Part shown: positions 1-64,000 of the stretch, piece after piece
Layout: each line of letters opens with the position of its first letter
Position numbering within the stretch: position 1 is the stretch's first letter
Source of the DNA: Pectobacterium polaris
Lineage (GTDB): Bacteria; Pseudomonadota; Gammaproteobacteria; Enterobacterales; Enterobacteriaceae
DNA: 64,000 nucleotides
Reading direction: 5' to 3'
NCBI RefSeq assembly: GCF_002307355.1
Contig: NZ_CP017481.1
Coordinates: 3,720,001-3,784,000 of the forward strand
Notes under the pieces: model-generated
Databases searched by the model: none
What the model was told of the DNA's origin: nothing
What the model saw: only the letters and a program-made list of their open reading frames with translations
Program-made: the position numbers and the translations under genes

Positions 1-265
1 GACGCAGAACGAAACCTTCTTCGCCCTGACGCAGGATTACGCCGCCACGCTGCTCGGCCAACTGCGGCAGGCGTTTCCGCCGCTCTCATCGCATCGCAGT
101 CTGGTGCTAGTGGCGCAGGATTTACGCAGCCCGCTGCGCACGCTGTTGCAGGACGAATTTCACCACGTTCCGGTGCTGTCCTTCACCGAACTGGAATCCA
201 CTCTATCGATCAACGTCATTGGACGTCTCGATCTTTACGACTCCCCCGACCCCTTTAGCGCATAG
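1..265 (+). CDS. hrcV: HrcV (SctV) type III export gate protein, 3' end only
   Basis: The gene is cut by the left window edge; the frame starting at base 2 stays open to TAG at 263-265 and gives 87 C-terminal residues. The end of this peptide (LSINVIGRLD) matches the C-terminus typical of HrcV/FlhA-family cytoplasmic domains, which form the nonameric ring of the export gate below the inner membrane. hrpQ begins 9 bases later, the order known for the Erwinia/Pectobacterium hrpJ operon (hrcV then hrpQ). The membrane half of the protein lies outside the window, so integrity cannot be judged. Confidence 0.85.
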   Translation, partial: TQNETFFALTQDYAATLLGQLRQAFPPLSSHRSLVLVAQDLRSPLRTLLQDEFHHVPVLSFTELESTLSINVIGRLDLYDSPDPFSA

Positions 266-274
266 GAACACACC

Positions 275-1210
275 ATGTTTGAATTACGCGTGCTGACTGG
301 TTTACATCGCGGTGCGGCGCTGCCGCTCTGCGGAAACGCCTGGCGCATCGGTGCGGCCGATGATGCCGATCTCGTGCTTTACGATCCCGGCATTGCACCA
401 TATCACGGCCAGTTGGAGAAGACCGCTGACGGCTGGGCGCTCAGCGCACAGGATGGCGCGCTGTGCAATGCGGAAGGCCATACCGTCGAGCAGATTGACG
501 TTCTACCGCCCGGTACGCCGTTTGCGCTGGGGCAGATTTGGCTCTGCGTTGTAGCCGCCGATACGCCCTGGCCTGACGACAGTGAAACGCCTTTGACTGT
601 GGAAGAGGACGTTCCCCCTGCGGATATGCCTGCCGATCAACCGCCAGTTCATACCGCTGCGCCGATTCCTACGCCTGCCCCCGCTCCGCGCCTGCCGCTG
701 TGGGCCAAAGCCAGCTACCTGCTGCTTGGCGCGTTGCTGCTGGTGATGGTGGGCAGTTGGCAGCTACAGGAGAGCGTCGCGATGCCTGCCGCCCCGTCGC
801 CGCAAGATACCCGCAAACCGCTCGGCACCTTGCCACAGCTGGAGAGCACGCTGCGCATTATGTTGCAGGAACGGGAGCTGAGCACGGCCGTGAAAGTGGC
901 GGCCTATCAGGATCGCATCACGCTCACCGGACAATTATCGCCGGACGATCAAAAAAAGCTGGAACGGATGCTCGCCCAACTCCACCAACGTTATAGAACC
1001 GCGCTATCCGTGGATAACCGCACGCAGCTGAAAACGGAGCAACTGCCGTTTCAGATCGTTCAGGTGACCAGTGGGTCGCGCGCCAATGTCGTCACGGCGG
1101 ACGGTCAGCGCTTTTTCATCGGCGATGAGATCGACAACCTGCGTCTGGTGAGAATTGACGAGCACCAGATTGAATTCAGCGGCAGACAACAGATAACGGT
1201 GAACTGGTAA
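275..1210 (+). CDS. hrpQ: HrpQ (SctD) inner-membrane ring protein of the T3SS
   Basis: The 311-residue product has an N-terminal forkhead-associated-like cytoplasmic domain (about residues 1-100), a Pro/Ala-rich linker (about 105-140), one hydrophobic segment (about 143-165, LLLGALLLVMVGSW) and a periplasmic C-terminal part. That layout is the SctD/YscD family, which builds the inner-membrane ring of the basal body together with HrcJ. The start has an AGGAA motif a few bases upstream. Its TAA overlaps the ATG of hrcN (TAATG), indicating coupled translation within the hrp operon. The name follows the Erwinia nomenclature and is supported mainly by position and architecture. Confidence 0.88.
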   Translation: MFELRVLTGLHRGAALPLCGNAWRIGAADDADLVLYDPGIAPYHGQLEKTADGWALSAQDGALCNAEGHTVEQIDVLPPGTPFALGQIWLCVVAADTPWPDDSETPLTVEEDVPPADMPADQPPVHTAAPIPTPAPAPRLPLWAKASYLLLGALLLVMVGSWQLQESVAMPAAPSPQDTRKPLGTLPQLESTLRIMLQERELSTAVKVAAYQDRITLTGQLSPDDQKKLERMLAQLHQRYRTALSVDNRTQLKTEQLPFQIVQVTSGSRANVVTADGQRFFIGDEIDNLRLVRIDEHQIEFSGRQQITVNW

Positions 1211-2577
1211 TGCAGACACAACCTTCTTCTTTTCCGCTGCTCGACCAGTGGGTCACGCAGCAGCGCCAGCATCTGGCAGCCTATGCGCCGGTGGAGAAAA
1301 AAGGCCGCGTCATGGCCGTCAGCGGCATCCTGCTGGAATGCAGCCTGCCGCAGGCGCGCATTGGCGATCTGTGCTGGGTGGCCCGTCAGGACGACAGCCA
1401 GATGATGGCCGAAGTTGTGGGATTTAGCCCAGACAACACCTTTCTCTCCGCGCTCGGGGCGCTGGACGGCATCGCACAGGGGGCCGCCGTGACGCCGCTG
1501 TATCAGCCGCACTGCATTCAGGTGTCGGAACGTTTACTGGGCAGCGTGCTGGACGGATTTGGTCGGGCGCTGGAGGACGGCGGCGAGAGCGCGTTTGTCG
1601 AACCCGGTCATGCCGCAGGCCGCACGCAGCCAGTGCTGGGCGATGCGCCACCGCCAACCTCACGACCGCGCATCAGCCAGCCGCTCCCCACCGGACTACG
1701 CGCCGTCGATGGCCTGCTGACCATCGGTCAGGGGCAGCGTGTCGGCATTTTCGCCGGTGCGGGGTGCGGCAAAACCACTCTGCTGGCCGAGCTGGCGCGT
1801 AATACGCCGTGCGACGCCATCGTTTTCGGGTTGATTGGCGAACGCGGCCGTGAGCTGCGCGAATTTCTCGATCACGAACTGGACGATGAACTACGCAGCC
1901 GCACCGTGCTGGTGTGTTCCACCTCTGACCGCAGCAGCATGGAGCGCGCCCGCGCGGCGTTCACCGCCACCGCCATCGCCGAGGCTTACCGTGCCGAAGG
2001 CCGTCAGGTGCTGCTGATTATTGATTCTCTGACGCGTTTCGCCCGCGCCCAGCGTGAAATCGGGTTGGCGCTCGGGGAGCCACAGGGGCGCGGCGGGCTG
2101 CCGCCGTCGGTCTATACGCTGCTGCCGCGCTTGGTTGAACGCGCCGGGCAAACGGAAGACGGCGCCATCACCGCGCTCTATTCCGTACTGATCGAACAGG
2201 ATTCTATGAACGATCCGGTCGCCGACGAAGTGCGTTCGCTGATTGACGGACACATCGTGCTCGCCCGACGGCTGGCGGAACAGGGGCACTATCCGGCTAT
2301 CGACGTGCTGGCCAGCCTGAGCCGCACCATGAGCAACGTCGTGGATACCGATCACACCCGCAACGCGGGCGGCGTACGGCGTCTGATGGCAGCGTACAAG
2401 CAGGTCGAGATGCTGATCCGCCTCGGAGAATACCAGCCCGGCCATGACGTGCTGACCGATTCTGCGGTCAACGCCCAGGCAGAAATCACCCAGTTTCTGC
2501 GTCAGTCGATGCGTGAACCCATGCCATATGGCGTGATTCAACAACAGCTCGCCGGAGTCAGCCGCTATGCCCCATAA
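1210..2577 (+). CDS. hrcN: HrcN (SctN) type III secretion ATPase
   Basis: This 455-residue protein is the F1-beta-like hexameric ATPase that strips chaperones and unfolds substrates at the cytoplasmic face of the secretion apparatus. The Walker A motif GAGCGKTT is at residues 183-190, the Walker B strand VLLIIDSLTRFA ends in Asp272, and the RGGLPPSVYTLLPRLVERAG block is characteristic of the SctN/FliI family. Length is normal for the family. It overlaps hrpQ by one base and hrpO by 11 bases. Confidence 0.97.
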   Translation: MQTQPSSFPLLDQWVTQQRQHLAAYAPVEKKGRVMAVSGILLECSLPQARIGDLCWVARQDDSQMMAEVVGFSPDNTFLSALGALDGIAQGAAVTPLYQPHCIQVSERLLGSVLDGFGRALEDGGESAFVEPGHAAGRTQPVLGDAPPPTSRPRISQPLPTGLRAVDGLLTIGQGQRVGIFAGAGCGKTTLLAELARNTPCDAIVFGLIGERGRELREFLDHELDDELRSRTVLVCSTSDRSSMERARAAFTATAIAEAYRAEGRQVLLIIDSLTRFARAQREIGLALGEPQGRGGLPPSVYTLLPRLVERAGQTEDGAITALYSVLIEQDSMNDPVADEVRSLIDGHIVLARRLAEQGHYPAIDVLASLSRTMSNVVDTDHTRNAGGVRRLMAAYKQVEMLIRLGEYQPGHDVLTDSAVNAQAEITQFLRQSMREPMPYGVIQQQLAGVSRYAP

Positions 2578-3004
2578 CACCGAACGCGATGCCGAATTAC
2601 AGACCGTATTGAACCTGCTGATGCCGATACGCCGCCAGCGCTTAAGCCGCAGCGAGCGTCAGCAGCGGCAGGAAGAACAACAGCTGATAAGGATTGCGGA
2701 GCAGCAACGCCATCACCAGCAGCAGGTCGAGGCGCTGCGACAGGCCAGCCAGACGCAGCGCGACCAGTTTGCCCGAGAAACTCAGGGGCAATCCCAAACG
2801 CTGGAAAACCTGAAAAAAAACCTTGCCGCCGAACAGCGCTTACTCGGCGAAATCGCGACAGAAACGCAGCGGGTGCAGGCCACACAGCAGCAACACCACG
2901 ACCAGCAGCGTCAGGTTGATCACGCCCGAGATACCACCCGCCAATGTCAGAAGGCGGTGGAGAAACTGGAATATCTGCTTACGTTACCTCAGGAGCCCGT
3001 ATGA
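2567..3004 (+). CDS. hrpO: HrpO (SctO) T3SS stalk protein
   Basis: A 145-residue, very Gln/Arg/Glu-rich protein predicted to be almost entirely coiled coil (repeated QQ, RQ and EQ heptads from about residue 25 to the end). Small coiled-coil proteins between the ATPase and the needle-length gene are the SctO/YscO/FliJ family, the central stalk joining HrcN to the export gate. Sequence conservation is low in the family, so the call rests on size, coiled coil and locus position. It starts inside the hrcN 3' end and ends in an ATGA overlap with hrpP. Confidence 0.85.
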   Translation: MPHNTERDAELQTVLNLLMPIRRQRLSRSERQQRQEEQQLIRIAEQQRHHQQQVEALRQASQTQRDQFARETQGQSQTLENLKKNLAAEQRLLGEIATETQRVQATQQQHHDQQRQVDHARDTTRQCQKAVEKLEYLLTLPQEPV

Positions 3005-3546
3005 ATAACCGACAGATTGCATCATCCGAATCCAAGGCGACGCAGAACGCGCAGGCGGTGCTGCACGGCAAGTCCTCGCGCGCAGGCGATTCGCAACACA
3101 ATCCACAACCCGATCCACAACATAGAGATTTCTGGGAAGCCTTCACGTTTTCGGACGGCTTTGAAGACGCGTTCTATCAGGAATCACCTGTCGCCTTAGC
3201 GCCGGGCAGCCCCATCAATGCCCCGCAGTCGTTGCAAAGTGAGGCACCGGACAGCCCACAACATGTGACACCGTCACAGTGGCAACCGCTGCAATGTGAG
3301 CTGATTGAGGCGATGGACAACATCTGCGCCCCGCCGTTTGCCTTCAGCCTACAGCTGCCGCAGTTGGGCGATATTGATGCGCGGTTAGCCGCGCTGGTGC
3401 CGCGCGGCTGGGATATTTCGCTACGTTTCAGCCGGGAAAGCTACCACCAGTTAAAAGATCGGCGTGAAGCCTGCCGTCATTCGCTCTCCAGTGCACTGGA
3501 CTGCCCGATAAACCTGCGTTTTGACGCCAGAGAGTATGAGCGATGA
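3001..3546 (+). CDS. hrpP: HrpP (SctP) needle/pilus length and substrate-switch protein
   Basis: The ATG at 3001 overlaps the hrpO TGA (ATGA) and is preferred over an upstream in-frame ATG at 2944 that would overlap hrpO by about 60 bases. The 181-residue product has a low-complexity Gln/Pro/Ser-rich N-terminal half and a more ordered C-terminal half containing an Arg-rich amphipathic stretch, as expected of the poorly conserved SctP/FliK type family that measures pilus length and switches substrate specificity. Identification is mainly positional (between hrpO and hrcQ). Confidence 0.8.
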   Translation: MNNRQIASSESKATQNAQAVLHGKSSRAGDSQHNPQPDPQHRDFWEAFTFSDGFEDAFYQESPVALAPGSPINAPQSLQSEAPDSPQHVTPSQWQPLQCELIEAMDNICAPPFAFSLQLPQLGDIDARLAALVPRGWDISLRFSRESYHQLKDRREACRHSLSSALDCPINLRFDAREYER

Positions 3547-4715
3547 GCCCGAATTCACCCGACGTCCATTCAGCATACGTCAGGCCGCTAACGCTGCCGA
3601 CCCTGCGCGCGCAGTACGCCCGTATCCGATCGACGCTGGCCACTGGGCTCGCGTTGCCGTTTATCCGCGACGGATTAGCTGGCAGCCTGCATCTTCAACT
3701 GGCGAACGCACGCGAACAGGCCGAGGAATCGTCCACCGCGCAAGCCAGCAGTTGGCGTAGCGACATCGGCGATATCTCACTGATCAATCCGTTTCCCGTA
3801 CTCAGCCTGTTGTCGGACTGCCCGCTGCTGCCTCTCACAGAAGACGATGACGCGGCACAGGAATGGTACTGGACGCTCTACAACCAGTCGCTTAACCCCG
3901 TGCTGCGGGCGCTGGTCGGGGAAATCTATCCGCTGGACCGTTCTCAGAAAGAGCAGAATTCAGCAGAGCAACACGGCAAAGATGCGGCACTCTGCGTCTG
4001 GCTCAGCGTGAGCTGGAACGGCATGACCGTGCGCAGCCGGATGCAGGCTGCTGACGCCGTCTGGCTGGCGCTGTTTTCCCGTGCTGACTGGCAGCGCCAG
4101 CGCCGCGCGCTACCCGCAGGAATGACTATCGCTATTCCGCTCACGCTGGCTGATGCCGTGCTGCCGCTGTCCGCGTTACGCCGTTTGCGTACGGGCGATC
4201 TTATTTTGCCCAATCGCCCGTGGTTTACCCCCTCTGGCGAGGGAACGCTATCAGCCGGCACGCTGCACCTACGCGGCATGTTGCAGCTCACAGAGCTCGC
4301 CCCCTACACCTTTACCGTTACCGACATGGAGACTGTCTCAATGCCCCCATCCACGACTGACACGATGCTAGCCGATCCCCACTCAGAGGCATCAGCGCTT
4401 GAATTCGCGCAAATGAGTGACAATGTCACTGAAAATTTACCACCGCTGCCGGTCACCTTACATATTCGCTGCGGCAGCCTGACGATGACGCTGGCGGAAT
4501 TGCAATGCCTCGCCAGCGGTAGCGTGCTGACGCTGCGCGACGTGGTTCTGGGGCAAGCCTGGCTGTATCACGGTGATATAGCGCTCGCGAGCGGCGATCT
4601 GGTCGATGTGGAAGGCCGACTGGGGCTACAGATTACCCAGCGTTTTTCCGCACCGACGCCAATACTGCCGATAGCAGATGAAGAACACGCCGCTGAACCG
4701 GAGCTGGCACCATGA
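3543..4715 (+). CDS. hrcQ: HrcQ (SctQ) cytoplasmic sorting-platform (C-ring) protein
   Basis: A 390-residue protein with a variable N-terminal region and a C-terminal SpoA (FliN-like) domain at about residues 300-375, recognisable from a [15 protein letters not shown] start and a [12 protein letters not shown] beta motif. SctQ proteins form the cytoplasmic pods that recruit substrates and bind HrcN through SctL. The gene is a single unit here, unlike the split hrcQA/hrcQB of Pseudomonas syringae. It overlaps hrpP (ATGA at 3543) and hrcR (ATGA at 4712). Confidence 0.93.
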
Positions 4716-5365
4716 CTTCCGGCGCATTCGACCCGTTGATGTTTGCGCTCTTTCTGGGCGCCCTCTCCCTGATTCCGCTGATGATGATTGTCTGCACCTG
4801 CTTTCTGAAGATTGCGATTGTGCTGCTGATCACCCGCAACGCCATCGGGGTACAACAGGTGCCGCCCAATATGGCGCTGTACGGCATCGCGCTTGCGGCG
4901 ACGCTGTTTGTGATGGCACCCGTCTTTCAGGACATCAGCAAACGCGTGCAGGAAAAGCCGCTGGATATGACCGATATCACGTCGCTTCAGGCCAGCGTGA
5001 CCTACGGGCTGGAGCCGCTGCAAGCCTTTATGTCACGCAACGTTGACCCCGATATCCTCACACACCTGCATGAGAACAGCCTGCAAATGTGGCCTGCGTC
5101 GCTATCCGAAAAGGTGAATACACAAAATCTGCTGCTGGTGATTCCGGCTTTTGTGCTGTCGGAGCTACAGGCCGGGTTCAAAATCGGCTTCCTGATCTAT
5201 ATCCCGTTTATCGTCATCGACCTCATCGTCTCAAACGTGCTGTTGGCGCTGGGGATGCAGATGGTCGCGCCAATGACGCTCTCGCTGCCGTTAAAGCTGT
5301 TGCTGTTCGTGCTGGTCAACGGCTGGACGCGACTGCTGGACGGCCTGTTCTACAGCTACCTGTGA
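4712..5365 (+). CDS. hrcR: HrcR (SctR) export-gate membrane protein
   Basis: A 217-residue polytopic membrane protein of the FliP/SctR family. Visible signatures are the N-terminal segment [20 protein letters not shown], the sequence [20 protein letters not shown] and a C-terminal hydrophobic pair ending in [13 protein letters not shown]. Five SctR copies form the core of the export-gate pore with SctS and SctT. Length and gene order (hrcQ-hrcR-hrcS-hrcT-hrcU) are typical. Confidence 0.96.
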
Positions 5366-5372
5366 GGCCACG

Positions 5373-5633
5373 ATGGAAATAATTACGCTTTTCCGTCAGG
5401 CCATGGTGATGGTCGTGCTGCTCTCTGCGCCGCCGCTGCTGGTTGCGGTGATCGTCGGCGTGCTGATTTCGCTGCTACAGGCGGTGATGCAGTTACAGGA
5501 TCAGACGCTGCCTTTTGCCGTCAAACTGATTTCTGTCGGGCTGGCGCTGGCGCTTTGCGGGCGCTGGATTGGCGTAGAGCTGATGCAGTTGGCTATCACC
5601 GCATTTAACATGATTGCGCACACCGGAGTATAA
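5373..5633 (+). CDS. hrcS: HrcS (SctS) export-gate membrane protein
   Basis: An 86-residue FliQ/SctS family protein with two hydrophobic helices (about residues 12-38 and 50-72) and the family motif ISLLQAVMQLQDQTLPFAVK between them. It packs around SctR/SctT in the helical export gate. A GAGG ribosome-binding motif sits just before the ATG, immediately after the hrcR stop. Confidence 0.96.
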   Translation: MEIITLFRQAMVMVVLLSAPPLLVAVIVGVLISLLQAVMQLQDQTLPFAVKLISVGLALALCGRWIGVELMQLAITAFNMIAHTGV

Positions 5634-5639
5634 ATCCGC

Positions 5640-6440
5640 ATGATCGCCACCATTCAGCACGTTTACGACTTTATCATCGCCATTACGCTCGGCATCGCCC
5701 GACTGTATCCCTGCTTTATTCTGGTGCCGGTTTTTTCACTCAACGTGCTGAAAGGCATGACGCGCAACGCCGTGGTGATTTCCCTGACGCTGCTGCCCGC
5801 TCCCATCGTGCAGCAGCAGCTTCTGCTGACGCCGCTGTCCTGGCCGATGCTGCCCGGCCTGTTGCTGAAAGAAGTTATTGTCGGGCTCCTCATCGCGTTG
5901 ATTTTGGCGATGCCGTTCTGGCTGTTTGAATCCGTCGGCGCCCTGTTTGATAACCAGCGCGGTGCGCTCATGGGCGGACAGCTCAACCCCGCACTGGGGT
6001 CGGACGCCACGCCGCTCGGCCATCTGCTGAAACAGACGCTGATTCTGCTGTTGATTATCGGTATCGGCCTGAAAGGGCTGACGCAGTTGATTTGGGACAG
6101 CTACCAGATCTGGCCAGTGCTGTCCTGGCTACCTGCGCCGGGAGAACAAGGGTTTGAGGTGTATCTCAGCCTGCTAGCCGACACTTTCACCCATCTGGTG
6201 GTGTACGCCGGGCCGCTGGTGGCGCTGCTGCTGCTGTTGGAATTCAGCATTGCGCTACTCAGCCTGTATAGTCCACAGCTTCAGGTGTTCGTCCTGTCCA
6301 TTCCGGCCAAGTGTCTGGTGGGAATGGCGTTTTTCATCATCTATCTGCCAGTGCTGCAATATTTAGGTGACCACAAACTTCAGGGGCTACCGGATCTCAA
6401 GCACCTGCTCCCGCTGCTTTTTACCGCATCGAATAGCTAA
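5640..6440 (+). CDS. hrcT: HrcT (SctT) export-gate membrane protein
   Basis: A 266-residue, strongly hydrophobic FliR/SctT family protein with about six membrane helices. The conserved region PFWLFESVGALFDNQRGA followed by the SPQLQVFVLSIPAK block identifies it. One SctT closes the SctR5/SctS4 gate complex. It starts 6 bases after hrcS and is followed by hrcU after 11 bases. Confidence 0.96.
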   Translation: MIATIQHVYDFIIAITLGIARLYPCFILVPVFSLNVLKGMTRNAVVISLTLLPAPIVQQQLLLTPLSWPMLPGLLLKEVIVGLLIALILAMPFWLFESVGALFDNQRGALMGGQLNPALGSDATPLGHLLKQTLILLLIIGIGLKGLTQLIWDSYQIWPVLSWLPAPGEQGFEVYLSLLADTFTHLVVYAGPLVALLLLLEFSIALLSLYSPQLQVFVLSIPAKCLVGMAFFIIYLPVLQYLGDHKLQGLPDLKHLLPLLFTASNS

Positions 6441-6451
6441 AGGCGGAACCG

Positions 6452-7531
6452 ATGAGCGAGAAAACGGAAGAACCCACAGAGAAAAAGCTCGAAGATGCGC
6501 GCCGTAAAGGGGAAGTCGGGCAAAGTCAGGATGTGCCCAAGCTGCTGATCTGCGTCGGCCTGCTGGAGTGCGTACTGGCGCTGGCGGACAGCACGATGGG
6601 GAAACTGCAAACGCTGGTACAACTGCCGCTGCAACGGCTGGATGCCCCGTTTGCGCAGGTGGCGAAAGAGGTGTTTCACGATGCCGCCGTGCTGGCGGGC
6701 ACGCTCTGCCTGTTAGCTGCCGCGATTGCCGTGCTGCTGCGCGTGGTGGGCGGCTGGCTCCAATATGGTCCGCTGTTTGCGCCCGAAGCGCTGAAGCTCG
6801 ATCTCAACCGCCTGAACCCGATCAACCAGTTCAAGCAGATGTTTTCGATGCGTAAGCTGGTAGAAATGCTGACCAATATCCTGAAAGCCGTGGTGATCGG
6901 AACGGTCTTTTATAAAGTGGTGGTACCGGAGCTGGAAGCACTGGTCGAATTAGCCTATGGCGATCTGCACGGCTTCTGGCAAGGGGTGAAAGCGCTGCTG
7001 ATGCGCATTGCCCGTACCACGCTGACGGCACTGCTGGTGTTGTCCGCACTGGATTTCGGCCTGCAAAAGTATTTCTTTCTCAAGCAGCAGCGGATGAGCC
7101 ACGAGGATTTACGCAACGAGCACAAGGATTCCGAAGGCGATCCGCATATGAAAGGTCACCGTAAATCGCTGGCGCACGAACTGATGAACGAACCTGCCGC
7201 GCCGCGCCCCAAAGCCAAGGTCGAAGACGCCGATATGCTGCTGGTTAACCCAACGCACTATGCGGTGGGGCTTTACTATCGCCCCGGCAAAACGCCATTG
7301 CCACGCATTTTATTCAAGGGTGAAGATAACGCGGCGCGGGAGCTTATCGCACTGGCGCAAAAAGCGGATATTCCGGTGATTCGCTTCATCTGGCTGACCC
7401 GCACGCTGTATCGCACCACGCCGGAAGGCCACTACATTCCGCGCGAAACGCTTCAGGCGGTAGCGCAGGTGTATCGCGTTCTGCGCCAGCTAGAAGACGA
7501 GCAAAAGCGCGACATTATTGAGATGGAGTGA
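6452..7531 (+). CDS. hrcU: HrcU (SctU) autocleaving export switch protein
   Basis: A 359-residue FlhB/SctU family protein: Lys/Glu-rich N-terminus (MSEKTEEPTEKKLEDARRKG), four membrane helices and a cytoplasmic domain with the autocleavage motif NPTH at residues 266-269. Cleavage between Asn and Pro permits the switch from pilus to effector export. It is the last gene of the operon; the convergent LysR gene ends only 10 bases away and I see no clear hairpin terminator between them. Confidence 0.97.
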   Translation: MSEKTEEPTEKKLEDARRKGEVGQSQDVPKLLICVGLLECVLALADSTMGKLQTLVQLPLQRLDAPFAQVAKEVFHDAAVLAGTLCLLAAAIAVLLRVVGGWLQYGPLFAPEALKLDLNRLNPINQFKQMFSMRKLVEMLTNILKAVVIGTVFYKVVVPELEALVELAYGDLHGFWQGVKALLMRIARTTLTALLVLSALDFGLQKYFFLKQQRMSHEDLRNEHKDSEGDPHMKGHRKSLAHELMNEPAAPRPKAKVEDADMLLVNPTHYAVGLYYRPGKTPLPRILFKGEDNAARELIALAQKADIPVIRFIWLTRTLYRTTPEGHYIPRETLQAVAQVYRVLRQLEDEQKRDIIEME

Positions 7532-7541
7532 AGGCGGATAT

Positions 7542-8468
7542 TTAGCTTTCCGCGATCTGACTCAAATAATACGCCTCTCCCTGCCGCAGCTCCACCATCA
7601 TGAAATCAAGGAAAGCCTGTTGCTGTGGCGCGTGCGCTTTGCCTGCCAGCGTTTGGATTTGAAGCGAGCGCTGGTCAAGCTGCTTAATATTCAGCGGTTT
7701 CAGCCGCATCGGTTGCTGTAAGCACTTGTACATGACGGAATAGAAACTACAGGCGGTGACCGCCCCCGGCGTGCTCATCGCATAGTAATAAAGCGTGGTG
7801 AAGTTGTTGCAGCACAGCGTCGGTTCCAGAAAGGTGCCGTTCATGCGGCATGAGAGGTCAAACAGCTGCCGTAACGTGGTCGAGGATTCCGGCAAGGCCA
7901 GCGGGAAAGGATGCAAATCCGCCAGTTGAATAGACTGCTGCGCCAGCGGATGATCGTCAGACATCAGCAGCATCAGCGGCGCAGGCAGCGCCAGTTCCAC
8001 ATTCACGCCCTGCTCAGGCGCTAGCGCAAACTGGAGCGCGATATCCACCTCACCATTGCGGATCATCTGGGACACCTGCATCGCCGAGTCCACTTTCAGC
8101 GCAAAGGTGGTATCCGGGTCATGCTGGCGGAAACGTGCAAATAGCGTCGGCAGCAGATCAAATGCCATCCCTTCCGTGCAGCCGATACGCAGCAGCGCCC
8201 GCCGACTGGCTTTCAGCCCCTGAATCTCCGCCACGGCAGCATCCATGTCCATCATGCTCTTGCGCACGTGATTTTCCAGAATGCGTCCCGCATCGTTTAG
8301 CACCATGCCGCGCGCATGACGCTCGAACAGCGGCACGCCGATGCGCTCTTCCAGCCGCTGGATTTGGCGACTGATCGCAGATACGGCCACAAACAGGTGC
8401 TGGCTAGCGGCGCTAAGCGAACCGGTGGTGGCAACCACTAGAAAATAACGAATCTCGGAGCTGTGCAT
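7542..8468 (-). CDS. LysR-family transcriptional regulator
   Basis: About 308 residues with an N-terminal winged helix (FLVVATTGSLSAASQHLFVAVSAISRQIQRLE) and a LysR substrate-binding domain. I place the start at the ATG at 8468 because an AAGGAA motif precedes it at the right distance; the ATG at 8489, seven codons upstream, has no recognisable ribosome-binding site. It is divergent from the M20 peptidase gene, the usual arrangement for a LysR regulator and its target, so control of that peptidase is the natural inference. The ligand is unknown. Confidence 0.9.
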   Translation of the reverse strand: MHSSEIRYFLVVATTGSLSAASQHLFVAVSAISRQIQRLEERIGVPLFERHARGMVLNDAGRILENHVRKSMMDMDAAVAEIQGLKASRRALLRIGCTEGMAFDLLPTLFARFRQHDPDTTFALKVDSAMQVSQMIRNGEVDIALQFALAPEQGVNVELALPAPLMLLMSDDHPLAQQSIQLADLHPFPLALPESSTTLRQLFDLSCRMNGTFLEPTLCCNNFTTLYYYAMSTPGAVTACSFYSVMYKCLQQPMRLKPLNIKQLDQRSLQIQTLAGKAHAPQQQAFLDFMMVELRQGEAYYLSQIAES

Positions 8469-8611
8469 GGCAACGTTCCTTTCAGACATCGCGGGGGGAT
8501 TCGCAGGTTTATATTAAAAGCAAAGCTTAATTGCAATTTTTATTATTGTTGCAAAGCTCGTTTTTTCTTTAAATATCGGTAACTTCGGCACATTATCCAG
8601 CAAGGAAAGGC
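8469..8611. promoter_or_regulatory. Divergent LysR / M20 peptidase control region
   Basis: This AT-rich 143-base spacer separates the two divergent starts. It holds a direct repeat of GCAAAGCT at 8520-8527 and 8551-8558 flanking TTAATTGCAA-type sequence compatible with the loose T-N11-A LysR box. The 31-base repeat spacing (three helical turns) would suit a LysR tetramer. Binding is inferred, not shown. Confidence 0.45.
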
Positions 8612-10024
8612 ATGACCAGCGCAGACCTTATTCGTATCGCCTGTGAACGTTTCGATCGCGGAGAATTTAAACAGACGCTGGCCCGGCGTATTGCCCATGC
8701 CAGCGAGAGCCAGAAAGCCGGTAACCATCCCGCGCTGAACCGCTATCTGACCGACGAAATCCAGCCCGCCTTGCAGGCGATGGGGTTCAGCGTAAGGCTG
8801 ATTACCTCGCCAGATGAACGCCATCCCCCTTTTCTGCTGGCCGAACGCATTGAAGATCCCAGCCTGCCGACCGTGCTGTCTTACGGCCACGGCGACGTGG
8901 TTTTTGGTGATGAAGAAAACTGGCGCGACGGGCTAAAACCGTGGGAATTGGTGGAAGAAGGTGACCATTGGTACGGACGCGGCAGCGCCGATAACAAAGG
9001 TCAACACAGCATCAACCTGATGGCGCTGGAGCAGGTATTTCAGGCTCGTGGGCAGCGTTTAGGCTTCAACTGCAAACTGCTGTTCGAGATGGGGGAAGAA
9101 ATTGGCTCACCGGGGCTGGCCGAGCTGTGCCAACAACACAAGCAGGCGCTGTCTGCTGATATCTTTATCGCCTCCGACGGGCCGCGCCTCAGCGCAGAGC
9201 GTCCGACGCTGTTCCTCGGTTCTCGCGGCTGCATCAATTTCCGTTTGCGCATCCAGGCACGCGATCAGGCCTATCACTCTGGCAACTGGGGCGGCCTGCT
9301 AAGCAATCCGGGCACCCAACTGGCGAACGCCGTGGCGAGTCTGGTTGATGGACAAGGACGGATGAAGATCGACGCCCTGCTGCCACCGCCGTTAACGCCC
9401 GCGTTGCGGGAAATCCTCAGCACAATCGACCCCGCTGGTGGCGAGGACGATCCGGCGATTGATGAAAACTGGGGCGAAGACGGTCTCACGCCTGCCGAAC
9501 GGCTATTTGGCTGGAACACGCTGGAAGTGCTGTCGTTCATTACCGGCAACCCGAGCAAGCCGGTGAACGCGATTCCCGCCGACGCGACGGCGATTTGCCA
9601 ATTGCGCTTTGTGGTTGGCACCGACTGGCAGCATCTGGCGCAACATGTGCGCCAACACCTCGACCAGCACGGCTTTACGCAGGTGGAGGTTGAGGTGCTT
9701 AATACCTCTCCGGCGACGCGCTTTAACCCTGAAGATCCGCTAGTGAACTGGACGCTGGCACTGATGCAGCACATCAGCGGCAAACAGCCTGCTTTATTAC
9801 CGAATTTGGGCGGATCGCTACCCAATGACGTTTTCGCCGATATCCTCGGCCTGCCGACGCTGTGGATCCCCCATTCCTATCCGGCATGCGGCCAGCACGC
9901 GGTCAACGAACACCTGCTGAAATCTGTCGCCCGCGAAGGGTTAGCGATCATGACCGGCCTGTTCTGGGAACTGGGGGAGCAAGGCAACTCTCTGTTGGTA
10001 CGACCTAGGCAACTTGAAGTATGA
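8612..10024 (+). CDS. M20-family metallopeptidase / amidohydrolase
   Basis: A 470-residue zinc-dependent hydrolase of the M20 (ArgE/DapE/carboxypeptidase) family. Metal and catalytic motifs are visible: YGHGDVVFG (His and Asp), YGRGSADNKGQ, LLFEMGEEIGSPGL (paired Glu) and a late PHSYPACGQHAVNE segment. Such enzymes remove acyl groups or cleave C-terminal amino acids from small peptides. Start ATG is preceded by AAGGAAAGG. Its proximity to an N-acylamino acid racemase-like gene and a methionine-type importer suggests deacylation of imported N-acyl amino acids, but this is inference; dipeptidase activity is the main alternative. Confidence 0.88.
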   Translation: MTSADLIRIACERFDRGEFKQTLARRIAHASESQKAGNHPALNRYLTDEIQPALQAMGFSVRLITSPDERHPPFLLAERIEDPSLPTVLSYGHGDVVFGDEENWRDGLKPWELVEEGDHWYGRGSADNKGQHSINLMALEQVFQARGQRLGFNCKLLFEMGEEIGSPGLAELCQQHKQALSADIFIASDGPRLSAERPTLFLGSRGCINFRLRIQARDQAYHSGNWGGLLSNPGTQLANAVASLVDGQGRMKIDALLPPPLTPALREILSTIDPAGGEDDPAIDENWGEDGLTPAERLFGWNTLEVLSFITGNPSKPVNAIPADATAICQLRFVVGTDWQHLAQHVRQHLDQHGFTQVEVEVLNTSPATRFNPEDPLVNWTLALMQHISGKQPALLPNLGGSLPNDVFADILGLPTLWIPHSYPACGQHAVNEHLLKSVAREGLAIMTGLFWELGEQGNSLLVRPRQLEV

Positions 10025-10043
10025 CGGCTATAAACGACATGAA

Positions 10044-10070
10044 AAAGCCATCTCGATAGGAGATGGCTTT
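10044..10070. terminator. Bidirectional intrinsic terminator
   Basis: An 11-base perfect stem, AAAGCCATCTC (10044-10054) and GAGATGGCTTT (10060-10070), with a 5-base loop. The flanking A and T runs make it usable in both directions, ending the M20 gene on the plus strand and the Bor-like gene on the minus strand. Confidence 0.85.
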
Positions 10071-10112
10071 ATCGTAAGACAGCCTTATATTCTATTAAAT
10101 ACAGGCTTTAGC

Positions 10113-10403
10113 TTAGAGCGAGCAATAAACGCGGGCTTCTCTAGGCGTATAAATACCGAACGTTACCACCCCAAGCAGGCCATTAACAAAGGTCTGCTGT
10201 GTTTCGGTGCGAACAACTTTGTCAGAACCGCCACATACCGCCGCAGCATCAATGGTTTTCTTCTGACCAATACCAGAAACGAAGAAGTGATGCGTGGTCA
10301 CCTGTTTAGGTGTTGCAACAGACTCATTCTTTACTGTAAAGGTTTGTTGAGCACATCCCGTCAGTACCAGCGCCAATACGGCAGTAGAAAGTATTTTTTT
10401 CAT
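10113..10403 (-). CDS. bor: Bor/Iss-family outer-membrane lipoprotein
   Basis: A 96-residue lipoprotein with signal peptide and lipobox LTGC (Cys at residue 17). The mature part (TVKNESV, HHFFVSGIGQKKT, CGGSDKVVRTETQQTFVNGLLG, ending YTPREARVYC) is close to the Bor protein of phage lambda and the Iss serum-survival protein of E. coli. In those systems it is a surface lipoprotein linked to serum resistance. No phage genes surround it here, so it looks like a domesticated or non-phage member. Its role in a plant pathogen is unknown. Confidence 0.9.
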   Translation of the reverse strand: MKKILSTAVLALVLTGCAQQTFTVKNESVATPKQVTTHHFFVSGIGQKKTIDAAAVCGGSDKVVRTETQQTFVNGLLGVVTFGIYTPREARVYCSL

Positions 10404-10552
10404 CGAACCCTCGTTGTGTTATGTCAATAAATCTTACAAAGAATGGCATTTATACAAAAAATTACAATGTTTTAAATTCTCTTATCTTTGAATTAACACG
10501 GTATGTTGCCTGAGAGGGGATTTGCGGGTTAATACCCGTTTGCAGCGGGGAA

Positions 10553-10583
10553 GCCAGTGACCTATTGCGCATAGGTCACTGGC
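10553..10583. terminator. Strong hairpin 3' of the metQ-like gene
   Basis: A perfect 13-base inverted repeat, GCCAGTGACCTAT (10553-10565) and ATAGGTCACTGGC (10571-10583), with a 5-base loop, lies 15 bases beyond the metQ-like stop codon. No T-run follows on the minus strand, so it may act as a 3'-end stabiliser or factor-dependent stop rather than a textbook terminator. Confidence 0.55.
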
Positions 10584-10597
10584 GGCTTGAAAGGGAA

Positions 10598-11407
10598 TTA
10601 CTTCTTCATCCATTCAGGCTTCTGGAACGCGTGGAACATGGAGTTTTTGTCCTCAAAGAACGCCGCGAATTCCGGAGATTGAACGGCGGCTTTCAGATCC
10701 TGAGCAAACGGTTTGTCGGCATCTTCCGCACGTACAACGATCATGTTTTTCAGATCTTCCGGCAGCACATCCAGTTGAATCGCGTCAGAAAGGTTCAGAC
10801 CAGCAGAAATCGCGAAGTTGGCGTTAATCAGCGAACCCGTTACGCCGCCCAAAGCACGCGGTAGCTGTGCTGCTTCCAGCGGTTTAAAGACCAGCCCTTT
10901 CGGGTTTTCGGTGATATCACGCAGCGAGGCTTTCGTCGGCGTAATGTCTGGATTGATCTTGATCAGGCCATATTTTTGCAGGAAATCCAGCGAACGCGCC
11001 AGGTTTGATGGATCGTTTGGCAGCGTTACGATATCGCCTGCTTTCAGCTCATCCAACGAGCGTACTTTGTTGGAGTAAAAGCCCATGCTGGCCGTCGGCA
11101 CGGTGATCACTTCTGCCAGTTTCAACCCTTTATCCGCGCTGAAACGATCAAGATAGCGGCGGTTTTGAAACAGGTTGGCATCGATACTGCTGTTCGACAG
11201 CGCCAGATTCGGCTGGATGTAGTCGCTGAATTCGCGCACTTTTACCTCGTAGCCTTTTTTCACCATTTCCGGCTTGATCGCTTTCGTGACCATGTCGCCA
11301 TACGGCCCCGGCGAGACGCCGATGGTGATTTCTTTGCCTGAATCTGCTGCGTAAGCCTGAGAGATGCCCAATGCCAGCATGAGTGGAATGAGTTTTTTCA
11401 ATCGCAT
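10598..11407 (-). CDS. metQ: MetQ/NlpA-family ABC transporter substrate-binding protein
   Basis: A 269-residue periplasmic binding protein with a cleavable signal peptide (ending near SQAYAADS). The SPGPYGDMV start of the mature protein and the YSNKVRSLDELKAGDIVTLPND and FKPLEAAQLPRAL segments are diagnostic of the MetQ/NlpA family. The signal peptide has no lipobox Cys, unlike E. coli MetQ, so the protein is probably soluble in the periplasm. It is the last gene of a metN-metI-racemase-metQ operon. The substrate may be L- or D-methionine or an N-acyl or other methionine-like compound; this paralogue is distinct from the usual metNIQ because an enzyme gene is inserted. Confidence 0.88.
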   Translation of the reverse strand: MRLKKLIPLMLALGISQAYAADSGKEITIGVSPGPYGDMVTKAIKPEMVKKGYEVKVREFSDYIQPNLALSNSSIDANLFQNRRYLDRFSADKGLKLAEVITVPTASMGFYSNKVRSLDELKAGDIVTLPNDPSNLARSLDFLQKYGLIKINPDITPTKASLRDITENPKGLVFKPLEAAQLPRALGGVTGSLINANFAISAGLNLSDAIQLDVLPEDLKNMIVVRAEDADKPFAQDLKAAVQSPEFAAFFEDKNSMFHAFQKPEWMKK

Positions 11408-11517
11408 CGTCGCGTTCCTGTCTGTCCGATTTAGTCAGTCTTCGCCGTTTTGCTAACGGCATTCTCGTTATGTTGGGCGTCTGTCACCACGGTTAAGATC
11501 GAGATACCGGGAGCGAC

Positions 11518-11556
11518 CACGGTGCGAGGCATCCCTGCGGGAACCTCATCACCGTG
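11518..11556. other. Interrupted inverted repeat between racemase and metQ-like genes
   Basis: CACGGTG (11518-11524) pairs with CACCGTG (11550-11556) and GAGG (11526-11529) with CCTC (11544-11547), separated by a small bulge, giving a stable hairpin in the 288-base gap between the racemase stop and the metQ-like start. It lacks a T-run, so an mRNA processing or differential-expression element within the operon is more likely than full termination. Nothing else stands out in the gap. Confidence 0.4.
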
Positions 11557-11695
11557 TTTCTCCCTAAATCCATACCCTTACGCGCGATGCAACATCGCTC
11601 ATTATTTTTCTCTATTTTTATAACGTTATTCCCTGGTGTTGGATAACGCTTTACTGCTCACATGCCTTACTAAAAAAGGCTTATTCAATAATCAT

Positions 11696-12808
11696 TTAAA
11701 ACAAAAAGGTTTCCTGTCCGTAGCAATATTTTTCGTACAGTTCAGGGTTAATCTCGAAGCCGATTCCCGGTTTATTTGGCACTGCGACGCAGCTGTCTTT
11801 GTCTAATTCGACAAACGGCAGCATGAAGTCTTCATGCCAGTAGCGGGAAGACGGCGGGATATCGTGCGCGTAGATAAAGTTCGGCAACGTAGATACCGCG
11901 ATGTTGTGCGCTTTACCGACCGCCGTATCCAGCATACCGCCGCACCACACCGGAATATTGTGCGCCTGACAGTAGTCATGAATCAGCTTGGTTTCGGTAA
12001 TGCCGCCGACACGCGCGACTTTAATATTGATGATTTTGGCGCTGCCCAGCTCTATCGCCTTACGCGCATCCTCTACCGACGCAATGCTTTCATCCAGACA
12101 GATAGGGGTATTTACCGCCGCCTGAAGTTTGCGGTGGTCGATAATGTCGTCGTGCGCCAGCGGCTGTTCGATCATCAGCAGATTGAATTGATCAATGCGC
12201 TTAAAGAAATCAATATCGTCCAGCGTGTAGGCAGAATTGGCATCCACCATCAGCGTGATATCACCAAATGCCTGACGCAGCGCCAGAATATAGTCGTAAT
12301 CTTTTCCCGGTTTGATCTTTATTTTGATGCGCTTGTAGCCTTCGTTCAGGAAATTATCGACCACGCTGACTAATTTATCAGGCGTTTCCTGAATACCAAT
12401 ACTCACACCCGCTTCGACGTTATTTCGCACGCCGCCCAGTAATTGATGCAACGGCACGCCTTTTATCTTCGCGTAAGCATCCCAAATACCGCCTTCGATT
12501 GCCGCTTTAGCGCAGTTATTACGCTTTACCGGGGCGAAAATATCGCGCACCTGTGAAGGATGCTCTATATCTCCGGCCTGCTTAATCATCGGGATCAGGA
12601 AGTCACGCATAATATGCCAAGCGGTGACGTTGGTTTCTTCGTTATAAAACGGCAGCGAAATTGCCGAGCAATCGCCGTAACCAATGTGCCCGCCAGCGTG
12701 GACTTCCGCGATGGAGAAGTGTTTCTCCGTCTGCGTCGCAAAGCTGGTCGTAAATGGCGTTTTCAGCGCCATTTTCATTTTTCTTAATACAATTTTGTCT
12801 ATTTTCAT
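11696..12808 (-). CDS. N-acylamino acid racemase / o-succinylbenzoate synthase family enzyme (enolase superfamily)
   Basis: A 370-residue enzyme of the muconate lactonizing subgroup. The full acid-base set is present: KIK at residues 164-166, metal ligands Asp189 (MVDAN), Glu214 (MIEQPL) and Asp239 (CLDES), and Lys263 (NIKVARVGG). That spacing fits the NSAR/OSBS family, whose members either make o-succinylbenzoate in menaquinone synthesis or racemise N-succinyl/N-acyl amino acids. The gene lies between metI and the metQ-like gene of an importer operon, with no men genes nearby, so a racemase acting on an imported amino acid derivative is the better inference. Dipeptide epimerase is less likely. 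Confidence 0.85.
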   Translation of the reverse strand: MKIDKIVLRKMKMALKTPFTTSFATQTEKHFSIAEVHAGGHIGYGDCSAISLPFYNEETNVTAWHIMRDFLIPMIKQAGDIEHPSQVRDIFAPVKRNNCAKAAIEGGIWDAYAKIKGVPLHQLLGGVRNNVEAGVSIGIQETPDKLVSVVDNFLNEGYKRIKIKIKPGKDYDYILALRQAFGDITLMVDANSAYTLDDIDFFKRIDQFNLLMIEQPLAHDDIIDHRKLQAAVNTPICLDESIASVEDARKAIELGSAKIINIKVARVGGITETKLIHDYCQAHNIPVWCGGMLDTAVGKAHNIAVSTLPNFIYAHDIPPSSRYWHEDFMLPFVELDKDSCVAVPNKPGIGFEINPELYEKYCYGQETFLF

Positions 12809-12849
12809 GACATCTCTCTGCTGCCCTGAATACCCTATTCGGTCTTGGT

Positions 12850-13509
12850 TTAGCGGCGTTCGCGCTTATTCGCCCGACGCGATAACATATCACCCAGCGT
12901 TTGCACGACCTGCACCAACACCACCAGCGCAATCACGGTCACCACCATCACTTCGGTTTCATAGCGGTAATAGCCGAAGCGGATCGCCAGATCGCCGACA
13001 CCGCCGCCGCCAACAATCCCGGCCATCGCCGAGTAGCCAATCAGGCTGACCAGCGTGATCGTCAGGCCGCGTAACAATCCAGCCAGCGCTTCCGGCAACA
13101 ACACAGTCCCGATGATACGCGTTGGGCTGGCACCAAAGGCCTCCGCCGCTTCCACTATGCCCGGATCGACTTCACGCAGCGCGGAATCCACCAGACGCGC
13201 ATAAAACGCAATCGCCGCGACGGACATCGGCACCGCCGCCGCAACTGGTCCAATTGTGTTCCCCAGCAGCAGCTGCGTTAATGGCAACAGCAGCACCAGC
13301 AGGATCACAAACGGGATCGAGCGGATGATATTCACCAGAATGGTCGAGACCAGATAGACAAAACGGTTCTGCCAGAATAAATGACGATCGGTCACATAAA
13401 TCGCGATACCTAACGGCAGGCCGAATATCACCGCACAGAGCGTTGAAATACACACCATCGTGAAGGTTTCACCGAAGGCGAAGATTAATTCACCGATTAA
13501 ATCAGTCAT
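12850..13509 (-). CDS. metI: MetI-family ABC transporter permease
   Basis: The product is a 219-residue permease with about five membrane helices and the EAA loop EAAEAFGASPTRIIGTVLLPEALAG typical of methionine-type importers. The ATG at 13509 is chosen because a GGAGG motif lies upstream and it overlaps the metN stop (ATGACTGA); a longer reading would start 14 codons earlier inside metN. It partners with MetN and the MetQ-like protein. Confidence 0.92.
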   Translation of the reverse strand: MTDLIGELIFAFGETFTMVCISTLCAVIFGLPLGIAIYVTDRHLFWQNRFVYLVSTILVNIIRSIPFVILLVLLLPLTQLLLGNTIGPVAAAVPMSVAAIAFYARLVDSALREVDPGIVEAAEAFGASPTRIIGTVLLPEALAGLLRGLTITLVSLIGYSAMAGIVGGGGVGDLAIRFGYYRYETEVMVVTVIALVVLVQVVQTLGDMLSRRANKRERR

Positions 13510-14524
13510 TGATGACCTCCACCCCAAAGGTATTCTGTCGAATATAAGCAATAGCAGCGGCTAAATTATCCGCTGTCGGATCGTCACGGTATGAAATCTG
13601 AGCGATAATATGCCCCAGCGCGCGATCGTTAATGTATTCAATATTGCCGTGCAGAATATTGACCGATACCTGAAACTGCTGCGCCACGTCGGATAATATC
13701 GGTTGTTCTACCGAATCATCGGCGAAAAGTATTTTCAGCAAAACGCCTTTATTATTCTGCTTAAAGCGTTCAGGTAATTCGACCGGGCTGGTATGGCTAA
13801 CCAGCTGTTTGGTGTAGGCGTGTTGCGGCGCAGAGAAGATCGTAAAGACGTCGCCCTCTTCCACAATATTTCCGCCCGTCATCACCGCCATGCGCTGACA
13901 AATACTTTTAATCACGCTCATTTCATGGGAAATCAGCACGATCGTGATGCCTAACCGGACATTGATACTTTTCAAGAGCGCCAGAATAGACGCCGACGTT
14001 TCCAAATCCAGCGCCGAGGTCGGTTCATCACACAGCAGCACTTCGGGATGGTTGGCGATGGCACGGGCGATGCCCACACGCTGTTTCTGTCCGCCGCTCA
14101 GCTGCGCCGGATAGGCGGTCCCTTTGTCCTGCAACCCGACCAGCGCCAAGATTTCCGGCACGCGCGAGGCAATCTCTTCTTTACCCTTCCCCGCAGCACG
14201 CAGGCTGAACGCCACGTTGTCATACACATTGCGGGTATGCATCAGATTAAAATGCTGGAATATCATCCCGATACGCTGCCGATGCTGGCGCAGTTCGCGG
14301 CCAGACGCATTGCTAATCAGCGTATCGCCCAGAAACACGCGCCCTTCTGTTGGGCGCTGCAATAAATTGATCGTCCGCAACAGCGTACTTTTTCCTGCGC
14401 CGCTGGTGCCGACAATCCCAAAAACTTCACCCTGTTGAATGGTCAGGTTGACGTTGTTTACCGCCCTGGACTGTGCTGCTTTACCGGCGGGGAAATCAAC
14501 GCTCACGTTTTCTAACCGAATCAT
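13502..14524 (-). CDS. metN: MetN-family ABC transporter ATPase
   Basis: About 340 residues with Walker A GTSGAGKST, the LSGGQKQRVGIARA signature, Walker B VLLCDEPTSALD, and a C-terminal NIL-type regulatory domain (about residues 260-340) that in E. coli MetN binds methionine for trans-inhibition. The ATG at 14524 (MIRLENVSV) fits E. coli MetN better than a GTG four codons upstream that sits on top of the AGGAG motif. First gene of the minus-strand importer operon. Confidence 0.93.
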   Translation of the reverse strand: MIRLENVSVDFPAGKAAQSRAVNNVNLTIQQGEVFGIVGTSGAGKSTLLRTINLLQRPTEGRVFLGDTLISNASGRELRQHRQRIGMIFQHFNLMHTRNVYDNVAFSLRAAGKGKEEIASRVPEILALVGLQDKGTAYPAQLSGGQKQRVGIARAIANHPEVLLCDEPTSALDLETSASILALLKSINVRLGITIVLISHEMSVIKSICQRMAVMTGGNIVEEGDVFTIFSAPQHAYTKQLVSHTSPVELPERFKQNNKGVLLKILFADDSVEQPILSDVAQQFQVSVNILHGNIEYINDRALGHIIAQISYRDDPTADNLAAAIAYIRQNTFGVEVIND

Positions 14525-15140
14525 TACCTGACTCACTCCTGCTGTTACTGACTATTTTATTGGCATACGCAAACGTATGTCTGTTTGATGTAGGGAAACC
14601 ATTATTCGTAGGTAAAACCATTGTTCTTGGGTAAGACTATTGTTCGTAGGTAAACATTGGCTCGTGGGTAAAATTATTTCGCATTAGTTGACGTTGAACC
14701 TATCCCACAGGACTGTTTCACTTGCCATTTTTAACAGGGAGAGGCTCGCCATCGCCTTTTTGCGTTGAGGAATAACCGGGCTATTTATGTCTGTCATTTT
14801 TGTTATAATTAGATTAATTACTTATAAATCAATTAAATATTAAAAAATAATCGTCTGTTTAAAGTAGAGAGAAATGAGCTTTGCGTCAATGATAAAAAAA
14901 GCAAATCACCTTTCTGTTTTTTAGAACCTTTTTTATGTCTTTTTCTTCTATATAAGCAACCAGATAAGAAACTGTTGTCCTCGGTTACCGCGTGAGGTTC
15001 ACGACGTCACCAAACATAAAAAATCATGATAATGCGTTGATAAGCATCTCAAAATATATCCTGAAACATTACCATCACAATCAGCGCCTAGCCTGATCCC
15101 GTACCGACAGACGTTTATCCTCCCAATTAAGGATGCCACT
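14525..15140. other. Divergent promoter region between metN and the PAP2 phosphatase
   Basis: A 616-base AT-rich spacer with no convincing gene. It contains the 18-19 base tandem array at 14591-14681 close to metN, and a TGTTATAAT extended -10-like element at 14801-14809 that could belong to a plus-strand promoter. The central portion is otherwise featureless to the eye. Confidence 0.4.
14591..14681. repeat. Degenerate 18-19 base tandem repeat, five units, upstream of metN
   Basis: Five consecutive units start at 14591, 14609, 14628, 14647 and 14665, each beginning T(A/G)GG(G/T)(A)AA and most ending ATT(G)TTCG or similar. Units are 17-19 bases, close to two helical turns, and lie 67-157 bases upstream of the metN start. 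The pattern suggests a protein-binding array or slipped-strand duplication in the promoter. Confidence 0.75.
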
Positions 15141-16520
15141 ATGCGTTATCGCCCTATGCTGCGACCCGCAACCACAGTGTTATCGAAACCTAATGAGTTA
15201 TCGAAAACCAATGTATTACCGAAAACTCATGTGTTACCCGCGCTCAAGCTGCTGCCTGTTGTCAGTCTTTTCCTGTTACCGTTTTCTGGGTTTGCAGCAG
15301 CGCCTGAGCCGGATAGCGCCAGTCTCCGCGCCATTGTGGATTCCACCACGCAGGCCAGTAGCAGCCCTCGCGTTGTTGAACTGGAACAATCCATTCAGGC
15401 TGCGCTGCGCAAGGCAATCCAGGGCGATGCACCGAAGCTGACCCGCGCGCAGCTAGAACAGGCGAAACAGACGTCACTGATGGCAGATACCGAGTGGTTA
15501 AACGCCAGCGGTTATGACTTCGCCGTGAAGGCCAACCAGCAGGCCGGCATTGCTTTGCTGGATTCCTTCTCACACCTTTCTACCGCTGTGTTGCAGCAAA
15601 ACATGGCTATCGTGACGCGCATTAATCGCGAAGCGACCAAGGGGCAACGCGAACAGGCACTGGTGGACGCCGAGGCTCAAGGATATCTCTACTATCTGGC
15701 TGATGCATTGGGCCCAAAGCTCGGCCATGCATTTATCAGCGCTTATAATCGCGGTGAACTGCGCAAAGCCGCAGCCTTAATCAAGACTTCTGAAGTCAGT
15801 ACGTCCGCCGCTAAACAGCATTTCGACTACCCTCGCCCTTTCCTACAGCCGAATAACACCATTCATCTGGTGCCGGATACCGCCGTGATTGGCGATAACA
15901 AACCCTACACCGCTTCCGGCGGCGCGTTTCCAAGCGGGCATACCAACGCGGGTTACACCGATGCGCTGCTGTTAGCGGAAATGCTCCCCGAGCGCTTCGT
16001 CCCGTTGATCGATCGCGGCGCGCGCTATGGCTATTCGCGCATCGTGCTGGGCGTGCATTATCCATTAGATGTGATCGGTTCACGGATGATCGCCGAGCGC
16101 AATGTGGCGCACTACCTCAACGATCCACAGTATCGTCGGCTGTTTGAACAGGCGAAGACGGAGTTGCGCAGCGCATTAGAGAAAGCCTGTGGCACAACGC
16201 TGAGCGCCTGTGCTCAGAATACGGCACAGGACGATCCCTACGCCGCGCCGGAGATGAAGACGTTTTATCGCTACACGATGACGTACGGTCTGCCAGCCCA
16301 ACCTGGCGCGGCGTCTCCGGTTAGCATTCCCGAAGGTGCAGAAGTCCTGCTCGACCCTGTGCTTCCGCATCTCTCCGTTACCGAGCGCAGAAACCTGATG
16401 GTGAAAACCGCGCTGGCTGACGGTTACCCGCTCTCCGGCGCACCGGGCGATAAAGGCCCACAGAATTTCTGGCAGCGCCTCAATCTGCATGACGCCGTGC
16501 AGTTAGCTCAGCATCGGTAA
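15141..16520 (+). CDS. PAP2-family (class A-like) acid phosphatase, secreted
   Basis: A 459-residue protein with the phosphatidic acid phosphatase/haloperoxidase signature in three blocks: KQHFDYPRPF, FPSGHTNAGYTD and YSRIVLGVHYPLDVIGSR, giving the catalytic His residues and phosphate-binding Lys/Arg. A hydrophobic segment (about residues 36-53) ending GFAAAPEP is a probable Sec signal, so the enzyme should be periplasmic or exported. AAGGAT precedes the ATG. The N-region before the signal core is unusually long and made of a six-residue repeat. Substrate could be phosphomonoesters or lipid phosphates. Confidence 0.9.
   Translation: MRYRPMLRPATTVLSKPNELSKTNVLPKTHVLPALKLLPVVSLFLLPFSGFAAAPEPDSASLRAIVDSTTQASSSPRVVELEQSIQAALRKAIQGDAPKLTRAQLEQAKQTSLMADTEWLNASGYDFAVKANQQAGIALLDSFSHLSTAVLQQNMAIVTRINREATKGQREQALVDAEAQGYLYYLADALGPKLGHAFISAYNRGELRKAAALIKTSEVSTSAAKQHFDYPRPFLQPNNTIHLVPDTAVIGDNKPYTASGGAFPSGHTNAGYTDALLLAEMLPERFVPLIDRGARYGYSRIVLGVHYPLDVIGSRMIAERNVAHYLNDPQYRRLFEQAKTELRSALEKACGTTLSACAQNTAQDDPYAAPEMKTFYRYTMTYGLPAQPGAASPVSIPEGAEVLLDPVLPHLSVTERRNLMVKTALADGYPLSGAPGDKGPQNFWQRLNLHDAVQLAQHR
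15177..15230 (+). repeat. In-frame 18-base tandem repeat in the phosphatase leader
   Basis: Three 18-base units at 15177-15194, 15195-15212 and 15213-15230, followed by a partial fourth, encode the hexapeptides VLSKPN, ELSKTN and VLPKTH (residues 13-30). The repeat lengthens the positively charged n-region of the signal peptide. Copy number changes would keep the frame. Confidence 0.85.
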
Positions 16521-16526
16521 CGGCTC

Positions 16527-16562
16527 TCCTCTTCCCCGCCTTTTCCTGCGCGGGGAAGAGGA
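16527..16562 (+). terminator. Hairpin terminator after the PAP2 phosphatase
   Basis: A perfect 13-base stem, TCCTCTTCCCCGC (16527-16539) and GCGGGGAAGAGGA (16550-16562), with a 10-base loop, begins 7 bases after the stop codon. The stem is very stable but lacks a following T-run. Confidence 0.65.
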
Positions 16563-16582
16563 TCGTCACACAGGGATACGAT

Positions 16583-16638
16583 TTAATAACGGAAAGTTAA
16601 TAACGGAAAGTTAATAACGGAAAGTTAATAACGGAAAA
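16583..16638. repeat. Perfect 14-base tandem repeat, four copies
   Basis: The unit TTAATAACGGAAAG is repeated at 16583, 16597, 16611 and 16625; only the last base of the fourth copy differs (A for G). The array is 56 bases long and non-coding. Near-perfect identity suggests recent slippage and probable copy-number variation between strains. Confidence 0.95.
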
Positions 16639-16905
16639 TTATTATCCGAGTTATCATCCTCACCTCGGTTTTGTTTCATTTTTTTTAAAAATTAACGCCT
16701 CTGGTTTTTTAAAAAAATGACAATGATGGCGTCACCTTAAATATTATCTTCGTTAGTTAGCTGTAACGGTAACTTTCCGGCCAGAATAATATAGCCATAA
16801 TAATTACCCAACTAGCATAGAATGCCAATCGCTTTGTAAATCAATGTAAATCAACGCTGTCGCAAGTCCCCTGATGCCATTTTTTAATTTTAGTTAGTCT
16901 CAACA

Positions 16906-16932
16906 TAAATATTCTCTTTCTTCCGTCGATAT
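16906..16932 (+). promoter_or_regulatory. Candidate sigma-28 (FliA) promoter of the chemoreceptor gene
   Basis: TAAATATT (16906-16913), 11 bases, then GTCGATAT (16925-16932) resembles the flagellar consensus TAAAGTTT-N11-GCCGATAA at six of eight positions in each box, with exact spacing. It lies 41 bases before the ATG of a chemoreceptor, a class usually expressed from FliA promoters. Confidence 0.55.
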
Positions 16933-16973
16933 AGAAATACCGCTCCTCACCTGGGAGTAATTTAGAGGTACTT

Positions 16974-18500
16974 ATGAGCATTAAACTTAAATTAATTTCG
17001 GTTATGGTGTTAATGGCATTATTGCTGTTGGTTGTCTCCCTTATAGGGCTGTTTGGCATGAATAACACCAACCAATCGATGAAAACCCTGTATCAGGATC
17101 GGCTGATAGCACTGGGTTATCTGGACAACATCACCAGACAGGTGAACACCGTGATGTTTGAAGTCGCCAGCGTTGACCTCTCACAGCCGAGCGATGTCAA
17201 GACTGGACTGGAGCACATTGCAGAAGCACAAAAAATTTATGATGCACAGTGGGATTTATACAGCAAGACGTATTTAACGGGCGACGAGAAATTATTAGAA
17301 GAACAGTTTGCAATGTTATACAAGCAGTACAACGATAAAGTCGTTATTCCCGCCATTAATGCAATTAAGAAGAATGATAAAGACGCATTAGAATATATTA
17401 TTAATCACACCTTAAAAAGCGAATATGCACCGCTGCAAAAGACTGCCGATCAATTGATTAAATTACAATCTGATGTGGGCCAGGAACTCTATTCTGAATC
17501 ACAAAGTAGTTTCAGTAATATATTATTTTCCGTAGTGATTACCCTTCTGATCGGGATAGTTATCGTTGCCCTATCCGGCTGGCGCTTGATTATATCGATT
17601 GCCGTACCGATAAAAAATGCCGTGGATTTAGCCAGAAAAGTGGCAGACGGCGATCTGACGCATCGCATCGAAATTACCTCGAACGATGAAATGGGACAGC
17701 TACAAACCGCACTGCGGGAAATGGTGCTGAACCTGACCGATATCGTAGAGCGCGTACACGGTAACGCCGACATTATTGCGACGGCATCCAGCCAGATCAG
17801 CAGCGGCAATATCGATCTCTCCTCCCGTACCGAGCAGCAGGCCAGTTCACTGGAAGAAACCGCGGCATCAATGGAACAGATGACGTCCTCGGTCAAACAG
17901 AATGCCACCCATGCCGCTCACGCCAGCCAGTTGGCAACCACCGCCTCACAGCGCGCGGTTGACGGCGGCAAGATGATGGGCGATGTGACATCAGCAATGC
18001 AGCAAATGGTGTCATCCGCAGAGAAAATCACCAATATCATCGGCGTGATCGACGGCATCGCGTTCCAGACCAACATCCTCGCGCTGAACGCCGCCGTGGA
18101 AGCCGCTCGAGCGGGCGAACAGGGACGAGGCTTTGCGGTGGTCGCGGGCGAAGTACGCACGCTGGCACAGCGCAGTGCCAACGCGGCTAAAGAGATCAAA
18201 GAACTGATCGGGACGTCTGTCGAACAGGCAAACCATGGACACCATGCCGTCATCGACGCGGGCACCATGATTCAAAGCGTGGTGGAAGACATCAAACGCG
18301 TGGCCTCGATCGTGACCGAAATCTCCACCGCCAGCAATGAACAAAGTCTGGGCATCGGGCAGATTAATACCGCGATTTCACAGATGGAAACGGTCACGCA
18401 GCAAAACGCCGCGTTGGTAAACGAAGCCGCGGCAGCAGCCAGTTCGCTGTCCGAACGGGCGGGTGAACTCAGCCATGCCGTTGCAGCGTTCCGTATCTAG
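16974..18500 (+). CDS. Methyl-accepting chemotaxis protein (transmembrane chemoreceptor)
   Basis: A 508-residue receptor with membrane helices at about residues 8-30 and 188-212, a periplasmic four-helix-bundle ligand domain of about 155 residues, a HAMP linker (about 214-266) and a signalling domain whose hairpin tip (AFQTNILALNAAVEAARAGE) is highly conserved around residue 365. Methylation helices with paired Glu/Gln flank it. The protein ends in AAFRI and lacks the NWETF-type CheR-tethering pentapeptide of Tar/Tsr. An AGAGG motif precedes the ATG. The ligand cannot be read from sequence. Confidence 0.95.
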   Translation: MSIKLKLISVMVLMALLLLVVSLIGLFGMNNTNQSMKTLYQDRLIALGYLDNITRQVNTVMFEVASVDLSQPSDVKTGLEHIAEAQKIYDAQWDLYSKTYLTGDEKLLEEQFAMLYKQYNDKVVIPAINAIKKNDKDALEYIINHTLKSEYAPLQKTADQLIKLQSDVGQELYSESQSSFSNILFSVVITLLIGIVIVALSGWRLIISIAVPIKNAVDLARKVADGDLTHRIEITSNDEMGQLQTALREMVLNLTDIVERVHGNADIIATASSQISSGNIDLSSRTEQQASSLEETAASMEQMTSSVKQNATHAAHASQLATTASQRAVDGGKMMGDVTSAMQQMVSSAEKITNIIGVIDGIAFQTNILALNAAVEAARAGEQGRGFAVVAGEVRTLAQRSANAAKEIKELIGTSVEQANHGHHAVIDAGTMIQSVVEDIKRVASIVTEISTASNEQSLGIGQINTAISQMETVTQQNAALVNEAAAAASSLSERAGELSHAVAAFRI

Positions 18501-18519
18501 TCACCTTACCTTTTCACGT

Positions 18520-18553
18520 CACCCGCACGATGGATTATTCCCACGTGCGGGTG
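18520..18553. terminator. Hairpin between convergent chemoreceptor and PLP enzyme genes
   Basis: CACCCGCACG (18520-18529) pairs with CGTGCGGGTG (18544-18553) over a 14-base loop. The hairpin overlaps the 3' end of the minus-strand PLP enzyme gene and follows the chemoreceptor stop by 19 bases, so it could serve both transcripts. Confidence 0.5.
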
Positions 18554-19836
18554 TCGATGATCGTTAACACGTCGCTCAACGTGGTTAAAAATACATCGGC
18601 GTGCTCTTCCTGAAACACCAGCGGCGGGCGAATTTTCAGCACGTTTGCCGCTGGCCCCGTCGCGCTGATCAGCACGCCGCGCTGACGCATCGCATTCACC
18701 ACCTGCGATGCGGATTCAGTTGCCGGCGCTTTGCTTTCGCGATTGCTGACCAGATCTACGCCGATAAACAGACCGTAAGCCCGAATATCACCAATCAGCG
18801 GGAAATCTTGCGCTAACTGCTGCAATCCTTGCCGCAGATAATCACCAACTCGCTGGGCATTCTGCTGCAACTGCTCTTCCCGAATCACTCGCAGCACCGC
18901 GTGCGCCGCCTGGCAAGACACAGGATTGCCGCCGAACGTATTGAAATAGCGCACATCTCGCCCGAATGCATCGAACAGCGCGGAGCGCCCAACCAATCCA
19001 GCAATGGGATGCCCGTTGCCCATCGGTTTCCCTAAACTCACCAGATCCGGAACAACACCGTGACGCGCAAAGCCCCACATTGACTCCCCGGTGCGCCCAA
19101 AGCCCGGCTGCACCTCATCCGCAATAAACAGTCCGCCCGCCTGACGAATCAATGCCGCCGCCTGCGCCATCTCGCCTTCCGGTGCACAGAACACGCCATC
19201 GCTGGAAAAAATCGTATCGATCAACAGCGCGGCAGGACGAATGCCTTCCTGCTGCATCTGCGCCAGCGCATCACGAATACTGCGAAGAAATGCGCCGGGC
19301 TGGCGATAGGTATCCGGCGGCTCGATCAGCTTCACGTGACTGCTGCGCGCCACGCCATTCTCCAGCGACGGCGACAGTTCTGCCAGCGCGCTGGTCACGC
19401 CGTGATACGCCCAGCGCGTCACCAACACGCCCGTTCCCCCCGTCGCATGTCGGGCAATGCGTAGTGCCAAATCGTTAGCTTCACTGCCGGTACAGGTCAG
19501 CATCACGTTGTTCAACTCAGTAGGAAATTCACTCAGCAGATCTTCTGCAAAATCAACAATCGCAGGATGCAGGTATCGCGTGTGGGTATTGAGCTGTGCG
19601 CTCTGTCGTGCCATCGCCTCCACCACCGCGGGATGACAATGCCCGACCGAGGCCACATTGTTATAGACATCCAGATAGCGTTTCCCCTGATGATCGACCA
19701 GCCACACGCCCTCGCCGCGCGCAACGTGCAGAGGTTCTTCATAAAACAGGCGGTAGCCGCTGCCCAATACCCGCTGACGGCGCGCCAGCAATGCCTCTGT
19801 CGTGGTCATTTCAGGCGTGATTTCTCTCTGATTCAT
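18535..19836 (-). CDS. Class III PLP-dependent enzyme, probable amino-alcohol phosphate phospho-lyase
   Basis: The product is 433 residues from the ATG at 19836, which overlaps the kinase stop (ATGA); an upstream in-frame start would lie inside the kinase. It is a fold-type I class III aminotransferase relative with the PLP lysine in VSLGKPMGNGHP and the DEVQPGFGRTG cofactor-binding strand. In animals and bacteria, proteins of this subgroup paired with an APH-type kinase are phospho-lyases acting on O-phosphoethanolamine, 5-phosphohydroxylysine or 1-aminopropan-2-ol phosphate. Older biochemistry described such kinase and phospho-lyase activities in Erwinia carotovora. The pairing here supports that role; an ordinary omega-transaminase is the alternative. 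Confidence 0.8.
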   Translation of the reverse strand: MNQREITPEMTTTEALLARRQRVLGSGYRLFYEEPLHVARGEGVWLVDHQGKRYLDVYNNVASVGHCHPAVVEAMARQSAQLNTHTRYLHPAIVDFAEDLLSEFPTELNNVMLTCTGSEANDLALRIARHATGGTGVLVTRWAYHGVTSALAELSPSLENGVARSSHVKLIEPPDTYRQPGAFLRSIRDALAQMQQEGIRPAALLIDTIFSSDGVFCAPEGEMAQAAALIRQAGGLFIADEVQPGFGRTGESMWGFARHGVVPDLVSLGKPMGNGHPIAGLVGRSALFDAFGRDVRYFNTFGGNPVSCQAAHAVLRVIREEQLQQNAQRVGDYLRQGLQQLAQDFPLIGDIRAYGLFIGVDLVSNRESKAPATESASQVVNAMRQRGVLISATGPAANVLKIRPPLVFQEEHADVFLTTLSDVLTIIDTRTWE

Positions 19837-20957
19837 CGCGCGTTCTCCGGGCAAACCTGCTGTAGGCGAGTCACAAACTGCGCATGAGAATAGGTCGCGA
19901 TGCGCTGCAAACTGTGCCAGCAGCGCGGTACATTGCGCAGCAGATACGCCTGATTGTCGGGGTAACGTGATGCCCGCCACTGCGCAATCGTCAAAGTCAG
20001 CGCCATGCGGGTCGCAATCAAATCCGGCAACAGCGCGATCTCCGCCGGTGTCAGCGGCCTGTGCTGGTGATACGCGGCAATAAACGGCACAACCTGTTCC
20101 AGCAGATCCGCGCCATCGCCAATCTGGTACGCCAGCGCCGTCGCCACTTCGCAGATTAACGGGGCAAATACAGCATCGCCAAAATCGATAATGCCAGTGA
20201 CCCGCGTCGGCGACGAACCGTCTACCAGCACGTTATGCGGATTCAGATCGTTATGAATGATCTGACGGCGTAGCGTCGTCAATTCAGGTGCGACATAGCT
20301 GTCATAACGGTCAAAAGTGCGCTGAAGATGCTGATTCTGCTGTCGTTCAGTAACGAAATCGAGATAAGGACGCACCTGCTCTGCGCGGCTGATATCCCAC
20401 AGCAGTAAACGGTTCGCCGCCGGATGCGTAAAACCGTGAAGCGCGTTGTCCAACTGCGCCAGCGTGCTCCCCAATTGCGGCATCAGTGCCGTTGAAGGCG
20501 AAGCCAGATAGTGCGGCATCCCTGCGAGATAGCTCACCAGCCGCATGCGCAGCAGTACACCATCAATTTCAACGCTCGTTTCTGACAGACCCGCATTTGT
20601 CGGCCTGATGCGCGGTACGGGCAATTCGGGAGCTTGCTGAGCAAGATGCAGCAGCAGCGCAGTCTGAAAATCACTGACGTCGGCGGGCTCCGCCGCGTTG
20701 ATGACTTTCAGCATGTAGCGTTCATCGGGCGTGACCGTCAGGCAGAAATTCATATCACGCTCGCCCTGAAGCAGCGCCATCTGCCCAGACAAGCCATATT
20801 CTTGCTGCGCGATAGCCAATGCCTGCTGACAGGAAACCTGCGGAGCGGCCTGCGTCATCAGCTCGTCGCCGTGCGATGCAACGTCGGCAAAAACCGGCTG
20901 ATTGGACGCCGCGTAGGGAAACGCGGGAAACAGTGCCGTGTGTTGTCCGTCAGACAT
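19833..20957 (-). CDS. APH-family small-molecule kinase, probable amino-alcohol/hydroxylysine kinase
   Basis: A 374-residue aminoglycoside-phosphotransferase-fold kinase with the catalytic loop HNDLNPHN (His235, Asp237, Asn242) and metal-binding DFG (Asp258). The ATG at 20957 overlaps the end of the SDR gene (ATGTCTGA). The family includes hydroxylysine kinase, homoserine kinase II and choline/ethanolamine kinases. Its coupling to a class III PLP enzyme makes phosphorylation of an amino alcohol followed by phospho-elimination to an aldehyde the most coherent reading. No resistance function is implied. Confidence 0.8.
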   Translation of the reverse strand: MSDGQHTALFPAFPYAASNQPVFADVASHGDELMTQAAPQVSCQQALAIAQQEYGLSGQMALLQGERDMNFCLTVTPDERYMLKVINAAEPADVSDFQTALLLHLAQQAPELPVPRIRPTNAGLSETSVEIDGVLLRMRLVSYLAGMPHYLASPSTALMPQLGSTLAQLDNALHGFTHPAANRLLLWDISRAEQVRPYLDFVTERQQNQHLQRTFDRYDSYVAPELTTLRRQIIHNDLNPHNVLVDGSSPTRVTGIIDFGDAVFAPLICEVATALAYQIGDGADLLEQVVPFIAAYHQHRPLTPAEIALLPDLIATRMALTLTIAQWRASRYPDNQAYLLRNVPRCWHSLQRIATYSHAQFVTRLQQVCPENAR

Positions 20958-21684
20958 GCTGCCCTCCGTTAACGTGGATTTCCGCGCCATTAACATAAGA
21001 AGCCCCATAGGTGCAGAGAAAATAAATCAGGCTTGCCACTTCTTCGGGTTTACCTAAACGCTGCATCGGCACCTGCCGCTCAATTATGTCGTCCGTCCCA
21101 GGTGACAGAATCGAGGTTTCAATTTCTCCCGGCGCAATCGCATTGACGCGAACACCGTGTGAGCCAAAATCAAAGGCCATTTCCCGCGTCAGCGCGGACA
21201 GTGCCGCTTTTGACGTGGCGTAAGCCACGCCGGCAAAGGGATGAACGCGCGACCCGGCAATCGAGGTCACATTAATCACGCAGCCCTGTGACGCTTTTAG
21301 TTCGTCGAACAGGCCGTTTGCCAGCAGTGCGCAGGAAAACAGATTGACGTTGAAGACCCGCAGCCAGGTCGCATAGTCCGTGTCGCGCACGCCCAGACGC
21401 TGCCCGTCGGCACCCTTTGGTGAAATCCCTGCGTTATCGACCAGCGCATCCAGCCGCCCGCCCAGCTTTTCCTTAATCAGCGGCAGCGTCTGTTGCAGGC
21501 TGTCGATATCTTCCAAATCGAGATGAATGTGATTAAGCAGCTTTTCCGCCCACGGGCACTCTTCCGCCCAGTTTTGGCGCGACGCGGTAAAGATCCGCCA
21601 CCCCGCCGCGTGAAAATGCTTAACGGTAGCATGCCCGATTCCCCGGCTAGCGCCGGTCAACAAGAGTGTTTTTTGCACTGTCAT
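20950..21684 (-). CDS. Short-chain dehydrogenase/reductase
   Basis: A 244-residue classical SDR with TGASRGIGHAT cofactor motif near the N-terminus, NAGIS, catalytic Ser and the YATSK active-site Tyr/Lys pair, ending in a typical VNGAEIHVNGGQ segment. It is the promoter-proximal gene of the SDR-kinase-lyase operon. It may oxidise or interconvert an amino alcohol (for instance aminoacetone/1-aminopropan-2-ol) before phosphorylation, but the substrate is inferred only from context. Confidence 0.88.
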   Translation of the reverse strand: MTVQKTLLLTGASRGIGHATVKHFHAAGWRIFTASRQNWAEECPWAEKLLNHIHLDLEDIDSLQQTLPLIKEKLGGRLDALVDNAGISPKGADGQRLGVRDTDYATWLRVFNVNLFSCALLANGLFDELKASQGCVINVTSIAGSRVHPFAGVAYATSKAALSALTREMAFDFGSHGVRVNAIAPGEIETSILSPGTDDIIERQVPMQRLGKPEEVASLIYFLCTYGASYVNGAEIHVNGGQHV

Positions 21685-21742
21685 ACCGAATCTCCTGAGC
21701 CTTTGTACATAATCGTTTTACACAGCACACATAAAAATGGTG

Positions 21743-21756
21743 TTTGATGCATCATG
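21743..21756. promoter_or_regulatory. Shared palindromic operator candidate, copy 1
   Basis: The word TTTGATGCATCATG contains the perfect palindrome TGATGCATCA (21745-21754). It sits about 60 bases upstream of the SDR start and recurs exactly upstream of the PotD-like gene at 25563-25576. The two operons are functionally linked, so a common regulator is inferred. Confidence 0.6.
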
Positions 21757-21838
21757 ATTTTGGTTTTAAAAAAAGCTGAAGAAAATTTCAGCGAAATTTG
21801 GTGTTGTCCTTTCACCACTGTATGCACCCTAGTGTGAA

Positions 21839-22157
21839 AGTTTCGTGCGTATTAATAGCGATATTTCTCTGCGACTTCATCACACGCCCGACGCAGGGCG
21901 GCTCAATCGCCGTCGCCCTGCGAACCCTGGCTTTTCGGCGCTAATTATGTCGCTGCGCGATGCCATCGGTGTTCATGAGCACAATTCGAGCCGCCAGTGA
22001 CGCGTTTACTCGCCCCATAAATGGGACTCGCCCTTCGGGCCAGCACAAGTGCTGTTCAAAAACGTCTCGACGTTTTTGTCAGACGCGGCACTGACTTTCG
22101 CGGCGTCCATGCCGCTCACTCGGTGCTCATGCTCACCGCTGCATAATTTCTTACGCC
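21839..22157. repeat. Dispersed structured repeat, copy A
   Basis: About 320 bases that closely match 47064-47386 in the same orientation, roughly nine bases in ten by eye over the core. The core is enclosed by CATGAGCAC (21974-21982) and its reverse complement GTGCTCATG (22123-22131). Inside are hairpins CAGCACAAGTGCTG (22041-22054), AAAAACGTC/GACGTTTTT (22058-22077) and GCGGC/GCCGC (22100-22115). It lies 3' of the potC-like gene on the minus strand. It has no transposase and looks like a palindromic intergenic repeat or structured RNA element. Confidence 0.85.
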
Positions 22158-22257
22158 GGATGATGCCCCCTATTTGGACTTTACTTAATTCCATGTAAGA
22201 AACGGCACATAAGAATCAACCCGCACGAAACATAACTCATACCCTGCATGCGCTAGA

Positions 22258-23076
22258 TTAAGTCCCACTTCTTAATCGCTCCGAGCGGCGGCGCAGAATC
22301 TCCATCACGATCAGCAGGACGAGTGCGGCACCGACCATCATGGTGGCGGCGGCGGCTATCGTCGGGTCGAGGTTTTCGCGGATACCGGCAAACATCTGTA
22401 GCGGCAGCGTGCGCTGGCGCGGGCTGGCGAGGAACAGCGTGACGATTACCTCATCAAACGAGGTCGCGAAAGCAAAGAGCGCCCCGGAGAACACACCGGG
22501 GGCAATCAGCGGGAACGTGACCTTGCGAAAAGCCAGCAGCGGCGAAGCGCCCAGGCTGGCGGCGGCACGCGTCAGGTTGTGATCGTAGTTCTTCAATACC
22601 GCGGTGACCGTAATCACCACGAACGGCACGCCCAGCATCGCATGTGCCAATACCAACCCCAGATAGCTGTTCAGCAGCGACAGTTTGGCGAAGAAGAAAA
22701 ACATCCCCACCGCAACAATCACCACCGGCGCAATCATCGGTGAAATCAGCACGGCCATCACCAGCGACTTACCGCGAAATTCACCGCGTACCAGCCCGAC
22801 CGATGCCAACACACCAAGCACCGTCGCCAGCAGCGTGGCCAGCGGCGCAATCAGCAGGCTGTTACCCAGCGCGCCCAGCCACTCGCTGGAGTTGAAAAAT
22901 TCGCGATACCAGCGCAGGGAAAATCCCGTCAGCGGATAGCTTAGAAACGAACCGGCATTAAATGAGAGCGGAACAATCACCAGCACGGGCACGATCAAAA
23001 ACAACAGCATCGCCGCTCCGTAGAAATTAAAGAACGTGTTCCACAGACGGATACCCACTTCACCCTGCTGTCTCAT
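22258..23076 (-). CDS. PotC-type ABC transporter permease
   Basis: A 272-residue inner-membrane permease with six predicted helices and the EAA-type loop RAAASLGASPLLAFRKVTFPLI, as in PotC/YdcV spermidine/putrescine importers. It follows the PotB-like permease after 26 bases and is the third gene of a binding protein-permease-permease operon. The substrate is probably a polyamine, amino alcohol or omega-amino acid, judging from the neighbouring catabolic genes. Confidence 0.9.
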   Translation of the reverse strand: MRQQGEVGIRLWNTFFNFYGAAMLLFLIVPVLVIVPLSFNAGSFLSYPLTGFSLRWYREFFNSSEWLGALGNSLLIAPLATLLATVLGVLASVGLVRGEFRGKSLVMAVLISPMIAPVVIVAVGMFFFFAKLSLLNSYLGLVLAHAMLGVPFVVITVTAVLKNYDHNLTRAAASLGASPLLAFRKVTFPLIAPGVFSGALFAFATSFDEVIVTLFLASPRQRTLPLQMFAGIRENLDPTIAAAATMMVGAALVLLIVMEILRRRSERLRSGT

Positions 23077-23102
23077 TTGTTATCTCCCCAATTAAGGTGT
23101 GC

Positions 23103-24371
23103 TTAGTGCGCCGCGGCTTCTGCATTGGTACGCGTGACACGGATATACACGACGTACAGCAGCGTCACGATGATCAGCAGCTGCGTCCCCAGCGCGGCCG
23201 CCATTCCCCAGTTCATGGTGCTATTGGTGAAGAACGCGACAAAATAACTCAGCATCTGGTCACTCGGCCCACCCAACAGCGCTGGCGTAATGTAGTAACC
23301 AATCGCCATCATGAAGACCAACAACGCTCCCGCCGTCACGCCCGCGTAGGTTTGCGGCACGTAAACCCGCCAGAAGGCGATAAACGGATGCGCCCCCAGC
23401 GAAATCGCCGCGCGGACATAGTTCGGGGAAATGCCTTTCATCACCGCATACAACGGCAGAATGAAGAACGGCAGCAGGATGTGAGTCATTGAGATGTAGA
23501 CACCGATGCGGTTGAACACCAGCACCAGCGGCTCGTCGATAATACCGATGTGCATCAGCGAACGGTTGATCAGCCCGCCGGACTGCAACAGCACAATCCA
23601 GCTCGCCGTCCGCACGATCAGCGATGTCCAGAACGGCAGCAGCACCAGAATCAGTAACAGATTGGCACGATTAGACGGCTGTTTTGCCAGCCAATAGGCC
23701 AGTGGATATCCCAGCCCTACGCACAGTAGCGTCACCACGCCCGCCATTAGCAGCGTACGCAACAGCACGTCGACATACAGCGCCTGATCGGCAGGCTGCG
23801 GGACAATCTGCTGCGTGCTGGCATCGACTTTGTGGTCAAACACCGCCAATAGGTAATAGCTGGTGAAAGGCCGCGCGGCGCGATCGAACGTTTGCCAGGT
23901 CGCCAACTCGCCCCACACTGGCTGTTCGCGTATTAGTTGAGCACGCATGTCGCTGCTGCCCTCGGCGGGCAGCTTACGCAGTGTGCGGGTAATCAGCGTA
24001 CGGTATTCCGATCCTTCATACCCTAACCGTTTGGTGATCGTGCTTAGCTTACCGCTGCTGCGGGCATCGCGCAGATCACCAACCAGCGCCCGAAAGACCG
24101 CTTCATCCGGTACATCGTTGCCCGACCAAAGCCGCATCGCGGCAATGGTCTGTGGCATATTGTCACGCAATTCCGGGTTGGAGACGCTTTTCCCCAAAAT
24201 CGAGGTGATCGGGAAGAGAAAACTCACCACGATAAACAGAAACAGCGGCGCAATCAGCAGCAGAGAGCGTTTCTTATAGGCCTTCTGCGCGAGCCACAGT
24301 TGCTGCTTTAAGGTTGAATTTTCTTCGTTTCCGCCAGACGCTACAGCGGCGACGACATCGCTCTGGGACAT
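23103..24371 (-). CDS. PotB-type ABC transporter permease with large periplasmic insertion
   Basis: About 422 residues from the ATG at 24371, chosen because GGAG lies upstream; an ATG seven codons earlier has no such site. A first helix (LLIAPLFLFIVVSFLFPI) is followed by about 150 soluble residues before the remaining helices and an EAA loop (RAAISLGAHPFIAFWRVYVP). E. coli PotB is about 275 residues, so the insertion marks a different subfamily of polyamine-type permeases. It pairs with the PotC-like protein. Confidence 0.9.
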   Translation of the reverse strand: MSQSDVVAAVASGGNEENSTLKQQLWLAQKAYKKRSLLLIAPLFLFIVVSFLFPITSILGKSVSNPELRDNMPQTIAAMRLWSGNDVPDEAVFRALVGDLRDARSSGKLSTITKRLGYEGSEYRTLITRTLRKLPAEGSSDMRAQLIREQPVWGELATWQTFDRAARPFTSYYLLAVFDHKVDASTQQIVPQPADQALYVDVLLRTLLMAGVVTLLCVGLGYPLAYWLAKQPSNRANLLLILVLLPFWTSLIVRTASWIVLLQSGGLINRSLMHIGIIDEPLVLVFNRIGVYISMTHILLPFFILPLYAVMKGISPNYVRAAISLGAHPFIAFWRVYVPQTYAGVTAGALLVFMMAIGYYITPALLGGPSDQMLSYFVAFFTNSTMNWGMAAALGTQLLIIVTLLYVVYIRVTRTNAEAAAH

Positions 24372-24413
24372 AGGCTCTTTCTCCATCATCACGTACGGTC
24401 ACTCACTGCGGCT

Positions 24414-25493
24414 TTACTGCGCAGCCCAGGCATTAAAACGTTGCTCCAGCTCTTCGCCGTGATCGATCCAAAACTCTGTATCGACCTGCAAGGCCTGTGC
24501 CAGATTATCCGGTGCGGTCGGCAGATTAGCCGCGACGGCCGGAGCTAACAGGCTGGTGGTTTTGACGTGCGTCGGGCCATACGGAATGTTTTCGGCGAAT
24601 ACTTTCTGGTTTTCCGGCTGGTTGGCAAACGCAATAAACTGCTCCGCCAATGCCTTGTGCTTGGATCCTTTGACGATCGCCCAGCTATCCAGATCGTAAA
24701 TGCTGTCGGCCCAGACAATCTTGAAGTCATGCCCCTCTTTCTGCGCCGCCGCGACGCGGCCGTTATACGCGGAGGTCATCACCACATCGCCCGATACCAG
24801 CCATTGCAGCGGCTGTGCGCCGGATTCCCACCACTGAATGTTCGATTTGATCTGATTCAGTTTCTTGAAGGCGCGTTCGACACCTTCTGGCGTCGCCAAC
24901 ACCGTGTAGAGATCTTCACGCTTCACGCCATCGGCCAGCAGCGCGATTTCCAGCGTAAATTTGGCGCTTTTACGCAGCGCACGCTTGCCGGGATAATCCT
25001 TCACATTCCAGAAATCAGCCCAGCTTTTCGGTGCCTGTTTTAGCTTCTGCGCGTTATAGGTCAGTACGGTAGACCACAGGAAGATCCCCGCCCCACACTC
25101 GCTGACTGCGCCTTTAACAAACTGGGATTGATCGCCCAATTTTGACCAGTCCAGCGGTTCAAACAGCCCTTCGTTACAGCCGCGCATCAGCTCTGGACCT
25201 TCGACTTCCACGACGTCCCAGCCTACCTGTCCGGTTTCCACCATCGCCCGGATACGCGCCATTTCACCGTTATACTCACCGGCTTCTACCGTGCCTTTGC
25301 CCGCCGCGGCGAACGGTTTGTAAAACGCCTTATCCTGCGCATCTTTGTTCAAACCGCCGAATGAGATCACCGTGACGGATTCTGCCTGCGCCTGACAGGC
25401 CATCGTCACCAGAAAAGCCGTGGCCGCTATTTTCTTCAGTACCGGACGGTTGAAGAGGCCTTTCGCTTTGGATGTGTTGTTGAGTTTGGACAT
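24414..25493 (-). CDS. PotD-type periplasmic substrate-binding protein
   Basis: A 359-residue extracellular solute-binding protein (family 1/PotD-like). A long signal peptide ends near CQAQAESVTVISFGG; mature segments NGEMARIRAMVETGQVGWDVVEVEG and LTYNAQKLKQAPKSWADFW are typical of spermidine/putrescine or related binding proteins. First gene of the importer operon, preceded by GGAG and by the palindromic operator candidates at 25563-25586. Confidence 0.9.
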   Translation of the reverse strand: MSKLNNTSKAKGLFNRPVLKKIAATAFLVTMACQAQAESVTVISFGGLNKDAQDKAFYKPFAAAGKGTVEAGEYNGEMARIRAMVETGQVGWDVVEVEGPELMRGCNEGLFEPLDWSKLGDQSQFVKGAVSECGAGIFLWSTVLTYNAQKLKQAPKSWADFWNVKDYPGKRALRKSAKFTLEIALLADGVKREDLYTVLATPEGVERAFKKLNQIKSNIQWWESGAQPLQWLVSGDVVMTSAYNGRVAAAQKEGHDFKIVWADSIYDLDSWAIVKGSKHKALAEQFIAFANQPENQKVFAENIPYGPTHVKTTSLLAPAVAANLPTAPDNLAQALQVDTEFWIDHGEELEQRFNAWAAQ

Positions 25494-25834
25494 CTTTTCG
25501 CTCCTGGAGTGTTAGCCAACGTAATAAGGTCAAATACGAACCACAATTTTGTGCGCTGCATTTTTGATGCATCATGTATCATGATAATCACGCAAAAAAA
25601 TATGAGCATAAATTGTGCCAATTCAAAAATTTTATTGATGTTTTACTACCGCGGCGGCGGGAACGGTGAGGAGAAGCATCAGGGATACACAACCACCCTT
25701 TACACCTGATGCCATGTCACCATTTTTGCCATGTCGTGGTGCAAGCCAGCATTGCCTTGCACCACCCAGACACATTGCGCGTCTGGTGTTCGCGTGCCGA
25801 TAGGGGCTATCGACACGCGTTTCTTACCGACGAT
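25494..25834. other. Spacer between PotD-like and gabD genes
   Basis: This 341-base region carries the importer promoter with two adjacent palindromes (25563-25586). Toward gabD are two inverted repeats: CCAGAC/GTCTGG at roughly 25766-25786 and CGATAG/CTATCG flanked by CGTG/CACG at about 25793-25818. The latter lies just 3' of gabD on the minus strand and may help end its transcript, although no T-run is present. Confidence 0.45.
25563..25586. promoter_or_regulatory. Shared palindromic operator candidate, copy 2, with adjacent palindrome
   Basis: TTTGATGCATCATG (25563-25576) is identical to the word upstream of the SDR operon. It is followed directly by the perfect palindrome TATCATGATA (25577-25586). 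The pair lies about 70 bases before the PotD-like start, a suitable place for a repressor or activator of the importer operon. Confidence 0.6.
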
Positions 25835-27301
25835 CTACCGTGAAAGATCGACGCAGAGATATTTCATTTCCAGATAATCCTCGATACCGAAACGTGACCC
25901 TTCACGCCCCAGCCCAGACTGCTTCACGCCGCCAAACGGTGCGACTTCATTCGAGATCAACCCGGTATTAATGCCGACCATGCCGTAGTCCAGCGCTTCC
26001 GGCACCGTCCACTGACGCACGGCGTCACGCGTATAGACATAGGCCGCCAGCCCAAATTCGGTATCGTTCGCCATCGCAATCGCCTCAGCTTCATCACTGA
26101 AGCGAAACAGCGGTGCCACGGGTCCGAACGTCTCTTCGCGGGCAAAACGCATCTCGCGCGTCACCCCACCGACGATGGTTGGCGTGAAGAACGTGCCGCC
26201 CAGTTCATGGCGTTTCCCACCCAGCAGCAGCGTCGCACCGTGCGATAACGCATCAGCAATGTGCTGTTCAACCTTGCTAACCGCATCGGCATCAATCAGC
26301 GGCCCTTGCGTCACGCCCGGCTGCGTACCGTCGCCGACGTTCAACTTGCGCACTTCCTCAACCAGCCGTTCGACCAGAGTCGGGTAAATACCGTTCTGCA
26401 CGTAGATCCGGTTGGCGCAGACGCAGGTCTGCCCGCTGTTGCGGAACTTGGAGGCCAGAATGCCTTTTACCGCCTGATCCACATCGGCATCATCGAACAC
26501 GATAAACGGCGCGTTGCCGCCCAGCTCCAGCGACAGCTTTTTCACCGTTGGCGCACTCTGCGCCATCAGGATGCGACCCACTTCCGTCGAACCCGTGAAG
26601 CTCAGCTTGCGCACCACCGGGCTATCGCACAGCACTTTACCGACCGACTGTGCATCGCCGACGATGACCTGCAACACGCCGCGCGGAATACCCGCCTGAT
26701 GCGCCAGTTCCGCCAGCGCCAGTGCGGTGAATGGCGTCTGCTCGGCGGGTTTGACAATCATTGTGCAGCCGGCCGCCAGCGCGGGCCCGACCTTACGTGT
26801 GATCATCGCCGCGGGGAAATTCCACGGCGTAATCGCCGCACACACGCCAATCGGCTGCTTGATGACCAGCAGGCGCTGCTGTCCCTGCGGGGATTGCAGT
26901 ACGCTGCCTTCAATGCGCTTGGCTTCTTCCGCAAACCAGTCGATAAAGCTGGTCGCGTAGGCAATTTCGCCCCGCGCTTCCGCCAGCGGTTTTCCCTGCT
27001 CCGCCGTCAGCAGCGCAGCCAGATCCTCCTGATTGTCCATAATCAGGCGTGCCCACGCCTGCAATAGCGCGGCACGTTCTTTTCCTGTCTTCTTGCGCCA
27101 CTCAACCAGCGCCTGTTCAGCGGCGGTAATCGCCTGCTGAGTTTGTGACACCGTCACTAGCGGTACGCTACCCAGCACCTCGCCCGTCGCCGGATTGGTG
27201 ACGTTCAGACGTTCACCGTTTTGGCTATCTTGCCACTCGCCGTCAATAAGGCACTGTTGACGGAATAAAGCTTGTTGTTTCAGTAACTGTTCCAGTTGCA
27301 T
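25835..27301 (-). CDS. gabD: Succinate-semialdehyde dehydrogenase (GabD family)
   Basis: A 488-residue NAD(P)-dependent aldehyde dehydrogenase. Motifs: FTGSTEVGR cofactor loop, catalytic Glu in LELGGNAPFIVFDDADVD, and catalytic Cys in NSGQTCVCANRIYV. The N-terminal region matches GabD enzymes that oxidise succinate semialdehyde to succinate. It lies 10 bases downstream of gabT, completing the two-step GABA shunt; it might also oxidise aldehydes from the phospho-lyase, such as propionaldehyde. Confidence 0.93.
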   Translation of the reverse strand: MQLEQLLKQQALFRQQCLIDGEWQDSQNGERLNVTNPATGEVLGSVPLVTVSQTQQAITAAEQALVEWRKKTGKERAALLQAWARLIMDNQEDLAALLTAEQGKPLAEARGEIAYATSFIDWFAEEAKRIEGSVLQSPQGQQRLLVIKQPIGVCAAITPWNFPAAMITRKVGPALAAGCTMIVKPAEQTPFTALALAELAHQAGIPRGVLQVIVGDAQSVGKVLCDSPVVRKLSFTGSTEVGRILMAQSAPTVKKLSLELGGNAPFIVFDDADVDQAVKGILASKFRNSGQTCVCANRIYVQNGIYPTLVERLVEEVRKLNVGDGTQPGVTQGPLIDADAVSKVEQHIADALSHGATLLLGGKRHELGGTFFTPTIVGGVTREMRFAREETFGPVAPLFRFSDEAEAIAMANDTEFGLAAYVYTRDAVRQWTVPEALDYGMVGINTGLISNEVAPFGGVKQSGLGREGSRFGIEDYLEMKYLCVDLSR

Positions 27302-27311
27302 AGTTTCTCTT

Positions 27312-28577
27312 CTATCGTGTTAATACGCGCGTCAGGATGCTCATGGCCTTGCTGAACTGATCGTCAGGCACCGTTAACGGATACAGGAAACGAATTACGT
27401 TGCCATGCACGCCACAGGTCAGCAACAGCAAGCCAGCTTCCAACGCGCTTTTCTGAAATTGACGGGTAATCTCTGCCGAGGGTTTACCGGTCTGCGGATC
27501 GTTAAATTCGACCGCCACCATCGACCCTTGTGCACGAATCGCCACCAGTGCCGGGCACTGCGCCTTTATCTTCTCCAGCGTTTCCACCAGTGTGGCACCC
27601 AGACGCTGTGCTCGTTGGCACAATTTCTCTTCTTCAATCACATCCAATACCGCCAGCGCAGAGGCGACCGACAGCGGGTTACCCGCATAGGTGCCGCCCA
27701 GCCCACCCGGAGAAGGGGCATCCATGACGTCAGCGCGGCCGACGACGCCGGAGATCGGGAAGCCGCCGCCTAGGCTTTTCGCCATGGTGATCAGATCCGC
27801 TTTCTCCGCGTAATATTCCATCGCAAACAGCTTACCGGTACGAGCAAAGCCGGTCTGCACTTCGTCGGCAATCAGCAGGATGCCATGCTCGTCGCACAGT
27901 TTGCGCAACCCGCGGATAAAGGCTGGCGGCGCAACGTGGAAACCGCCTTCACCCTGCACCGGTTCCAGCAGAATGGCGGCAACCTGATCGGCGGCGATGT
28001 CGGTATGCATCAGACGTTCGACGCTTTCTAGCGCCTGCTCAACGGTGATGCCTTGCTTCTCATTCGGATAAAGCGCGTGAAAAATAGAGCCGGGGAACGG
28101 CCCAAATCCTGTGGAGTACGGTGCCACTTTGCCCGTCAGCGTCATGGTCAGCAGCGTACGGCCGTGGAACGCCGCGTTGAAGGCGATCACGCCGGGGCGT
28201 TTGGTGTACGCACGGGCGATTTTCACCGCGTTTTCTACCGCTTCAGCGCCAGTGGTAAAAAACGTGGTTTTTGCCGCGCCCTCAATCGGCGCCAGCGCGT
28301 TGATGCGCTCAGCCAACGTGACATAGCTGCCGTAAGGCACAATCTGGTAGGCCGTATGGGTAAAGCGATCCAACTGCTCGCGCACCGCCGCGACAATCTT
28401 CGGATGGCGATGGCCAGTGTTCAGTACCGCAATCCCGGCGGCGAAATCGATAAATTCCCGCCCTTCCACATCCCACAGGGTGCTGTTTTCCGCACGCTCG
28501 GCATAGAAATCACACATGACGCCCACACCACGTGGTGTGGCGGCCAGACGGCGTTGATTCAGTTCGCTATTCTTCAT
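27312..28577 (-). CDS. gabT: 4-aminobutyrate aminotransferase
   Basis: A 421-residue class III aminotransferase from the ATG at 28577 (MKNSEL), which has GGAG upstream; an upstream GTG/ATG-type start eight codons earlier is less likely. It resembles E. coli GabT throughout: FAAGIAVLNTGH, TTGAEAVENAVKIARA, EPVQGEGGF, LIADEVQTGFARTG and the PLP lysine in MAKSLGGGFP. It transfers the amino group of GABA to 2-oxoglutarate, giving succinate semialdehyde for GabD. Confidence 0.94.
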   Translation of the reverse strand: MKNSELNQRRLAATPRGVGVMCDFYAERAENSTLWDVEGREFIDFAAGIAVLNTGHRHPKIVAAVREQLDRFTHTAYQIVPYGSYVTLAERINALAPIEGAAKTTFFTTGAEAVENAVKIARAYTKRPGVIAFNAAFHGRTLLTMTLTGKVAPYSTGFGPFPGSIFHALYPNEKQGITVEQALESVERLMHTDIAADQVAAILLEPVQGEGGFHVAPPAFIRGLRKLCDEHGILLIADEVQTGFARTGKLFAMEYYAEKADLITMAKSLGGGFPISGVVGRADVMDAPSPGGLGGTYAGNPLSVASALAVLDVIEEEKLCQRAQRLGATLVETLEKIKAQCPALVAIRAQGSMVAVEFNDPQTGKPSAEITRQFQKSALEAGLLLLTCGVHGNVIRFLYPLTVPDDQFSKAMSILTRVLTR

Positions 28578-28730
28578 GGTCTGCTCCGGTATCCCAAACA
28601 CATCGGTTAGTCGTTGAACGATGGTGAATCGAACGGTAACTGTTAGTGTAGTTGCAAGATGATGATGTCATTTAGACGCGAGATGGTTCTATAATCCAGT
28701 GCCAGTTTTGAATATTTAAAGGATCCACTT
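28578..28730. promoter_or_regulatory. Divergent gabT / GabR-type regulator promoter region
   Basis: A 153-base spacer between gabT (minus) and the MocR-type regulator (plus). TATAAT at 28690-28695 is a good -10 for the plus strand, about 36 bases before the regulator start, embedded in TGGTTCTATAATCCAGTGCCA, an imperfect dyad that could be an autoregulatory site. Confidence 0.5.
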
Positions 28731-30224
28731 TTGCGCTCACTTCTGACCGATTTATTGCTTCAGCGTTTAGCCAATCAGCAAGACGGCGCGCTGAACAAGC
28801 GTTTGTACGACAGCATTCGGCTGGCGATTCTTGATGGCGCGATCGCCGCTGGCGAGCGTCTGCCGTCGTCGCGCGATCTGGCGCAGCAGCTGTCGCTGTC
28901 GCGCAATACCGTGCTGACGGCTTACGAACAGCTACTGGCGGAAGGCTATATTGACGCGCGCAAAGGAAGCGGAACCTTCGTCACGGAGCAGCTCCCCGAT
29001 GGCAATATGCAACCGGTGAGCAGCGACAATGCCGGGGAGATACGCGAGCCTAAGCATGAGCTGTCGCGGCGCGGTATGCATCTGCTGGGTTATGCCGGTG
29101 CCTCCGCCCGACAATGGGGCGCATTTATGCCGGGCATCCCGGATATCGCCAGTTTCCCTCACGATTTATGGCGACGGATTCAGACGCGCCTGACGCGGCG
29201 CGTTCGCCCCGAACAGCTTTCCTATTCGCCGATTGGCGGCTGCCCCGAACTACAACTCGCCCTGGTGGATTACCTGCGCGTCGCCCGCTCCGTTGAATGT
29301 ACGCCGGAGCAGATTCTGATTACCGAAGGCACCCATCAGGCAATGGATCTGCTGGCTAAAATGCTGTGCAACCCCGGCGATCTGGCCTGGATTGAAGATC
29401 CCTGCTATTGGGGCATTCGTAATGTCCTGACGATTAACGGCCTGCGCGTTGCTCCCATCGATGTTGATGAACAGGGGCTGGCGCCGCCGGAAACGCTCTT
29501 GCCTGACGCCGCTCCACGCTTGATTTGCGTGACACCGTCACATCAATATCCACTAGGCGCGGTGATGAGTCTGGCGCGTCGTCAGCGGCTGCTGGCACTG
29601 GCGCAGGAGCATGGCTGCTGGGTCGTTGAGGATGATTACGACAGCGAGTTTCGTTTTTCCGGCAGCCCGATCCCCGCGCTGCAAGGGCTACAGACGCAAT
29701 CGCCGGTGATCTACATCGGCACATTCAGCAAAACACTCTATCCCGGCCTGCGCGTCAGTTACATGGTGCTGCCCCCGCTGCTGGCGCAGTCGCTGAAGAC
29801 GGCACATTCCGAGCTCTATCGCGGCGGGCACTGGCTCACGCAGGCGACGCTCGCGCAATTTATCCGCGAAGGCCACTACGCCGCGCATATCCGCCGTATG
29901 CGTCTGCTGTATGCCAAACGCCGCGCGCTATTGACGTCACTGATCGAACAGCATCTGGGCGCAGATTACGTCGGGGACAACAGCAACGCCGGGCTGCATA
30001 TGCTGCTCAGCCTGCCTTCCCACATCGATGATGTCGTGCTGAGCGCTGCGATTTTGCGCCGTGGCGTGATGGTCAAACCGCTTTCCAGCTACTATCTGCA
30101 ACCGACGCAGCAGCGCGGTTTATTACTGGGCTACGCCAGCGTGGAAGAGAGCCACATGACGCAGGCTTTCTCCGTGATTGTGGCGTGCATTCAGGCGCTA
30201 AACACACCTTATTCTGACGTCTGA
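28731..30224 (+). CDS. MocR/GabR-family transcriptional regulator with aminotransferase-like domain
   Basis: The 497-residue product begins at a TTG at 28731 with AAAGGA upstream. It has a GntR-type winged helix (about residues 15-85: LYDSIRLAILDGAIAAGERLPSSR split over the helix, then LSRNTVLTAYEQLLAEGY) and a fold-type I aminotransferase-like domain with the PLP lysine in TFSKTLYPGLR. In Bacillus GabR this architecture senses GABA through a PLP aldimine and activates gabT-gabD. Divergence from gabT-gabD supports the same role here. Confidence 0.9.
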   Translation: MRSLLTDLLLQRLANQQDGALNKRLYDSIRLAILDGAIAAGERLPSSRDLAQQLSLSRNTVLTAYEQLLAEGYIDARKGSGTFVTEQLPDGNMQPVSSDNAGEIREPKHELSRRGMHLLGYAGASARQWGAFMPGIPDIASFPHDLWRRIQTRLTRRVRPEQLSYSPIGGCPELQLALVDYLRVARSVECTPEQILITEGTHQAMDLLAKMLCNPGDLAWIEDPCYWGIRNVLTINGLRVAPIDVDEQGLAPPETLLPDAAPRLICVTPSHQYPLGAVMSLARRQRLLALAQEHGCWVVEDDYDSEFRFSGSPIPALQGLQTQSPVIYIGTFSKTLYPGLRVSYMVLPPLLAQSLKTAHSELYRGGHWLTQATLAQFIREGHYAAHIRRMRLLYAKRRALLTSLIEQHLGADYVGDNSNAGLHMLLSLPSHIDDVVLSAAILRRGVMVKPLSSYYLQPTQQRGLLLGYASVEESHMTQAFSVIVACIQALNTPYSDV

Positions 30225-30416
30225 CAGTCCCCGTTTTTATACTCGCTTCATCGCACCACTACGGTGCCATCCTCCCTCAATTCGCCCTATTACGGCGCAC
30301 CCGTTATGATGAACGGTGGCGTTATGACGCCTTGCAGCGCGGTATTTTCTGCTCCCCAGGCATCCGGCATGGTTTATGCATTCTTATGAATAACAGTGAC
30401 TGCCGGAGAGTGAAAA

Positions 30417-31511
30417 ATGAGAAATTATGTCAGCTTCAGGAATGTTCAGAAGACCTATGACGGCGACCGCCTGATCGTCAAAAACCTCAATCTGGACATC
30501 CGTGAAGGTGAATTTCTGACCCTGCTTGGGCCATCCGGCTCGGGAAAAACCACCAGTTTGATGATGCTCGCCGGGTTTGAAACCCCGACGCAGGGGGAAA
30601 TTATGCTGCGCGACGCCCCGCTGCACCATCTCCCGCCGCACCAGCGCGACATCGGTATGGTGTTTCAGAACTACGCCCTGTTTCCCCACATGACCGTAGC
30701 GGAGAATCTGGCGTTTCCGCTCTCCATCCGCCGTCTGAACCGTGCCGATATCAAAGAGAAAGTGGATCGGGTATTGGATCGCGTGAAGCTCACCAGCCTG
30801 GCCGATCGCTACCCTGCCCAGATGTCCGGTGGCCAGCAGCAGCGTGTGGCGCTGGCTCGCGCACTGGTTTTCGAACCAAAGCTGGTGCTGATGGATGAAC
30901 CGCTGGGTGCATTGGATAAACAACTGCGCGAGCATATGCAGCTAGAAATCAAGGAGCTGCATCAGTCGCTGGAATTAACCGTGGTGTATGTCACCCATGA
31001 CCAGAGCGAAGCGATGACCATGTCCAACCGCGTCGCCGTGTTTAACGATGGCGTGATTCAGCAGATGGATAGCCCTAGCGACATCTATGAAAAACCGGAG
31101 AACGCTTTTGTGGCGCAGTTTATCGGCGAAAACAATACGCTGCTCGCCACGCGTGCCGAGGCCGAAGGCGCATTCTATCGGGCAACGCTGGACGACGGCA
31201 CTTCGCTGCGCGCGCTGAAAGTCCGCCCCAGTTCACCGGGCCGAAAAATCACCCTCTGCATCCGTCCGGAACGCATTCACGTCAACGCAGCTCACGTCGA
31301 TGACGGCATGCAGCACGTCAAAGCCCGCATTCAGCAGTTCATCTATCTGGGCGATCACGTCAGGATGATGACAGAAGTGGCAGGTCAGCCGCAGTTTATG
31401 GTGAAACTCCCCGCCAGCGAGATTCAACCACACTGGAAAGCCGGTACCGAAGTCAATCTGTCATGGCAGCCGGAGCACCTACGCGCGCTGGATAGCATCA
31501 TCACGCATTAA
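30417..31511 (+). CDS. PotA-type ABC transporter ATPase
   Basis: A 364-residue nucleotide-binding protein: Walker A GPSGSGKTT, Q-loop FQNYALFPHMTV, signature MSGGQQQRVALARAL, Walker B LVLMDEPLGALD, switch His in VTHDQ, and a C-terminal TOBE domain. It is of the PotA/UgpC class and has no permease next to it, so it is the probable missing ATPase for the PotBCD-like genes at 22258-25493, which lack one. It lies on the opposite strand behind the GabR-type regulator, with 192 bases between them. Confidence 0.92.
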   Translation: MRNYVSFRNVQKTYDGDRLIVKNLNLDIREGEFLTLLGPSGSGKTTSLMMLAGFETPTQGEIMLRDAPLHHLPPHQRDIGMVFQNYALFPHMTVAENLAFPLSIRRLNRADIKEKVDRVLDRVKLTSLADRYPAQMSGGQQQRVALARALVFEPKLVLMDEPLGALDKQLREHMQLEIKELHQSLELTVVYVTHDQSEAMTMSNRVAVFNDGVIQQMDSPSDIYEKPENAFVAQFIGENNTLLATRAEAEGAFYRATLDDGTSLRALKVRPSSPGRKITLCIRPERIHVNAAHVDDGMQHVKARIQQFIYLGDHVRMMTEVAGQPQFMVKLPASEIQPHWKAGTEVNLSWQPEHLRALDSIITH

Positions 31512-31569
31512 GCGTGGCGCACTGACGGCATCAAGGAATGCAGGGAAAACACTAAAATAGGAAAGAGAA

Positions 31570-31593
31570 CGTTGCCCCTGAAGAGGGGCAACG
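31570..31593. terminator. Hairpin between convergent potA-like and YeaQ/YmgE-type genes
   Basis: A perfect 10-base stem CGTTGCCCCT (31570-31579) and AGGGGCAACG (31584-31593) with tetraloop GAAG. It lies between two convergent genes and may terminate both; flanking A/T content is modest. Confidence 0.7.
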
Positions 31594-31602
31594 GACACAG
31601 AG

Positions 31603-31851
31603 CTAGTCCCGAATCTTGCGGTACACCCACAGCACGACAATCGCGCCGACAATCGCCACCACAAAACTCCCGAAGTTAAAGCCATCGACCCGACCGAACC
31701 CAAAGAAAACGCTGATGTAGCCACCCACGACCGCACCGACAATCCCGAGCAACACCGTCAGGATAAAGCCGCCGCCGTCTTTACCGGGCATAATCCACTT
31801 AGCCAGAATCCCCGCAATCAAGCCAAAAATAATCCAGGACAGAATACCCAT
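31603..31851 (-). CDS. GlsB/YeaQ/YmgE-family small membrane protein
   Basis: An 82-residue, Gly-rich hydrophobic protein with three membrane segments and the family motif WIIFGLIAGILAKWIMPGKD near its start. I use the ATG at 31851, which has AGGAG just upstream; a longer frame upstream lacks family similarity. These 'transglycosylase-associated' proteins are common, stress-induced in several bacteria, and of unknown biochemical role. Confidence 0.88.
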   Translation of the reverse strand: MGILSWIIFGLIAGILAKWIMPGKDGGGFILTVLLGIVGAVVGGYISVFFGFGRVDGFNFGSFVVAIVGAIVVLWVYRKIRD

Positions 31852-32550
31852 ACCTACTCCTCGCGTTTTCGTTTTCACCACACCCGTTCTTTTGCCACAC
31901 ACTGGCAGATCGGGCAGTGAAGCAAGTATAGGTGAGGATTGGGGAAATGGTGATTTGGAGCAACAGGATGATCGAAAGTGCATATCGTTTGTTGGTGAAA
32001 TCATGTTCAGCCACGTCTCCAGACGATCGTGCCACAACACCAGCTTTACTTGCAGTAGCAATAAACTCCATACAATAATTCAGTTGGTTATCAAGCGGAC
32101 CATAGAATAATAACAATATCAAAGTAATAGATATTATCCATCACAGTTTCGCAACTCACAGCACGATGTATTACTTCCCTGAATAATTTATATTAATGGC
32201 TTGGAAGAATAATGACACCAAGCTTGAAAAACCAAGAGATCGTCAAATAATTACGGGTGGAAGTTAATTTAAAAAACTTTCAGAAATTCTAATTTATCGA
32301 AACAAACCCAGAACCAATCTATAAAAAAACCAATTACCCATAATTGTATTTTTTATAAAACAGAATAATTAGCACTCTATATTCAGAGGGTGGAATAGGA
32401 TGGTGCGCACAAGCCCATAATAAAAAATTCCGACTATACTGGTGATGATACTGATTAATTCGTGAAAAAACTCCAACTGTAAATTCCGAGATGTAGTTAA
32501 TCACTGTAACTCTAAAATCAATATAATATTATTATAGAGGAAATATTAGT
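31852..32550. other. AT-rich intergenic region before the O-methyltransferase
   Basis: This 699-base stretch is much more AT-rich than the surrounding genes, particularly from 32100 to 32550, and contains no ORF with a plausible ribosome-binding site. The composition continues into the methyltransferase gene, which suggests laterally acquired or H-NS-silenced DNA. No repeat or mobile-element end was found. Confidence 0.5.
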
Positions 32551-33576
32551 ATGAAAACTATTAGTGCTGGTCATACGGAAAACGAAGCGGCTGCAATGTA
32601 TTTATTAGAACAGGCGTTGGGTTATACCTATCAGGCATCGCTACGCGCAGCGGCACTTCTGGGTGTTGCCGACCATCTCAAAGCAGGACCACAAACCATT
32701 GAGGCACTCAGTAAAACATTACGCGTAGATGCTCAAAACTTGCACCGAATTCTACGCTTACTTGCTACGCGGGATATATTTACTGAATTAGAACCGGGCA
32801 AATTCGCGCTCACGCCACCAGCCGAATGCCTATGTGCTTCCGCAAAACATCCTCTGCGTGACGCCGTGCTTATGTTGACTGATGAAACCTTCTGGCGTCC
32901 TTTGGGTGAACTGGTGGAAAACGTGCGGGGTCATTCCAGTTTTAGACAGATTTACGATATGTCATTCTTTGAGTATTGGTCGAAGGATCATTCCCAAGGT
33001 TATGATTTTCATTCCGGTATGTCATCAATGTCGGAATTTGAAAATTTATTTCTAGTGCGTAGTTATGACTTCCCCGAAGGGGCCACAGTAGTTGATGTCG
33101 CAGGAGGAATGGGTGGGTTATTATTACAAGTTTTACAAGCCAACCCGACACTACACGGTATTCTATTCGATCAGCCGCATGTGTTATCCCGGCACCGTCT
33201 TGGTGAGCTAACCGATGATTCTCGCTGGCAATTGCAGCCAGGTAGTTTCTTTGAATCCTGCCCAGCAGCAGATATTTATTTACTGAAATACATTATGCAT
33301 GACTGGCCGGACGAAAAAGCCTCGATTATCCTGAATAATTGTCGCAAGGCCATGCGCCCAGGCGGAAAAGTATTGGTGATGGACCCGGTTCCTCCAGAAG
33401 GAAATATCCAGCATTTCGGCAAAGAAATGGATATTTTATTGCTGTCGAGCTTTGACGGTGGCAGAGAGCGTACCGAACGCGAACTAAAAAACCTGTTTGC
33501 CAGCGCGGGTCTTAAAATTAATCGCATTATTGAAACTGGCAGCTTAATCTCGATTGTTGAAGCCGTTGCCGTTTAA
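32551..33576 (+). CDS. SAM-dependent O-methyltransferase (family 2, plant OMT/CrtF-like)
   Basis: A 341-residue methyltransferase with an N-terminal dimerisation/winged-helix domain (about residues 15-105) and a SAM-binding Rossmann fold: motif I VVDVAGGMGGLLLQVL, and the catalytic-region KYIMHDWPDEKA expected in PF00891-type O-methyltransferases. A GAGG motif precedes the ATG. Relatives methylate phenolic, indole or polyketide-like substrates. It stands alone in an AT-rich island with no biosynthetic partners, so the substrate is unknown. Confidence 0.88.
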   Translation: MKTISAGHTENEAAAMYLLEQALGYTYQASLRAAALLGVADHLKAGPQTIEALSKTLRVDAQNLHRILRLLATRDIFTELEPGKFALTPPAECLCASAKHPLRDAVLMLTDETFWRPLGELVENVRGHSSFRQIYDMSFFEYWSKDHSQGYDFHSGMSSMSEFENLFLVRSYDFPEGATVVDVAGGMGGLLLQVLQANPTLHGILFDQPHVLSRHRLGELTDDSRWQLQPGSFFESCPAADIYLLKYIMHDWPDEKASIILNNCRKAMRPGGKVLVMDPVPPEGNIQHFGKEMDILLLSSFDGGRERTERELKNLFASAGLKINRIIETGSLISIVEAVAV

Positions 33577-33668
33577 TTATCACTACACCTGAAAGAAGTC
33601 CTAGTGGCTTCTTTCATCAACGTGCAGATAACTTAGCGTATTAAAGTCATCACATTAAGCACAACACC

Positions 33669-34292
33669 CTATTCCTTCGCATACAAATACACCGAAGCCC
33701 GCGATACCCCCAAGTGCTGGGCGATAGTTTCCATCGATTTTTTGACTTCCAGCAGGCCGTTGTCTTTCAGTTCCTGAAGCAGGATTTTTCTGTCCTGTGC
33801 TTTTAGCGCTCGTGGCGTGGTGGCAAGTCGGGCGGCAAAGTGATCGATGTGTTGTCTGATCGCCGCCGCGCCGTTTGGCTCCAAATGTTCCGTTACGGAG
33901 TCCGACGCGAGCTGGGTGAACTGCGCCAGCGCATTTTGCATGCCGCGAAATAGCGTCATGTCGACGTTCAGGCACAGCGCCGCGACGTATTCGCCTTCCG
34001 CATTTTTGATGCCGACTGAGGTGCTTTTTACTGGACGCCCGTCAGCAAACTGGTTGGCGTAATTCGCCAGAATGTTAGGAAATTCGGGCGAAGCGATGCG
34101 GGCAAGGCCCAGTTCCGTCGCAGGGGCACCGACCTCCCTGCCGGAGAGGTTATTGTGAATGGAAAGTATCGCGTGTTCTGGTTTTTTCAGATCGTGCACA
34201 ACCACTTCACAGAATGGCGCGAACGTTTCGCTTAACCCTTTGGCTATCGCATCTAACTGCGTCAGCAGCAGACCTTCTCCAGATGCAGACAT
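33669..34292 (-). CDS. YheO-like PAS/HTH transcriptional regulator
   Basis: The product is 207 residues from the ATG at 34292, preceded by GGGAGGGG; a longer in-frame start 16 codons upstream has no such site. An N-terminal YheO-type PAS domain (FAPFCEVVVHDLKKPEHAILSI split by a loop, then STSVGIKNAEGEYVAALCLN) is followed by a C-terminal helix-turn-helix (SMETIAQHLGVSRASVYLYAKE). It is divergent from the three-gene dehydratase/OCD/aldolase-like operon and is its likely regulator, possibly sensing an amino acid or 2-oxo acid. Confidence 0.88.
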   Translation of the reverse strand: MSASGEGLLLTQLDAIAKGLSETFAPFCEVVVHDLKKPEHAILSIHNNLSGREVGAPATELGLARIASPEFPNILANYANQFADGRPVKSTSVGIKNAEGEYVAALCLNVDMTLFRGMQNALAQFTQLASDSVTEHLEPNGAAAIRQHIDHFAARLATTPRALKAQDRKILLQELKDNGLLEVKKSMETIAQHLGVSRASVYLYAKE

Positions 34293-34607
34293 ATTCCCCT
34301 CCCATTCCTCTACCCATGCGCAATACCCATGCTTGCGCAAGCGCGTTTTCTGGCGCTGAGTTTACTGTAAGTACACCTGATTTAGTACCACACGCGCTGC
34401 CGTCAGCGGTCGCTCATGGTTCCGTGACACGTACTCGTTCCGACTTGTTTCAGCAGTACGAGATGTATTTCACGTAAGCCGATAACCTAAAGATAAATCA
34501 TGTTAGACAATTTATCTAATTTTATATATTTTGTTTATCAGGTATTCGACAATATCGGGGCCAACGGCCTCCGGTATTCATAACCACTAACATCGGATTA
34601 TCCAACT
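34293..34607. promoter_or_regulatory. Divergent promoter region of the YheO-like regulator and Bhc-like operon
   Basis: A 315-base spacer. The part from about 34480 to 34560 is AT-rich and probably holds the operon promoter. Several interrupted dyads occur (for example GTACTCG and AGTACGAG around 34430-34460), but none is convincing enough to name as an operator. Confidence 0.4.
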
Positions 34608-35582
34608 ATGAGCGACTTACGCCTCCCCACTTTCGACGATGTGGTAGCCGCAGCAGAACGCATTGATGGCTATGCCAATAAAACGCCGGTGATGACATCG
34701 CGCACGGTCAATGACCTGTTCGGCGCAGAGGTTTTCTTCAAGTGTGAAAACTTCCAGCGTACAGGCGCATTTAAGTTTCGCGGTGCCATGAATGCCTTAT
34801 TACAATTCACTGACGCGCAAAAGGCGGCTGGCGTAGTCACCTTCTCTTCCGGTAATCATGCACAGGCGATTGCACTCGCCGCCAAATTGCTCGGCATTCC
34901 GGCAACCATTGTGATGCCGCACGATGCCCCTGCGATCAAGATCGCCGCAACACGGGGCTACGGTGGCAACGTGGTGCAATATAATCGCTACACTGAAGAT
35001 CGCGAGCAGATCGGTAACGATCTGGCGCAAAAGCATGGTCTGACGCTCATTCCCCCTTTCGACCATCCGCATGTTATTGCCGGACAAGGCACCGCAACGA
35101 AAGAGTTGTTGGAAGAGACAGGCGAATTGGATGCCTTATTCGTCTGCGTAGGTGGTGGGGGCCTGCTGGCGGGATCTTCGCTTTCTGCTCGTCAGCTGTC
35201 TCCACACTGCAAAATTTATGGCGTCGAACCTCTCGCAGGCAACGATGGGCAGCAATCGCTTCGCAGCGGCCATATCGTGCATATCGATACACCGCAAACC
35301 ATCGCCGATGGCGCACAAATCCAGCATCTGGGTCAGTACCCCTTCGCTCTGATTCGCCAGAACGTCGACGATATTCTGACCGTGACGGATGACGACCTGA
35401 TTGACGCGATGCGGTTTTACGCCGAACGCATGAAGATCGTCGTGGAGCCAACGGGGTGCCTCAGCTTTGCGGCGGCACGCAATCTCAGTGAATCACTACG
35501 CGGCAAACGCATCGGCATTATTATCAGCGGCGGGAACGTCGATATCAGCCGCTACGGCGCATTTCTGACCGGCAATACCTAA
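34608..35582 (+). CDS. Serine/threonine dehydratase family enzyme, probable hydroxyaspartate dehydratase (BhcB-like)
   Basis: A 324-residue fold-type II PLP enzyme. Lys56 (TGAFKFRGAMN) should bind PLP, the phosphate loop is CVGGGGLLAGS, and SSGNHAQA is the substrate loop. Length without a C-terminal ACT domain matches serine racemase and threo-3-hydroxyaspartate ammonia-lyase rather than IlvA. Because the next two genes resemble BhcD and BhcC, the best reading is a beta-hydroxyaspartate dehydratase giving iminosuccinate/oxaloacetate. A catabolic threonine or serine dehydratase is the alternative. Confidence 0.82.
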   Translation: MSDLRLPTFDDVVAAAERIDGYANKTPVMTSRTVNDLFGAEVFFKCENFQRTGAFKFRGAMNALLQFTDAQKAAGVVTFSSGNHAQAIALAAKLLGIPATIVMPHDAPAIKIAATRGYGGNVVQYNRYTEDREQIGNDLAQKHGLTLIPPFDHPHVIAGQGTATKELLEETGELDALFVCVGGGGLLAGSSLSARQLSPHCKIYGVEPLAGNDGQQSLRSGHIVHIDTPQTIADGAQIQHLGQYPFALIRQNVDDILTVTDDDLIDAMRFYAERMKIVVEPTGCLSFAAARNLSESLRGKRIGIIISGGNVDISRYGAFLTGNT

Positions 35583-35592
35583 GGAAAAAACG

Positions 35593-36531
35593 ATGATCTT
35601 TATTTCTGAAACAGAATCCGCGGCACTCATCAGCCATGAGTTGGCTTATGACGCCGTTCGTGAAGCCCTGCTCGCTGCCAGCAAACCGGAAGCACACAAT
35701 TTTCCGGTGGTGCATGGGCAAGGTTCCGATCCGGTCAACATATTCAGCATCAAGGCCTCAGCAACCCATGAACTCGCGGGACTAAAAGTCGGTTCATTCT
35801 GGCCAGGAAACCCCGCTAACGGGCTACCCCGCCATAATTCCCTCATTCTGCTGTTCGATCAGCAAATCGGGCAAATAGCGGTCGCGATTGAAGGCGGAAA
35901 GGTGAACGCCTTTCGTACCGCCGCCGCCAACGCTGTTGCTGCTGATTTGCTGGCAAGACCCGATGCCTCGGTTCTCGCCGTGTTCGGAACCGGTCATCAG
36001 GCCCGCTATGAGTGCGCCGCATTGGCAAGAATACGGCCAATTCGTACCCTGCTGATTGTCGGGCGCGATAGCAGCAAATCCGCAGAGATGGCGCAAGAAT
36101 TCAAGGCAGCCGGACTGGATGCGCAAGTCAGCGATGCCGAAAGCGCGTGTCGCGCGGCGGATATCATCGTGACCGCAACGCCATCACGCACGCCGCTTTT
36201 TAACGCCGAATGGGTTAACGCGGGAACGCACGTTGTCAGCATGGGATCGGATGCCGTCGGCAAGCAGGAACTGCCGTCAGAGCTGTTTACCGCAGGCCGC
36301 CTGTTTTGCGATCTGCCTTCCCAATCGCGAATCATTGGTGACTTCCAACATGCGCCGGCCAATGTGACGCTGACCGCCATTGGCGACGTGATTAGCGCAA
36401 GCGCAGCAGGACGACAAACGCCGGACGATATCACCGTGTTTGACAGCTCCGGCTTGTCCATTCAGGACTTATATATCGGCCAACGCATTCTTGACGCCTG
36501 GCAGCAGGCTAAACGAAGTGAAGGTGCATAA
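35593..36531 (+). CDS. Ornithine cyclodeaminase/mu-crystallin family reductase (BhcD-like)
   Basis: A 312-residue protein with the OCD/mu-crystallin fold: substrate-domain Lys/Arg residues around KASATHELAGLKVGS and GGKVNAFRTAAA, and a Rossmann motif VFGTGHQAR at about residues 130-138. In Paracoccus, BhcD of this family is an iminosuccinate reductase making aspartate. Placement between dehydratase and aldolase genes supports that activity over ornithine cyclodeaminase. It ends in an overlap with the next ATG (ATAATG context, one-base overlap). Confidence 0.82.
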   Translation: MIFISETESAALISHELAYDAVREALLAASKPEAHNFPVVHGQGSDPVNIFSIKASATHELAGLKVGSFWPGNPANGLPRHNSLILLFDQQIGQIAVAIEGGKVNAFRTAAANAVAADLLARPDASVLAVFGTGHQARYECAALARIRPIRTLLIVGRDSSKSAEMAQEFKAAGLDAQVSDAESACRAADIIVTATPSRTPLFNAEWVNAGTHVVSMGSDAVGKQELPSELFTAGRLFCDLPSQSRIIGDFQHAPANVTLTAIGDVISASAAGRQTPDDITVFDSSGLSIQDLYIGQRILDAWQQAKRSEGA

Positions 36532-37673
36532 TGAACAATATTGAATGGCTTAATGCGCTGGAAACGCCCTTTTTGCTGATTGATGAGTTCCGCTTTCAAC
36601 GCAATATCGACAGGCTGTATCAGCGTACGGAAAAATTAGGCAGCCAAATCCGGCCGCATCTCAAAACGCTACGCTCGATTGAGGCTGGTCGCTATCTGCT
36701 CAAAGACGCGGCATCACCCGCGACGGTTTCGACGCTGGCAGAAGCGGAAGCCTTTGCCACCGCGGGTTATACCAACCTGCTCTATGCCGTGGGGATCGCC
36801 CCGCACAAGCTGCCGCGTATCGCCAACTTAATTCGCAAAGGCGTGAATATTCATATTCTGCTGGATAGCCCTGAGCAGGCACGCGCGGTGACTGATTATG
36901 CACGTGCCAATAATGTGACGTTTTCGGTCTTTATTGAGATCGACTGTGACGGGCATCGCGGCGGCATCCCACCGGAAAGCGACGCACTACTTGAGCTGGC
37001 ACAGCAGATCGACGGCAACGGCGCGACGCTCACCGGCCTGCTGGCGCACGCGGGAGAATCTTACGCCTGCCGTACGGACGAGGCGATCAGAGCAGCGGCA
37101 CGCGCCGAGTGTAAAGCCATCAATACCGCCGGACAGCGTGTACGAGCGCTGGGAATTGCCTGCCCTGTGCTCAGCGTCGGTGCTACGCCGACGGCGCACT
37201 TTGCCGAGGATTTAACGGGGATTACCGAAGTCAGAGCGGGCGTTTTCACCACGTTCGATCTGGTGATGAAAAACGTCGGGGTCTGTTCGCTGGATGATAT
37301 CGCGCTGTCGGTCGTCAGCACTGTGATCGGGCATAATCGCGAAAAAGGCTGGGTGTTTATCGATGCAGGGTGGATGGCGCTCTCCCGCGATCGCGGTACT
37401 GCATCTCAGGCAAAAGATTACGGTTACGGGCTGGTGTGTGATCTCTACGGCAGCCCTTACAACGACCTCTGCGTGACGATCACCAATCAGGAACACGGCA
37501 TTATCGCACTACCCGCCGACAGTGGACTTTCAATCGACAATTTCCCCGTCGGCACACGGCTGCGGATATTGCCTAACCACGCCTGCGCCACGGCTGCGAT
37601 GCATCAGCACTATCAGGTTTTGAAATCGCACAGGAATGAGCAGGAAACCTGGCAGCGCATTACCGGCTGGTGA
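36531..37673 (+). CDS. DSD1/D-threonine aldolase family PLP enzyme, probable beta-hydroxyaspartate aldolase (BhcC-like)
   Basis: A 380-residue fold-type III (alanine-racemase-like) enzyme. PLP lysine is Lys45 in RPHLKTLRS, and late His/Cys residues around PNHACATAAMHQHY form the metal site known for D-threonine aldolase and D-serine dehydratase. BhcC of the beta-hydroxyaspartate cycle belongs to this family and condenses glycine with glyoxylate. Operon context suggests this activity; D-threonine aldolase is the alternative. Followed by a terminator. Confidence 0.82.
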   Translation: MNNIEWLNALETPFLLIDEFRFQRNIDRLYQRTEKLGSQIRPHLKTLRSIEAGRYLLKDAASPATVSTLAEAEAFATAGYTNLLYAVGIAPHKLPRIANLIRKGVNIHILLDSPEQARAVTDYARANNVTFSVFIEIDCDGHRGGIPPESDALLELAQQIDGNGATLTGLLAHAGESYACRTDEAIRAAARAECKAINTAGQRVRALGIACPVLSVGATPTAHFAEDLTGITEVRAGVFTTFDLVMKNVGVCSLDDIALSVVSTVIGHNREKGWVFIDAGWMALSRDRGTASQAKDYGYGLVCDLYGSPYNDLCVTITNQEHGIIALPADSGLSIDNFPVGTRLRILPNHACATAAMHQHYQVLKSHRNEQETWQRITGW

Positions 37674-37698
37674 TGCTCGGCTGGCCGTAATTGGTCAC

Positions 37699-37726
37699 AC
37701 CGCCCGATCTGAACGCGTCGGGCGGT
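37699..37726 (+). terminator. Intrinsic terminator of the Bhc-like operon
   Basis: ACCGCCCGA (37699-37707) pairs with TCGGGCGGT (37718-37726); the plus strand continues ACTTTTCG. It lies 26 bases after the aldolase-like stop. Confidence 0.8.
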
Positions 37727-37776
37727 ACTTTTCGCGTGACTCGCGATGATATCGGCACGTCGTCACCCTATTCAGT

Positions 37777-38253
37777 TTAGCCCTTCGTTCCCAACGTCGG
37801 CTCGCAGTTCACCGGGAAATTCACCGAATGAGCGATATAGCAGGCATCATGCGCCAATTCGTGCAACGTGGCATATTCCTCGGCAGTAGGCTGTTTTTCG
37901 CCGCTGAATGTCACCTGTGGGCGCAACGTGACGTCCAGCATCGCCATTTTTCCTGCTGCATTCACGCCCATCGTTCCCACCGCCTGATCCTGATAGTCAT
38001 CGACACAGAAGCGCTTTTTGGCCGCAATGGAAAGAAACCACAGCATATGACAGCTGGACAGCGAGGCCACCAGCGCCTCTTCAGGATCGACCGCATCTTC
38101 CAGCGAAAAAGGCAGCGGCACGACATGAGGTGATGACGAGGCGCGCAGCGTAATACCACCGTCAAACTGCCACTGATGCAGTCGACTATAGCGGTTATCA
38201 ATAAAATCTTGCCCATTGCGCTGCCAGCAGATTGACGCACGGTATTCAGACAT
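37777..38253 (-). CDS. OsmC-family peroxide reductase
   Basis: A 158-residue OsmC/Ohr-fold protein with the two redox cysteines in place: Cys68 (SLSSCHMLWFL) and Cys138 (AHDACYIAHSV). The motif VDPEEALVASLSSCHM is typical of the YhfA/OsmC-like branch. Such proteins reduce organic hydroperoxides using thiols. Its stop lies 103 bases from the convergent aldolase-like gene with the terminator between them. Confidence 0.9.
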   Translation of the reverse strand: MSEYRASICWQRNGQDFIDNRYSRLHQWQFDGGITLRASSSPHVVPLPFSLEDAVDPEEALVASLSSCHMLWFLSIAAKKRFCVDDYQDQAVGTMGVNAAGKMAMLDVTLRPQVTFSGEKQPTAEEYATLHELAHDACYIAHSVNFPVNCEPTLGTKG

Positions 38254-38298
38254 GCCCAGTTCCTTTTGTAATAACGTATTGAGGTTTCGTCCGGCGAA

Positions 38299-38859
38299 TT
38301 ACTTTGTCTCTAACGACTTCGTCTCTTTAGGCGTAGCACGCCCGGCGTGACTCTCCAGCCCTCGAAGTAGCGCTGCAAGATTAGCATCAAGAGAAGCCAG
38401 CACATCGGCAGGCAACACCGATAGCACCTGACGTTCATTCTCGATGTGTGCCTCAACCGCGCGGTTAATCAGCTCAAGCCCCGTGCCGGTGAGCTGCACG
38501 AGCATACTGCGCGCATCCTGTTCGTTCTGCACACGTTCGATAAATCCTCGAGTTTCAAGGCGCTTGAGCCGGTGAGTCATGGTGCCTGACGTCACCATCA
38601 GCGCAGAGAACAGTTCCGTCGGGCTAAGGCAATGTGGCGCACCTGCACGCCGCAGCGTAGCCAGCATGTCAAACTCCCAACTGCTCAGTTCAAATCGGGA
38701 GAAACAGGCTTCCAGACGCAGTTCGATGAACGCGGCACATCGTCTGAGACGTCCAATCGGCCCCATGGGGCTGGCATCCAGATCGGGCCGTTCGCGCCGC
38801 CACTGTTCAAGGATGGCATCTACCGCATCATATTCGTGTTCGCTGGTTTGATTTTTCAT
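38299..38859 (-). CDS. MarR-family transcriptional repressor
   Basis: A 186-residue winged-helix protein with a MarR core: LSSWEFDMLATLRRAG, LSPTELFSALMVTSGTMTHRLKRLE (recognition helix region) and the wing FIERVQNEQDARSMLVQLT. It is divergent from an EamA exporter with two matching inverted repeats between them, the standard arrangement of a MarR repressor autoregulating itself and a drug/metabolite exporter. Confidence 0.92.
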   Translation of the reverse strand: MKNQTSEHEYDAVDAILEQWRRERPDLDASPMGPIGRLRRCAAFIELRLEACFSRFELSSWEFDMLATLRRAGAPHCLSPTELFSALMVTSGTMTHRLKRLETRGFIERVQNEQDARSMLVQLTGTGLELINRAVEAHIENERQVLSVLPADVLASLDANLAALLRGLESHAGRATPKETKSLETK

Positions 38860-38860
38860 T

Positions 38861-38917
38861 TATCTTGACTTCAAGGTAATTAATCAACACTATCATGATA
38901 TCTTGAATTGAAGGTAA
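38861..38917. promoter_or_regulatory. Two MarR-type operators between marR-like gene and EamA exporter
   Basis: TATCTTGACTTCAAGGTAA (38861-38879) and TATCTTGAATTGAAGGTAA (38899-38917) are near-identical imperfect palindromes (CTTGA-N2-TCAAG core) with start-to-start spacing of 38 bases. One abuts the regulator start and the other the exporter start, so one repressor could block both promoters. Confidence 0.85.
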
Positions 38918-38921
38918 AGTC

Positions 38922-39794
38922 ATGAACACTGCATCCTCACCACACTATTGGCGTGACGTCATACTCACGGCGCTGGCTCCCGCGATTTGGGGGTCGACCT
39001 ACATCGTGACATCAGAAATCCTGCCACCAGATCGCCCCTTTACGGCGGCGCTTATCCGCGTGCTGCCTGCGGGTCTGCTGCTGCTCTTATTCACGCGCCG
39101 CTTCCCCGCTCGGCAAGACTGGTGGCGGGTGCTCGTGCTCAGCGCCCTGAATATCGGCGTCTTTCAGGCGCTGCTGTTCGTCGCGGCTTATCGCTTGCCT
39201 GGCGGACTCGCAGCAGTCCTTGGCGCGATCCAACCGCTGCTGGTGATGGTGTTGGTCTGGGCAGTGGATCATCGAGCACCCAGACTGGCGACGCTGTGGT
39301 CGGCGATCATCGGTGTGGCGGGCATGGCTATTTTGCTGCTGTCGCCGCAGACGACATTTGAGCCCGTGGGCGTTGCCGCCGCGCTGCTGGGGGCGGTATG
39401 TATGGCTACTGGAGTCTGGTTAACACGTCGCTGGCAACTTGATTTGCCCGTGCTGCCGCTTACTGGCTGGCAGCTCTTCCTCGGCGGATTGATGCTGGCA
39501 CCTGTTGCGTGGATCGCTGATGCGCCGCTGCCTGCTTTAACCCTGTCACAGTGGGCTGCCTATTCCTATCTCTGTCTTGCGGGTGCTGTGCTCGCTTATG
39601 GGCTTTGGTTTCGTGGCGTATCCCGCCTGCCGACGGTTGCCGTTGCATCATTGGGGTTGCTGAGCCCGCTGACCGCCGTGGTGCTAGGCTGGGCGTTGCT
39701 TTCACAGTCGATAACCGGTACGGCGTTTCTGGGTTTGACGATCGTTCTGGCGAGTGCCTTCGCCGTGCAATGGACGACGGCGCGAGGTAAGTAA
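38922..39794 (+). CDS. EamA/DMT-family exporter
   Basis: A 290-residue protein with about ten membrane helices arranged as two EamA repeats; conserved beginnings ALAPAIWGSTYIVTSEIL and the loop RLPGGLAAVLGAIQPLL are typical. Members export amino acids, nucleosides or toxic small molecules (RhtA/YedA type). The start lies 4 bases after an operator; repression by the adjacent MarR protein is expected. Confidence 0.92.
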   Translation: MNTASSPHYWRDVILTALAPAIWGSTYIVTSEILPPDRPFTAALIRVLPAGLLLLLFTRRFPARQDWWRVLVLSALNIGVFQALLFVAAYRLPGGLAAVLGAIQPLLVMVLVWAVDHRAPRLATLWSAIIGVAGMAILLLSPQTTFEPVGVAAALLGAVCMATGVWLTRRWQLDLPVLPLTGWQLFLGGLMLAPVAWIADAPLPALTLSQWAAYSYLCLAGAVLAYGLWFRGVSRLPTVAVASLGLLSPLTAVVLGWALLSQSITGTAFLGLTIVLASAFAVQWTTARGK

Positions 39795-39854
39795 TCAACG
39801 AAGAGCTGCTGATGACGAGCGTTGTTGGCGGGGAAAGATGAGAGGGAAGACATT

Positions 39855-39887
39855 AAAACGGCGGCGTTATGATAACGCCGCCGTTTT
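39855..39887. terminator. Bidirectional terminator between EamA exporter and narI
   Basis: A 16-base inverted repeat, AAAACGGCGGCGTTAT (39855-39870) and ATAACGCCGCCGTTTT (39872-39887), flanked by A and T runs, between convergent genes. This is a textbook bidirectional intrinsic terminator. Confidence 0.93.
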
Positions 39888-39895
39888 TATCATAC

Positions 39896-40585
39896 TTAGC
39901 GACGGTTACGTACTAACTGGTAGCGACGCGTCAGGTACTCGACCGGTGCGCTCCAGATGTGAACCAGACGGCAGAACGGGAACAGAACAAACAGCGTCAG
40001 CCCCAGCACGATGTGCAGTTTGAAGATCAGCGCAACACCCACCAGATGTGCAGATCCTCCCCCCTGGAAATACGCCACGCTCTGCGCCCAACCGACCAGC
40101 TTCTGCATTTCACTGCCGTCCATATGCTGTGCAGAGAACGGAATGGTCAGCAGCCCTAAACCAGCCTGAATCACCAGCAAAGACAGAATGAGAATGTCGC
40201 CAACGCTGGAGGTGGCACGAATGCGCGGGTTGGTCAGACGGCGCTTTAACAGCAGCACGCCACCGACAAACGTCAGCAGACCTGCCGCACCACCGCCGAA
40301 CATCGCCATTTTCTGTTTTACATCCATTGGCAGGAAGGCTTCGTACATCCAGTGCGGCGTCAGCATACCGAGGAAGTGCCCGGCAAAGACGCCCAGAATC
40401 CCAAGATGGAACAGGTTAGACGCCAGACGCATCCCTTTCTTATCCAGCATTTGGCTCGAACCGGCACGCCAGCTGTACTGGCCGTAGTCATAGCGCAACC
40501 AGCTGCCAATCAGGAAAATAGCCATCGCCAGATAGGGATAGATGTCAAAAAAGAACACATTAAAATAGTTCGTGATTGCACTCAT
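39896..40585 (-). CDS. narI: Respiratory nitrate reductase gamma subunit (cytochrome b)
   Basis: A 229-residue membrane protein with five helices and several conserved His residues for two b hemes ([38 protein letters not shown]). NarI anchors NarGH to the membrane and oxidises quinol on the periplasmic side. Its start overlaps the narJ stop (TAATG). Last gene of narGHJI. Confidence 0.96.
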
Positions 40586-41304
40586 TAGCGTTGCCCTCCC
40601 GCCGATGTCGCGTCAAGATTCAGATATTGCGGCACCACCGCGCCAGCGAAGCGGCGTTGGTGTTGCGTTTGTTGGGCCGATGCGCAGCCTTCTTCGCCGA
40701 GGAACTTAACCTGTTCCTCTTCCCATACGGCATCCAGCGCCTGCGGCGTGTCGTCGCGCGCTTCGTCAGCGACCTGATGTGTGACATCGTCACTTTTCAG
40801 GTCACTGCCGGACAACGCCAACAGCAGATCAAACAGCGCGGCATAGCTGCTGTCTCGCTGCTGCAAACGCGCGCCAATCAACGCCAGAATCGGCGCGATG
40901 TCGAGCAAACCCGCGCGACTCTGCGCGGGCTCCAGACGAGAAAGGTACTCAAGATACAGCGGCAGGTAGTCCGGCAACTCACGGCAATCCAGTGCCAGAC
41001 CGGCATCCTGATATTGCTGCATGAGATCGACCATCGCCTGACCACGGTCACGAGACTCACCGTGAACGTGTTCGAACAGCAGCAGCGAGGTTGCCCGACC
41101 GCGGTCAAACAGGCCGCTATACTCCGCCTGTTTGTCCAACAGATCCTGCGCGCACAACGTGTTGATGAACTGCATGAGCTGATTGCTCTCACGCAGCGGT
41201 AAAGCATCAGTTTGCTCGACCGCTTCGATCAACTCAGCTCGGTTTTCCCACAGCTCGCTATCGGGATAGTCCAGCAGGCGGGCAATAATCCGCAGGCTAA
41301 TCAT
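40585..41304 (-). CDS. narJ: Nitrate reductase molybdenum cofactor assembly chaperone
   Basis: A 239-residue NarJ/TorD-family chaperone, helical and Leu-rich, with the family segment [11 protein letters not shown]. It binds the NarG N-terminus and promotes molybdenum cofactor insertion and membrane docking but is not part of the final complex. It overlaps narH by 8 bases and narI by one base. Confidence 0.95.
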
Positions 41305-42877
41305 GATTCGTCTCCCGCATGATTTTGCTGTTCATGTCGCGCGTTTTGTTGCTGACATCAATGGCATCAATACGCTTGCTGTTGAACAGGTTGAATTTGG
41401 TATCGCTACCGTGGCAACCATCGCCAAAGCTGAAACCACAGCCTTTGCTTTCTGGGAAGGCTTCACGCGCCAGCTCACGATGGCTTGATGGAATCACGAA
41501 ACGGTCTTCGTAGTTCGCAATCGCCAGATAGCGGTACATTTCCTGCGCCTGCGCTTCCGTCAGCCCAACCTGCTCCAGCGCGCTGGTATCGATTTTGCCT
41601 TCTACGGTTTCTGCACGTTTGTAGTGACGCATCGCCAACATACGTTTCAGCGCCAGCAATACGGGCTCGGTATCGCCTGCGGTCAGCAGGTTCGCCAGAT
41701 ATTGCACTGGAATACGCAGGCTTTCGACGTCCGGCAATACGCCGGTGTGCGCCAATTGACCTGCATCCGCGGCAGACTGAATCGGTGACAACGGCGGCAC
41801 GTACCACACCATCGGCAGCGTGCGGTATTCTGGGTGCAACGGCAGCGCCAGCTTCCAATCCATCGCCATTTTGTATACCGGCGACTGCTGTGCCGCTTCA
41901 ATGACGCTGTTTGGAATGCCATCTTTCAGCGCTTGCTCGATGACTTTTGGGTCGTGCGGGTCAAGGAACACATCCAGTTGGCTCTGGTACAGATCTTTCT
42001 CGTTTTCCACAGAGGCCGCTTGCTCGATGCGGTCGGCATCATAGAGCAGCACGCCCAGATAGCGGATACGTCCGACGCAGGTTTCTGAGCAGAGCGTCGG
42101 TTGACCACTTTCTATACGCGGGTAGCAGAAAATACATTTTTCTGATTTGCCGCTCTTCCAGTTGAAGTAGATTTTCTTGTACGGGCAACCGGTCAAGCAC
42201 ATACGCCAGCCGCGGCATTTATCCTGATCGATCAGGACGATACCGTCTTCGCCGCGTTTGTAGATCGCGCCGCTCGGACAGGTCGCCACACACGCCGGGT
42301 TCAGGCAGTGTTCGCACAGACGCGGCAGATACATCATGAACGTGTTTTCGAACTGGCCGTACATCTCTTTCTGCATTTCGTTGAAATGGACAGGATCGAA
42401 GTTCTTATCCTTGGAGCGTTTGCTGAATTCGCCGCCCAGATCGTCTTCCCAGTTCGGGCCGTTCTCGATTTTCTTCATCCGCTGACCGGTAATCAGCGAG
42501 CGCGGACGGGCGACAGGCTGATGCTTGCCTTCCGGCGCTTTACGCAGGTTCTGATAGTCGTAGTCGAACGGCTCATAGTAGTCGTCGATTTCCGGCACAT
42601 CCGGGTTAGCGAAGATTTTGGACAACACGCTGATGCGGTTACCCATACGCGGTTCGAGCTTGCCGCTGATTTTACGGATCCAGCCGCCCTTCCATTTTTC
42701 CTGATCTTCCCAGGCATGGGGATAGCCCACGCCCGGTTTGGTTTCGACGTTGTTGAACCAGGCGTATTCCATCCCTTCACGGCTGGTCCAGACGTTTTTA
42801 CAGCTGACGGAGCAGGTGTGACAGCCGATGCATTTATCCAGATTCAGCACCATGCCCACTTGTGAACGAATTTTCAT
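41297..42877 (-). CDS. narH: Respiratory nitrate reductase beta subunit (iron-sulfur protein)
   Basis: A 526-residue electron-transfer subunit with the expected four cysteine groups: CIGCHTCSVSCKN at the N-terminus, CEHCLNPACVATCPSG, CRGWRMCLTGCPY (Trp replacing Cys, giving a 3Fe-4S cluster) and CIFCYPRI...CSETC. It carries electrons from NarI hemes to NarG. Slightly longer than the E. coli 512 residues. Its ATG overlaps the narG stop. Confidence 0.97.
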   Translation of the reverse strand: MKIRSQVGMVLNLDKCIGCHTCSVSCKNVWTSREGMEYAWFNNVETKPGVGYPHAWEDQEKWKGGWIRKISGKLEPRMGNRISVLSKIFANPDVPEIDDYYEPFDYDYQNLRKAPEGKHQPVARPRSLITGQRMKKIENGPNWEDDLGGEFSKRSKDKNFDPVHFNEMQKEMYGQFENTFMMYLPRLCEHCLNPACVATCPSGAIYKRGEDGIVLIDQDKCRGWRMCLTGCPYKKIYFNWKSGKSEKCIFCYPRIESGQPTLCSETCVGRIRYLGVLLYDADRIEQAASVENEKDLYQSQLDVFLDPHDPKVIEQALKDGIPNSVIEAAQQSPVYKMAMDWKLALPLHPEYRTLPMVWYVPPLSPIQSAADAGQLAHTGVLPDVESLRIPVQYLANLLTAGDTEPVLLALKRMLAMRHYKRAETVEGKIDTSALEQVGLTEAQAQEMYRYLAIANYEDRFVIPSSHRELAREAFPESKGCGFSFGDGCHGSDTKFNLFNSKRIDAIDVSNKTRDMNSKIMRETNHD

Positions 42878-45800
42878 CAGGCTTTCTCCTGCTGTACCGC
42901 TTTTTGTACATAGTCCTGACCTTCATCATCCAGCCAGTCGATGCGTTTCATTTTACGAACTACGACGAACTCATCGCGGTTTGACCCAACGGTGCCGTAG
43001 TAGTTAAAGCCATAAGCCAGTTGGGCATAGCCGCCGATCATATGGGTCGGTTTCGGCGTGATACGCGTTACTGAGTTGTGAATACCGCCGCGCTGCTGAG
43101 TAATTTCCGATCCCGGCAGGTTAATAATGCGTTCCTGCGCGTGGTACATCATGGTCATTCCCGCTGGCACACGCTGACTGACAACCGCACGCGCCGTCAG
43201 TGCGCCGTTGGCGTTGAACGCTTCTATCCAGTCGTTATCCTCAATACCCAAATCGCGTGCATCGTCTTCGCTCAGCCAGATAATCGGGCCACCGCGACCC
43301 AGCGTCAGCATCAACAGGTTGTCGCTGTACGTGGAGTGAATGCCCCATTTCTGGTGCGGCGTCAGGAAGTTCAACGCTTTTTCCGGGTTGCCGTTAGGTT
43401 TCTGATTCATCACCGGTGCAGCAGCACGGGTATCGACTGGCGGACGGTAGACCAGCAGGCTTTCACCGAAGGCGCGCATCCACTCATGGTCTTGATACAG
43501 CTGTTGGCGACCGGACAGCGTACGCCACGGAATCAGCTCATGAACGTTGGTATAACAGGCGTTATAGGAAACGTGTTCGTCTTCCAAACCAGACCAGGTC
43601 GGGCTGGAGATAATCTTGCGCGGCTGCGCCTGAATATCACGGAAGCGAATTTTCTCGTCTTCTTTATTCAGTGCCAGATGCGCGTGGTCACGACCGGTGA
43701 ATTTGCTCAGTGCTTCCCACGCTTTCACGGCTACCTGACCATTGGTTTCCGGGGCCAGAGACAGAATCACTTCTGCCGCATCGATCGCCGTTTCAATCTT
43801 CGGACGACCCGCCGCCGCGCCTTCAGTCTTGGTGTAGTTCAGCTTTTTCAGGAAATCGACTTCGGTCTGCGTGTTCCAACCGATGCCTTTACCACCGTTG
43901 CCCAGCTTGTCCATCAACGGACCGAGCGAGGTGAAACGTTCGTACAGATTCGGGTAATCGCGCTCCACCATCATCAGGTGCGGTGCAGTTTTGCCCGGAA
44001 TCAGATCGCATTCGCCTTTTTTCCAGTCATCCACGCCGAACGGCTGCGCCATTTCTGCCGGGGAGTCGTGTTGAATTGGCAAGGTAACCAGATCGGTTTC
44101 CTGGCCAAGGTGTCCCTGACAGACGCGGGAGAAGGCTTTCGCGATGCCTTTGTAGATTTCCCAGTCGCTTTTGGAATCCCATGCCGGATCGACAGCCGCA
44201 GACAACGGGTGAATAAACGGATGCATATCCGAGGTATTCATGTCGTCTTTTTCGTACCAGGTTGCCGTTGGCAGAACGATGTCAGAGTACAGGCAGGTGC
44301 TGGACATACGGAAATCAAGCGTCACCACCAGATCCAGTTTGCCTTCAACGCCTTGATCGTGCCATTCCACTTCTTCAGGCTTCACGCTGCCCGCCGTGCC
44401 CAGATCTTGCCCTTGAATGCCGTGCTCCGTACCCAGCAGGTACTTCAGCATGTATTCGTGGCCTTTACCGGAGGAACCCAGCAGGTTAGAACGCCAGATG
44501 AACAGGTTGCGCGGGTAATTTTGCGGACTATCCGGCTGTTCAGCGGCAAATTTGATGTCGCCTGATTTCAACGCAGCAACGGTATATTCCTGCGGCGTGA
44601 CACCGGCGGCACGCGCTTTTTCTGCGATATCCAGCGGGTTAACGTTCAGCTGTGGTGCAGACGGCAGCCAGCCCATACGCTCGGCGCGCACGTTGAAGTC
44701 AATCATGCTGCCGGTAAAGCGGGATTTATCTGCCAGTGGTGACAGCAGTTCCTGCGGCGCGACGGTTTCATAACGCCACTGGCTAGAGTGGTTATAGAAG
44801 AACGACGTACTGTTCATGTGACGAGGCGGACGCTGCCAGTCCAGACCAAACGCCAGTGGCGTCCAACCGGTTTGCGGACGCAGTTTTTCTTGTCCGACGT
44901 AGTGCGCCCAACCGCCACCGCTCTGACCGACACAGCCGCAGAAAATCAGCATGTTGATGATGCCGCGGTAGTTCATGTCCATGTGGTACCAGTGGTTGAT
45001 ACCGGCACCAACGATGATCATGGAACGACCGTGCGTTTTATCGGCGTTATCCGCGAATTCACGTGCAATGCGGATGATGTTCTGGCGAGAAACGCCAGTA
45101 ATCTCTTCGGCCCAGGCTGGGCTGTACGCTTTCACATCGTCGTAATCACGCGCACAGTTGTCGTCACCCAGACCGCGATCCAAGCCGTAGTTCGCCATTG
45201 TCAGGTCATACACGCAGGCAACCAGCGCTTCGCTACCGTCAGCCAGCGTCAGGCGCTTAACTGGCAGTTTGTGCAGCAAGATTTCTTCCAGCGCAACATT
45301 GTTGAAATGTTCGCTGACCGCGCCGCCAAAATACGGGAAGCCGACATCAACTACATCGTCGTGCGACCCCAGCAGGCTCAAGCGCAGCTTCACTTCTTCG
45401 CCGCTCACGCCGTCGCGCTGTTCCAGGTTCCATTTGCCCTGATCGCCCCAACGGTAGCCGATCGACCCTTGTGGAGCCGTCAGATTGCCGCTTTCATCGT
45501 CAATCGCGATGGTTTTCCACTGCGGGTTGTTGTCTTGGCCGAGGTTGTCCACCAGATCGGAAGCACGCAGCATACGACCCGCTGCGTAGTAACCGTCTTC
45601 ACGTGGTTCCAGCAGCACCAGCATCGGTAAGTCCGTGTATTGACGAACATACTCGCTGAAATACTGGCTCGGTTTGTCGAGGTGGAACTCTTTCAGAATA
45701 ACGTGGCCCATTGCCAGCGCCATCGCGCTGTCGGTACCTTGTTTCGGGTTCAGCCAGTGGTCGCACAGCTTGGCGATTTCAGCGTAGTCCGGTGTGACCG

Positions 45801-46638
45801 CCACGGTTTTAGTGCCTTTGTAGCGAACTTCCGTAAAGAAGTGGGCATCCGGCGTACGGGTTTGCGGAACGTTAGAGCCCCAGGCAATGATGTAAGAGGA
45901 GTTATACCAGTCGGCAGACTCCGGTACGTCAGTCTGCTCACCCCAGGTCATCGGTGACGCTGGTGGCAAGTCACAGTACCAGTCATAGAAGCTCAGGCAC
46001 ACGCCGCCGAGCAGAGAAAGGTAACGGGCACCCGCTGCGTAGGACACCATCGACATCGCAGGAATCGGTGAGAAACCGATCACGCGGTCTGGACCGAAGG
46101 TCTTGGTGGTGTAAACGTTAGAGGCAGCGATCAGTTCGTTAACTTCATTCCAGTCAGAACGAACGAAACCGCCACGACCACGAATTTGCTTGTAGTATTT
46201 GGTCTTCTCGGGGTCGTTGACGATGGATGCCCAGGCATCAACCGGATCGCTGTGCGCCAGTTTCGCTTCACGCCACAGTTTCAGCAGGCGCTTACGCATC
46301 ATCGGGTATTTCAGGCGGTTAGCGCTGTAGAGATACCAGGAATAGCTGGCACCGCGCGGGCAGCCGCGAGGTTCATGGTTAGGCAGGTCCGGGCGGGTAC
46401 GCGGATAGTCAGTCTGCTGCGTTTCCCACGTCACCAGACCGTTTTTCACATAAATCTTCCAGCTACATGAACCGGTACAGTTTACCCCGTGGGTAGAACG
46501 TACGATTTTGTCATGCTGCCAGCGACTGCGATAGCCGTCTTCCCAGTCACGATTGGTATTGAGGGTCTGGCCATGACCATCAGAAAACGGTTCGGCCAGT
46601 TGTTTGAAGTAACGTAACCGGTCAAGGAATTTGCTCAT
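42877..46638 (-). CDS. narG: Respiratory nitrate reductase alpha subunit (molybdenum enzyme)
   Basis: The 1253-residue catalytic subunit reduces nitrate to nitrite on the cytoplasmic side with bis-MGD cofactor. The FS0 cluster ligands are visible in HGVNCTGSCSW and RGCPRGAS, and the N-terminus has the short NarG twin-arginine-remnant region bound by NarJ. Length matches E. coli NarG (about 1247). First gene of narGHJI, with a perfect FNR box about 130 bases upstream. Confidence 0.98.
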   Translation of the reverse strand: MSKFLDRLRYFKQLAEPFSDGHGQTLNTNRDWEDGYRSRWQHDKIVRSTHGVNCTGSCSWKIYVKNGLVTWETQQTDYPRTRPDLPNHEPRGCPRGASYSWYLYSANRLKYPMMRKRLLKLWREAKLAHSDPVDAWASIVNDPEKTKYYKQIRGRGGFVRSDWNEVNELIAASNVYTTKTFGPDRVIGFSPIPAMSMVSYAAGARYLSLLGGVCLSFYDWYCDLPPASPMTWGEQTDVPESADWYNSSYIIAWGSNVPQTRTPDAHFFTEVRYKGTKTVAVTPDYAEIAKLCDHWLNPKQGTDSAMALAMGHVILKEFHLDKPSQYFSEYVRQYTDLPMLVLLEPREDGYYAAGRMLRASDLVDNLGQDNNPQWKTIAIDDESGNLTAPQGSIGYRWGDQGKWNLEQRDGVSGEEVKLRLSLLGSHDDVVDVGFPYFGGAVSEHFNNVALEEILLHKLPVKRLTLADGSEALVACVYDLTMANYGLDRGLGDDNCARDYDDVKAYSPAWAEEITGVSRQNIIRIAREFADNADKTHGRSMIIVGAGINHWYHMDMNYRGIINMLIFCGCVGQSGGGWAHYVGQEKLRPQTGWTPLAFGLDWQRPPRHMNSTSFFYNHSSQWRYETVAPQELLSPLADKSRFTGSMIDFNVRAERMGWLPSAPQLNVNPLDIAEKARAAGVTPQEYTVAALKSGDIKFAAEQPDSPQNYPRNLFIWRSNLLGSSGKGHEYMLKYLLGTEHGIQGQDLGTAGSVKPEEVEWHDQGVEGKLDLVVTLDFRMSSTCLYSDIVLPTATWYEKDDMNTSDMHPFIHPLSAAVDPAWDSKSDWEIYKGIAKAFSRVCQGHLGQETDLVTLPIQHDSPAEMAQPFGVDDWKKGECDLIPGKTAPHLMMVERDYPNLYERFTSLGPLMDKLGNGGKGIGWNTQTEVDFLKKLNYTKTEGAAAGRPKIETAIDAAEVILSLAPETNGQVAVKAWEALSKFTGRDHAHLALNKEDEKIRFRDIQAQPRKIISSPTWSGLEDEHVSYNACYTNVHELIPWRTLSGRQQLYQDHEWMRAFGESLLVYRPPVDTRAAAPVMNQKPNGNPEKALNFLTPHQKWGIHSTYSDNLLMLTLGRGGPIIWLSEDDARDLGIEDNDWIEAFNANGALTARAVVSQRVPAGMTMMYHAQERIINLPGSEITQQRGGIHNSVTRITPKPTHMIGGYAQLAYGFNYYGTVGSNRDEFVVVRKMKRIDWLDDEGQDYVQKAVQQEKA

Positions 46639-46765
46639 CCGGACTCTCCTGCTGCGAAGCCTGCTGGCCCCTGTCGTTATGAAATGCTCGTAGCAGACAT
46701 CTGTTTTTGCTTACGACACATCGCTCAAGTTGGCGCTAGGGTATCCAGCAACCGCGTTGTCAAAC

Positions 46766-46779
46766 TTGATAACGATCAA
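46766..46779. promoter_or_regulatory. FNR box of narGHJI
   Basis: TTGATAACGATCAA matches the FNR consensus TTGAT-N4-ATCAA perfectly. Its centre is about 134 bases upstream of the narG ATG, consistent with anaerobic activation of the operon. Confidence 0.9.
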
Positions 46780-46991
46780 GAGTGTCACCCTGTGAAAAAC
46801 GGAGTATATCGCCAACTACCACCAAAGAATTATTACAGGAAAAACACATAATTAATTGATTTTAAAAGATAAAAATAAAACCATTCGTTTTGTGCTTATA
46901 CTGAATTCATACACACGACTATTTAGAGGTAGTAGTCGGAAGGCGACGAAAAATCGTACAGATTCAGTAAAGGGGGTAGCTGGATGCAGTG

Positions 46992-47023
46992 CAAAAAAAA
47001 CGCCTCCCCGAAAGGGATGGCGT
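46992..47023 (-). terminator. Minus-strand intrinsic terminator, probably of narK
   Basis: Read on the minus strand, ACGCC (47023-47019) pairs with GGCGT (47004-47000), with a further CCC/GGG pairing around a TTTC loop, and the hairpin is followed by eight Ts (46999-46992). The next upstream minus-strand gene is narK, whose stop is about 400 bases away; the repeat copy B would lie in that 3' untranslated region. Confidence 0.8.
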
Positions 47024-47063
47024 CGTAGTCACATTTTTTCATGTTTTATGCAGATACTGCGAA

Positions 47064-47386
47064 TGTTTCGTGCGCAGCAACACTGTCATTTTCATGCCAC
47101 TTCGTAGCACGCGCCCGACTCGGGACGGCTCAAACGCCGCTCGCCCCGAGACCCCAGGCTTTTGGCGGAAATTATGCCGCTTTGCGGTGCCATCGGTGTT
47201 CATGAGCACGATTCGAGCCGCCAGTGACTCGTTTACTCGCCCCATAAATGGAGCTCGCCCTTCGGGTCAGCACAAGTGCTGTTCAAAAACGTCTCTGACG
47301 TTTTTGTCCGACGCGGCACAGGCTTTCGCGGCATCCATGCCGCTCACTCGGTGCTCATGCCCACCGCTGCATAATTTTTACGCCGA
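47064..47386. repeat. Dispersed structured repeat, copy B
   Basis: The counterpart of 21839-22157, same orientation. Outer arms CATGAGCAC (47201-47209) and GTGCTCATG (47351-47359) are conserved, as are the internal hairpins CAGCACAAGTGCTG (47269-47282), AAAAACGTC/GACGTTTTT (loop TCT rather than TC) and GCGGC/GCCGC. Hairpin arms are kept while loops and flanks vary, which suggests selection on or recent spread of a folded element. It lies 3' of narK, before the terminator. Confidence 0.85.
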
Positions 47387-47424
47387 AAAAACAGAGACAG
47401 AGAATATTCTGGAATTTTAGGAAA

Positions 47425-48813
47425 CTAATTTTTCTTTCTGGCATAGAACAGCCAGGTCACCAATACGCAGACGACGTAGCACACCACAAACACCTTCATC
47501 GCTCCGGTGGGCGAACCGGTTAACTCAAGCGACATTCCGAAGGCCTGAGGAATGAAGAAACCGCCGATAGCGCCAATGGCCGAAATAAAGCCCAATGCCG
47601 CTGCGGTGTCCGTGGCTGCCGCACGCTGTGCGTCAGAATCATTGCCGCCTTGCGATTTAACGCGATCTGCCGTTAATTTACGGAAAATCACGGCGATCAT
47701 CTGGAACGTGGACCCACTACCCAGACCGGCAGTCAGGAACAACATCATGAAGATGCCAAAGAACATCCCGAATGAGCCCACAGAGTTCGCACTCGGCAGA
47801 GACAGGAACAACAGCACTGAGAAAATCGTCATCAGGATGAAGTTAATCAGCGTCACTTTTACACCGCCAAAGCGGTCAGACAGCATGCCACCAACCGGAC
47901 GCGCCAACGCCCCCAGCAGCGGCCCGAAGAACGCGTAGTACAGAATCACGATGTCTGGAAACTGCGTTCTGGACAGCATGCCGAAGCCTGCCGAGAAACC
48001 GATAAATGAGCCAAACGTGGACAGATACAGGAAGCTGAGTATCCACAGGTGCATTTGCTTCAAAACGGGCAGTTGCTTACGTATCGACGCATTAGCCATA
48101 GGCAGATCGTTCATGCCAAACCAGGCGGCCGTTGCGGCAATCACCAGCAACGGCACCCACATCCAGGCAGCATGATGCAGCCAGATCTGTGTGCCGTCAG
48201 GTTGCACCACGCCGTTGTCAGAAAATCCCAGCATCGGCAGGAAAATCACCACCGGCACCAGTAGTTGCATTACACTCACGCCGAGGTTGCCCAATCCACC
48301 GTTAATGCCGAGCGCACTACCCTGACGTGATTTGGGGAAGAAGAAACTGATGTTCGCCATGCTGGACGCAAAGTTAGCACCGGCGAAGCCGCACAGCAGA
48401 GAAATCGTAACGAAGACGCTGTACGGCGTTTGCGGATTCTGTACGACAAACCCAAGCCAGATGCATGGGATGACCAGAATAATAGTACTCAGCGTCGTCC
48501 AGCGGCGACCGCCAACCAGCGGGATGACGAAAGAGTAAGGAACGCGCAACAGCGCGCCGGAGACGGAAGGCAGCGCGGCAAGTAAAAATAACTGGTCTGT
48601 GCTAAAACTAAATCCAACCTTGTTTAGGTTAACGGCCACGGTGCTGAAAATCATCCAGACACAAAACGACAACAGCAGGCACGGTACAGAGATCCAAAGA
48701 TTACGCTGTGCTATCCGTTGTCCGCCAGATTGCCAGAATTTTGTATCTTCAGGATTCCATTCCCTTATCAGCGTGCTTTGCGATACTTTTTCGGGTGATG
48801 AAGGCTGCGTCAT
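47425..48813 (-). CDS. narK: Nitrate/nitrite antiporter
   Basis: A 462-residue major facilitator protein with 12 helices and the nitrate signature motifs (GLGNLGVSVMQLLVP and GFAGANFASSMANISFFFP regions) of the NarK/NarU branch. It imports nitrate in exchange for nitrite during anaerobic respiration. A perfect FNR box lies about 76 bases upstream. It is transcribed toward narG with the repeat and a terminator between. Confidence 0.95.
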   Translation of the reverse strand: MTQPSSPEKVSQSTLIREWNPEDTKFWQSGGQRIAQRNLWISVPCLLLSFCVWMIFSTVAVNLNKVGFSFSTDQLFLLAALPSVSGALLRVPYSFVIPLVGGRRWTTLSTIILVIPCIWLGFVVQNPQTPYSVFVTISLLCGFAGANFASSMANISFFFPKSRQGSALGINGGLGNLGVSVMQLLVPVVIFLPMLGFSDNGVVQPDGTQIWLHHAAWMWVPLLVIAATAAWFGMNDLPMANASIRKQLPVLKQMHLWILSFLYLSTFGSFIGFSAGFGMLSRTQFPDIVILYYAFFGPLLGALARPVGGMLSDRFGGVKVTLINFILMTIFSVLLFLSLPSANSVGSFGMFFGIFMMLFLTAGLGSGSTFQMIAVIFRKLTADRVKSQGGNDSDAQRAAATDTAAALGFISAIGAIGGFFIPQAFGMSLELTGSPTGAMKVFVVCYVVCVLVTWLFYARKKN

Positions 48814-48882
48814 AAAAAACCTCGATAAATAAAAACGCGGTAGAATTAAGGCGCAACATTAGGGATTACACCGCAGGTAAAG

Positions 48883-48896
48883 TTGATGCAAATCAA
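48883..48896. promoter_or_regulatory. FNR box of narK
   Basis: TTGATGCAAATCAA is a perfect TTGAT-N4-ATCAA FNR site centred about 76 bases upstream of the narK ATG. Confidence 0.9.
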
Positions 48897-49044
48897 CGCG
48901 CTGTCAGGTAAAAAAATCGTGTAAAAATAACCACACTCCTTAATGAGTAATAAAAATAGAAAAATAAGCAACGATAATTCAAGCTGTTATATCTCTATTT
49001 TTTCTTACTGTCATATCCCCTTTCAAGGCATGGATATTCGGTGG

Positions 49045-49060
49045 TACTCACTAGTGGGTA
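49045..49060. promoter_or_regulatory. NarL 7-2-7 site upstream of narXL
   Basis: TACTCAC (49045-49051), TA, GTGGGTA (49054-49060) is an inverted pair of NarL heptamers (TACYYMT-like) with the two-base spacing preferred by NarL and NarP. It lies 91-106 bases before the narX start, suggesting autoregulation by nitrate. Confidence 0.7.
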
Positions 49061-49150
49061 TGGGGTTATCATGTAGGATCGGGAAAAATGCCAAAAGGGT
49101 TATCCTTCTCGGTACTGGTTTTCTACTCCTCCAGCAGAGGTCGCTTTATT

Positions 49151-50959
49151 ATGTTGAAACGTTTCCTGCTGCCGCTGTCGCTCGTCAATCAGGTTGCCTT
49201 ATTGATGCTGCTACTCGGTTTGCTGGGTATTGCAGGTATGTCGGTTTCCAGTTGGATGTCCCAAAGCATCCAAGGGAACGCGCACGCCATTAATAAAGCG
49301 GGCTCGCTGCGTATGCAGAGTTATCGCCTGCTCTCGATGGTGCCGCTCTCTGCCGAGAATGAAATTTATCTGCGAGAACTGGAAGAAGACGAAATCAGCA
49401 GTGACCTACAGCAGGCAGTACGTCGGGAAGGGCTTAGTGAGCAATTCACTGCACTGCGCGTTTTCTGGTTGGAGAACCTGCAACCGCATCTGCGGCAGGC
49501 AACGAATTCTGCTGATGCCTCGGCGGATGTCGCCCGCTTTGTGAAACAGCTGGACGATCTGGTTTCCGCCATCGATCATAAAACCGAACAGCGGTTGAGG
49601 ATGGTCACGCTGGTGCAACGCATCTTCATCGGCATCATGTTTATTCTGCTGGTCACCACGTTCTTTTACCTGCGTCGCCGCCTGTTAAGACCGTGGCGAC
49701 GTTTGGTCTCGATGGGGCAAGCTATCGGGCAAGGTGATTTTACCCAACGCGTCGCCATCAACGGCCATGACGAAATGAGCACGCTGGGACAGGTGCTGAA
49801 CAGCATGTCGGACGAACTTTCCGCCATGTACCACAGTCTGGAACTGCGTGTCGCCGAGAAAACAGCCGACCTGCAACAGAAAAATGATCTGCTTTCTTTC
49901 CTCTATCGCGCAAGTCGACGCCTGCATACCGGTGCGCCGCTGTGTAGCCGACTGATGCCGATCCTGAACGAACTGCCGTCATTGACCCCGCTGCGCAATG
50001 TTCAACTGCGGCTGTATGAAGATAATAATCAGGAACAGTTTCACCAGTTTAGCGATTGCAGCCAGTCGCAGCCGGATCACTGCCCAGATAACAGCTGTCA
50101 GAGTTGCGGTATGCAGGTAAAGCGAGAAGAACTGCCGGGTGAGCCTCACTGTTGGGATCTGCATGATAAACACGGGCAATATGGCGTCGTGTTAGCTACG
50201 CTGCCGGGCAATACCGTACTAAGCCGCGATCAAAACCAGTTACTGAATACTTTATTGGAACAGTTGACCAGCACGCTGGCGCTGGAGCGTCAATCCAACC
50301 ATCAACAGCAGTTGATGCTGATGGAAGAACGCGCCACGATTGCCCGCGAGCTGCATGATTCTATTGCGCAGTCCCTCTCCTGCCTGAAAATTCAGGTGAG
50401 CTGCCTGCAAATGCAGGGCGGCGATTTACCCCCTGCTTCACAACAGTTACTGACGGAAATGCGGGAAGAGTTAAACACCGCCTATCGCCAACTGCGTGAG
50501 CTGCTGACGACGTTCCGGTTGAAGCTGTCGGAATCCGGCTTACTTGCCGCGCTGCGCGCATCGGTCGATGAATTCAGTAAGCGACTGGGCTATCCTATCG
50601 AATTACATTACCGCCTGCCGCCGCAGTCGGTCTCCGCGCATCAAGGTATTCACGTCCTGCAAATTGTGCGTGAAGCGCTGAGCAATATTTATAAACACGC
50701 GCAGGCCACACAGGTCGATATTACGCTGCAACTACGTCAGGGTTACATCGAACTCAGCGTAGCCGACAATGGCATCGGTATTCCGGATGATGCCAGCCGC
50801 GCCAACCACTATGGACTTATTATCATGCGCGACCGTGCACGGGGTTTGCACGGCGAATGCATTGTTCGACGCCGGCCGTCGGGGGGCACTGAAGTCAATG
50901 TCAACTTCCTCTCCGAATACCGTCACCGGCTGCCATTAACAGGAGAAACTCATGATTAA
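49151..50959 (+). CDS. narX: Nitrate/nitrite sensor histidine kinase
   Basis: About 602 residues from the ATG at 49151, which gives the N-terminus [17 protein letters not shown] matching E. coli NarX; an upstream ATG at 49088 is less likely. Two membrane helices bracket a periplasmic domain with the nitrate-binding P-box [19 protein letters not shown] domain, a cysteine-containing central module ([10 protein letters not shown]) and the HisKA_3 kinase core follow, with phospho-accepting His402 in [11 protein letters not shown]. It phosphorylates NarL. Confidence 0.95.
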
Positions 50960-51602
50960 CGAAGATGCCGCCACCCTACTGCTGATTGATGACCATCCCA
51001 TGTTGCGGAATGGTGTTAAGCAACTCATCAGCATGGACCCAGAATTGCAGGTGGCAGGTGAAGCCAGTCACGGCGAACAGGGTGTCGAGCTAGCGGAACA
51101 GCTGGACCCGGATTTGATTCTGCTCGATTTGAACATGCCCGGCATGAATGGCCTGGAAACGTTGAATCGTCTGCGGGAAAAATCGCTGTCTGGCCGTATT
51201 GTCGTCTTTAGCGTATCCAACCATGAAGACGATGTTGTCAATGCCCTGAAGAATGGGGCTGACGGTTACCTGCTGAAAGATATGGAACCGGAAGATTTGC
51301 TGGCTGCGCTGCATCAGGCGGCATCAGGAAAAATGGTACTGAGTGAAACGTTGACGCCGATTCTGGCCGCCAGCCTGCGCGAAAGCCGTCATAGCAGCGA
51401 CCGAGACATTCAACTGCTCACGCCGCGCGAACGCGATATTCTGAAGCTGCTAGCTCAGGGATTGTCCAATAAAGTGATTGCCCGCAAGCTCACGATTACC
51501 GAAAGTACCGTTAAGGTTCACGTCAAACACCTGTTGAAAAAAATGAAGCTAAAATCACGGGTTGAAGCGGCTGTCTGGGTATTACAAGAAAAAGTGATTT
51601 AA
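50952..51602 (+). CDS. narL: Nitrate/nitrite response regulator
   Basis: A 216-residue NarL/FixJ-type regulator: receiver domain with DDHP acidic pair, phosphorylation site Asp59 (LLDLNMPGM) and Lys in [10 protein letters not shown], and a C-terminal LuxR-type helix-turn-helix ([35 protein letters not shown]). It overlaps narX by 8 bases. It regulates narGHJI and narK in response to nitrate. Confidence 0.96.
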
Positions 51603-51912
51603 TCACATCGTCACAAGATACCGCGATTGTCAGCGGTACGGATAAGGCGCTCTGGCGCCCTTCCGTCCGAGATTATCCTCGCGTGAGCGAGGATGCCGCC
51701 GTACTGATTAAAACGTCGTAGTTCATGAAAACGCTGTAGTTGATGAAAATAATTGTTGGAAATACCACCAACACCCCGCCCAATCTAAACGGTTGCTAAA
51801 CGGCACCGGCATTTATAGCCATTATCCTAATTAATGTGACGTTGCTCTCGTCTAAACTACTTAGTAATCGCATTTTTCGGCTTTTACACCGAGTTTAACG
51901 TTGAGGAACAAC
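51603..51912. other. Spacer between narL and the acyltransferase gene
   Basis: The 310-base spacer contains a hairpin at 51675-51694, two similar copies of a GTAGTT-ATGAAAA word at about 51718-51748 (spaced 21 bases), and an AT-rich area probably serving as the acyltransferase promoter. Confidence 0.4.
51675..51694 (+). terminator. Hairpin downstream of narL
   Basis: ATCCTCGC (51675-51682) pairs with GCGAGGAT (51687-51694) over a GTGA tetraloop, about 70 bases after the narL stop. There is no T-run, so it is only a possible terminator. Confidence 0.5.
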
Positions 51913-53190
51913 ATGAAAAAGGTCAGTAAGGAGCGGTTTATCGGCCTGGAATGGTTACGATTTCTGCTCGGTTGCTATGTGATGATTTATCACACGGTAC
52001 ACGTTTATCCCCAGCGTGAGCGCATTCCCTTCCTGAGCGAGCTCACCAGTATGGGGTTCTTCGCGACCAGCACGTTCTTTGTCCTGTCTGGCTTCTTGCT
52101 AGCCCATGTCTACATTAAGGACGGACGTCTGCGTGAACCCGTTCGCCAGTTCTGGGCCAAACGCTTCTTTAATCTTTATCCCATCCATATCATTGCCCTG
52201 CTGTCTTCAATTGCCGTTGTCACGCTGATGCAGTGGCTGGCTGTACCGCCGGAAGGACAAGTCGCCAGCGCGCGTTTTGTCATTTATGACACCAACGATC
52301 CCGCAGCCGACCCCGAAACGCTGCGCCATTACATGACGAATGCACAGTTGGCGTTCAACGGGTTATTGCAGGTACTGATGTTGCAGGCATGGAATCCTTA
52401 CTTCCTGACCTTCAATGCCCCGTTATGGTCGCTTTCCACGCTGTTCTTTTTCTATCTGGCGTTCCCACTGTTGGCACCGCGTCTGTTGAACAGCCGCCAT
52501 CCGTGGCTGTGGATGGGGATCGTCTGCCTGCTGTATCTGCTGCCGCCGATTTGGGTAATTTGGCAACAGCAGTTCGGTATGCCGTACACCGGGCTGTTGC
52601 AGCGTGGGCCGATCTTCCGTCTGCCGGAATTCCTGGCCGGGATATTGGGCTATGCGCTGTTCCGCCATTATCGTCAGAAAGATCGCTTACCGTTGACCAA
52701 AGGCCAGCGCTACGCACTCGCCCTCTTTATCAGTGTGAACTTCCTTGTCGCTACCTGGCTGTTCACAAAAGGCGAAGCCTATTGGTACTTCTTGCTGCAC
52801 AACGGCTTGCTCCTGCCGGCTCAGGTCGGTCTGGTTTGTCTCAGTGCACTGGCCCGTGAGCCTAACAGTGAATGGCTGCGGCATTGGTCTCCCCGTTTGG
52901 GAGCAGCCTCGCTGTCTATCTTTGCGTTACACGTTCCGCTCTTTAATCTGTTCCGTACGCTGGAACAGCTGGTGCGCGGTAATCCGATGGCCTGCTTCAG
53001 CGATTGGGACCAGTGCATTACCGCGGCAGGTCAGGTGCAGCTGTCCATGACGGGCTATATCATTTTCCTGCTCAGCACCGTGACGCTCTGTGTTCTCTTC
53101 CAGGAACGGATCGTGTTCCGCGTAAGGACGTTCCTGACCTCACGTTTCCTGAGCAACAACAGCGCATCCCGCACGCAGCGCACCGCATAG
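51913..53190 (+). CDS. Acyltransferase family 3 membrane protein
   Basis: A 425-residue protein from the ATG at 51913, which has GAGGA upstream; the upstream TTG at 51901 overlaps that motif. It has about ten membrane helices and the family features: an early GLEWLRFLLGCYVMIYHT with the catalytic His, and a late LSIFALHVPLFN segment. Such proteins transfer acetyl or succinyl groups to periplasmic glycans, O-antigen or exopolysaccharide. It is not clustered with polysaccharide genes, so the acceptor is unknown. Confidence 0.88.
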   Translation: MKKVSKERFIGLEWLRFLLGCYVMIYHTVHVYPQRERIPFLSELTSMGFFATSTFFVLSGFLLAHVYIKDGRLREPVRQFWAKRFFNLYPIHIIALLSSIAVVTLMQWLAVPPEGQVASARFVIYDTNDPAADPETLRHYMTNAQLAFNGLLQVLMLQAWNPYFLTFNAPLWSLSTLFFFYLAFPLLAPRLLNSRHPWLWMGIVCLLYLLPPIWVIWQQQFGMPYTGLLQRGPIFRLPEFLAGILGYALFRHYRQKDRLPLTKGQRYALALFISVNFLVATWLFTKGEAYWYFLLHNGLLLPAQVGLVCLSALAREPNSEWLRHWSPRLGAASLSIFALHVPLFNLFRTLEQLVRGNPMACFSDWDQCITAAGQVQLSMTGYIIFLLSTVTLCVLFQERIVFRVRTFLTSRFLSNNSASRTQRTA

Positions 53191-53492
53191 CGTCATCTAT
53201 CACACACGCTCTCTGGCCTGAAACAAGCAGGGTCAGAGAGCATCATCCCCTCACGACCCATCGCCTTTCCGCCAGCCAAAAATGTGACAGATATCGCGTT
53301 ATAGCTGTTAATCATCAATAGCCACTTTTATAACTATTTACATTCTAATCAATTTTCGTTTTCGGGTAGAGCATCACTACGATTCCTGTTAATGTTTGCC
53401 GTTCCGGACTAAACCGGTTCGTTATCATCGGCTGTACGTCTTTGTCTTTGACGGACATCTCACTACCTGTCACCACTGTTTACTTGGCAATA
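53191..53492. other. Spacer before the DUF481 gene
   Basis: This 302-base spacer holds the hairpin at 53208-53241 close to the acyltransferase stop and then AT-rich promoter-like DNA. The in-frame TTG at 53442 is an alternative start for the next gene, not a separate feature. Confidence 0.4.
53208..53241 (+). terminator. Hairpin after the acyltransferase gene
   Basis: GCTCTCTG (53208-53215) pairs with CAGAGAGC (53234-53241), extended by CCTG/CAGG across a small bulge. It begins 18 bases after the stop codon; the T-run is weak. Confidence 0.65.
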
Positions 53493-54533
53493 ATGACACT
53501 ATCCAAACACGCACTCTCTTCCCTCAGCCTGGTTATCGCCCTCTCTGCTGGCATTACACAGAGCCGCGCTGATACCATTTGGCTGAACAACGGCGACAAG
53601 CTTACAGGGAAAATCACGCTGCTTGACGGCGGAAAACTCTTTATCAACACCGACTATGCCGGCTCTATTTCTGTCGCCTGGGATAAGGTGAAAACCTTTG
53701 AATCCGACCATGGCCTGGTGATTCAAGGTGAACGCTACGAGAAAGGCGTTCTGTATCCGACGATCAAAGCAGGCGAAAACCGCGCCATCGTCGCAAATCC
53801 GTCGCTGGCTAACGAAGCCGCTGGCCCGCAGACATTGCCGCTTTCCGAAATCACGTCCATCGTCGCGCAGAAGCCGCTGGTGACCGATTTAGCCTGGAAA
53901 GGCAACATTGACGCCGGCATGTCGCACAAGAAAAGCTCGACAGAAACCGACAACTACGATGTGACGCTGAACACCAAAGCGCGTCACGATACGTGGCGAC
54001 ACAACCTTGATGCCAGCTACCATTTGGCAAAAGAGGATAAAGTCGAGAGCACCAAGAATGCGGCTGGCGAATATGCACTGGATAAGTTCGTGGATGAGAA
54101 CTGGTTCTGGCAGGGTCGTTATCAGTACAAACGCGACTGGATTGAAAGCATTAAAATCAACCGCTCTTTCGGTCTCGGTCCCGGTTATCAGTTCTGGGAT
54201 AACGATTTAGGCGCGTTCTCTCTGACGTCGCTGGTCAACTCCCAAACCTTCGTCTACCGCGATCAAGGCGATGATGACTTCTACTCCGGTGCGATTAAGT
54301 GGGCGTACAACCGCTACCTGTTTAGCAAATCGGTTGAAGCCTTCACCAACGGTGAATTGGGTCGTTCATTTGATGGTACTGCGCCAATCTATCTGAAAGC
54401 GGATGCGGGCCTGCGCTTCAAGCTGACCGACTGGTCTTCTATGAGCATGAAAGTGTCACGTACCCGTATCGAAAGTAATCAGGGGAATGTTGACGACACG
54501 CTGTACACCATGGGTGTTGGCGTCGGCTGGTAA
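53493..54533 (+). CDS. DUF481-family (YdiY-like) outer-membrane protein
   Basis: About 346 residues from the ATG at 53493 (MTLSKHALSSL), giving a normal signal peptide ending in TQSRADTIW. The N-terminal mature part (WLNNGDKLTGKITLLDGGKL) is a small beta domain, and the C-terminal two thirds has alternating aromatic/polar strands ending in a terminal aromatic residue (GVGVGW), as in beta-barrel proteins. YdiY relatives are described as acid- or salt-inducible; function is unknown. A TTG start at 53442 is possible but gives a worse signal. Confidence 0.82.
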   Translation: MTLSKHALSSLSLVIALSAGITQSRADTIWLNNGDKLTGKITLLDGGKLFINTDYAGSISVAWDKVKTFESDHGLVIQGERYEKGVLYPTIKAGENRAIVANPSLANEAAGPQTLPLSEITSIVAQKPLVTDLAWKGNIDAGMSHKKSSTETDNYDVTLNTKARHDTWRHNLDASYHLAKEDKVESTKNAAGEYALDKFVDENWFWQGRYQYKRDWIESIKINRSFGLGPGYQFWDNDLGAFSLTSLVNSQTFVYRDQGDDDFYSGAIKWAYNRYLFSKSVEAFTNGELGRSFDGTAPIYLKADAGLRFKLTDWSSMSMKVSRTRIESNQGNVDDTLYTMGVGVGW

Positions 54534-54556
54534 GTCAGTTGCTTCACATTATCTCA

Positions 54557-54584
54557 AGGTGAACGGCGATCTCGTCGTTCACCT
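54557..54584. terminator. Hairpin between convergent DUF481 and chaC genes
   Basis: AGGTGAACGGCG (54557-54568) pairs with CGTCGTTCACCT (54573-54584), with one G-T pair and a 4-base loop. It sits between two convergent genes and could serve either. Confidence 0.55.
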
Positions 54585-54613
54585 CAATGCTTCCACTCAT
54601 CGCGGTTTCGTTA

Positions 54614-55297
54614 TTAACCGTTCCCTGCTGCCGCAGAACACGACTGTTGCAGGATTCTCACCCGCTGCGCCAGTTCACTCACGCTTTCGTCTTCCGTTCC
54701 GTGATTCTTCAGCTCTTGCTCGAGTGCAAACAGATATTGCGCATTGGTGCCGAGCGGACCGCTCGCACGCGCAATCAGCGGTGCAACGCTCTGAATGCAG
54801 GTATCATTTTCGTTGAGGGGATGCTCCGGCTCGGAAACAAACACCAGCGCCGTCAGCGGTGCGCCGTTCTTGCGATGCAGTTCGCACCAGAGCGGACGAT
54901 AGCAGCCCGTCAGCATTTCACGCTTCCACAGCAGCTCCAGATCTTCACGCAATGAGGTTTCCGGCAGTCGGAAAGCCAACCCCGTCGTTTGCCCGCCGGG
55001 TTTCAGCGCCAGCATCCGCCCTGGCTGCGTTAGCGTGCCGCGGCCGATGGTGAGGCGCAGGCAAAAGGCACGCTGCCACCCTGCCAACGTAGCAAGGCAG
55101 GTTTCTTCGGCGTCAAAAACCGGGTTCCACATGAGTGAACCATAGCCAAATACCCAGACAGGACAGCTATTTGGCCGGAGCGCCAGCGTCCTGTCCAACG
55201 AGTCAGCCCGCTGTTGCGGGGTGAGCAGTAAGGTTTCTTCAATACAACCAAAAGACGTTCTACAATCTGCTTTCTGCAAAAAATCGCGTGTTAACAC
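54614..55297 (-). CDS. chaC: ChaC-family glutathione-specific gamma-glutamylcyclotransferase
   Basis: A 227-residue enzyme beginning at GTG 55297 (LTRDFLQKADCRTSFG matches the E. coli ChaC start). The glycine-rich substrate loop VFGYGSLMWNP and the region LLWKREMLTGCY are diagnostic. It cleaves glutathione to 5-oxoproline and Cys-Gly. In E. coli it follows chaA and chaB; here chaA lies 1.6 kb away on the opposite strand with a siderophore reductase between, and chaB is absent from the window. Confidence 0.94.
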   Translation of the reverse strand: MLTRDFLQKADCRTSFGCIEETLLLTPQQRADSLDRTLALRPNSCPVWVFGYGSLMWNPVFDAEETCLATLAGWQRAFCLRLTIGRGTLTQPGRMLALKPGGQTTGLAFRLPETSLREDLELLWKREMLTGCYRPLWCELHRKNGAPLTALVFVSEPEHPLNENDTCIQSVAPLIARASGPLGTNAQYLFALEQELKNHGTEDESVSELAQRVRILQQSCSAAAGNG

Positions 55298-55719
55298 TAC
55301 TTACTACCCCCAACCTTACTCTTTTGCTGCTCGTCAGATCGGCTCTCGCCCTGCGTGTAAAAACCTAACTGCTTCATCTGCTTAATTTTACAACACTATC
55401 TATATTGAGGTTATTCATTTATGGCTTTGCGATCAAGTTTGATACTGGTCACAAAGACTGAAAAAGTTCGTGATAATGTTTCACTCACGCTTTATATCAA
55501 CTAATCGGCAACTCACCGCTAGACTTGACAAATTCTTGATACAAACCTCATTTTTGTGAGGCCAGGAGCCTGTCGTACGCTTGGCGTGAAAGCTATCGAC
55601 TTCAATAAAAAGTATCGGCGGTGACAAGAATAATAACGGGCAGACATCAAATGATAATAATTATCATCTCGTGTTATTATCATTCTTAATTTGGAATCGA
55701 CTATCCACGGAGACACTGA
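55298..55719. other. Divergent spacer between chaC and the siderophore-interacting protein gene
   Basis: The 422-base spacer contains a weak CCTCA/TGAGG hairpin at about 55545-55560, and the Fur box close to the downstream gene. A 27-codon ORF at 55421-55504 lacks support. Confidence 0.45.
55651..55667. promoter_or_regulatory. Fur box
   Basis: ATGATAATAATTATCAT is a perfect 17-base palindrome matching the core of the Fur consensus (GATAATGATAATCATTATC). It lies 53-69 bases before the siderophore-interacting protein start, so iron repression is expected. Confidence 0.85.
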
Positions 55720-56523
55720 ATGGCAACGCCGCGTCAGCCTGTTTTAGTTCAGGTTAAACACATCCACGATATTTCCCCTCATTTACGCTGCATTACTTTC
55801 CATCACGACGCGCTGCGCGATTATCCGACCGAGCGATACGGTGCACACATCAAGCTCTTTTTGCCTCAGGCTGGACAGCAAAAACCGGCTCTGCCCACGA
55901 TTAGCGAACGCGGCCCGATCTGGCCAGAGGGCGAAGCCCGCCCCATCGTTCGCACCTATAGCGTCCGTGCGGTGCGCCCGGAGGATGCGGAGCTGGATAT
56001 GGTTTTCGCGCTGCATGAGCACGCCGGGCCTGCCGTCACCTTTGCCCGTCAGGCCAAGCCCGGCGATTGGGTCGGTATTTCACAACCCGGTGGCCCGCTC
56101 CCGATGCTGCCGCCAGCGGCCGCTTATTATCTGGCTGCTGACCCGTCATCGTTCCCCGCACTCATGGCGCTGTTGGAGAACCTGCCTGATGACGCAACGG
56201 GGCATGCGGTAATCCGTGTCGACAGCGAGGCGGATAAACTTGATATTGCTAAACCAGCACAGCTTCAGTTGCACTGGATTGTCGGCGGAACGGACGCGAC
56301 CGATGTATTGTTGCAGCATTTTCAGTCACTTCCGTCGGCTGAAAATGCATTTTACTGGTTAGCCGGTGAGGATCGCATCGTGGTTCAACTTCGCCGCCAC
56401 GTGCGTCGCGAACGCGGGTGTGAGCGAAATCAGATGTATGCTGTGCCTTATTGGCGAGAAGGGTTAAATGAAGAGGATTATCATCATAAACGTCACGATA
56501 TTATGGATAATCCTGACGAATAA
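55720..56523 (+). CDS. Siderophore-interacting protein, NADPH-dependent ferric-chelate reductase (ViuB/YqjH family)
   Basis: A 267-residue flavoreductase with an FAD-binding N-terminal domain (RTYSVRAVRPEDAELDMVF, GDWVGISQPGG) and a C-terminal SIP domain (ENAFYWLAGEDRIVVQLRRH, ending PYWREGLNEEDYHHKR). It releases iron from imported ferric siderophores in the cytoplasm. GGAG precedes the ATG, and a Fur box lies upstream. Confidence 0.93.
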   Translation: MATPRQPVLVQVKHIHDISPHLRCITFHHDALRDYPTERYGAHIKLFLPQAGQQKPALPTISERGPIWPEGEARPIVRTYSVRAVRPEDAELDMVFALHEHAGPAVTFARQAKPGDWVGISQPGGPLPMLPPAAAYYLAADPSSFPALMALLENLPDDATGHAVIRVDSEADKLDIAKPAQLQLHWIVGGTDATDVLLQHFQSLPSAENAFYWLAGEDRIVVQLRRHVRRERGCERNQMYAVPYWREGLNEEDYHHKRHDIMDNPDE

Positions 56524-56870
56524 CCATAAAAAAGACATTTGATATTATCATGATAGGGAGAAGACACGCAGATTCTCCCTTTTCATTTAAATTTCATCTC
56601 AAAGCGTAAAAATCCGTAAAACTTCCCGCATCAACATGACAATCTGTTATCATATTGTTCGTTTTATTACGTTATAACTACTTTTTAGTAACCTTTTGCT
56701 GTTTATTGCTGTTCTACCCCCTTAATAAGGGCTTACGACCTGAATAAAGGATTTTACGACCACAATAAATGGCTTTATGCCCTAAATAGTTCGAGTTGCC
56801 AGTAGGCTGACTTGAAATATGACGGGGATATTTTGCCGTATCATTCCTCTGGATAAGGAGAACTCCCGCA
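56524..56870. promoter_or_regulatory. chaA upstream region with repeats
   Basis: This 347-base AT-rich region contains no gene. Its main feature is the three-unit repeat at 56722-56782. The spacing of the repeat to the chaA ATG is about 88 bases. Confidence 0.5.
56722..56782. repeat. Three-unit, about 20-base tandem repeat upstream of chaA
   Basis: Units start at 56722, 56741 and 56762. Each contains AATAA followed by GG-TT-A-G-CC (AATAAGGGCTTACGACC, AATAAAGGATTTTACGACC, AATAAATGGCTTTATGCCC). The period of about two helical turns suggests a protein-binding array. Confidence 0.75.
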
Positions 56871-57971
56871 ATGAAGTCTCATGCTGAGGTGGTCAAAACT
56901 CGCCATCATGAATACTCACTCATTTTTCCTGTTATTGCGCTGGCCGTGCTCTACATGTGGGGCACGTCACAAGATTTTATCGCCATTCTCGGCATCAACG
57001 CCATCGCGCTAGCCGGGATACTGTTTAGCGCCTTCAGCGTAGTGCGTCACGCCGACGTGCTCGCCCACCGTCTGGGTGAACCCTACGGTTCATTGATCCT
57101 CAGCCTATCCGTCGTCATTCTTGAAGTCAGCCTGATTTCAGCACTGATGGCAACCGGTGACGCTGGCCCGGACCTGATGCGTGACACCCTCTATTCCATT
57201 ATCGTGATTGTCACCGGTGGTCTGGTCGGTTTCGCTCTCTTACTTGGCGGCCGTAAATTCGCCACCCAGTACGTCAACCTGAGCGGCATCAAGCAGTACC
57301 TGATGGCGATCTTCCCATTGGCTGTGATCGTGTTGGTTTTCCCCAGCGCCTTGCCCGGTGGTAATTTCAGCGTAGCGCAATCGTTGATTGTTGCCGCTAT
57401 TTCTGCGGCGATGTACGGCGTTTTCCTGCTGATTCAAACGCGTACGCACCAAAGCCTGTTTGTGTATGAGCATGAAGACGAAGGTGACGGTGACGATCCG
57501 CACCATGGTAAACCGTCCGCGCACAGTTCCCTGTGGCACACCGCCTGGCTGCTGGTTCATCTGATTGCGGTTATCGCGGTCACCAAGACGAACTCCATGC
57601 CGCTGGAGACGCTGCTGACCGAAATGAACGCACCGACGCAGTTTACGGGCTTCCTGGTCGCGCTATTAATCCTCTCACCTGAAGGGTTGGGAGCGATCCG
57701 CGCCGTCTTGAAAAATCAGGTGCAGCGTGCCATGAATCTGTTTTTCGGTTCCGTGCTGGCAACCATTTCACTGACGGTTCCTACCGTTACGATCATCGCC
57801 ATGCTGACCGGCCGTACGCTGAACTTCGGTCTGGATATGCCGCACATTGTCGTGATGCTGTCGGTACTGGTGCTGTGCCACATTACGTTCTCCACCGGTA
57901 GAACCAACGTGTTGAGCGGCAGCGCGCATCTGGCGCTCTTTGCCGCCTATCTGATCACCATCACGCTGTAA
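56871..57971 (+). CDS. chaA: Sodium-potassium/proton and calcium/proton antiporter
   Basis: A 366-residue CaCA-family antiporter with about 11 helices and two alpha repeats (LGEPYGSLILSLSVVILEVSLI and LLILSPEGLGAIRA), plus an acidic cytoplasmic loop EHEDEGDGDD. E. coli ChaA expels Na+, K+ and Ca2+ at alkaline pH. AAGGAG precedes the ATG. Confidence 0.95.
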   Translation: MKSHAEVVKTRHHEYSLIFPVIALAVLYMWGTSQDFIAILGINAIALAGILFSAFSVVRHADVLAHRLGEPYGSLILSLSVVILEVSLISALMATGDAGPDLMRDTLYSIIVIVTGGLVGFALLLGGRKFATQYVNLSGIKQYLMAIFPLAVIVLVFPSALPGGNFSVAQSLIVAAISAAMYGVFLLIQTRTHQSLFVYEHEDEGDGDDPHHGKPSAHSSLWHTAWLLVHLIAVIAVTKTNSMPLETLLTEMNAPTQFTGFLVALLILSPEGLGAIRAVLKNQVQRAMNLFFGSVLATISLTVPTVTIIAMLTGRTLNFGLDMPHIVVMLSVLVLCHITFSTGRTNVLSGSAHLALFAAYLITITL

Positions 57972-58134
57972 TTCCCCTGCCGACGCGGTTTTCGCCGCGT
58001 CGGCCTCGCCAAAAACCACTTCTCTTGATGTATATCTGGATCTTCTGAGCGCGTCCGGCGTATCGTAAGGCTGTCGTCGACGGACCGGCAGGCCCGCCAT
58101 ATTGATTTACTTCCTTACTTTGGTTTCTGCTTAG

Positions 58135-59853
58135 ATGAAAACGCACGGAATTAACGGCGTCAGGCCGTTCAGCGCACTGATCGATGCGTGCTGGCGCGAA
58201 AAATATACGCTACAACGTTTTACCCACGACATTATCGCTGGCGTAACCGTCGGCATCATCGCCATACCGCTAGCGATGGCACTGGCCATTGCCAGCGGCG
58301 TTCCTCCGCAGTACGGACTGTATACGTCAGCCATTGCCGGGATTGTCATCGCCGTCAGCGGCGGCTCACGCTACAGCGTCTCGGGCCCGACGGCCGCCTT
58401 CGTCGTCATTTTGTATCCGGTGTCGCAACAGTTCGGGCTATCCGGCCTGCTGGTTGCCACTTTGCTGTCCGGCGTCTTTCTACTGCTGATGGGGCTCTGC
58501 CGCTTTGGCCGCCTGATTGAATACATTCCGCTTTCCGTGACGCTGGGATTCACCTCCGGAATCGCTATCACCATCGGTACCATGCAAATCAAGGATTTCT
58601 TCGGCTTGCAGATGGCGGTAGTCCCCGAGCATTACGTCGAAAAAGTGGCGGCGCTGGCGCAATCGCTGCCGACCCTGCATCTTGCTGATACGCTGATTGG
58701 CGCAACGACGCTGCTGGTTCTCATCGTCTGGCCCAGACTCGGTATTCGCCTGCCCGGCCATTTGCCTGCGCTGCTGGCAGGCGTCGCAGTGATGGGGATC
58801 ATGTCGCTGCTTGGTGAAAATGTGGCCACCATCGGTTCCCGATTCAGCTATATGCTGGCGGACGGTTCGCAGGGGCAAGGGATTCCGCCTATCCTGCCGC
58901 AGCTCATCCTGCCGTGGGATATTCCGTCGCCGGATGGGAAGACGATGACGCTGGATTGGCAAAGTATTTCCGCGCTGCTGCCTGCGGCGTTCTCAATGGC
59001 GATGCTGGGGGCGATTGAGTCGCTACTGTGCGCCGTCGTGCTCGACGGGATGATGGGCAAAAAACACAATTCTAATGCGGAGCTGATGGGTCAGGGTTTC
59101 GGTAACATCATCGCCCCCTTCTTTGGTGGCATTACCGCGACCGCCGCGATTGCCCGCTCCGCCGCTAACGTGCGCGCGGGCGCAAACTCGCCGATCTCCG
59201 CCGTGATCCATGCGCTGCTGGTGTTACTGGCGCTGCTGATCCTTGCGCCGTGGCTGTCTTATCTGCCGCTGGCGGCAATGGCGTCGCTGCTGCTGATCGT
59301 CGCCTGGAACATGAGCGAAGCGCACAAGGTGGTGGATTTGCTGCGACACGGGCCGAAAGACGACATTATCGTGATGCTGCTCTGCATGTCGCTGACCGTG
59401 CTGTTCGATATGGTGATCGCGATTACCGTCGGCATCGTACTGGCATCCCTGCTCTTCATGCGTCGCATCGCGCAGATGACCCGTCTGAGCGAACTGCCGG
59501 ACACCAAAATCCCAGATCATCTGGTGCTGCGCGTTAACGGCCCGCTGTTTTTCGCCGCGGCCGAACGCATCTTCAACGATCTGACCGTGCGCAGCGAAGG
59601 CTATCAAAATATCATCTTACAGTGGGATGCGGTGCCAGTGTTGGATGCTGGCGGACTCAATGCGTTCCTGCGCTTTAGTGAAACGCTACCTGAAGGTAAA
59701 CAGCTCATCATCACCGATATTCCCTTCCAGCCGTTAAAAACGCTGGCGCGGGCGAAGGTTCATCCGATTGAAGGGCGGCTCAGTTTCTACGGCTCACTCG
59801 CACAGGCGATTGAGGCGACGACGGTACGCCCCAACACAGCAGAAACAGAGTAA
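58135..59853 (+). CDS. dauA: SulP-family anion transporter (DauA/YchM)
   Basis: A 572-residue transporter with about 11-14 membrane helices and a C-terminal STAS domain (about residues 440-560). It matches E. coli DauA over its length ([55 protein letters not shown]). DauA imports C4-dicarboxylates at acidic pH; related SulP proteins carry sulfate or bicarbonate. It lies 163 bases downstream of chaA. Confidence 0.94.
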
Positions 59854-59876
59854 AATATCGTGCTGGCCACGCCGTG

Positions 59877-60293
59877 CTAATGCTGCACGGCTGGCATCTT
59901 GAATCGGACGGACAGGCGTTCGTCCCGCAGCGTTAAATCCAGCGCGTCGTCACATTCGCGGCTAATGGCGCTCAGTTGCTCGTTCGTCAGCGAATAAGGC
60001 AGTTGGATATCAAACGCGGTCAGACCTTGCTGACGTGCCAGCGTAATCAGCCTGGTGATATTGGTTTCGTCACTCACCTGCGTAGAAAGCACCTGTAGCG
60101 CCAGTCCCTTCAGCCGCTCTTTCGGCGCGATCTGCCGAGTCGGTGCCATCTTGGTTACCATGCCAAAAATCGGCATCACGCCGTACATCGCATCCACGAA
60201 ACGCCAACGTTTCTTGCACAATGCTGCTAAATAATCCGTGTAGTCCAGACAGAGTGGTTCACTGGAACTTGTAGACTCAGGGGACTTTTCCAT
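59877..60293 (-). CDS. Hypothetical protein, 138 residues
   Basis: I do not recognise the family. The ATG at 60293 is chosen because AAGGGA lies upstream. The product is soluble, without signal peptide or membrane helix, and has a Ser/Glu-rich N-terminus followed by alternating helix and strand; two Cys residues (about 16 and 26) are not in a metal motif. It lies between dauA and folM, convergent with dauA and divergent from folM. Confidence 0.7.
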   Translation of the reverse strand: MEKSPESTSSSEPLCLDYTDYLAALCKKRWRFVDAMYGVMPIFGMVTKMAPTRQIAPKERLKGLALQVLSTQVSDETNITRLITLARQQGLTAFDIQLPYSLTNEQLSAISRECDDALDLTLRDERLSVRFKMPAVQH

Positions 60294-60431
60294 ATTCCCT
60301 TTTCTCCTCTTCGCCAGTGGTTTGCCGCGCACTACCCTGACGGGTATAAAACCGTAAACTATATGGTGGTTAATTCAGGTATATTGTCACGCTTCGCCCC
60401 CTTTTGACTAGCGTGTTGAGGAGACCTAATT

Positions 60432-61154
60432 GTGACAACTTTTTCTTCTGCTCCCGTGTTAATTACCGGCGGCGCACGGCGTATTGGGCTGGCGCTGGCG
60501 CGTTCGTTTCTGGCCCAGTCGATTCCGGTCATCATCAGCTATCGCACACCTTATCCTGAGCTGGAGACGCTACAGCAAGATGGCGCCGTTTGTCTGACCG
60601 CCGATTTTTCCACCACGGAAAACATCTATGCGTTTGCGGAGCAAATCCAGGCGCTCACGCCGCGGTTGCGCGCCATTATTCACAATGCCAGCCGCTGGGA
60701 GCCTGAAAGCCCCACCACACCGCCAGAAAAAACGCTGGCCGATATGCTGCAAATTCATGTCTATACGCCCTATTTACTCAACCAACTGCTGGAATCTTGT
60801 CTGCGTGGGCAAGGCATCGCGGGTGCGGATATCATTCATCTGACCGATTACGTGGTAGAAAAAGGCAGCGATAAGCACATTGCCTATGCCGCCAGCAAAG
60901 CGACGCTGGATAACATGACGCGGTCGTTTGCCCGCAAGCTGGCACCCGAGGTGAAAGTCAACGCGATCGCCCCCGGTCTCATCCTGTTTAATGAAAAGGA
61001 TGACGAATCCTATCGTCAGCAGGCGCTGGAAAAATCATTGATGAAAATTGCCCCCGGTGAAGAAGAAATTGTCCGACTGGTGGATTACCTGCTCAGCAGC
61101 CGCTACGTCACCGGGAAAACGCTAGGCGTTGATGGTGGACGGGCGTTGCGTTAA
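60432..61154 (+). CDS. folM: Dihydromonapterin reductase
   Basis: A 240-residue SDR starting at GTG 60432 with GAGGAG upstream. It has TGGARRIG instead of the usual TGxxxGIG, IHNASRWEPE and the Tyr/Lys pair AYAASKATL; these match FolM, which reduces dihydromonapterin to tetrahydromonapterin and also dihydrofolate. The Arg-containing nucleotide loop suits NADPH. Confidence 0.92.
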   Translation: MTTFSSAPVLITGGARRIGLALARSFLAQSIPVIISYRTPYPELETLQQDGAVCLTADFSTTENIYAFAEQIQALTPRLRAIIHNASRWEPESPTTPPEKTLADMLQIHVYTPYLLNQLLESCLRGQGIAGADIIHLTDYVVEKGSDKHIAYAASKATLDNMTRSFARKLAPEVKVNAIAPGLILFNEKDDESYRQQALEKSLMKIAPGEEEIVRLVDYLLSSRYVTGKTLGVDGGRALR

Positions 61155-61184
61155 TTCCCTGAGTATCAATGTGAGGATAAGCCA

Positions 61185-61700
61185 ATCACCACCAGCGACG
61201 TTCGCCAGCAGCTTACTGCTCATTTGACGCGCCTGTGGCGCTATGGACTGGTGCTGTCGCGCAGCCATGAGGTTGCCGAAGAGTTAGTCCAGTCCACTTG
61301 TGTTCGTGCACTCGAAAAAAGCGAGCAATTTACCCCGGGCACTCGAATCGACAGATGGCTGTTCTCCATTCTTCATTCGATATGGATTTCCGAACTGCGC
61401 GCCCGTCGCGTGCGTCTGGGCCAAGGTTTTGTCGAAAGCGAAGCCCTATTGGCCCCGGATACCCAAGAGCAGAATGATGATTATCGGCATTACCAGAAAA
61501 TCATGCAGCGCGTTAGCGCCTTACCAGAAGCGCAGCGCAATACCGTATTTTTAGTTTACGTCGAAGGATTTACCTATCAGGAGGCAGCAGACACGCTATC
61601 GGTACCCATCGGCACCATTATGAGCCGACTGGCCACCGCACGAAGTACGCTGGCAAAACCAGTTGATGCTCTGCCTGCTGCAAAGGAGAAACGGTCTTGA
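61185..61700 (+). CDS. ECF-type RNA polymerase sigma factor
   Basis: A sigma-70 family ECF protein with region 2 (HEVAEELVQSTCVRALE, DRWLFSILHSIWISE) and region 4 (LPEAQRNTVFLVYVEGFTYQEAADTLSVPIGTIMSRL). The frame is open from 61155 but has no ATG or GTG before region 2. TTG at 61224 would truncate the N-terminus. A GAGGA motif at 61173-61177 lies seven bases before an ATC codon at 61185, giving a more normal N-terminus, so initiation at ATC is considered likely. It is followed by its anti-sigma gene with an overlap. Confidence 0.8.
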   Translation: MTTSDVRQQLTAHLTRLWRYGLVLSRSHEVAEELVQSTCVRALEKSEQFTPGTRIDRWLFSILHSIWISELRARRVRLGQGFVESEALLAPDTQEQNDDYRHYQKIMQRVSALPEAQRNTVFLVYVEGFTYQEAADTLSVPIGTIMSRLATARSTLAKPVDALPAAKEKRS

Positions 61701-62500
61701 AACCCATGCGTTTTACACCCCCCTACAGTGATGAAGCCATCGTTGCCTGGTTGGATGGTGAGATGGATGACGACGATGCGCAACAATTCGCGGCACAGTT
61801 GGAGAAAGACGAACAACTTGCCGAGCGCACCGCCGAGCTGATGAAAAGCCATCTCGATCTTGAAGAGGCTTTCGCGCCGTTACTCAACAAAGCGCCTCAG
61901 GCGAAGATGCAGGCCCGGCTTGAGGAACTGCTGACGACGCATCCGGCATCCGTAGAATCGCCATCGCATGCCGATGTCAGTCGCCGCTCGCTCATTGCAG
62001 CCTCACTCAGTTTTCTGGTGATTGGCTCGGGGCTAGGCTACCTTGCGCGTCCTGTTTCGATTGTTCGTAACGACAGTGAGAAAATTCGCGATCTTGAAGC
62101 GCAGTACATGTCACTGTACAGCCCCGAAACCCTGCTTGATGCAGACAGTTCCTTACCCACCTTACAGCGCGGGCTGTCTCGTGCCACTCAAGAGATTGGG
62201 TTGCCACTCAATGAACGGCAACTGACGCTTCAAGGCGCGGAGCTGAAAATAGTGCGTATGCTGCGCTATGACAGCACCGCTATTGCACAGATTGCCTGGA
62301 TGCATGCCGAGCATGGCCCTATGGCGTTGTGCATTTCTCCCGTTCGGGGAGCAACCGCCTCTGCGCTTAACAATGAGCAGCGCCATAATATGCATGTCGT
62401 CTGGTGGCACAATCGTGGCTATCAGTTTGTATTAATTGGCCGTAACCCTGTACCGCAACTGACTGAAAGCGCGCGCAGGTTGCAAACCGCTCTGGCCTAG
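61697..62500 (+). CDS. Membrane-anchored anti-sigma factor
   Basis: A 267-residue protein starting at TTG 61697, which overlaps the sigma factor stop (TTGA) and has AAGGAG at the right distance; an ATG three codons later is the alternative. The N-terminal region (VAWLDGEMDDDDAQQFAAQLEK) fits a RskA/FecR-type anti-sigma domain, a single helix lies at about residues 97-117, and the remainder should be periplasmic. There is no HxxxCxxC zinc motif. It presumably holds the ECF sigma factor inactive until a periplasmic signal triggers release. Confidence 0.85.
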   Translation: MKPMRFTPPYSDEAIVAWLDGEMDDDDAQQFAAQLEKDEQLAERTAELMKSHLDLEEAFAPLLNKAPQAKMQARLEELLTTHPASVESPSHADVSRRSLIAASLSFLVIGSGLGYLARPVSIVRNDSEKIRDLEAQYMSLYSPETLLDADSSLPTLQRGLSRATQEIGLPLNERQLTLQGAELKIVRMLRYDSTAIAQIAWMHAEHGPMALCISPVRGATASALNNEQRHNMHVVWWHNRGYQFVLIGRNPVPQLTESARRLQTALA

Positions 62501-62510
62501 CCATTGATGC

Positions 62511-62544
62511 TCCCGCCACTCGCTGATTCCCCTGAGTGGCGGGA
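62511..62544. terminator. Hairpin between convergent anti-sigma and YceI genes
   Basis: A perfect 11-base stem TCCCGCCACTC (62511-62521) and GAGTGGCGGGA (62534-62544) over a 12-base loop, located between convergent stop codons at 62500 and 62550; likely used from both sides. Confidence 0.75.
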
Positions 62545-62549
62545 AACGT

Positions 62550-63125
62550 TTATGCGGTGTGTCGCGCTTTCGCCTGGATATCAATACTGATTGCCACGCG
62601 ATCATCAACCACCCCGGTAAAGCGATCCATATTAAAGGCCGAGCGAGAAATCGCCGTGGTGGCATGGAGAGACAACGCCTCTTCTCCAGATGCGTTTCCG
62701 CCATGTTCTTCCAGCGTGGCGTCCAGAATAACTGGGCGTTGAATATTTTTTACCGACAGTGAACCAAAAACCCGAAAATGGCCATGACCTAGCGCCACCA
62801 CCCTGCTGCTGGTGAACGTGATATCGGGATAGTGCTCAGCATCAAAAAACAGGCTGCTTTTTAACTGGTAAGTCAGCAAGCCGTTGGAAGCCTGTAGCGT
62901 CGTGATGGGGATTTTCACATCAATACGGTCATTTATTTCCTTTTCCGCATCCAGTGTGATGTTGCCCGTTACCCCGTCGAGAGAAGCCTGTGAAAGGTGA
63001 CCAAATGCTTGCCATGAAAGCGCGATGGCGGTTTTATCCGTGGCAATGGTGTAGTTGAGAGGCATAGCGTGCAACAGTGGGCTGATGAGCAGCCCGGCGG
63101 CCAGAACGGGAACGATGCGCGTCAT
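62550..63125 (-). CDS. YceI-family periplasmic lipocalin-like protein
   Basis: A 191-residue exported protein: signal peptide ending near LLHAMPLNY, then a YceI beta-barrel domain (FGHLSQASLDGVTGNITLD, SSLFFDAEHYPDITFTS, FRVFGSLSVKNIQRPV). YceI proteins bind polyisoprenoid-like lipids. Together with the convergent sigma/anti-sigma pair it may belong to an envelope-related response. Confidence 0.92.
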   Translation of the reverse strand: MTRIVPVLAAGLLISPLLHAMPLNYTIATDKTAIALSWQAFGHLSQASLDGVTGNITLDAEKEINDRIDVKIPITTLQASNGLLTYQLKSSLFFDAEHYPDITFTSSRVVALGHGHFRVFGSLSVKNIQRPVILDATLEEHGGNASGEEALSLHATTAISRSAFNMDRFTGVVDDRVAISIDIQAKARHTA

Positions 63126-63265
63126 AACAGGGTTCTCCTAAAAGTAGACAACGTGTAAACGCACCAACGAACGAATTTATTCGGCCAATTTCCATTATTT
63201 TTCTCGATGCGGAGAAAACACCGAGCGTTGAAGGTAGACGGGCTTTGCGTTAAAGCCCCGCCACA

Positions 63266-63297
63266 AAGACATGGCAGGATATTTCACGCCATGTCTT
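63266..63297. terminator. Hairpin downstream of the EAL gene
   Basis: AAGACATGGC (63266-63275) pairs with GCCATGTCTT (63288-63297). It lies in the 237-base space between the minus-strand EAL gene's 3' end and yceI, about 65 bases beyond the EAL stop codon. Confidence 0.6.
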
Positions 63298-63362
63298 CTT
63301 CTCTTGCATCTTGTGCGGCCGTTAAGTTAATGCTCTTAACGTGAGGAGGACAAGTATAAAAA

Positions 63363-64000
63363 TCAGGGACACACTACGTGATTTTTTTCCTGAGTGATTA
63401 ACAGGTTTTCAATATTTTTTGCTGACAGTGAGCGATAAAAAAACCACCCCTGAATTAAGCAATCCGCATCAATTTCTCTGGCAATCGCTAATTGTTCAGC
63501 ATCTTCAACGCCTTCAAAAACAATGTCTTTCCCCATATCTTTAATGAGCAAACAGATCGCATGCAATATCTTTTCTTTATTCTTGTTATCCAGATTTTTC
63601 ATTAACGAACCGTCAAGTTTAACTTCATCAAATCTGAAACCGGTAAGCCATGCTAAGTTCGAATTCGCCACGCCAAAATCATCAATCGCCAGTTTGATGT
63701 TCATGTTTGCCACACGCTCGGCAAAAAGCTGGATTTCCTTTTGCGATAGCTGGCAGCGTTCTGATATTTCTAACTTTATCTGAGCAGGCTCAACACCATG
63801 TAAAGCGCATACCTCAATCAATCGGCTTATGAAAGTCGGTTCGTTAATTTCATGATCGGTTATATTTATAGACAGCGTCAGCTCTCTGTTTTCATTGAGA
63901 ACAGCAGCCATTTCTTTCACTGAAGTTTTTATTACAAAATCAGATATTTTTGCGTAAAACCCGATTTTTTCCGAAACCTTTATAAAGACCTCAGGAGAAA
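63363..64000 (-). CDS. EAL-domain c-di-GMP phosphodiesterase, C-terminal part
   Basis: The reading frame runs off the right window edge; the visible 212 or so residues are the C-terminal portion of an EAL domain. Recognisable motifs are LSINIT, KLEISE, IDDFGVANSNL (paired Asp), VKLDGS and VFEGVEDAEQ followed by a CLIQGWFFYRSL end. The Asp pair and the late Glu are present, so hydrolytic activity is plausible, but the signature EAL motif and N-terminal sensor lie outside the window. The apparent start at 63920 is only an internal codon. Confidence 0.85.
   Translation of the reverse strand, partial: SPEVFIKVSEKIGFYAKISDFVIKTSVKEMAAVLNENRELTLSINITDHEINEPTFISRLIEVCALHGVEPAQIKLEISERCQLSQKEIQLFAERVANMNIKLAIDDFGVANSNLAWLTGFRFDEVKLDGSLMKNLDNKNKEKILHAICLLIKDMGKDIVFEGVEDAEQLAIAREIDADCLIQGWFFYRSLSAKNIENLLITQEKNHVVCP

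Follow-up and report, generated by a model that had tools for sequence, protein, structure and literature searches.

The window, the 64,000-nucleotide stretch of the Pectobacterium polaris genome analysed here, contains a compact importer, racemase and hydrolase locus. On the minus strand, a gene for a metN-like ATPase with a C-terminal NIL domain (13502–14524; profile matches to TIGR02314 and NIL) overlaps a metI-like permease gene (12850–13509; BPD_transp_1) by 8 nt. After a gap of 41 nt follows a gene for an NSAR/OSBS-family, N-acylamino acid racemase-like enzyme of the enolase superfamily (11696–12808), and after a further 288 nt a gene for an NlpA/MetQ-family binding protein (10598–11407; PF03180) with a signal peptide. 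An M20 metallohydrolase gene (8612–10024, plus strand) and a divergent LysR-type regulator gene (7542–8489, minus strand; LysR family match) lie just past these genes, 122 nt apart. Coordinates and family matches bear out the original prediction both in the minus-strand gene order and in the placement of the M20 and LysR genes. A 27-bp element, defined by motif conservation, stands 5' of metN (14878–14904, minus strand) and 5' of the M20 gene (8531–8557, plus strand).

The racemase-like enzyme scores 338.6 bits against the curated NSAR/OSBS model TIGR01928 (cut-off 200.65) and also matches MR_MLE. Among solved structures it is closest to N-acylamino acid racemases (PDB 2zc8 and 1r0m). It carries K162-I-K164-I-K166, D189, E214, D239, K263 and R266, and in the alignment to 2zc8 and 1r0m these include two catalytic lysines (the K162/K164 motif and K263) and three metal ligands, with roles that we assume from the family; R266 we take to be an NSAR-specificity residue. 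The earlier description of a complete NSAR/OSBS enzyme stands as regards the intact catalytic residues, whereas the KIK motif that it placed at 164–166 is probably K162-x-K164, a shift of two. The enzyme is a putative N-acyl amino acid racemase. To our knowledge, the cellular role of NSAR-family enzymes is mostly open. One report describes N-acylamino acid racemases as accepting N-acetyl-methionine and N-succinyl amino acids (PMC8142540).

The importer is of the Sfb/Met type. The MetN-like protein matches ABC_tran and NIL (69.9 bits), and all three components fall below the MetNIQ model cut-offs (MetN-like, 341.6 against 499.7 for TIGR02314; MetI-like, 191.3 against 212; binding protein, 145.3 against 374). 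The same genome holds a similar SBP-metN-metI paralog set (L092), to which the MetN-like protein is 68% identical (against 42% to the canonical MetN of the genome, L090), the MetI-like protein 88% and the binding protein 62%. The binding protein had been called metQ-like; at 64% identity to Salmonella SfbA and 34% to MetQ, it is better described as SfbA-like. Closeness to SfbA, a comparison made for the binding protein alone, and to L092 marks the importer as SfbABC-like. Among binding proteins from named operons, the closest is that of Salmonella SfbABC, which has adjoining MetN- and MetI-like partners; unlike the P. polaris cassette, its annotated stretch (L112) contains no racemase and no M20 gene. 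The pocket motif is FQHTLY in SfbA and FQNRRY (residues 80–85) in the cassette protein. SfbA has Cys 18 in a lipobox-like context, whereas the cassette protein has no Cys in residues 1–40 and hence no lipobox. The missing lipobox had been predicted, but it is not specific to the cassette, since the L092 paralog also lacks Cys in its signal region.

With MetNIQ the importer shares the fold family, the NIL domain and six of seven methionine-contact residues, the latter retained in the binding protein. It differs in its sub-cut-off scores, in the absent lipobox and in the replacement of the thioether-side histidine 100 by Asn in all 39 binding proteins compared. The equivalents of NmMetQ R156, N213 and N238, which hold the free amine and carboxylate, are kept in the same 39 of 39. 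The binding protein may therefore bind a free amino acid, which counts against import of an N-acylated one. Additional metNIQ-like clusters (metD2–7) have already been noted in gammaproteobacteria (PMC3228920).

The M20 hydrolase belongs to the PRK07079 family (793.5 bits, cut-off 330) and retains the metal-ligand motifs, whose roles we presume from the family. Its best PDB matches are carnosinase, Cys-Gly dipeptidases and non-specific dipeptidases; it lies in a carnosinase/dipeptidase-like branch rather than among the aminoacylases, which counts against salvage of N-acyl amino acids (see below). We examined 17 neighbourhoods of M20 orthologs elsewhere. ACC deaminase is encoded nearby in six, and six lie inside Dpp-type ABC clusters; L127 and L130 also hold a gamma-glutamyltransferase. 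Pantoea sp. At-9b and Azospirillum sp. B510 both place a PRK07079 M20 next to ACC deaminase. An NSAR-like enzyme occurs near plasmid M20 orthologs in only one of the 17, again counting against the salvage reading. The cassette LysR is 53.5% identical to a LysR adjoining M20 in Pantoea At-9b.

The NSAR-like enzyme is present in 23 of 25 Pectobacterium genomes, and the M20 hydrolase is found in the same 23 and missing from the same two. The metN-metI-NSAR-SBP order is kept in every one of the 23 NSAR-bearing genomes (compared over 4.1-kb loci in which MetN is visible only from about residue 74 onward). The linkage in relatives that the original prediction called for is therefore present, and the arrangement is not due to chance. 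One of the two genomes without the cassette (G406) retains a scar, consisting of a degenerate element and 22 residues left of a LysR, next to the flanking PAP2 gene. Three departures from the pattern count against the salvage reading. The M20 gene of one genome (G398) is broken by two in-frame stops; both Brenneria genomes keep the NSAR-like enzyme, the binding protein and the M20 but have no metNI immediately upstream of them; and Pantoea sp. A4 has importer, NSAR-like enzyme and LysR but lacks an M20 there, and no copy of the element turns up even when six mismatches are allowed.

The 27-bp element occurs, at up to three mismatches, in exactly two copies in each of the 23 cassette genomes, 5' of metN and of M20, and its reversed control pattern occurs in none of the 25 genomes. 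In Brenneria, with metNI absent from the locus, the element stands before the NSAR-SBP genes. These positions suggest that the metN unit and M20 probably form one regulon, with the LysR protein as the putative regulator that binds the element at both units. Other candidate signals were discarded. A palindrome (14562–14580) and a 19-bp tandem array (14596–14673) were rejected as operators because neither is conserved in most of 14 aligned relatives, and RNA regulation was rejected because no Rfam family matches positions 7000–17000 at its gathering score. The number of promoter-like sites (7) is what chance would give (6.4), that of terminator-like sites is higher (11 against 5.4), and none of these sites entered the interpretation.

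Related assemblies occur outside the genus. A distant relative, probably of the Succinivibrionaceae (G145), has the order metQ-NSAR-metN-metI-M20, with an NSAR-like enzyme 47% identical to that of the cassette, a diverged importer and an M20 of a different subfamily. In the enzyme tree the G145 protein sits on a long branch beside the enterobacterial ones; the placement is weakly supported (85/52), and the two assemblies may therefore be only partly independent. G364 encodes, on one strand, an NSAR fragment at a contig end, an M20 and a Cys/Met-metabolism PLP enzyme; in G955 (41% NSAR identity) no importer or M20 was recognised by eye in GC-rich DNA with unreliable ORF calls. Clusters of lactobacilli (LysR / M20-MFS-NSAR) and Niallia (M20-MFS-GntR-NSAR) resemble the cassette in combining a transporter, an NSAR and an M20 of a related branch, but their transporter is MFS instead of ABC and their M20 is just 26–30% identical. 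The Niallia cluster, unlike the Pectobacterium cassette, has a malonate decarboxylase operon upstream, the only mdc genes adjoining a cassette among the loci compared. The Bacillaceae NSAR-GNAT-M20 clusters, which we take to be the Geobacillus-type D-amino acid pathway, likewise place an NSAR-family enzyme beside an M20 hydrolase; the Pectobacterium cassette lacks a GNAT, has an M20 of another subfamily and adds an ABC importer and a LysR of its own. Literature searches found no paper combining NSAR with methionine, an ABC transporter and an operon, and none of the titles and abstract openings among the matches listed describes such a cassette.

Conserved linkage, joint presence and absence, the shared cis-element and the second assembly elsewhere indicate that importer, racemase and M20 form one functional unit, as originally proposed. 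The N-succinylation included in that scheme is not supported: a search for homologues of the Bacillaceae GNAT at E ≤ 0.01 returned no match in the genome of the window, G145, G805 or G806 and detected the positive control (W01), and capping inside the cell by an enzyme of this type was rejected. We favour, with some reservation, the reading that the cassette is devoted to salvaging an amino acid in N-acylated form, D-configured and probably with a methionine-like residue. The LysR protein would activate the two transcription units through the shared element; the Sfb/Met-type importer (binding protein, MetI and MetN) would take the conjugate into the cell; the enolase-superfamily enzyme would racemise it; and the M20 hydrolase would cut the amide of the L form, giving a usable L-amino acid and an acyl acid. 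Gene content, order, conservation, the shared element, joint presence and loss, and intact catalytic residues are observations; we infer LysR binding to the element, the acylation and chirality of the substrate, and the succession of the steps. Plants make capped D-amino acids, so the cassette may let a soft-rot bacterium eat them. In so compact a cassette, an NSAR-family enzyme is tied to an importer, a hydrolase and a probable operator of its own, which makes the substrate question directly testable.

The conserved amine- and carboxylate-binding residues of all 39 binding proteins also fit a scheme, fairly unlikely overall, in which a free D-amino acid is imported, capped by an unlinked acyltransferase, inverted by the racemase and uncapped by M20. 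Capping inside the cell, racemising and uncapping is the classical NSAR route, and GNAT is present in the Bacillaceae NSAR clusters. MetNIQ systems have been described as importing D-methionine (PMC6739813). Against this, the cassette has no GNAT and the homologue search was negative, although an acyltransferase of another family could serve. The PDB matches of M20, the Dpp-type clusters around its orthologs and the gamma-glutamyltransferase in L127 and L130 would suit a dipeptide or gamma-glutamyl peptide cassette, with M20 as dipeptidase and the enolase epimerising the peptide. That is unlikely, given that the enolase belongs to the NSAR/OSBS family and scores far under the cut-offs of dipeptide-epimerase models, that the importer is of the MetQ/Sfb type rather than the Dpp type, and that the cassette includes no gamma-glutamyltransferase.

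A second o-succinylbenzoate synthase is very improbable. NSAR-family enzymes score above an OSBS model, this one above its curated cut-off, and several records label such enzymes menC; a 47%-identical enzyme also lies within a men gene cluster (L063). The genome, however, encodes a full canonical menC (384 bits) at another place; the NSAR-like enzyme therefore does not serve menaquinone synthesis, and the OSBS role was rejected. With this menC present, the original prediction withstands the genomic part of the check that it set for itself. Nor are there men genes at the locus, which instead shares its element with M20. Racemisation of an N-acyl homoserine or its lactone, yielding the D-signals reported in Pectobacterium atrosepticum, is scarcely credible: the authors of that report suggest that a racemase may be involved but describe D-signals in Pseudomonas aeruginosa too (PMC10065242), and the gene is linked to an amino-acid importer and M20.

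Plants malonylate ACC and D-amino acids, D-methionine included. A tentative extension of the salvage reading is that the caps are plant N-malonyl groups, the cassette being the branch for chiral substrates within a broader bacterial pathway that strips N-malonyl conjugates and the PRK07079 M20 the long-missing N-malonyl(-amino acid/ACC) hydrolase. M20 would partner ACC deaminase for achiral malonyl-ACC and the racemase for N-malonyl-D-amino acids. Pectobacterium reference genomes are reported to lack malonate use, which counts against this extension. A review of ACC biology calls malonyl-ACC hydrolase activity unknown (PMC4227472), and no bacterial malonyl-ACC hydrolase is named in the titles and abstract openings among the matches listed. 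If the extension is true, the M20 proteins provide sequence candidates for that hydrolase and tie plant-associated bacteria to plant conjugates of D-amino acids and of the ethylene precursor.

Family scans agreed with the family labels originally given to the cassette genes. On the minus strand, metN (13502-14524) comes first in gene order and overlaps metI (12850-13509) by 8 nt; the NSAR-like enolase-superfamily gene (11696-12808) follows after a 41-nt gap, and the gene for an NlpA/MetQ-family binding protein (SBP; 10598-11407) after a further 288 nt. A LysR gene (7542-8489, minus strand) is separated by a 122-nt spacer from a divergent M20 hydrolase gene (8612-10024, plus strand). The NSAR-like enzyme has K162/K164, D189, E214, D239, K263 and R266, and its closest solved structures are N-acylamino acid racemases. 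The curated model TIGR01928 calls it an o-succinylbenzoate synthase (338.6 bits; cut-off 200.65), consistent with the menC label on relatives in public records. A menaquinone role is rejected on account of a canonical full-length menC elsewhere in the genome (384 bits), in surroundings that look by eye like a men cluster. The genome holds 15 matches to the enolase-superfamily C-domain, 14 of them above cut-off.

The unit of importer, enzyme, M20 and LysR put forward in the original prediction proved to be real and conserved, and is probably co-regulated. The NSAR-like enzyme is encoded in 23 of 25 Pectobacterium genomes; all 23 keep the four-gene order, and the same 23 carry M20. In one (G398:C1:2439489-2440778) M20 is broken by two in-frame stops; its NSAR, MetI, binding protein and the covered part of MetN match over their lengths. 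Sampling one genome per species gave 16 named enterobacterial loci (10 Pectobacterium, 1 Samsonia, 2 Brenneria, 2 Symbiopectobacterium and 1 Pantoea sp. A4), of which 14 match the metN-metI-NSAR-SBP order, 15 have M20 and all have LysR. The exceptions to the order are the two Brenneria loci, which lack metNI directly upstream (L024 covers only 863 nt there). No M20 was found in the 13 kb examined at the Pantoea sp. A4 locus, where ssu-type alkanesulfonate genes lie just past the cassette LysR (L028, 9153-12859), a possible sulfur link. The metN match in one Symbiopectobacterium locus (L027, 4461-5315) is split in two by the absence of residues 244-302. In wider samples the enzyme is rare at every level: it was found in 4/394 genomes of the order at E<=1e-80 and, at E<=1e-60, in 4/398 of the phylum and 1/369 of the class, that one being the genome of the window.

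Aligning the two upstream regions revealed a common 27-bp element, TTGC-NN-TTTTTAT-N-ATTG-NN-GCAAAGC, before metN (14878-14904) and before M20 (8531-8557). At <=3 mismatches the window contains 2 matches and 100 shuffles gave none. Genus-wide at this threshold each of the 23 cassette genomes has one copy on each strand, and all 46 positions, compared with those of NSAR and M20, fit the two places. Because these two sites served to define the pattern, its presence there holds by construction; the informative part of the search is the absence of any further match and the lack of the element in the cassette-free genomes (none in G395, one with 3 mismatches in G406). A reversed control pattern had no match in 25 genus genomes. 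Between PAP2 and the next gene, G406 retains a degenerate copy of the element together with 22 residues of a LysR (L110, 6015-6128), which looks like a probable deletion scar left by loss of the whole block. At <=6 mismatches both sites are present in 15 of the 16 named loci, one of them now in front of NSAR in Brenneria; the named Pantoea sp. A4 locus has neither. We infer that LysR reads the shared element, and the two transcription units probably form one regulon. Also upstream of metN, a 19-bp unit is repeated 4.2 times (14596-14673); among 14 aligned relatives this repeat appears only in P. carotovorum (L026), and only partially.

The window's genome encodes three further PF03180 proteins: one (L090) whose neighbouring metN- and metI-like genes complete what reads as a canonical metNIQ set, an NlpA-like lipoprotein on its own (L091) and one in an SBP-metN-metI cluster (L092). 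The cassette importer is nearest to L092 (SBP 62%, MetN 68%, MetI 88%; 34%, 42% and 47% to L090), and its SBP shares 64% identity with Salmonella SfbA. The higher value for MetI could stem from gene conversion or from a strong constraint on the path across the membrane. The missing lipobox noted in the original prediction was confirmed but is not special to the cassette, since the signal regions of the window and L092 SBPs are both without Cys; in SfbA, residue 18 is a Cys with lipobox-like surroundings. Six of the seven methionine contacts described for N. meningitidis MetQ (PMC6739813), including all three that hold the amine and carboxylate, are kept in 39/39 NSAR-linked enterobacterial binding proteins (the window, 16 named loci and 22 other genomes, which overlap in species and are not independent). 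The seventh, His100 on the thioether side, is Asn followed by Arg-Arg in all 39, whereas the equivalent His is retained in SfbA, L090, L091, L092 and the distant genome G145. This implies a changed side-chain pocket in the cassette SBP. The kept amine and carboxylate contacts speak against an N-acyl ligand, unless the cap is accommodated at another site.

Most likely, the cassette handles a putative N-acyl amino acid, which would be imported, then racemised and then deacylated. Its parts are already known, and together they represent a new version of NSAR-based salvage of amino acids. In G145, a 1.7-Mb genome from another family of the order (probably Succinivibrionaceae), metQ (lipoprotein), NSAR (47%), metN, metI and M20 follow one another on one strand. 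The G145 binding protein is 30% identical to the window's, and its M20, PRK07338-like where the window's is PRK07079, has no BLAST match to the latter at E<=1. Shared descent of the enzymes is possible, because the tree puts G145 beside the enterobacterial enzymes, on a long branch with weak support (85/52). Genome G364 has a contig-end NSAR fragment followed by M20 and then a Cys/Met-metabolism PLP enzyme, all on one strand. Lactobacilli have M20-MFS-NSAR in 7/8 loci (M20 of L035 is only partly covered), the exception (L067) being without M20 and MFS, and a LysR was seen beside the enzyme in four; Bacillaceae have M20-GNAT-NSAR or M20-NSAR, and a Bacteroidales locus has M20 and a DcuC carrier close to NSAR. 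The Bacillaceae GNAT had no match at E<=0.01 in the window's genome, G145, G805 or G806; the control record was found. Two plasmid records labelled Stenotrophomonas rhizophila (L061) and Pseudomonas fluorescens (L063) look mislabelled or contaminated: they carry Bacillus-type genes (comX in the former, a yteA-family sporulation gene and a men cluster containing an NSAR-family enzyme in the latter), and the L061 gene order is almost identical to that of a Lysinibacillus plasmid.

M20 orthologs occur in 122 records of the plasmid collection (E<=1e-60), of which 17 neighbourhoods, chosen from the best matches and from a spread, were examined. ACC deaminase (acdS) lies within the 13-17 kb examined at the locus in six (L114, L117, L118, L123, L127 and L128), from Pantoea At-9b, Caballeronia M1242, Azospirillum B510, Burkholderia cenocepacia, Pseudosulfitobacter and Rhodococcus, a set that includes an actinomycete as well as gamma-, beta- and alphaproteobacteria; all four of the deaminases scored exceed the curated cut-off. 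With one acdS placed at random on every replicon, 0.40 of 17 would be expected, and acdS occurs in 212 of the 72,556 plasmid records. The PRK07079 M20 is a candidate for the hydrolysis of ACC conjugates from plants. Its neighbours include Dpp-type importers (6/17), MFS transporters (7/17) and an NSAR-like enzyme (1/17). Pantoea At-9b has M20 and an adjoining LysR gene (53.5% to the window's) among the genes of a Dpp-type importer, with acdS beside them: a regulator and a hydrolase paired as in the cassette, but in different company. The Pseudosulfitobacter locus has a D-serine ammonia-lyase, a D-amino acid dehydrogenase-like gene below the model cut-off and, at its edge, a gene annotated malonyl-CoA decarboxylase.

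Plant N-malonyl-D-amino acids had been named as a candidate before the Niallia and acdS neighbourhood results. Malonyl-methionine is reported to build up in Arabidopsis on D-methionine (PMC6921899), and malonyl-ACC to be made by plants (PMC7820975). The best match to the enzyme in the plasmid collection (54.8%) comes from Niallia taxi. There, malonate decarboxylase genes mdcH-A-B-C-DE-G (MdcB, C, DE and G above curated cut-offs, MdcA scored as a fragment only, MdcH called by eye) precede M20-MFS-GntR-NSAR on the same strand; the intervening ~0.8 kb makes separate transcription likely, and inspection by eye showed no malonate transporter at the locus. Several results count against N-malonyl caps: mdc genes were found in none of the other NSAR loci examined, 11/17 M20 neighbourhoods are without acdS, and the binding-protein pocket looks made for a free amino acid. 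In the same direction, one report gives Pectobacterium reference genomes as without malonate utilisation and Samsonia erythrinae as malonate-negative (PMC10850344). A gamma-glutamyltransferase adjoins M20 in two of the 17 neighbourhoods, which would agree just as well with gamma-glutamyl or dipeptide substrates. We consider it rather unlikely that the caps are plant N-malonyl groups. A single run in Pseudochrobactrum (L130, 2576-12156) comprises a Dpp-type importer, gamma-glutamyltransferase, M20 and a binding protein, together with an enzyme that carries the menC label but looks NSAR-like (40%).
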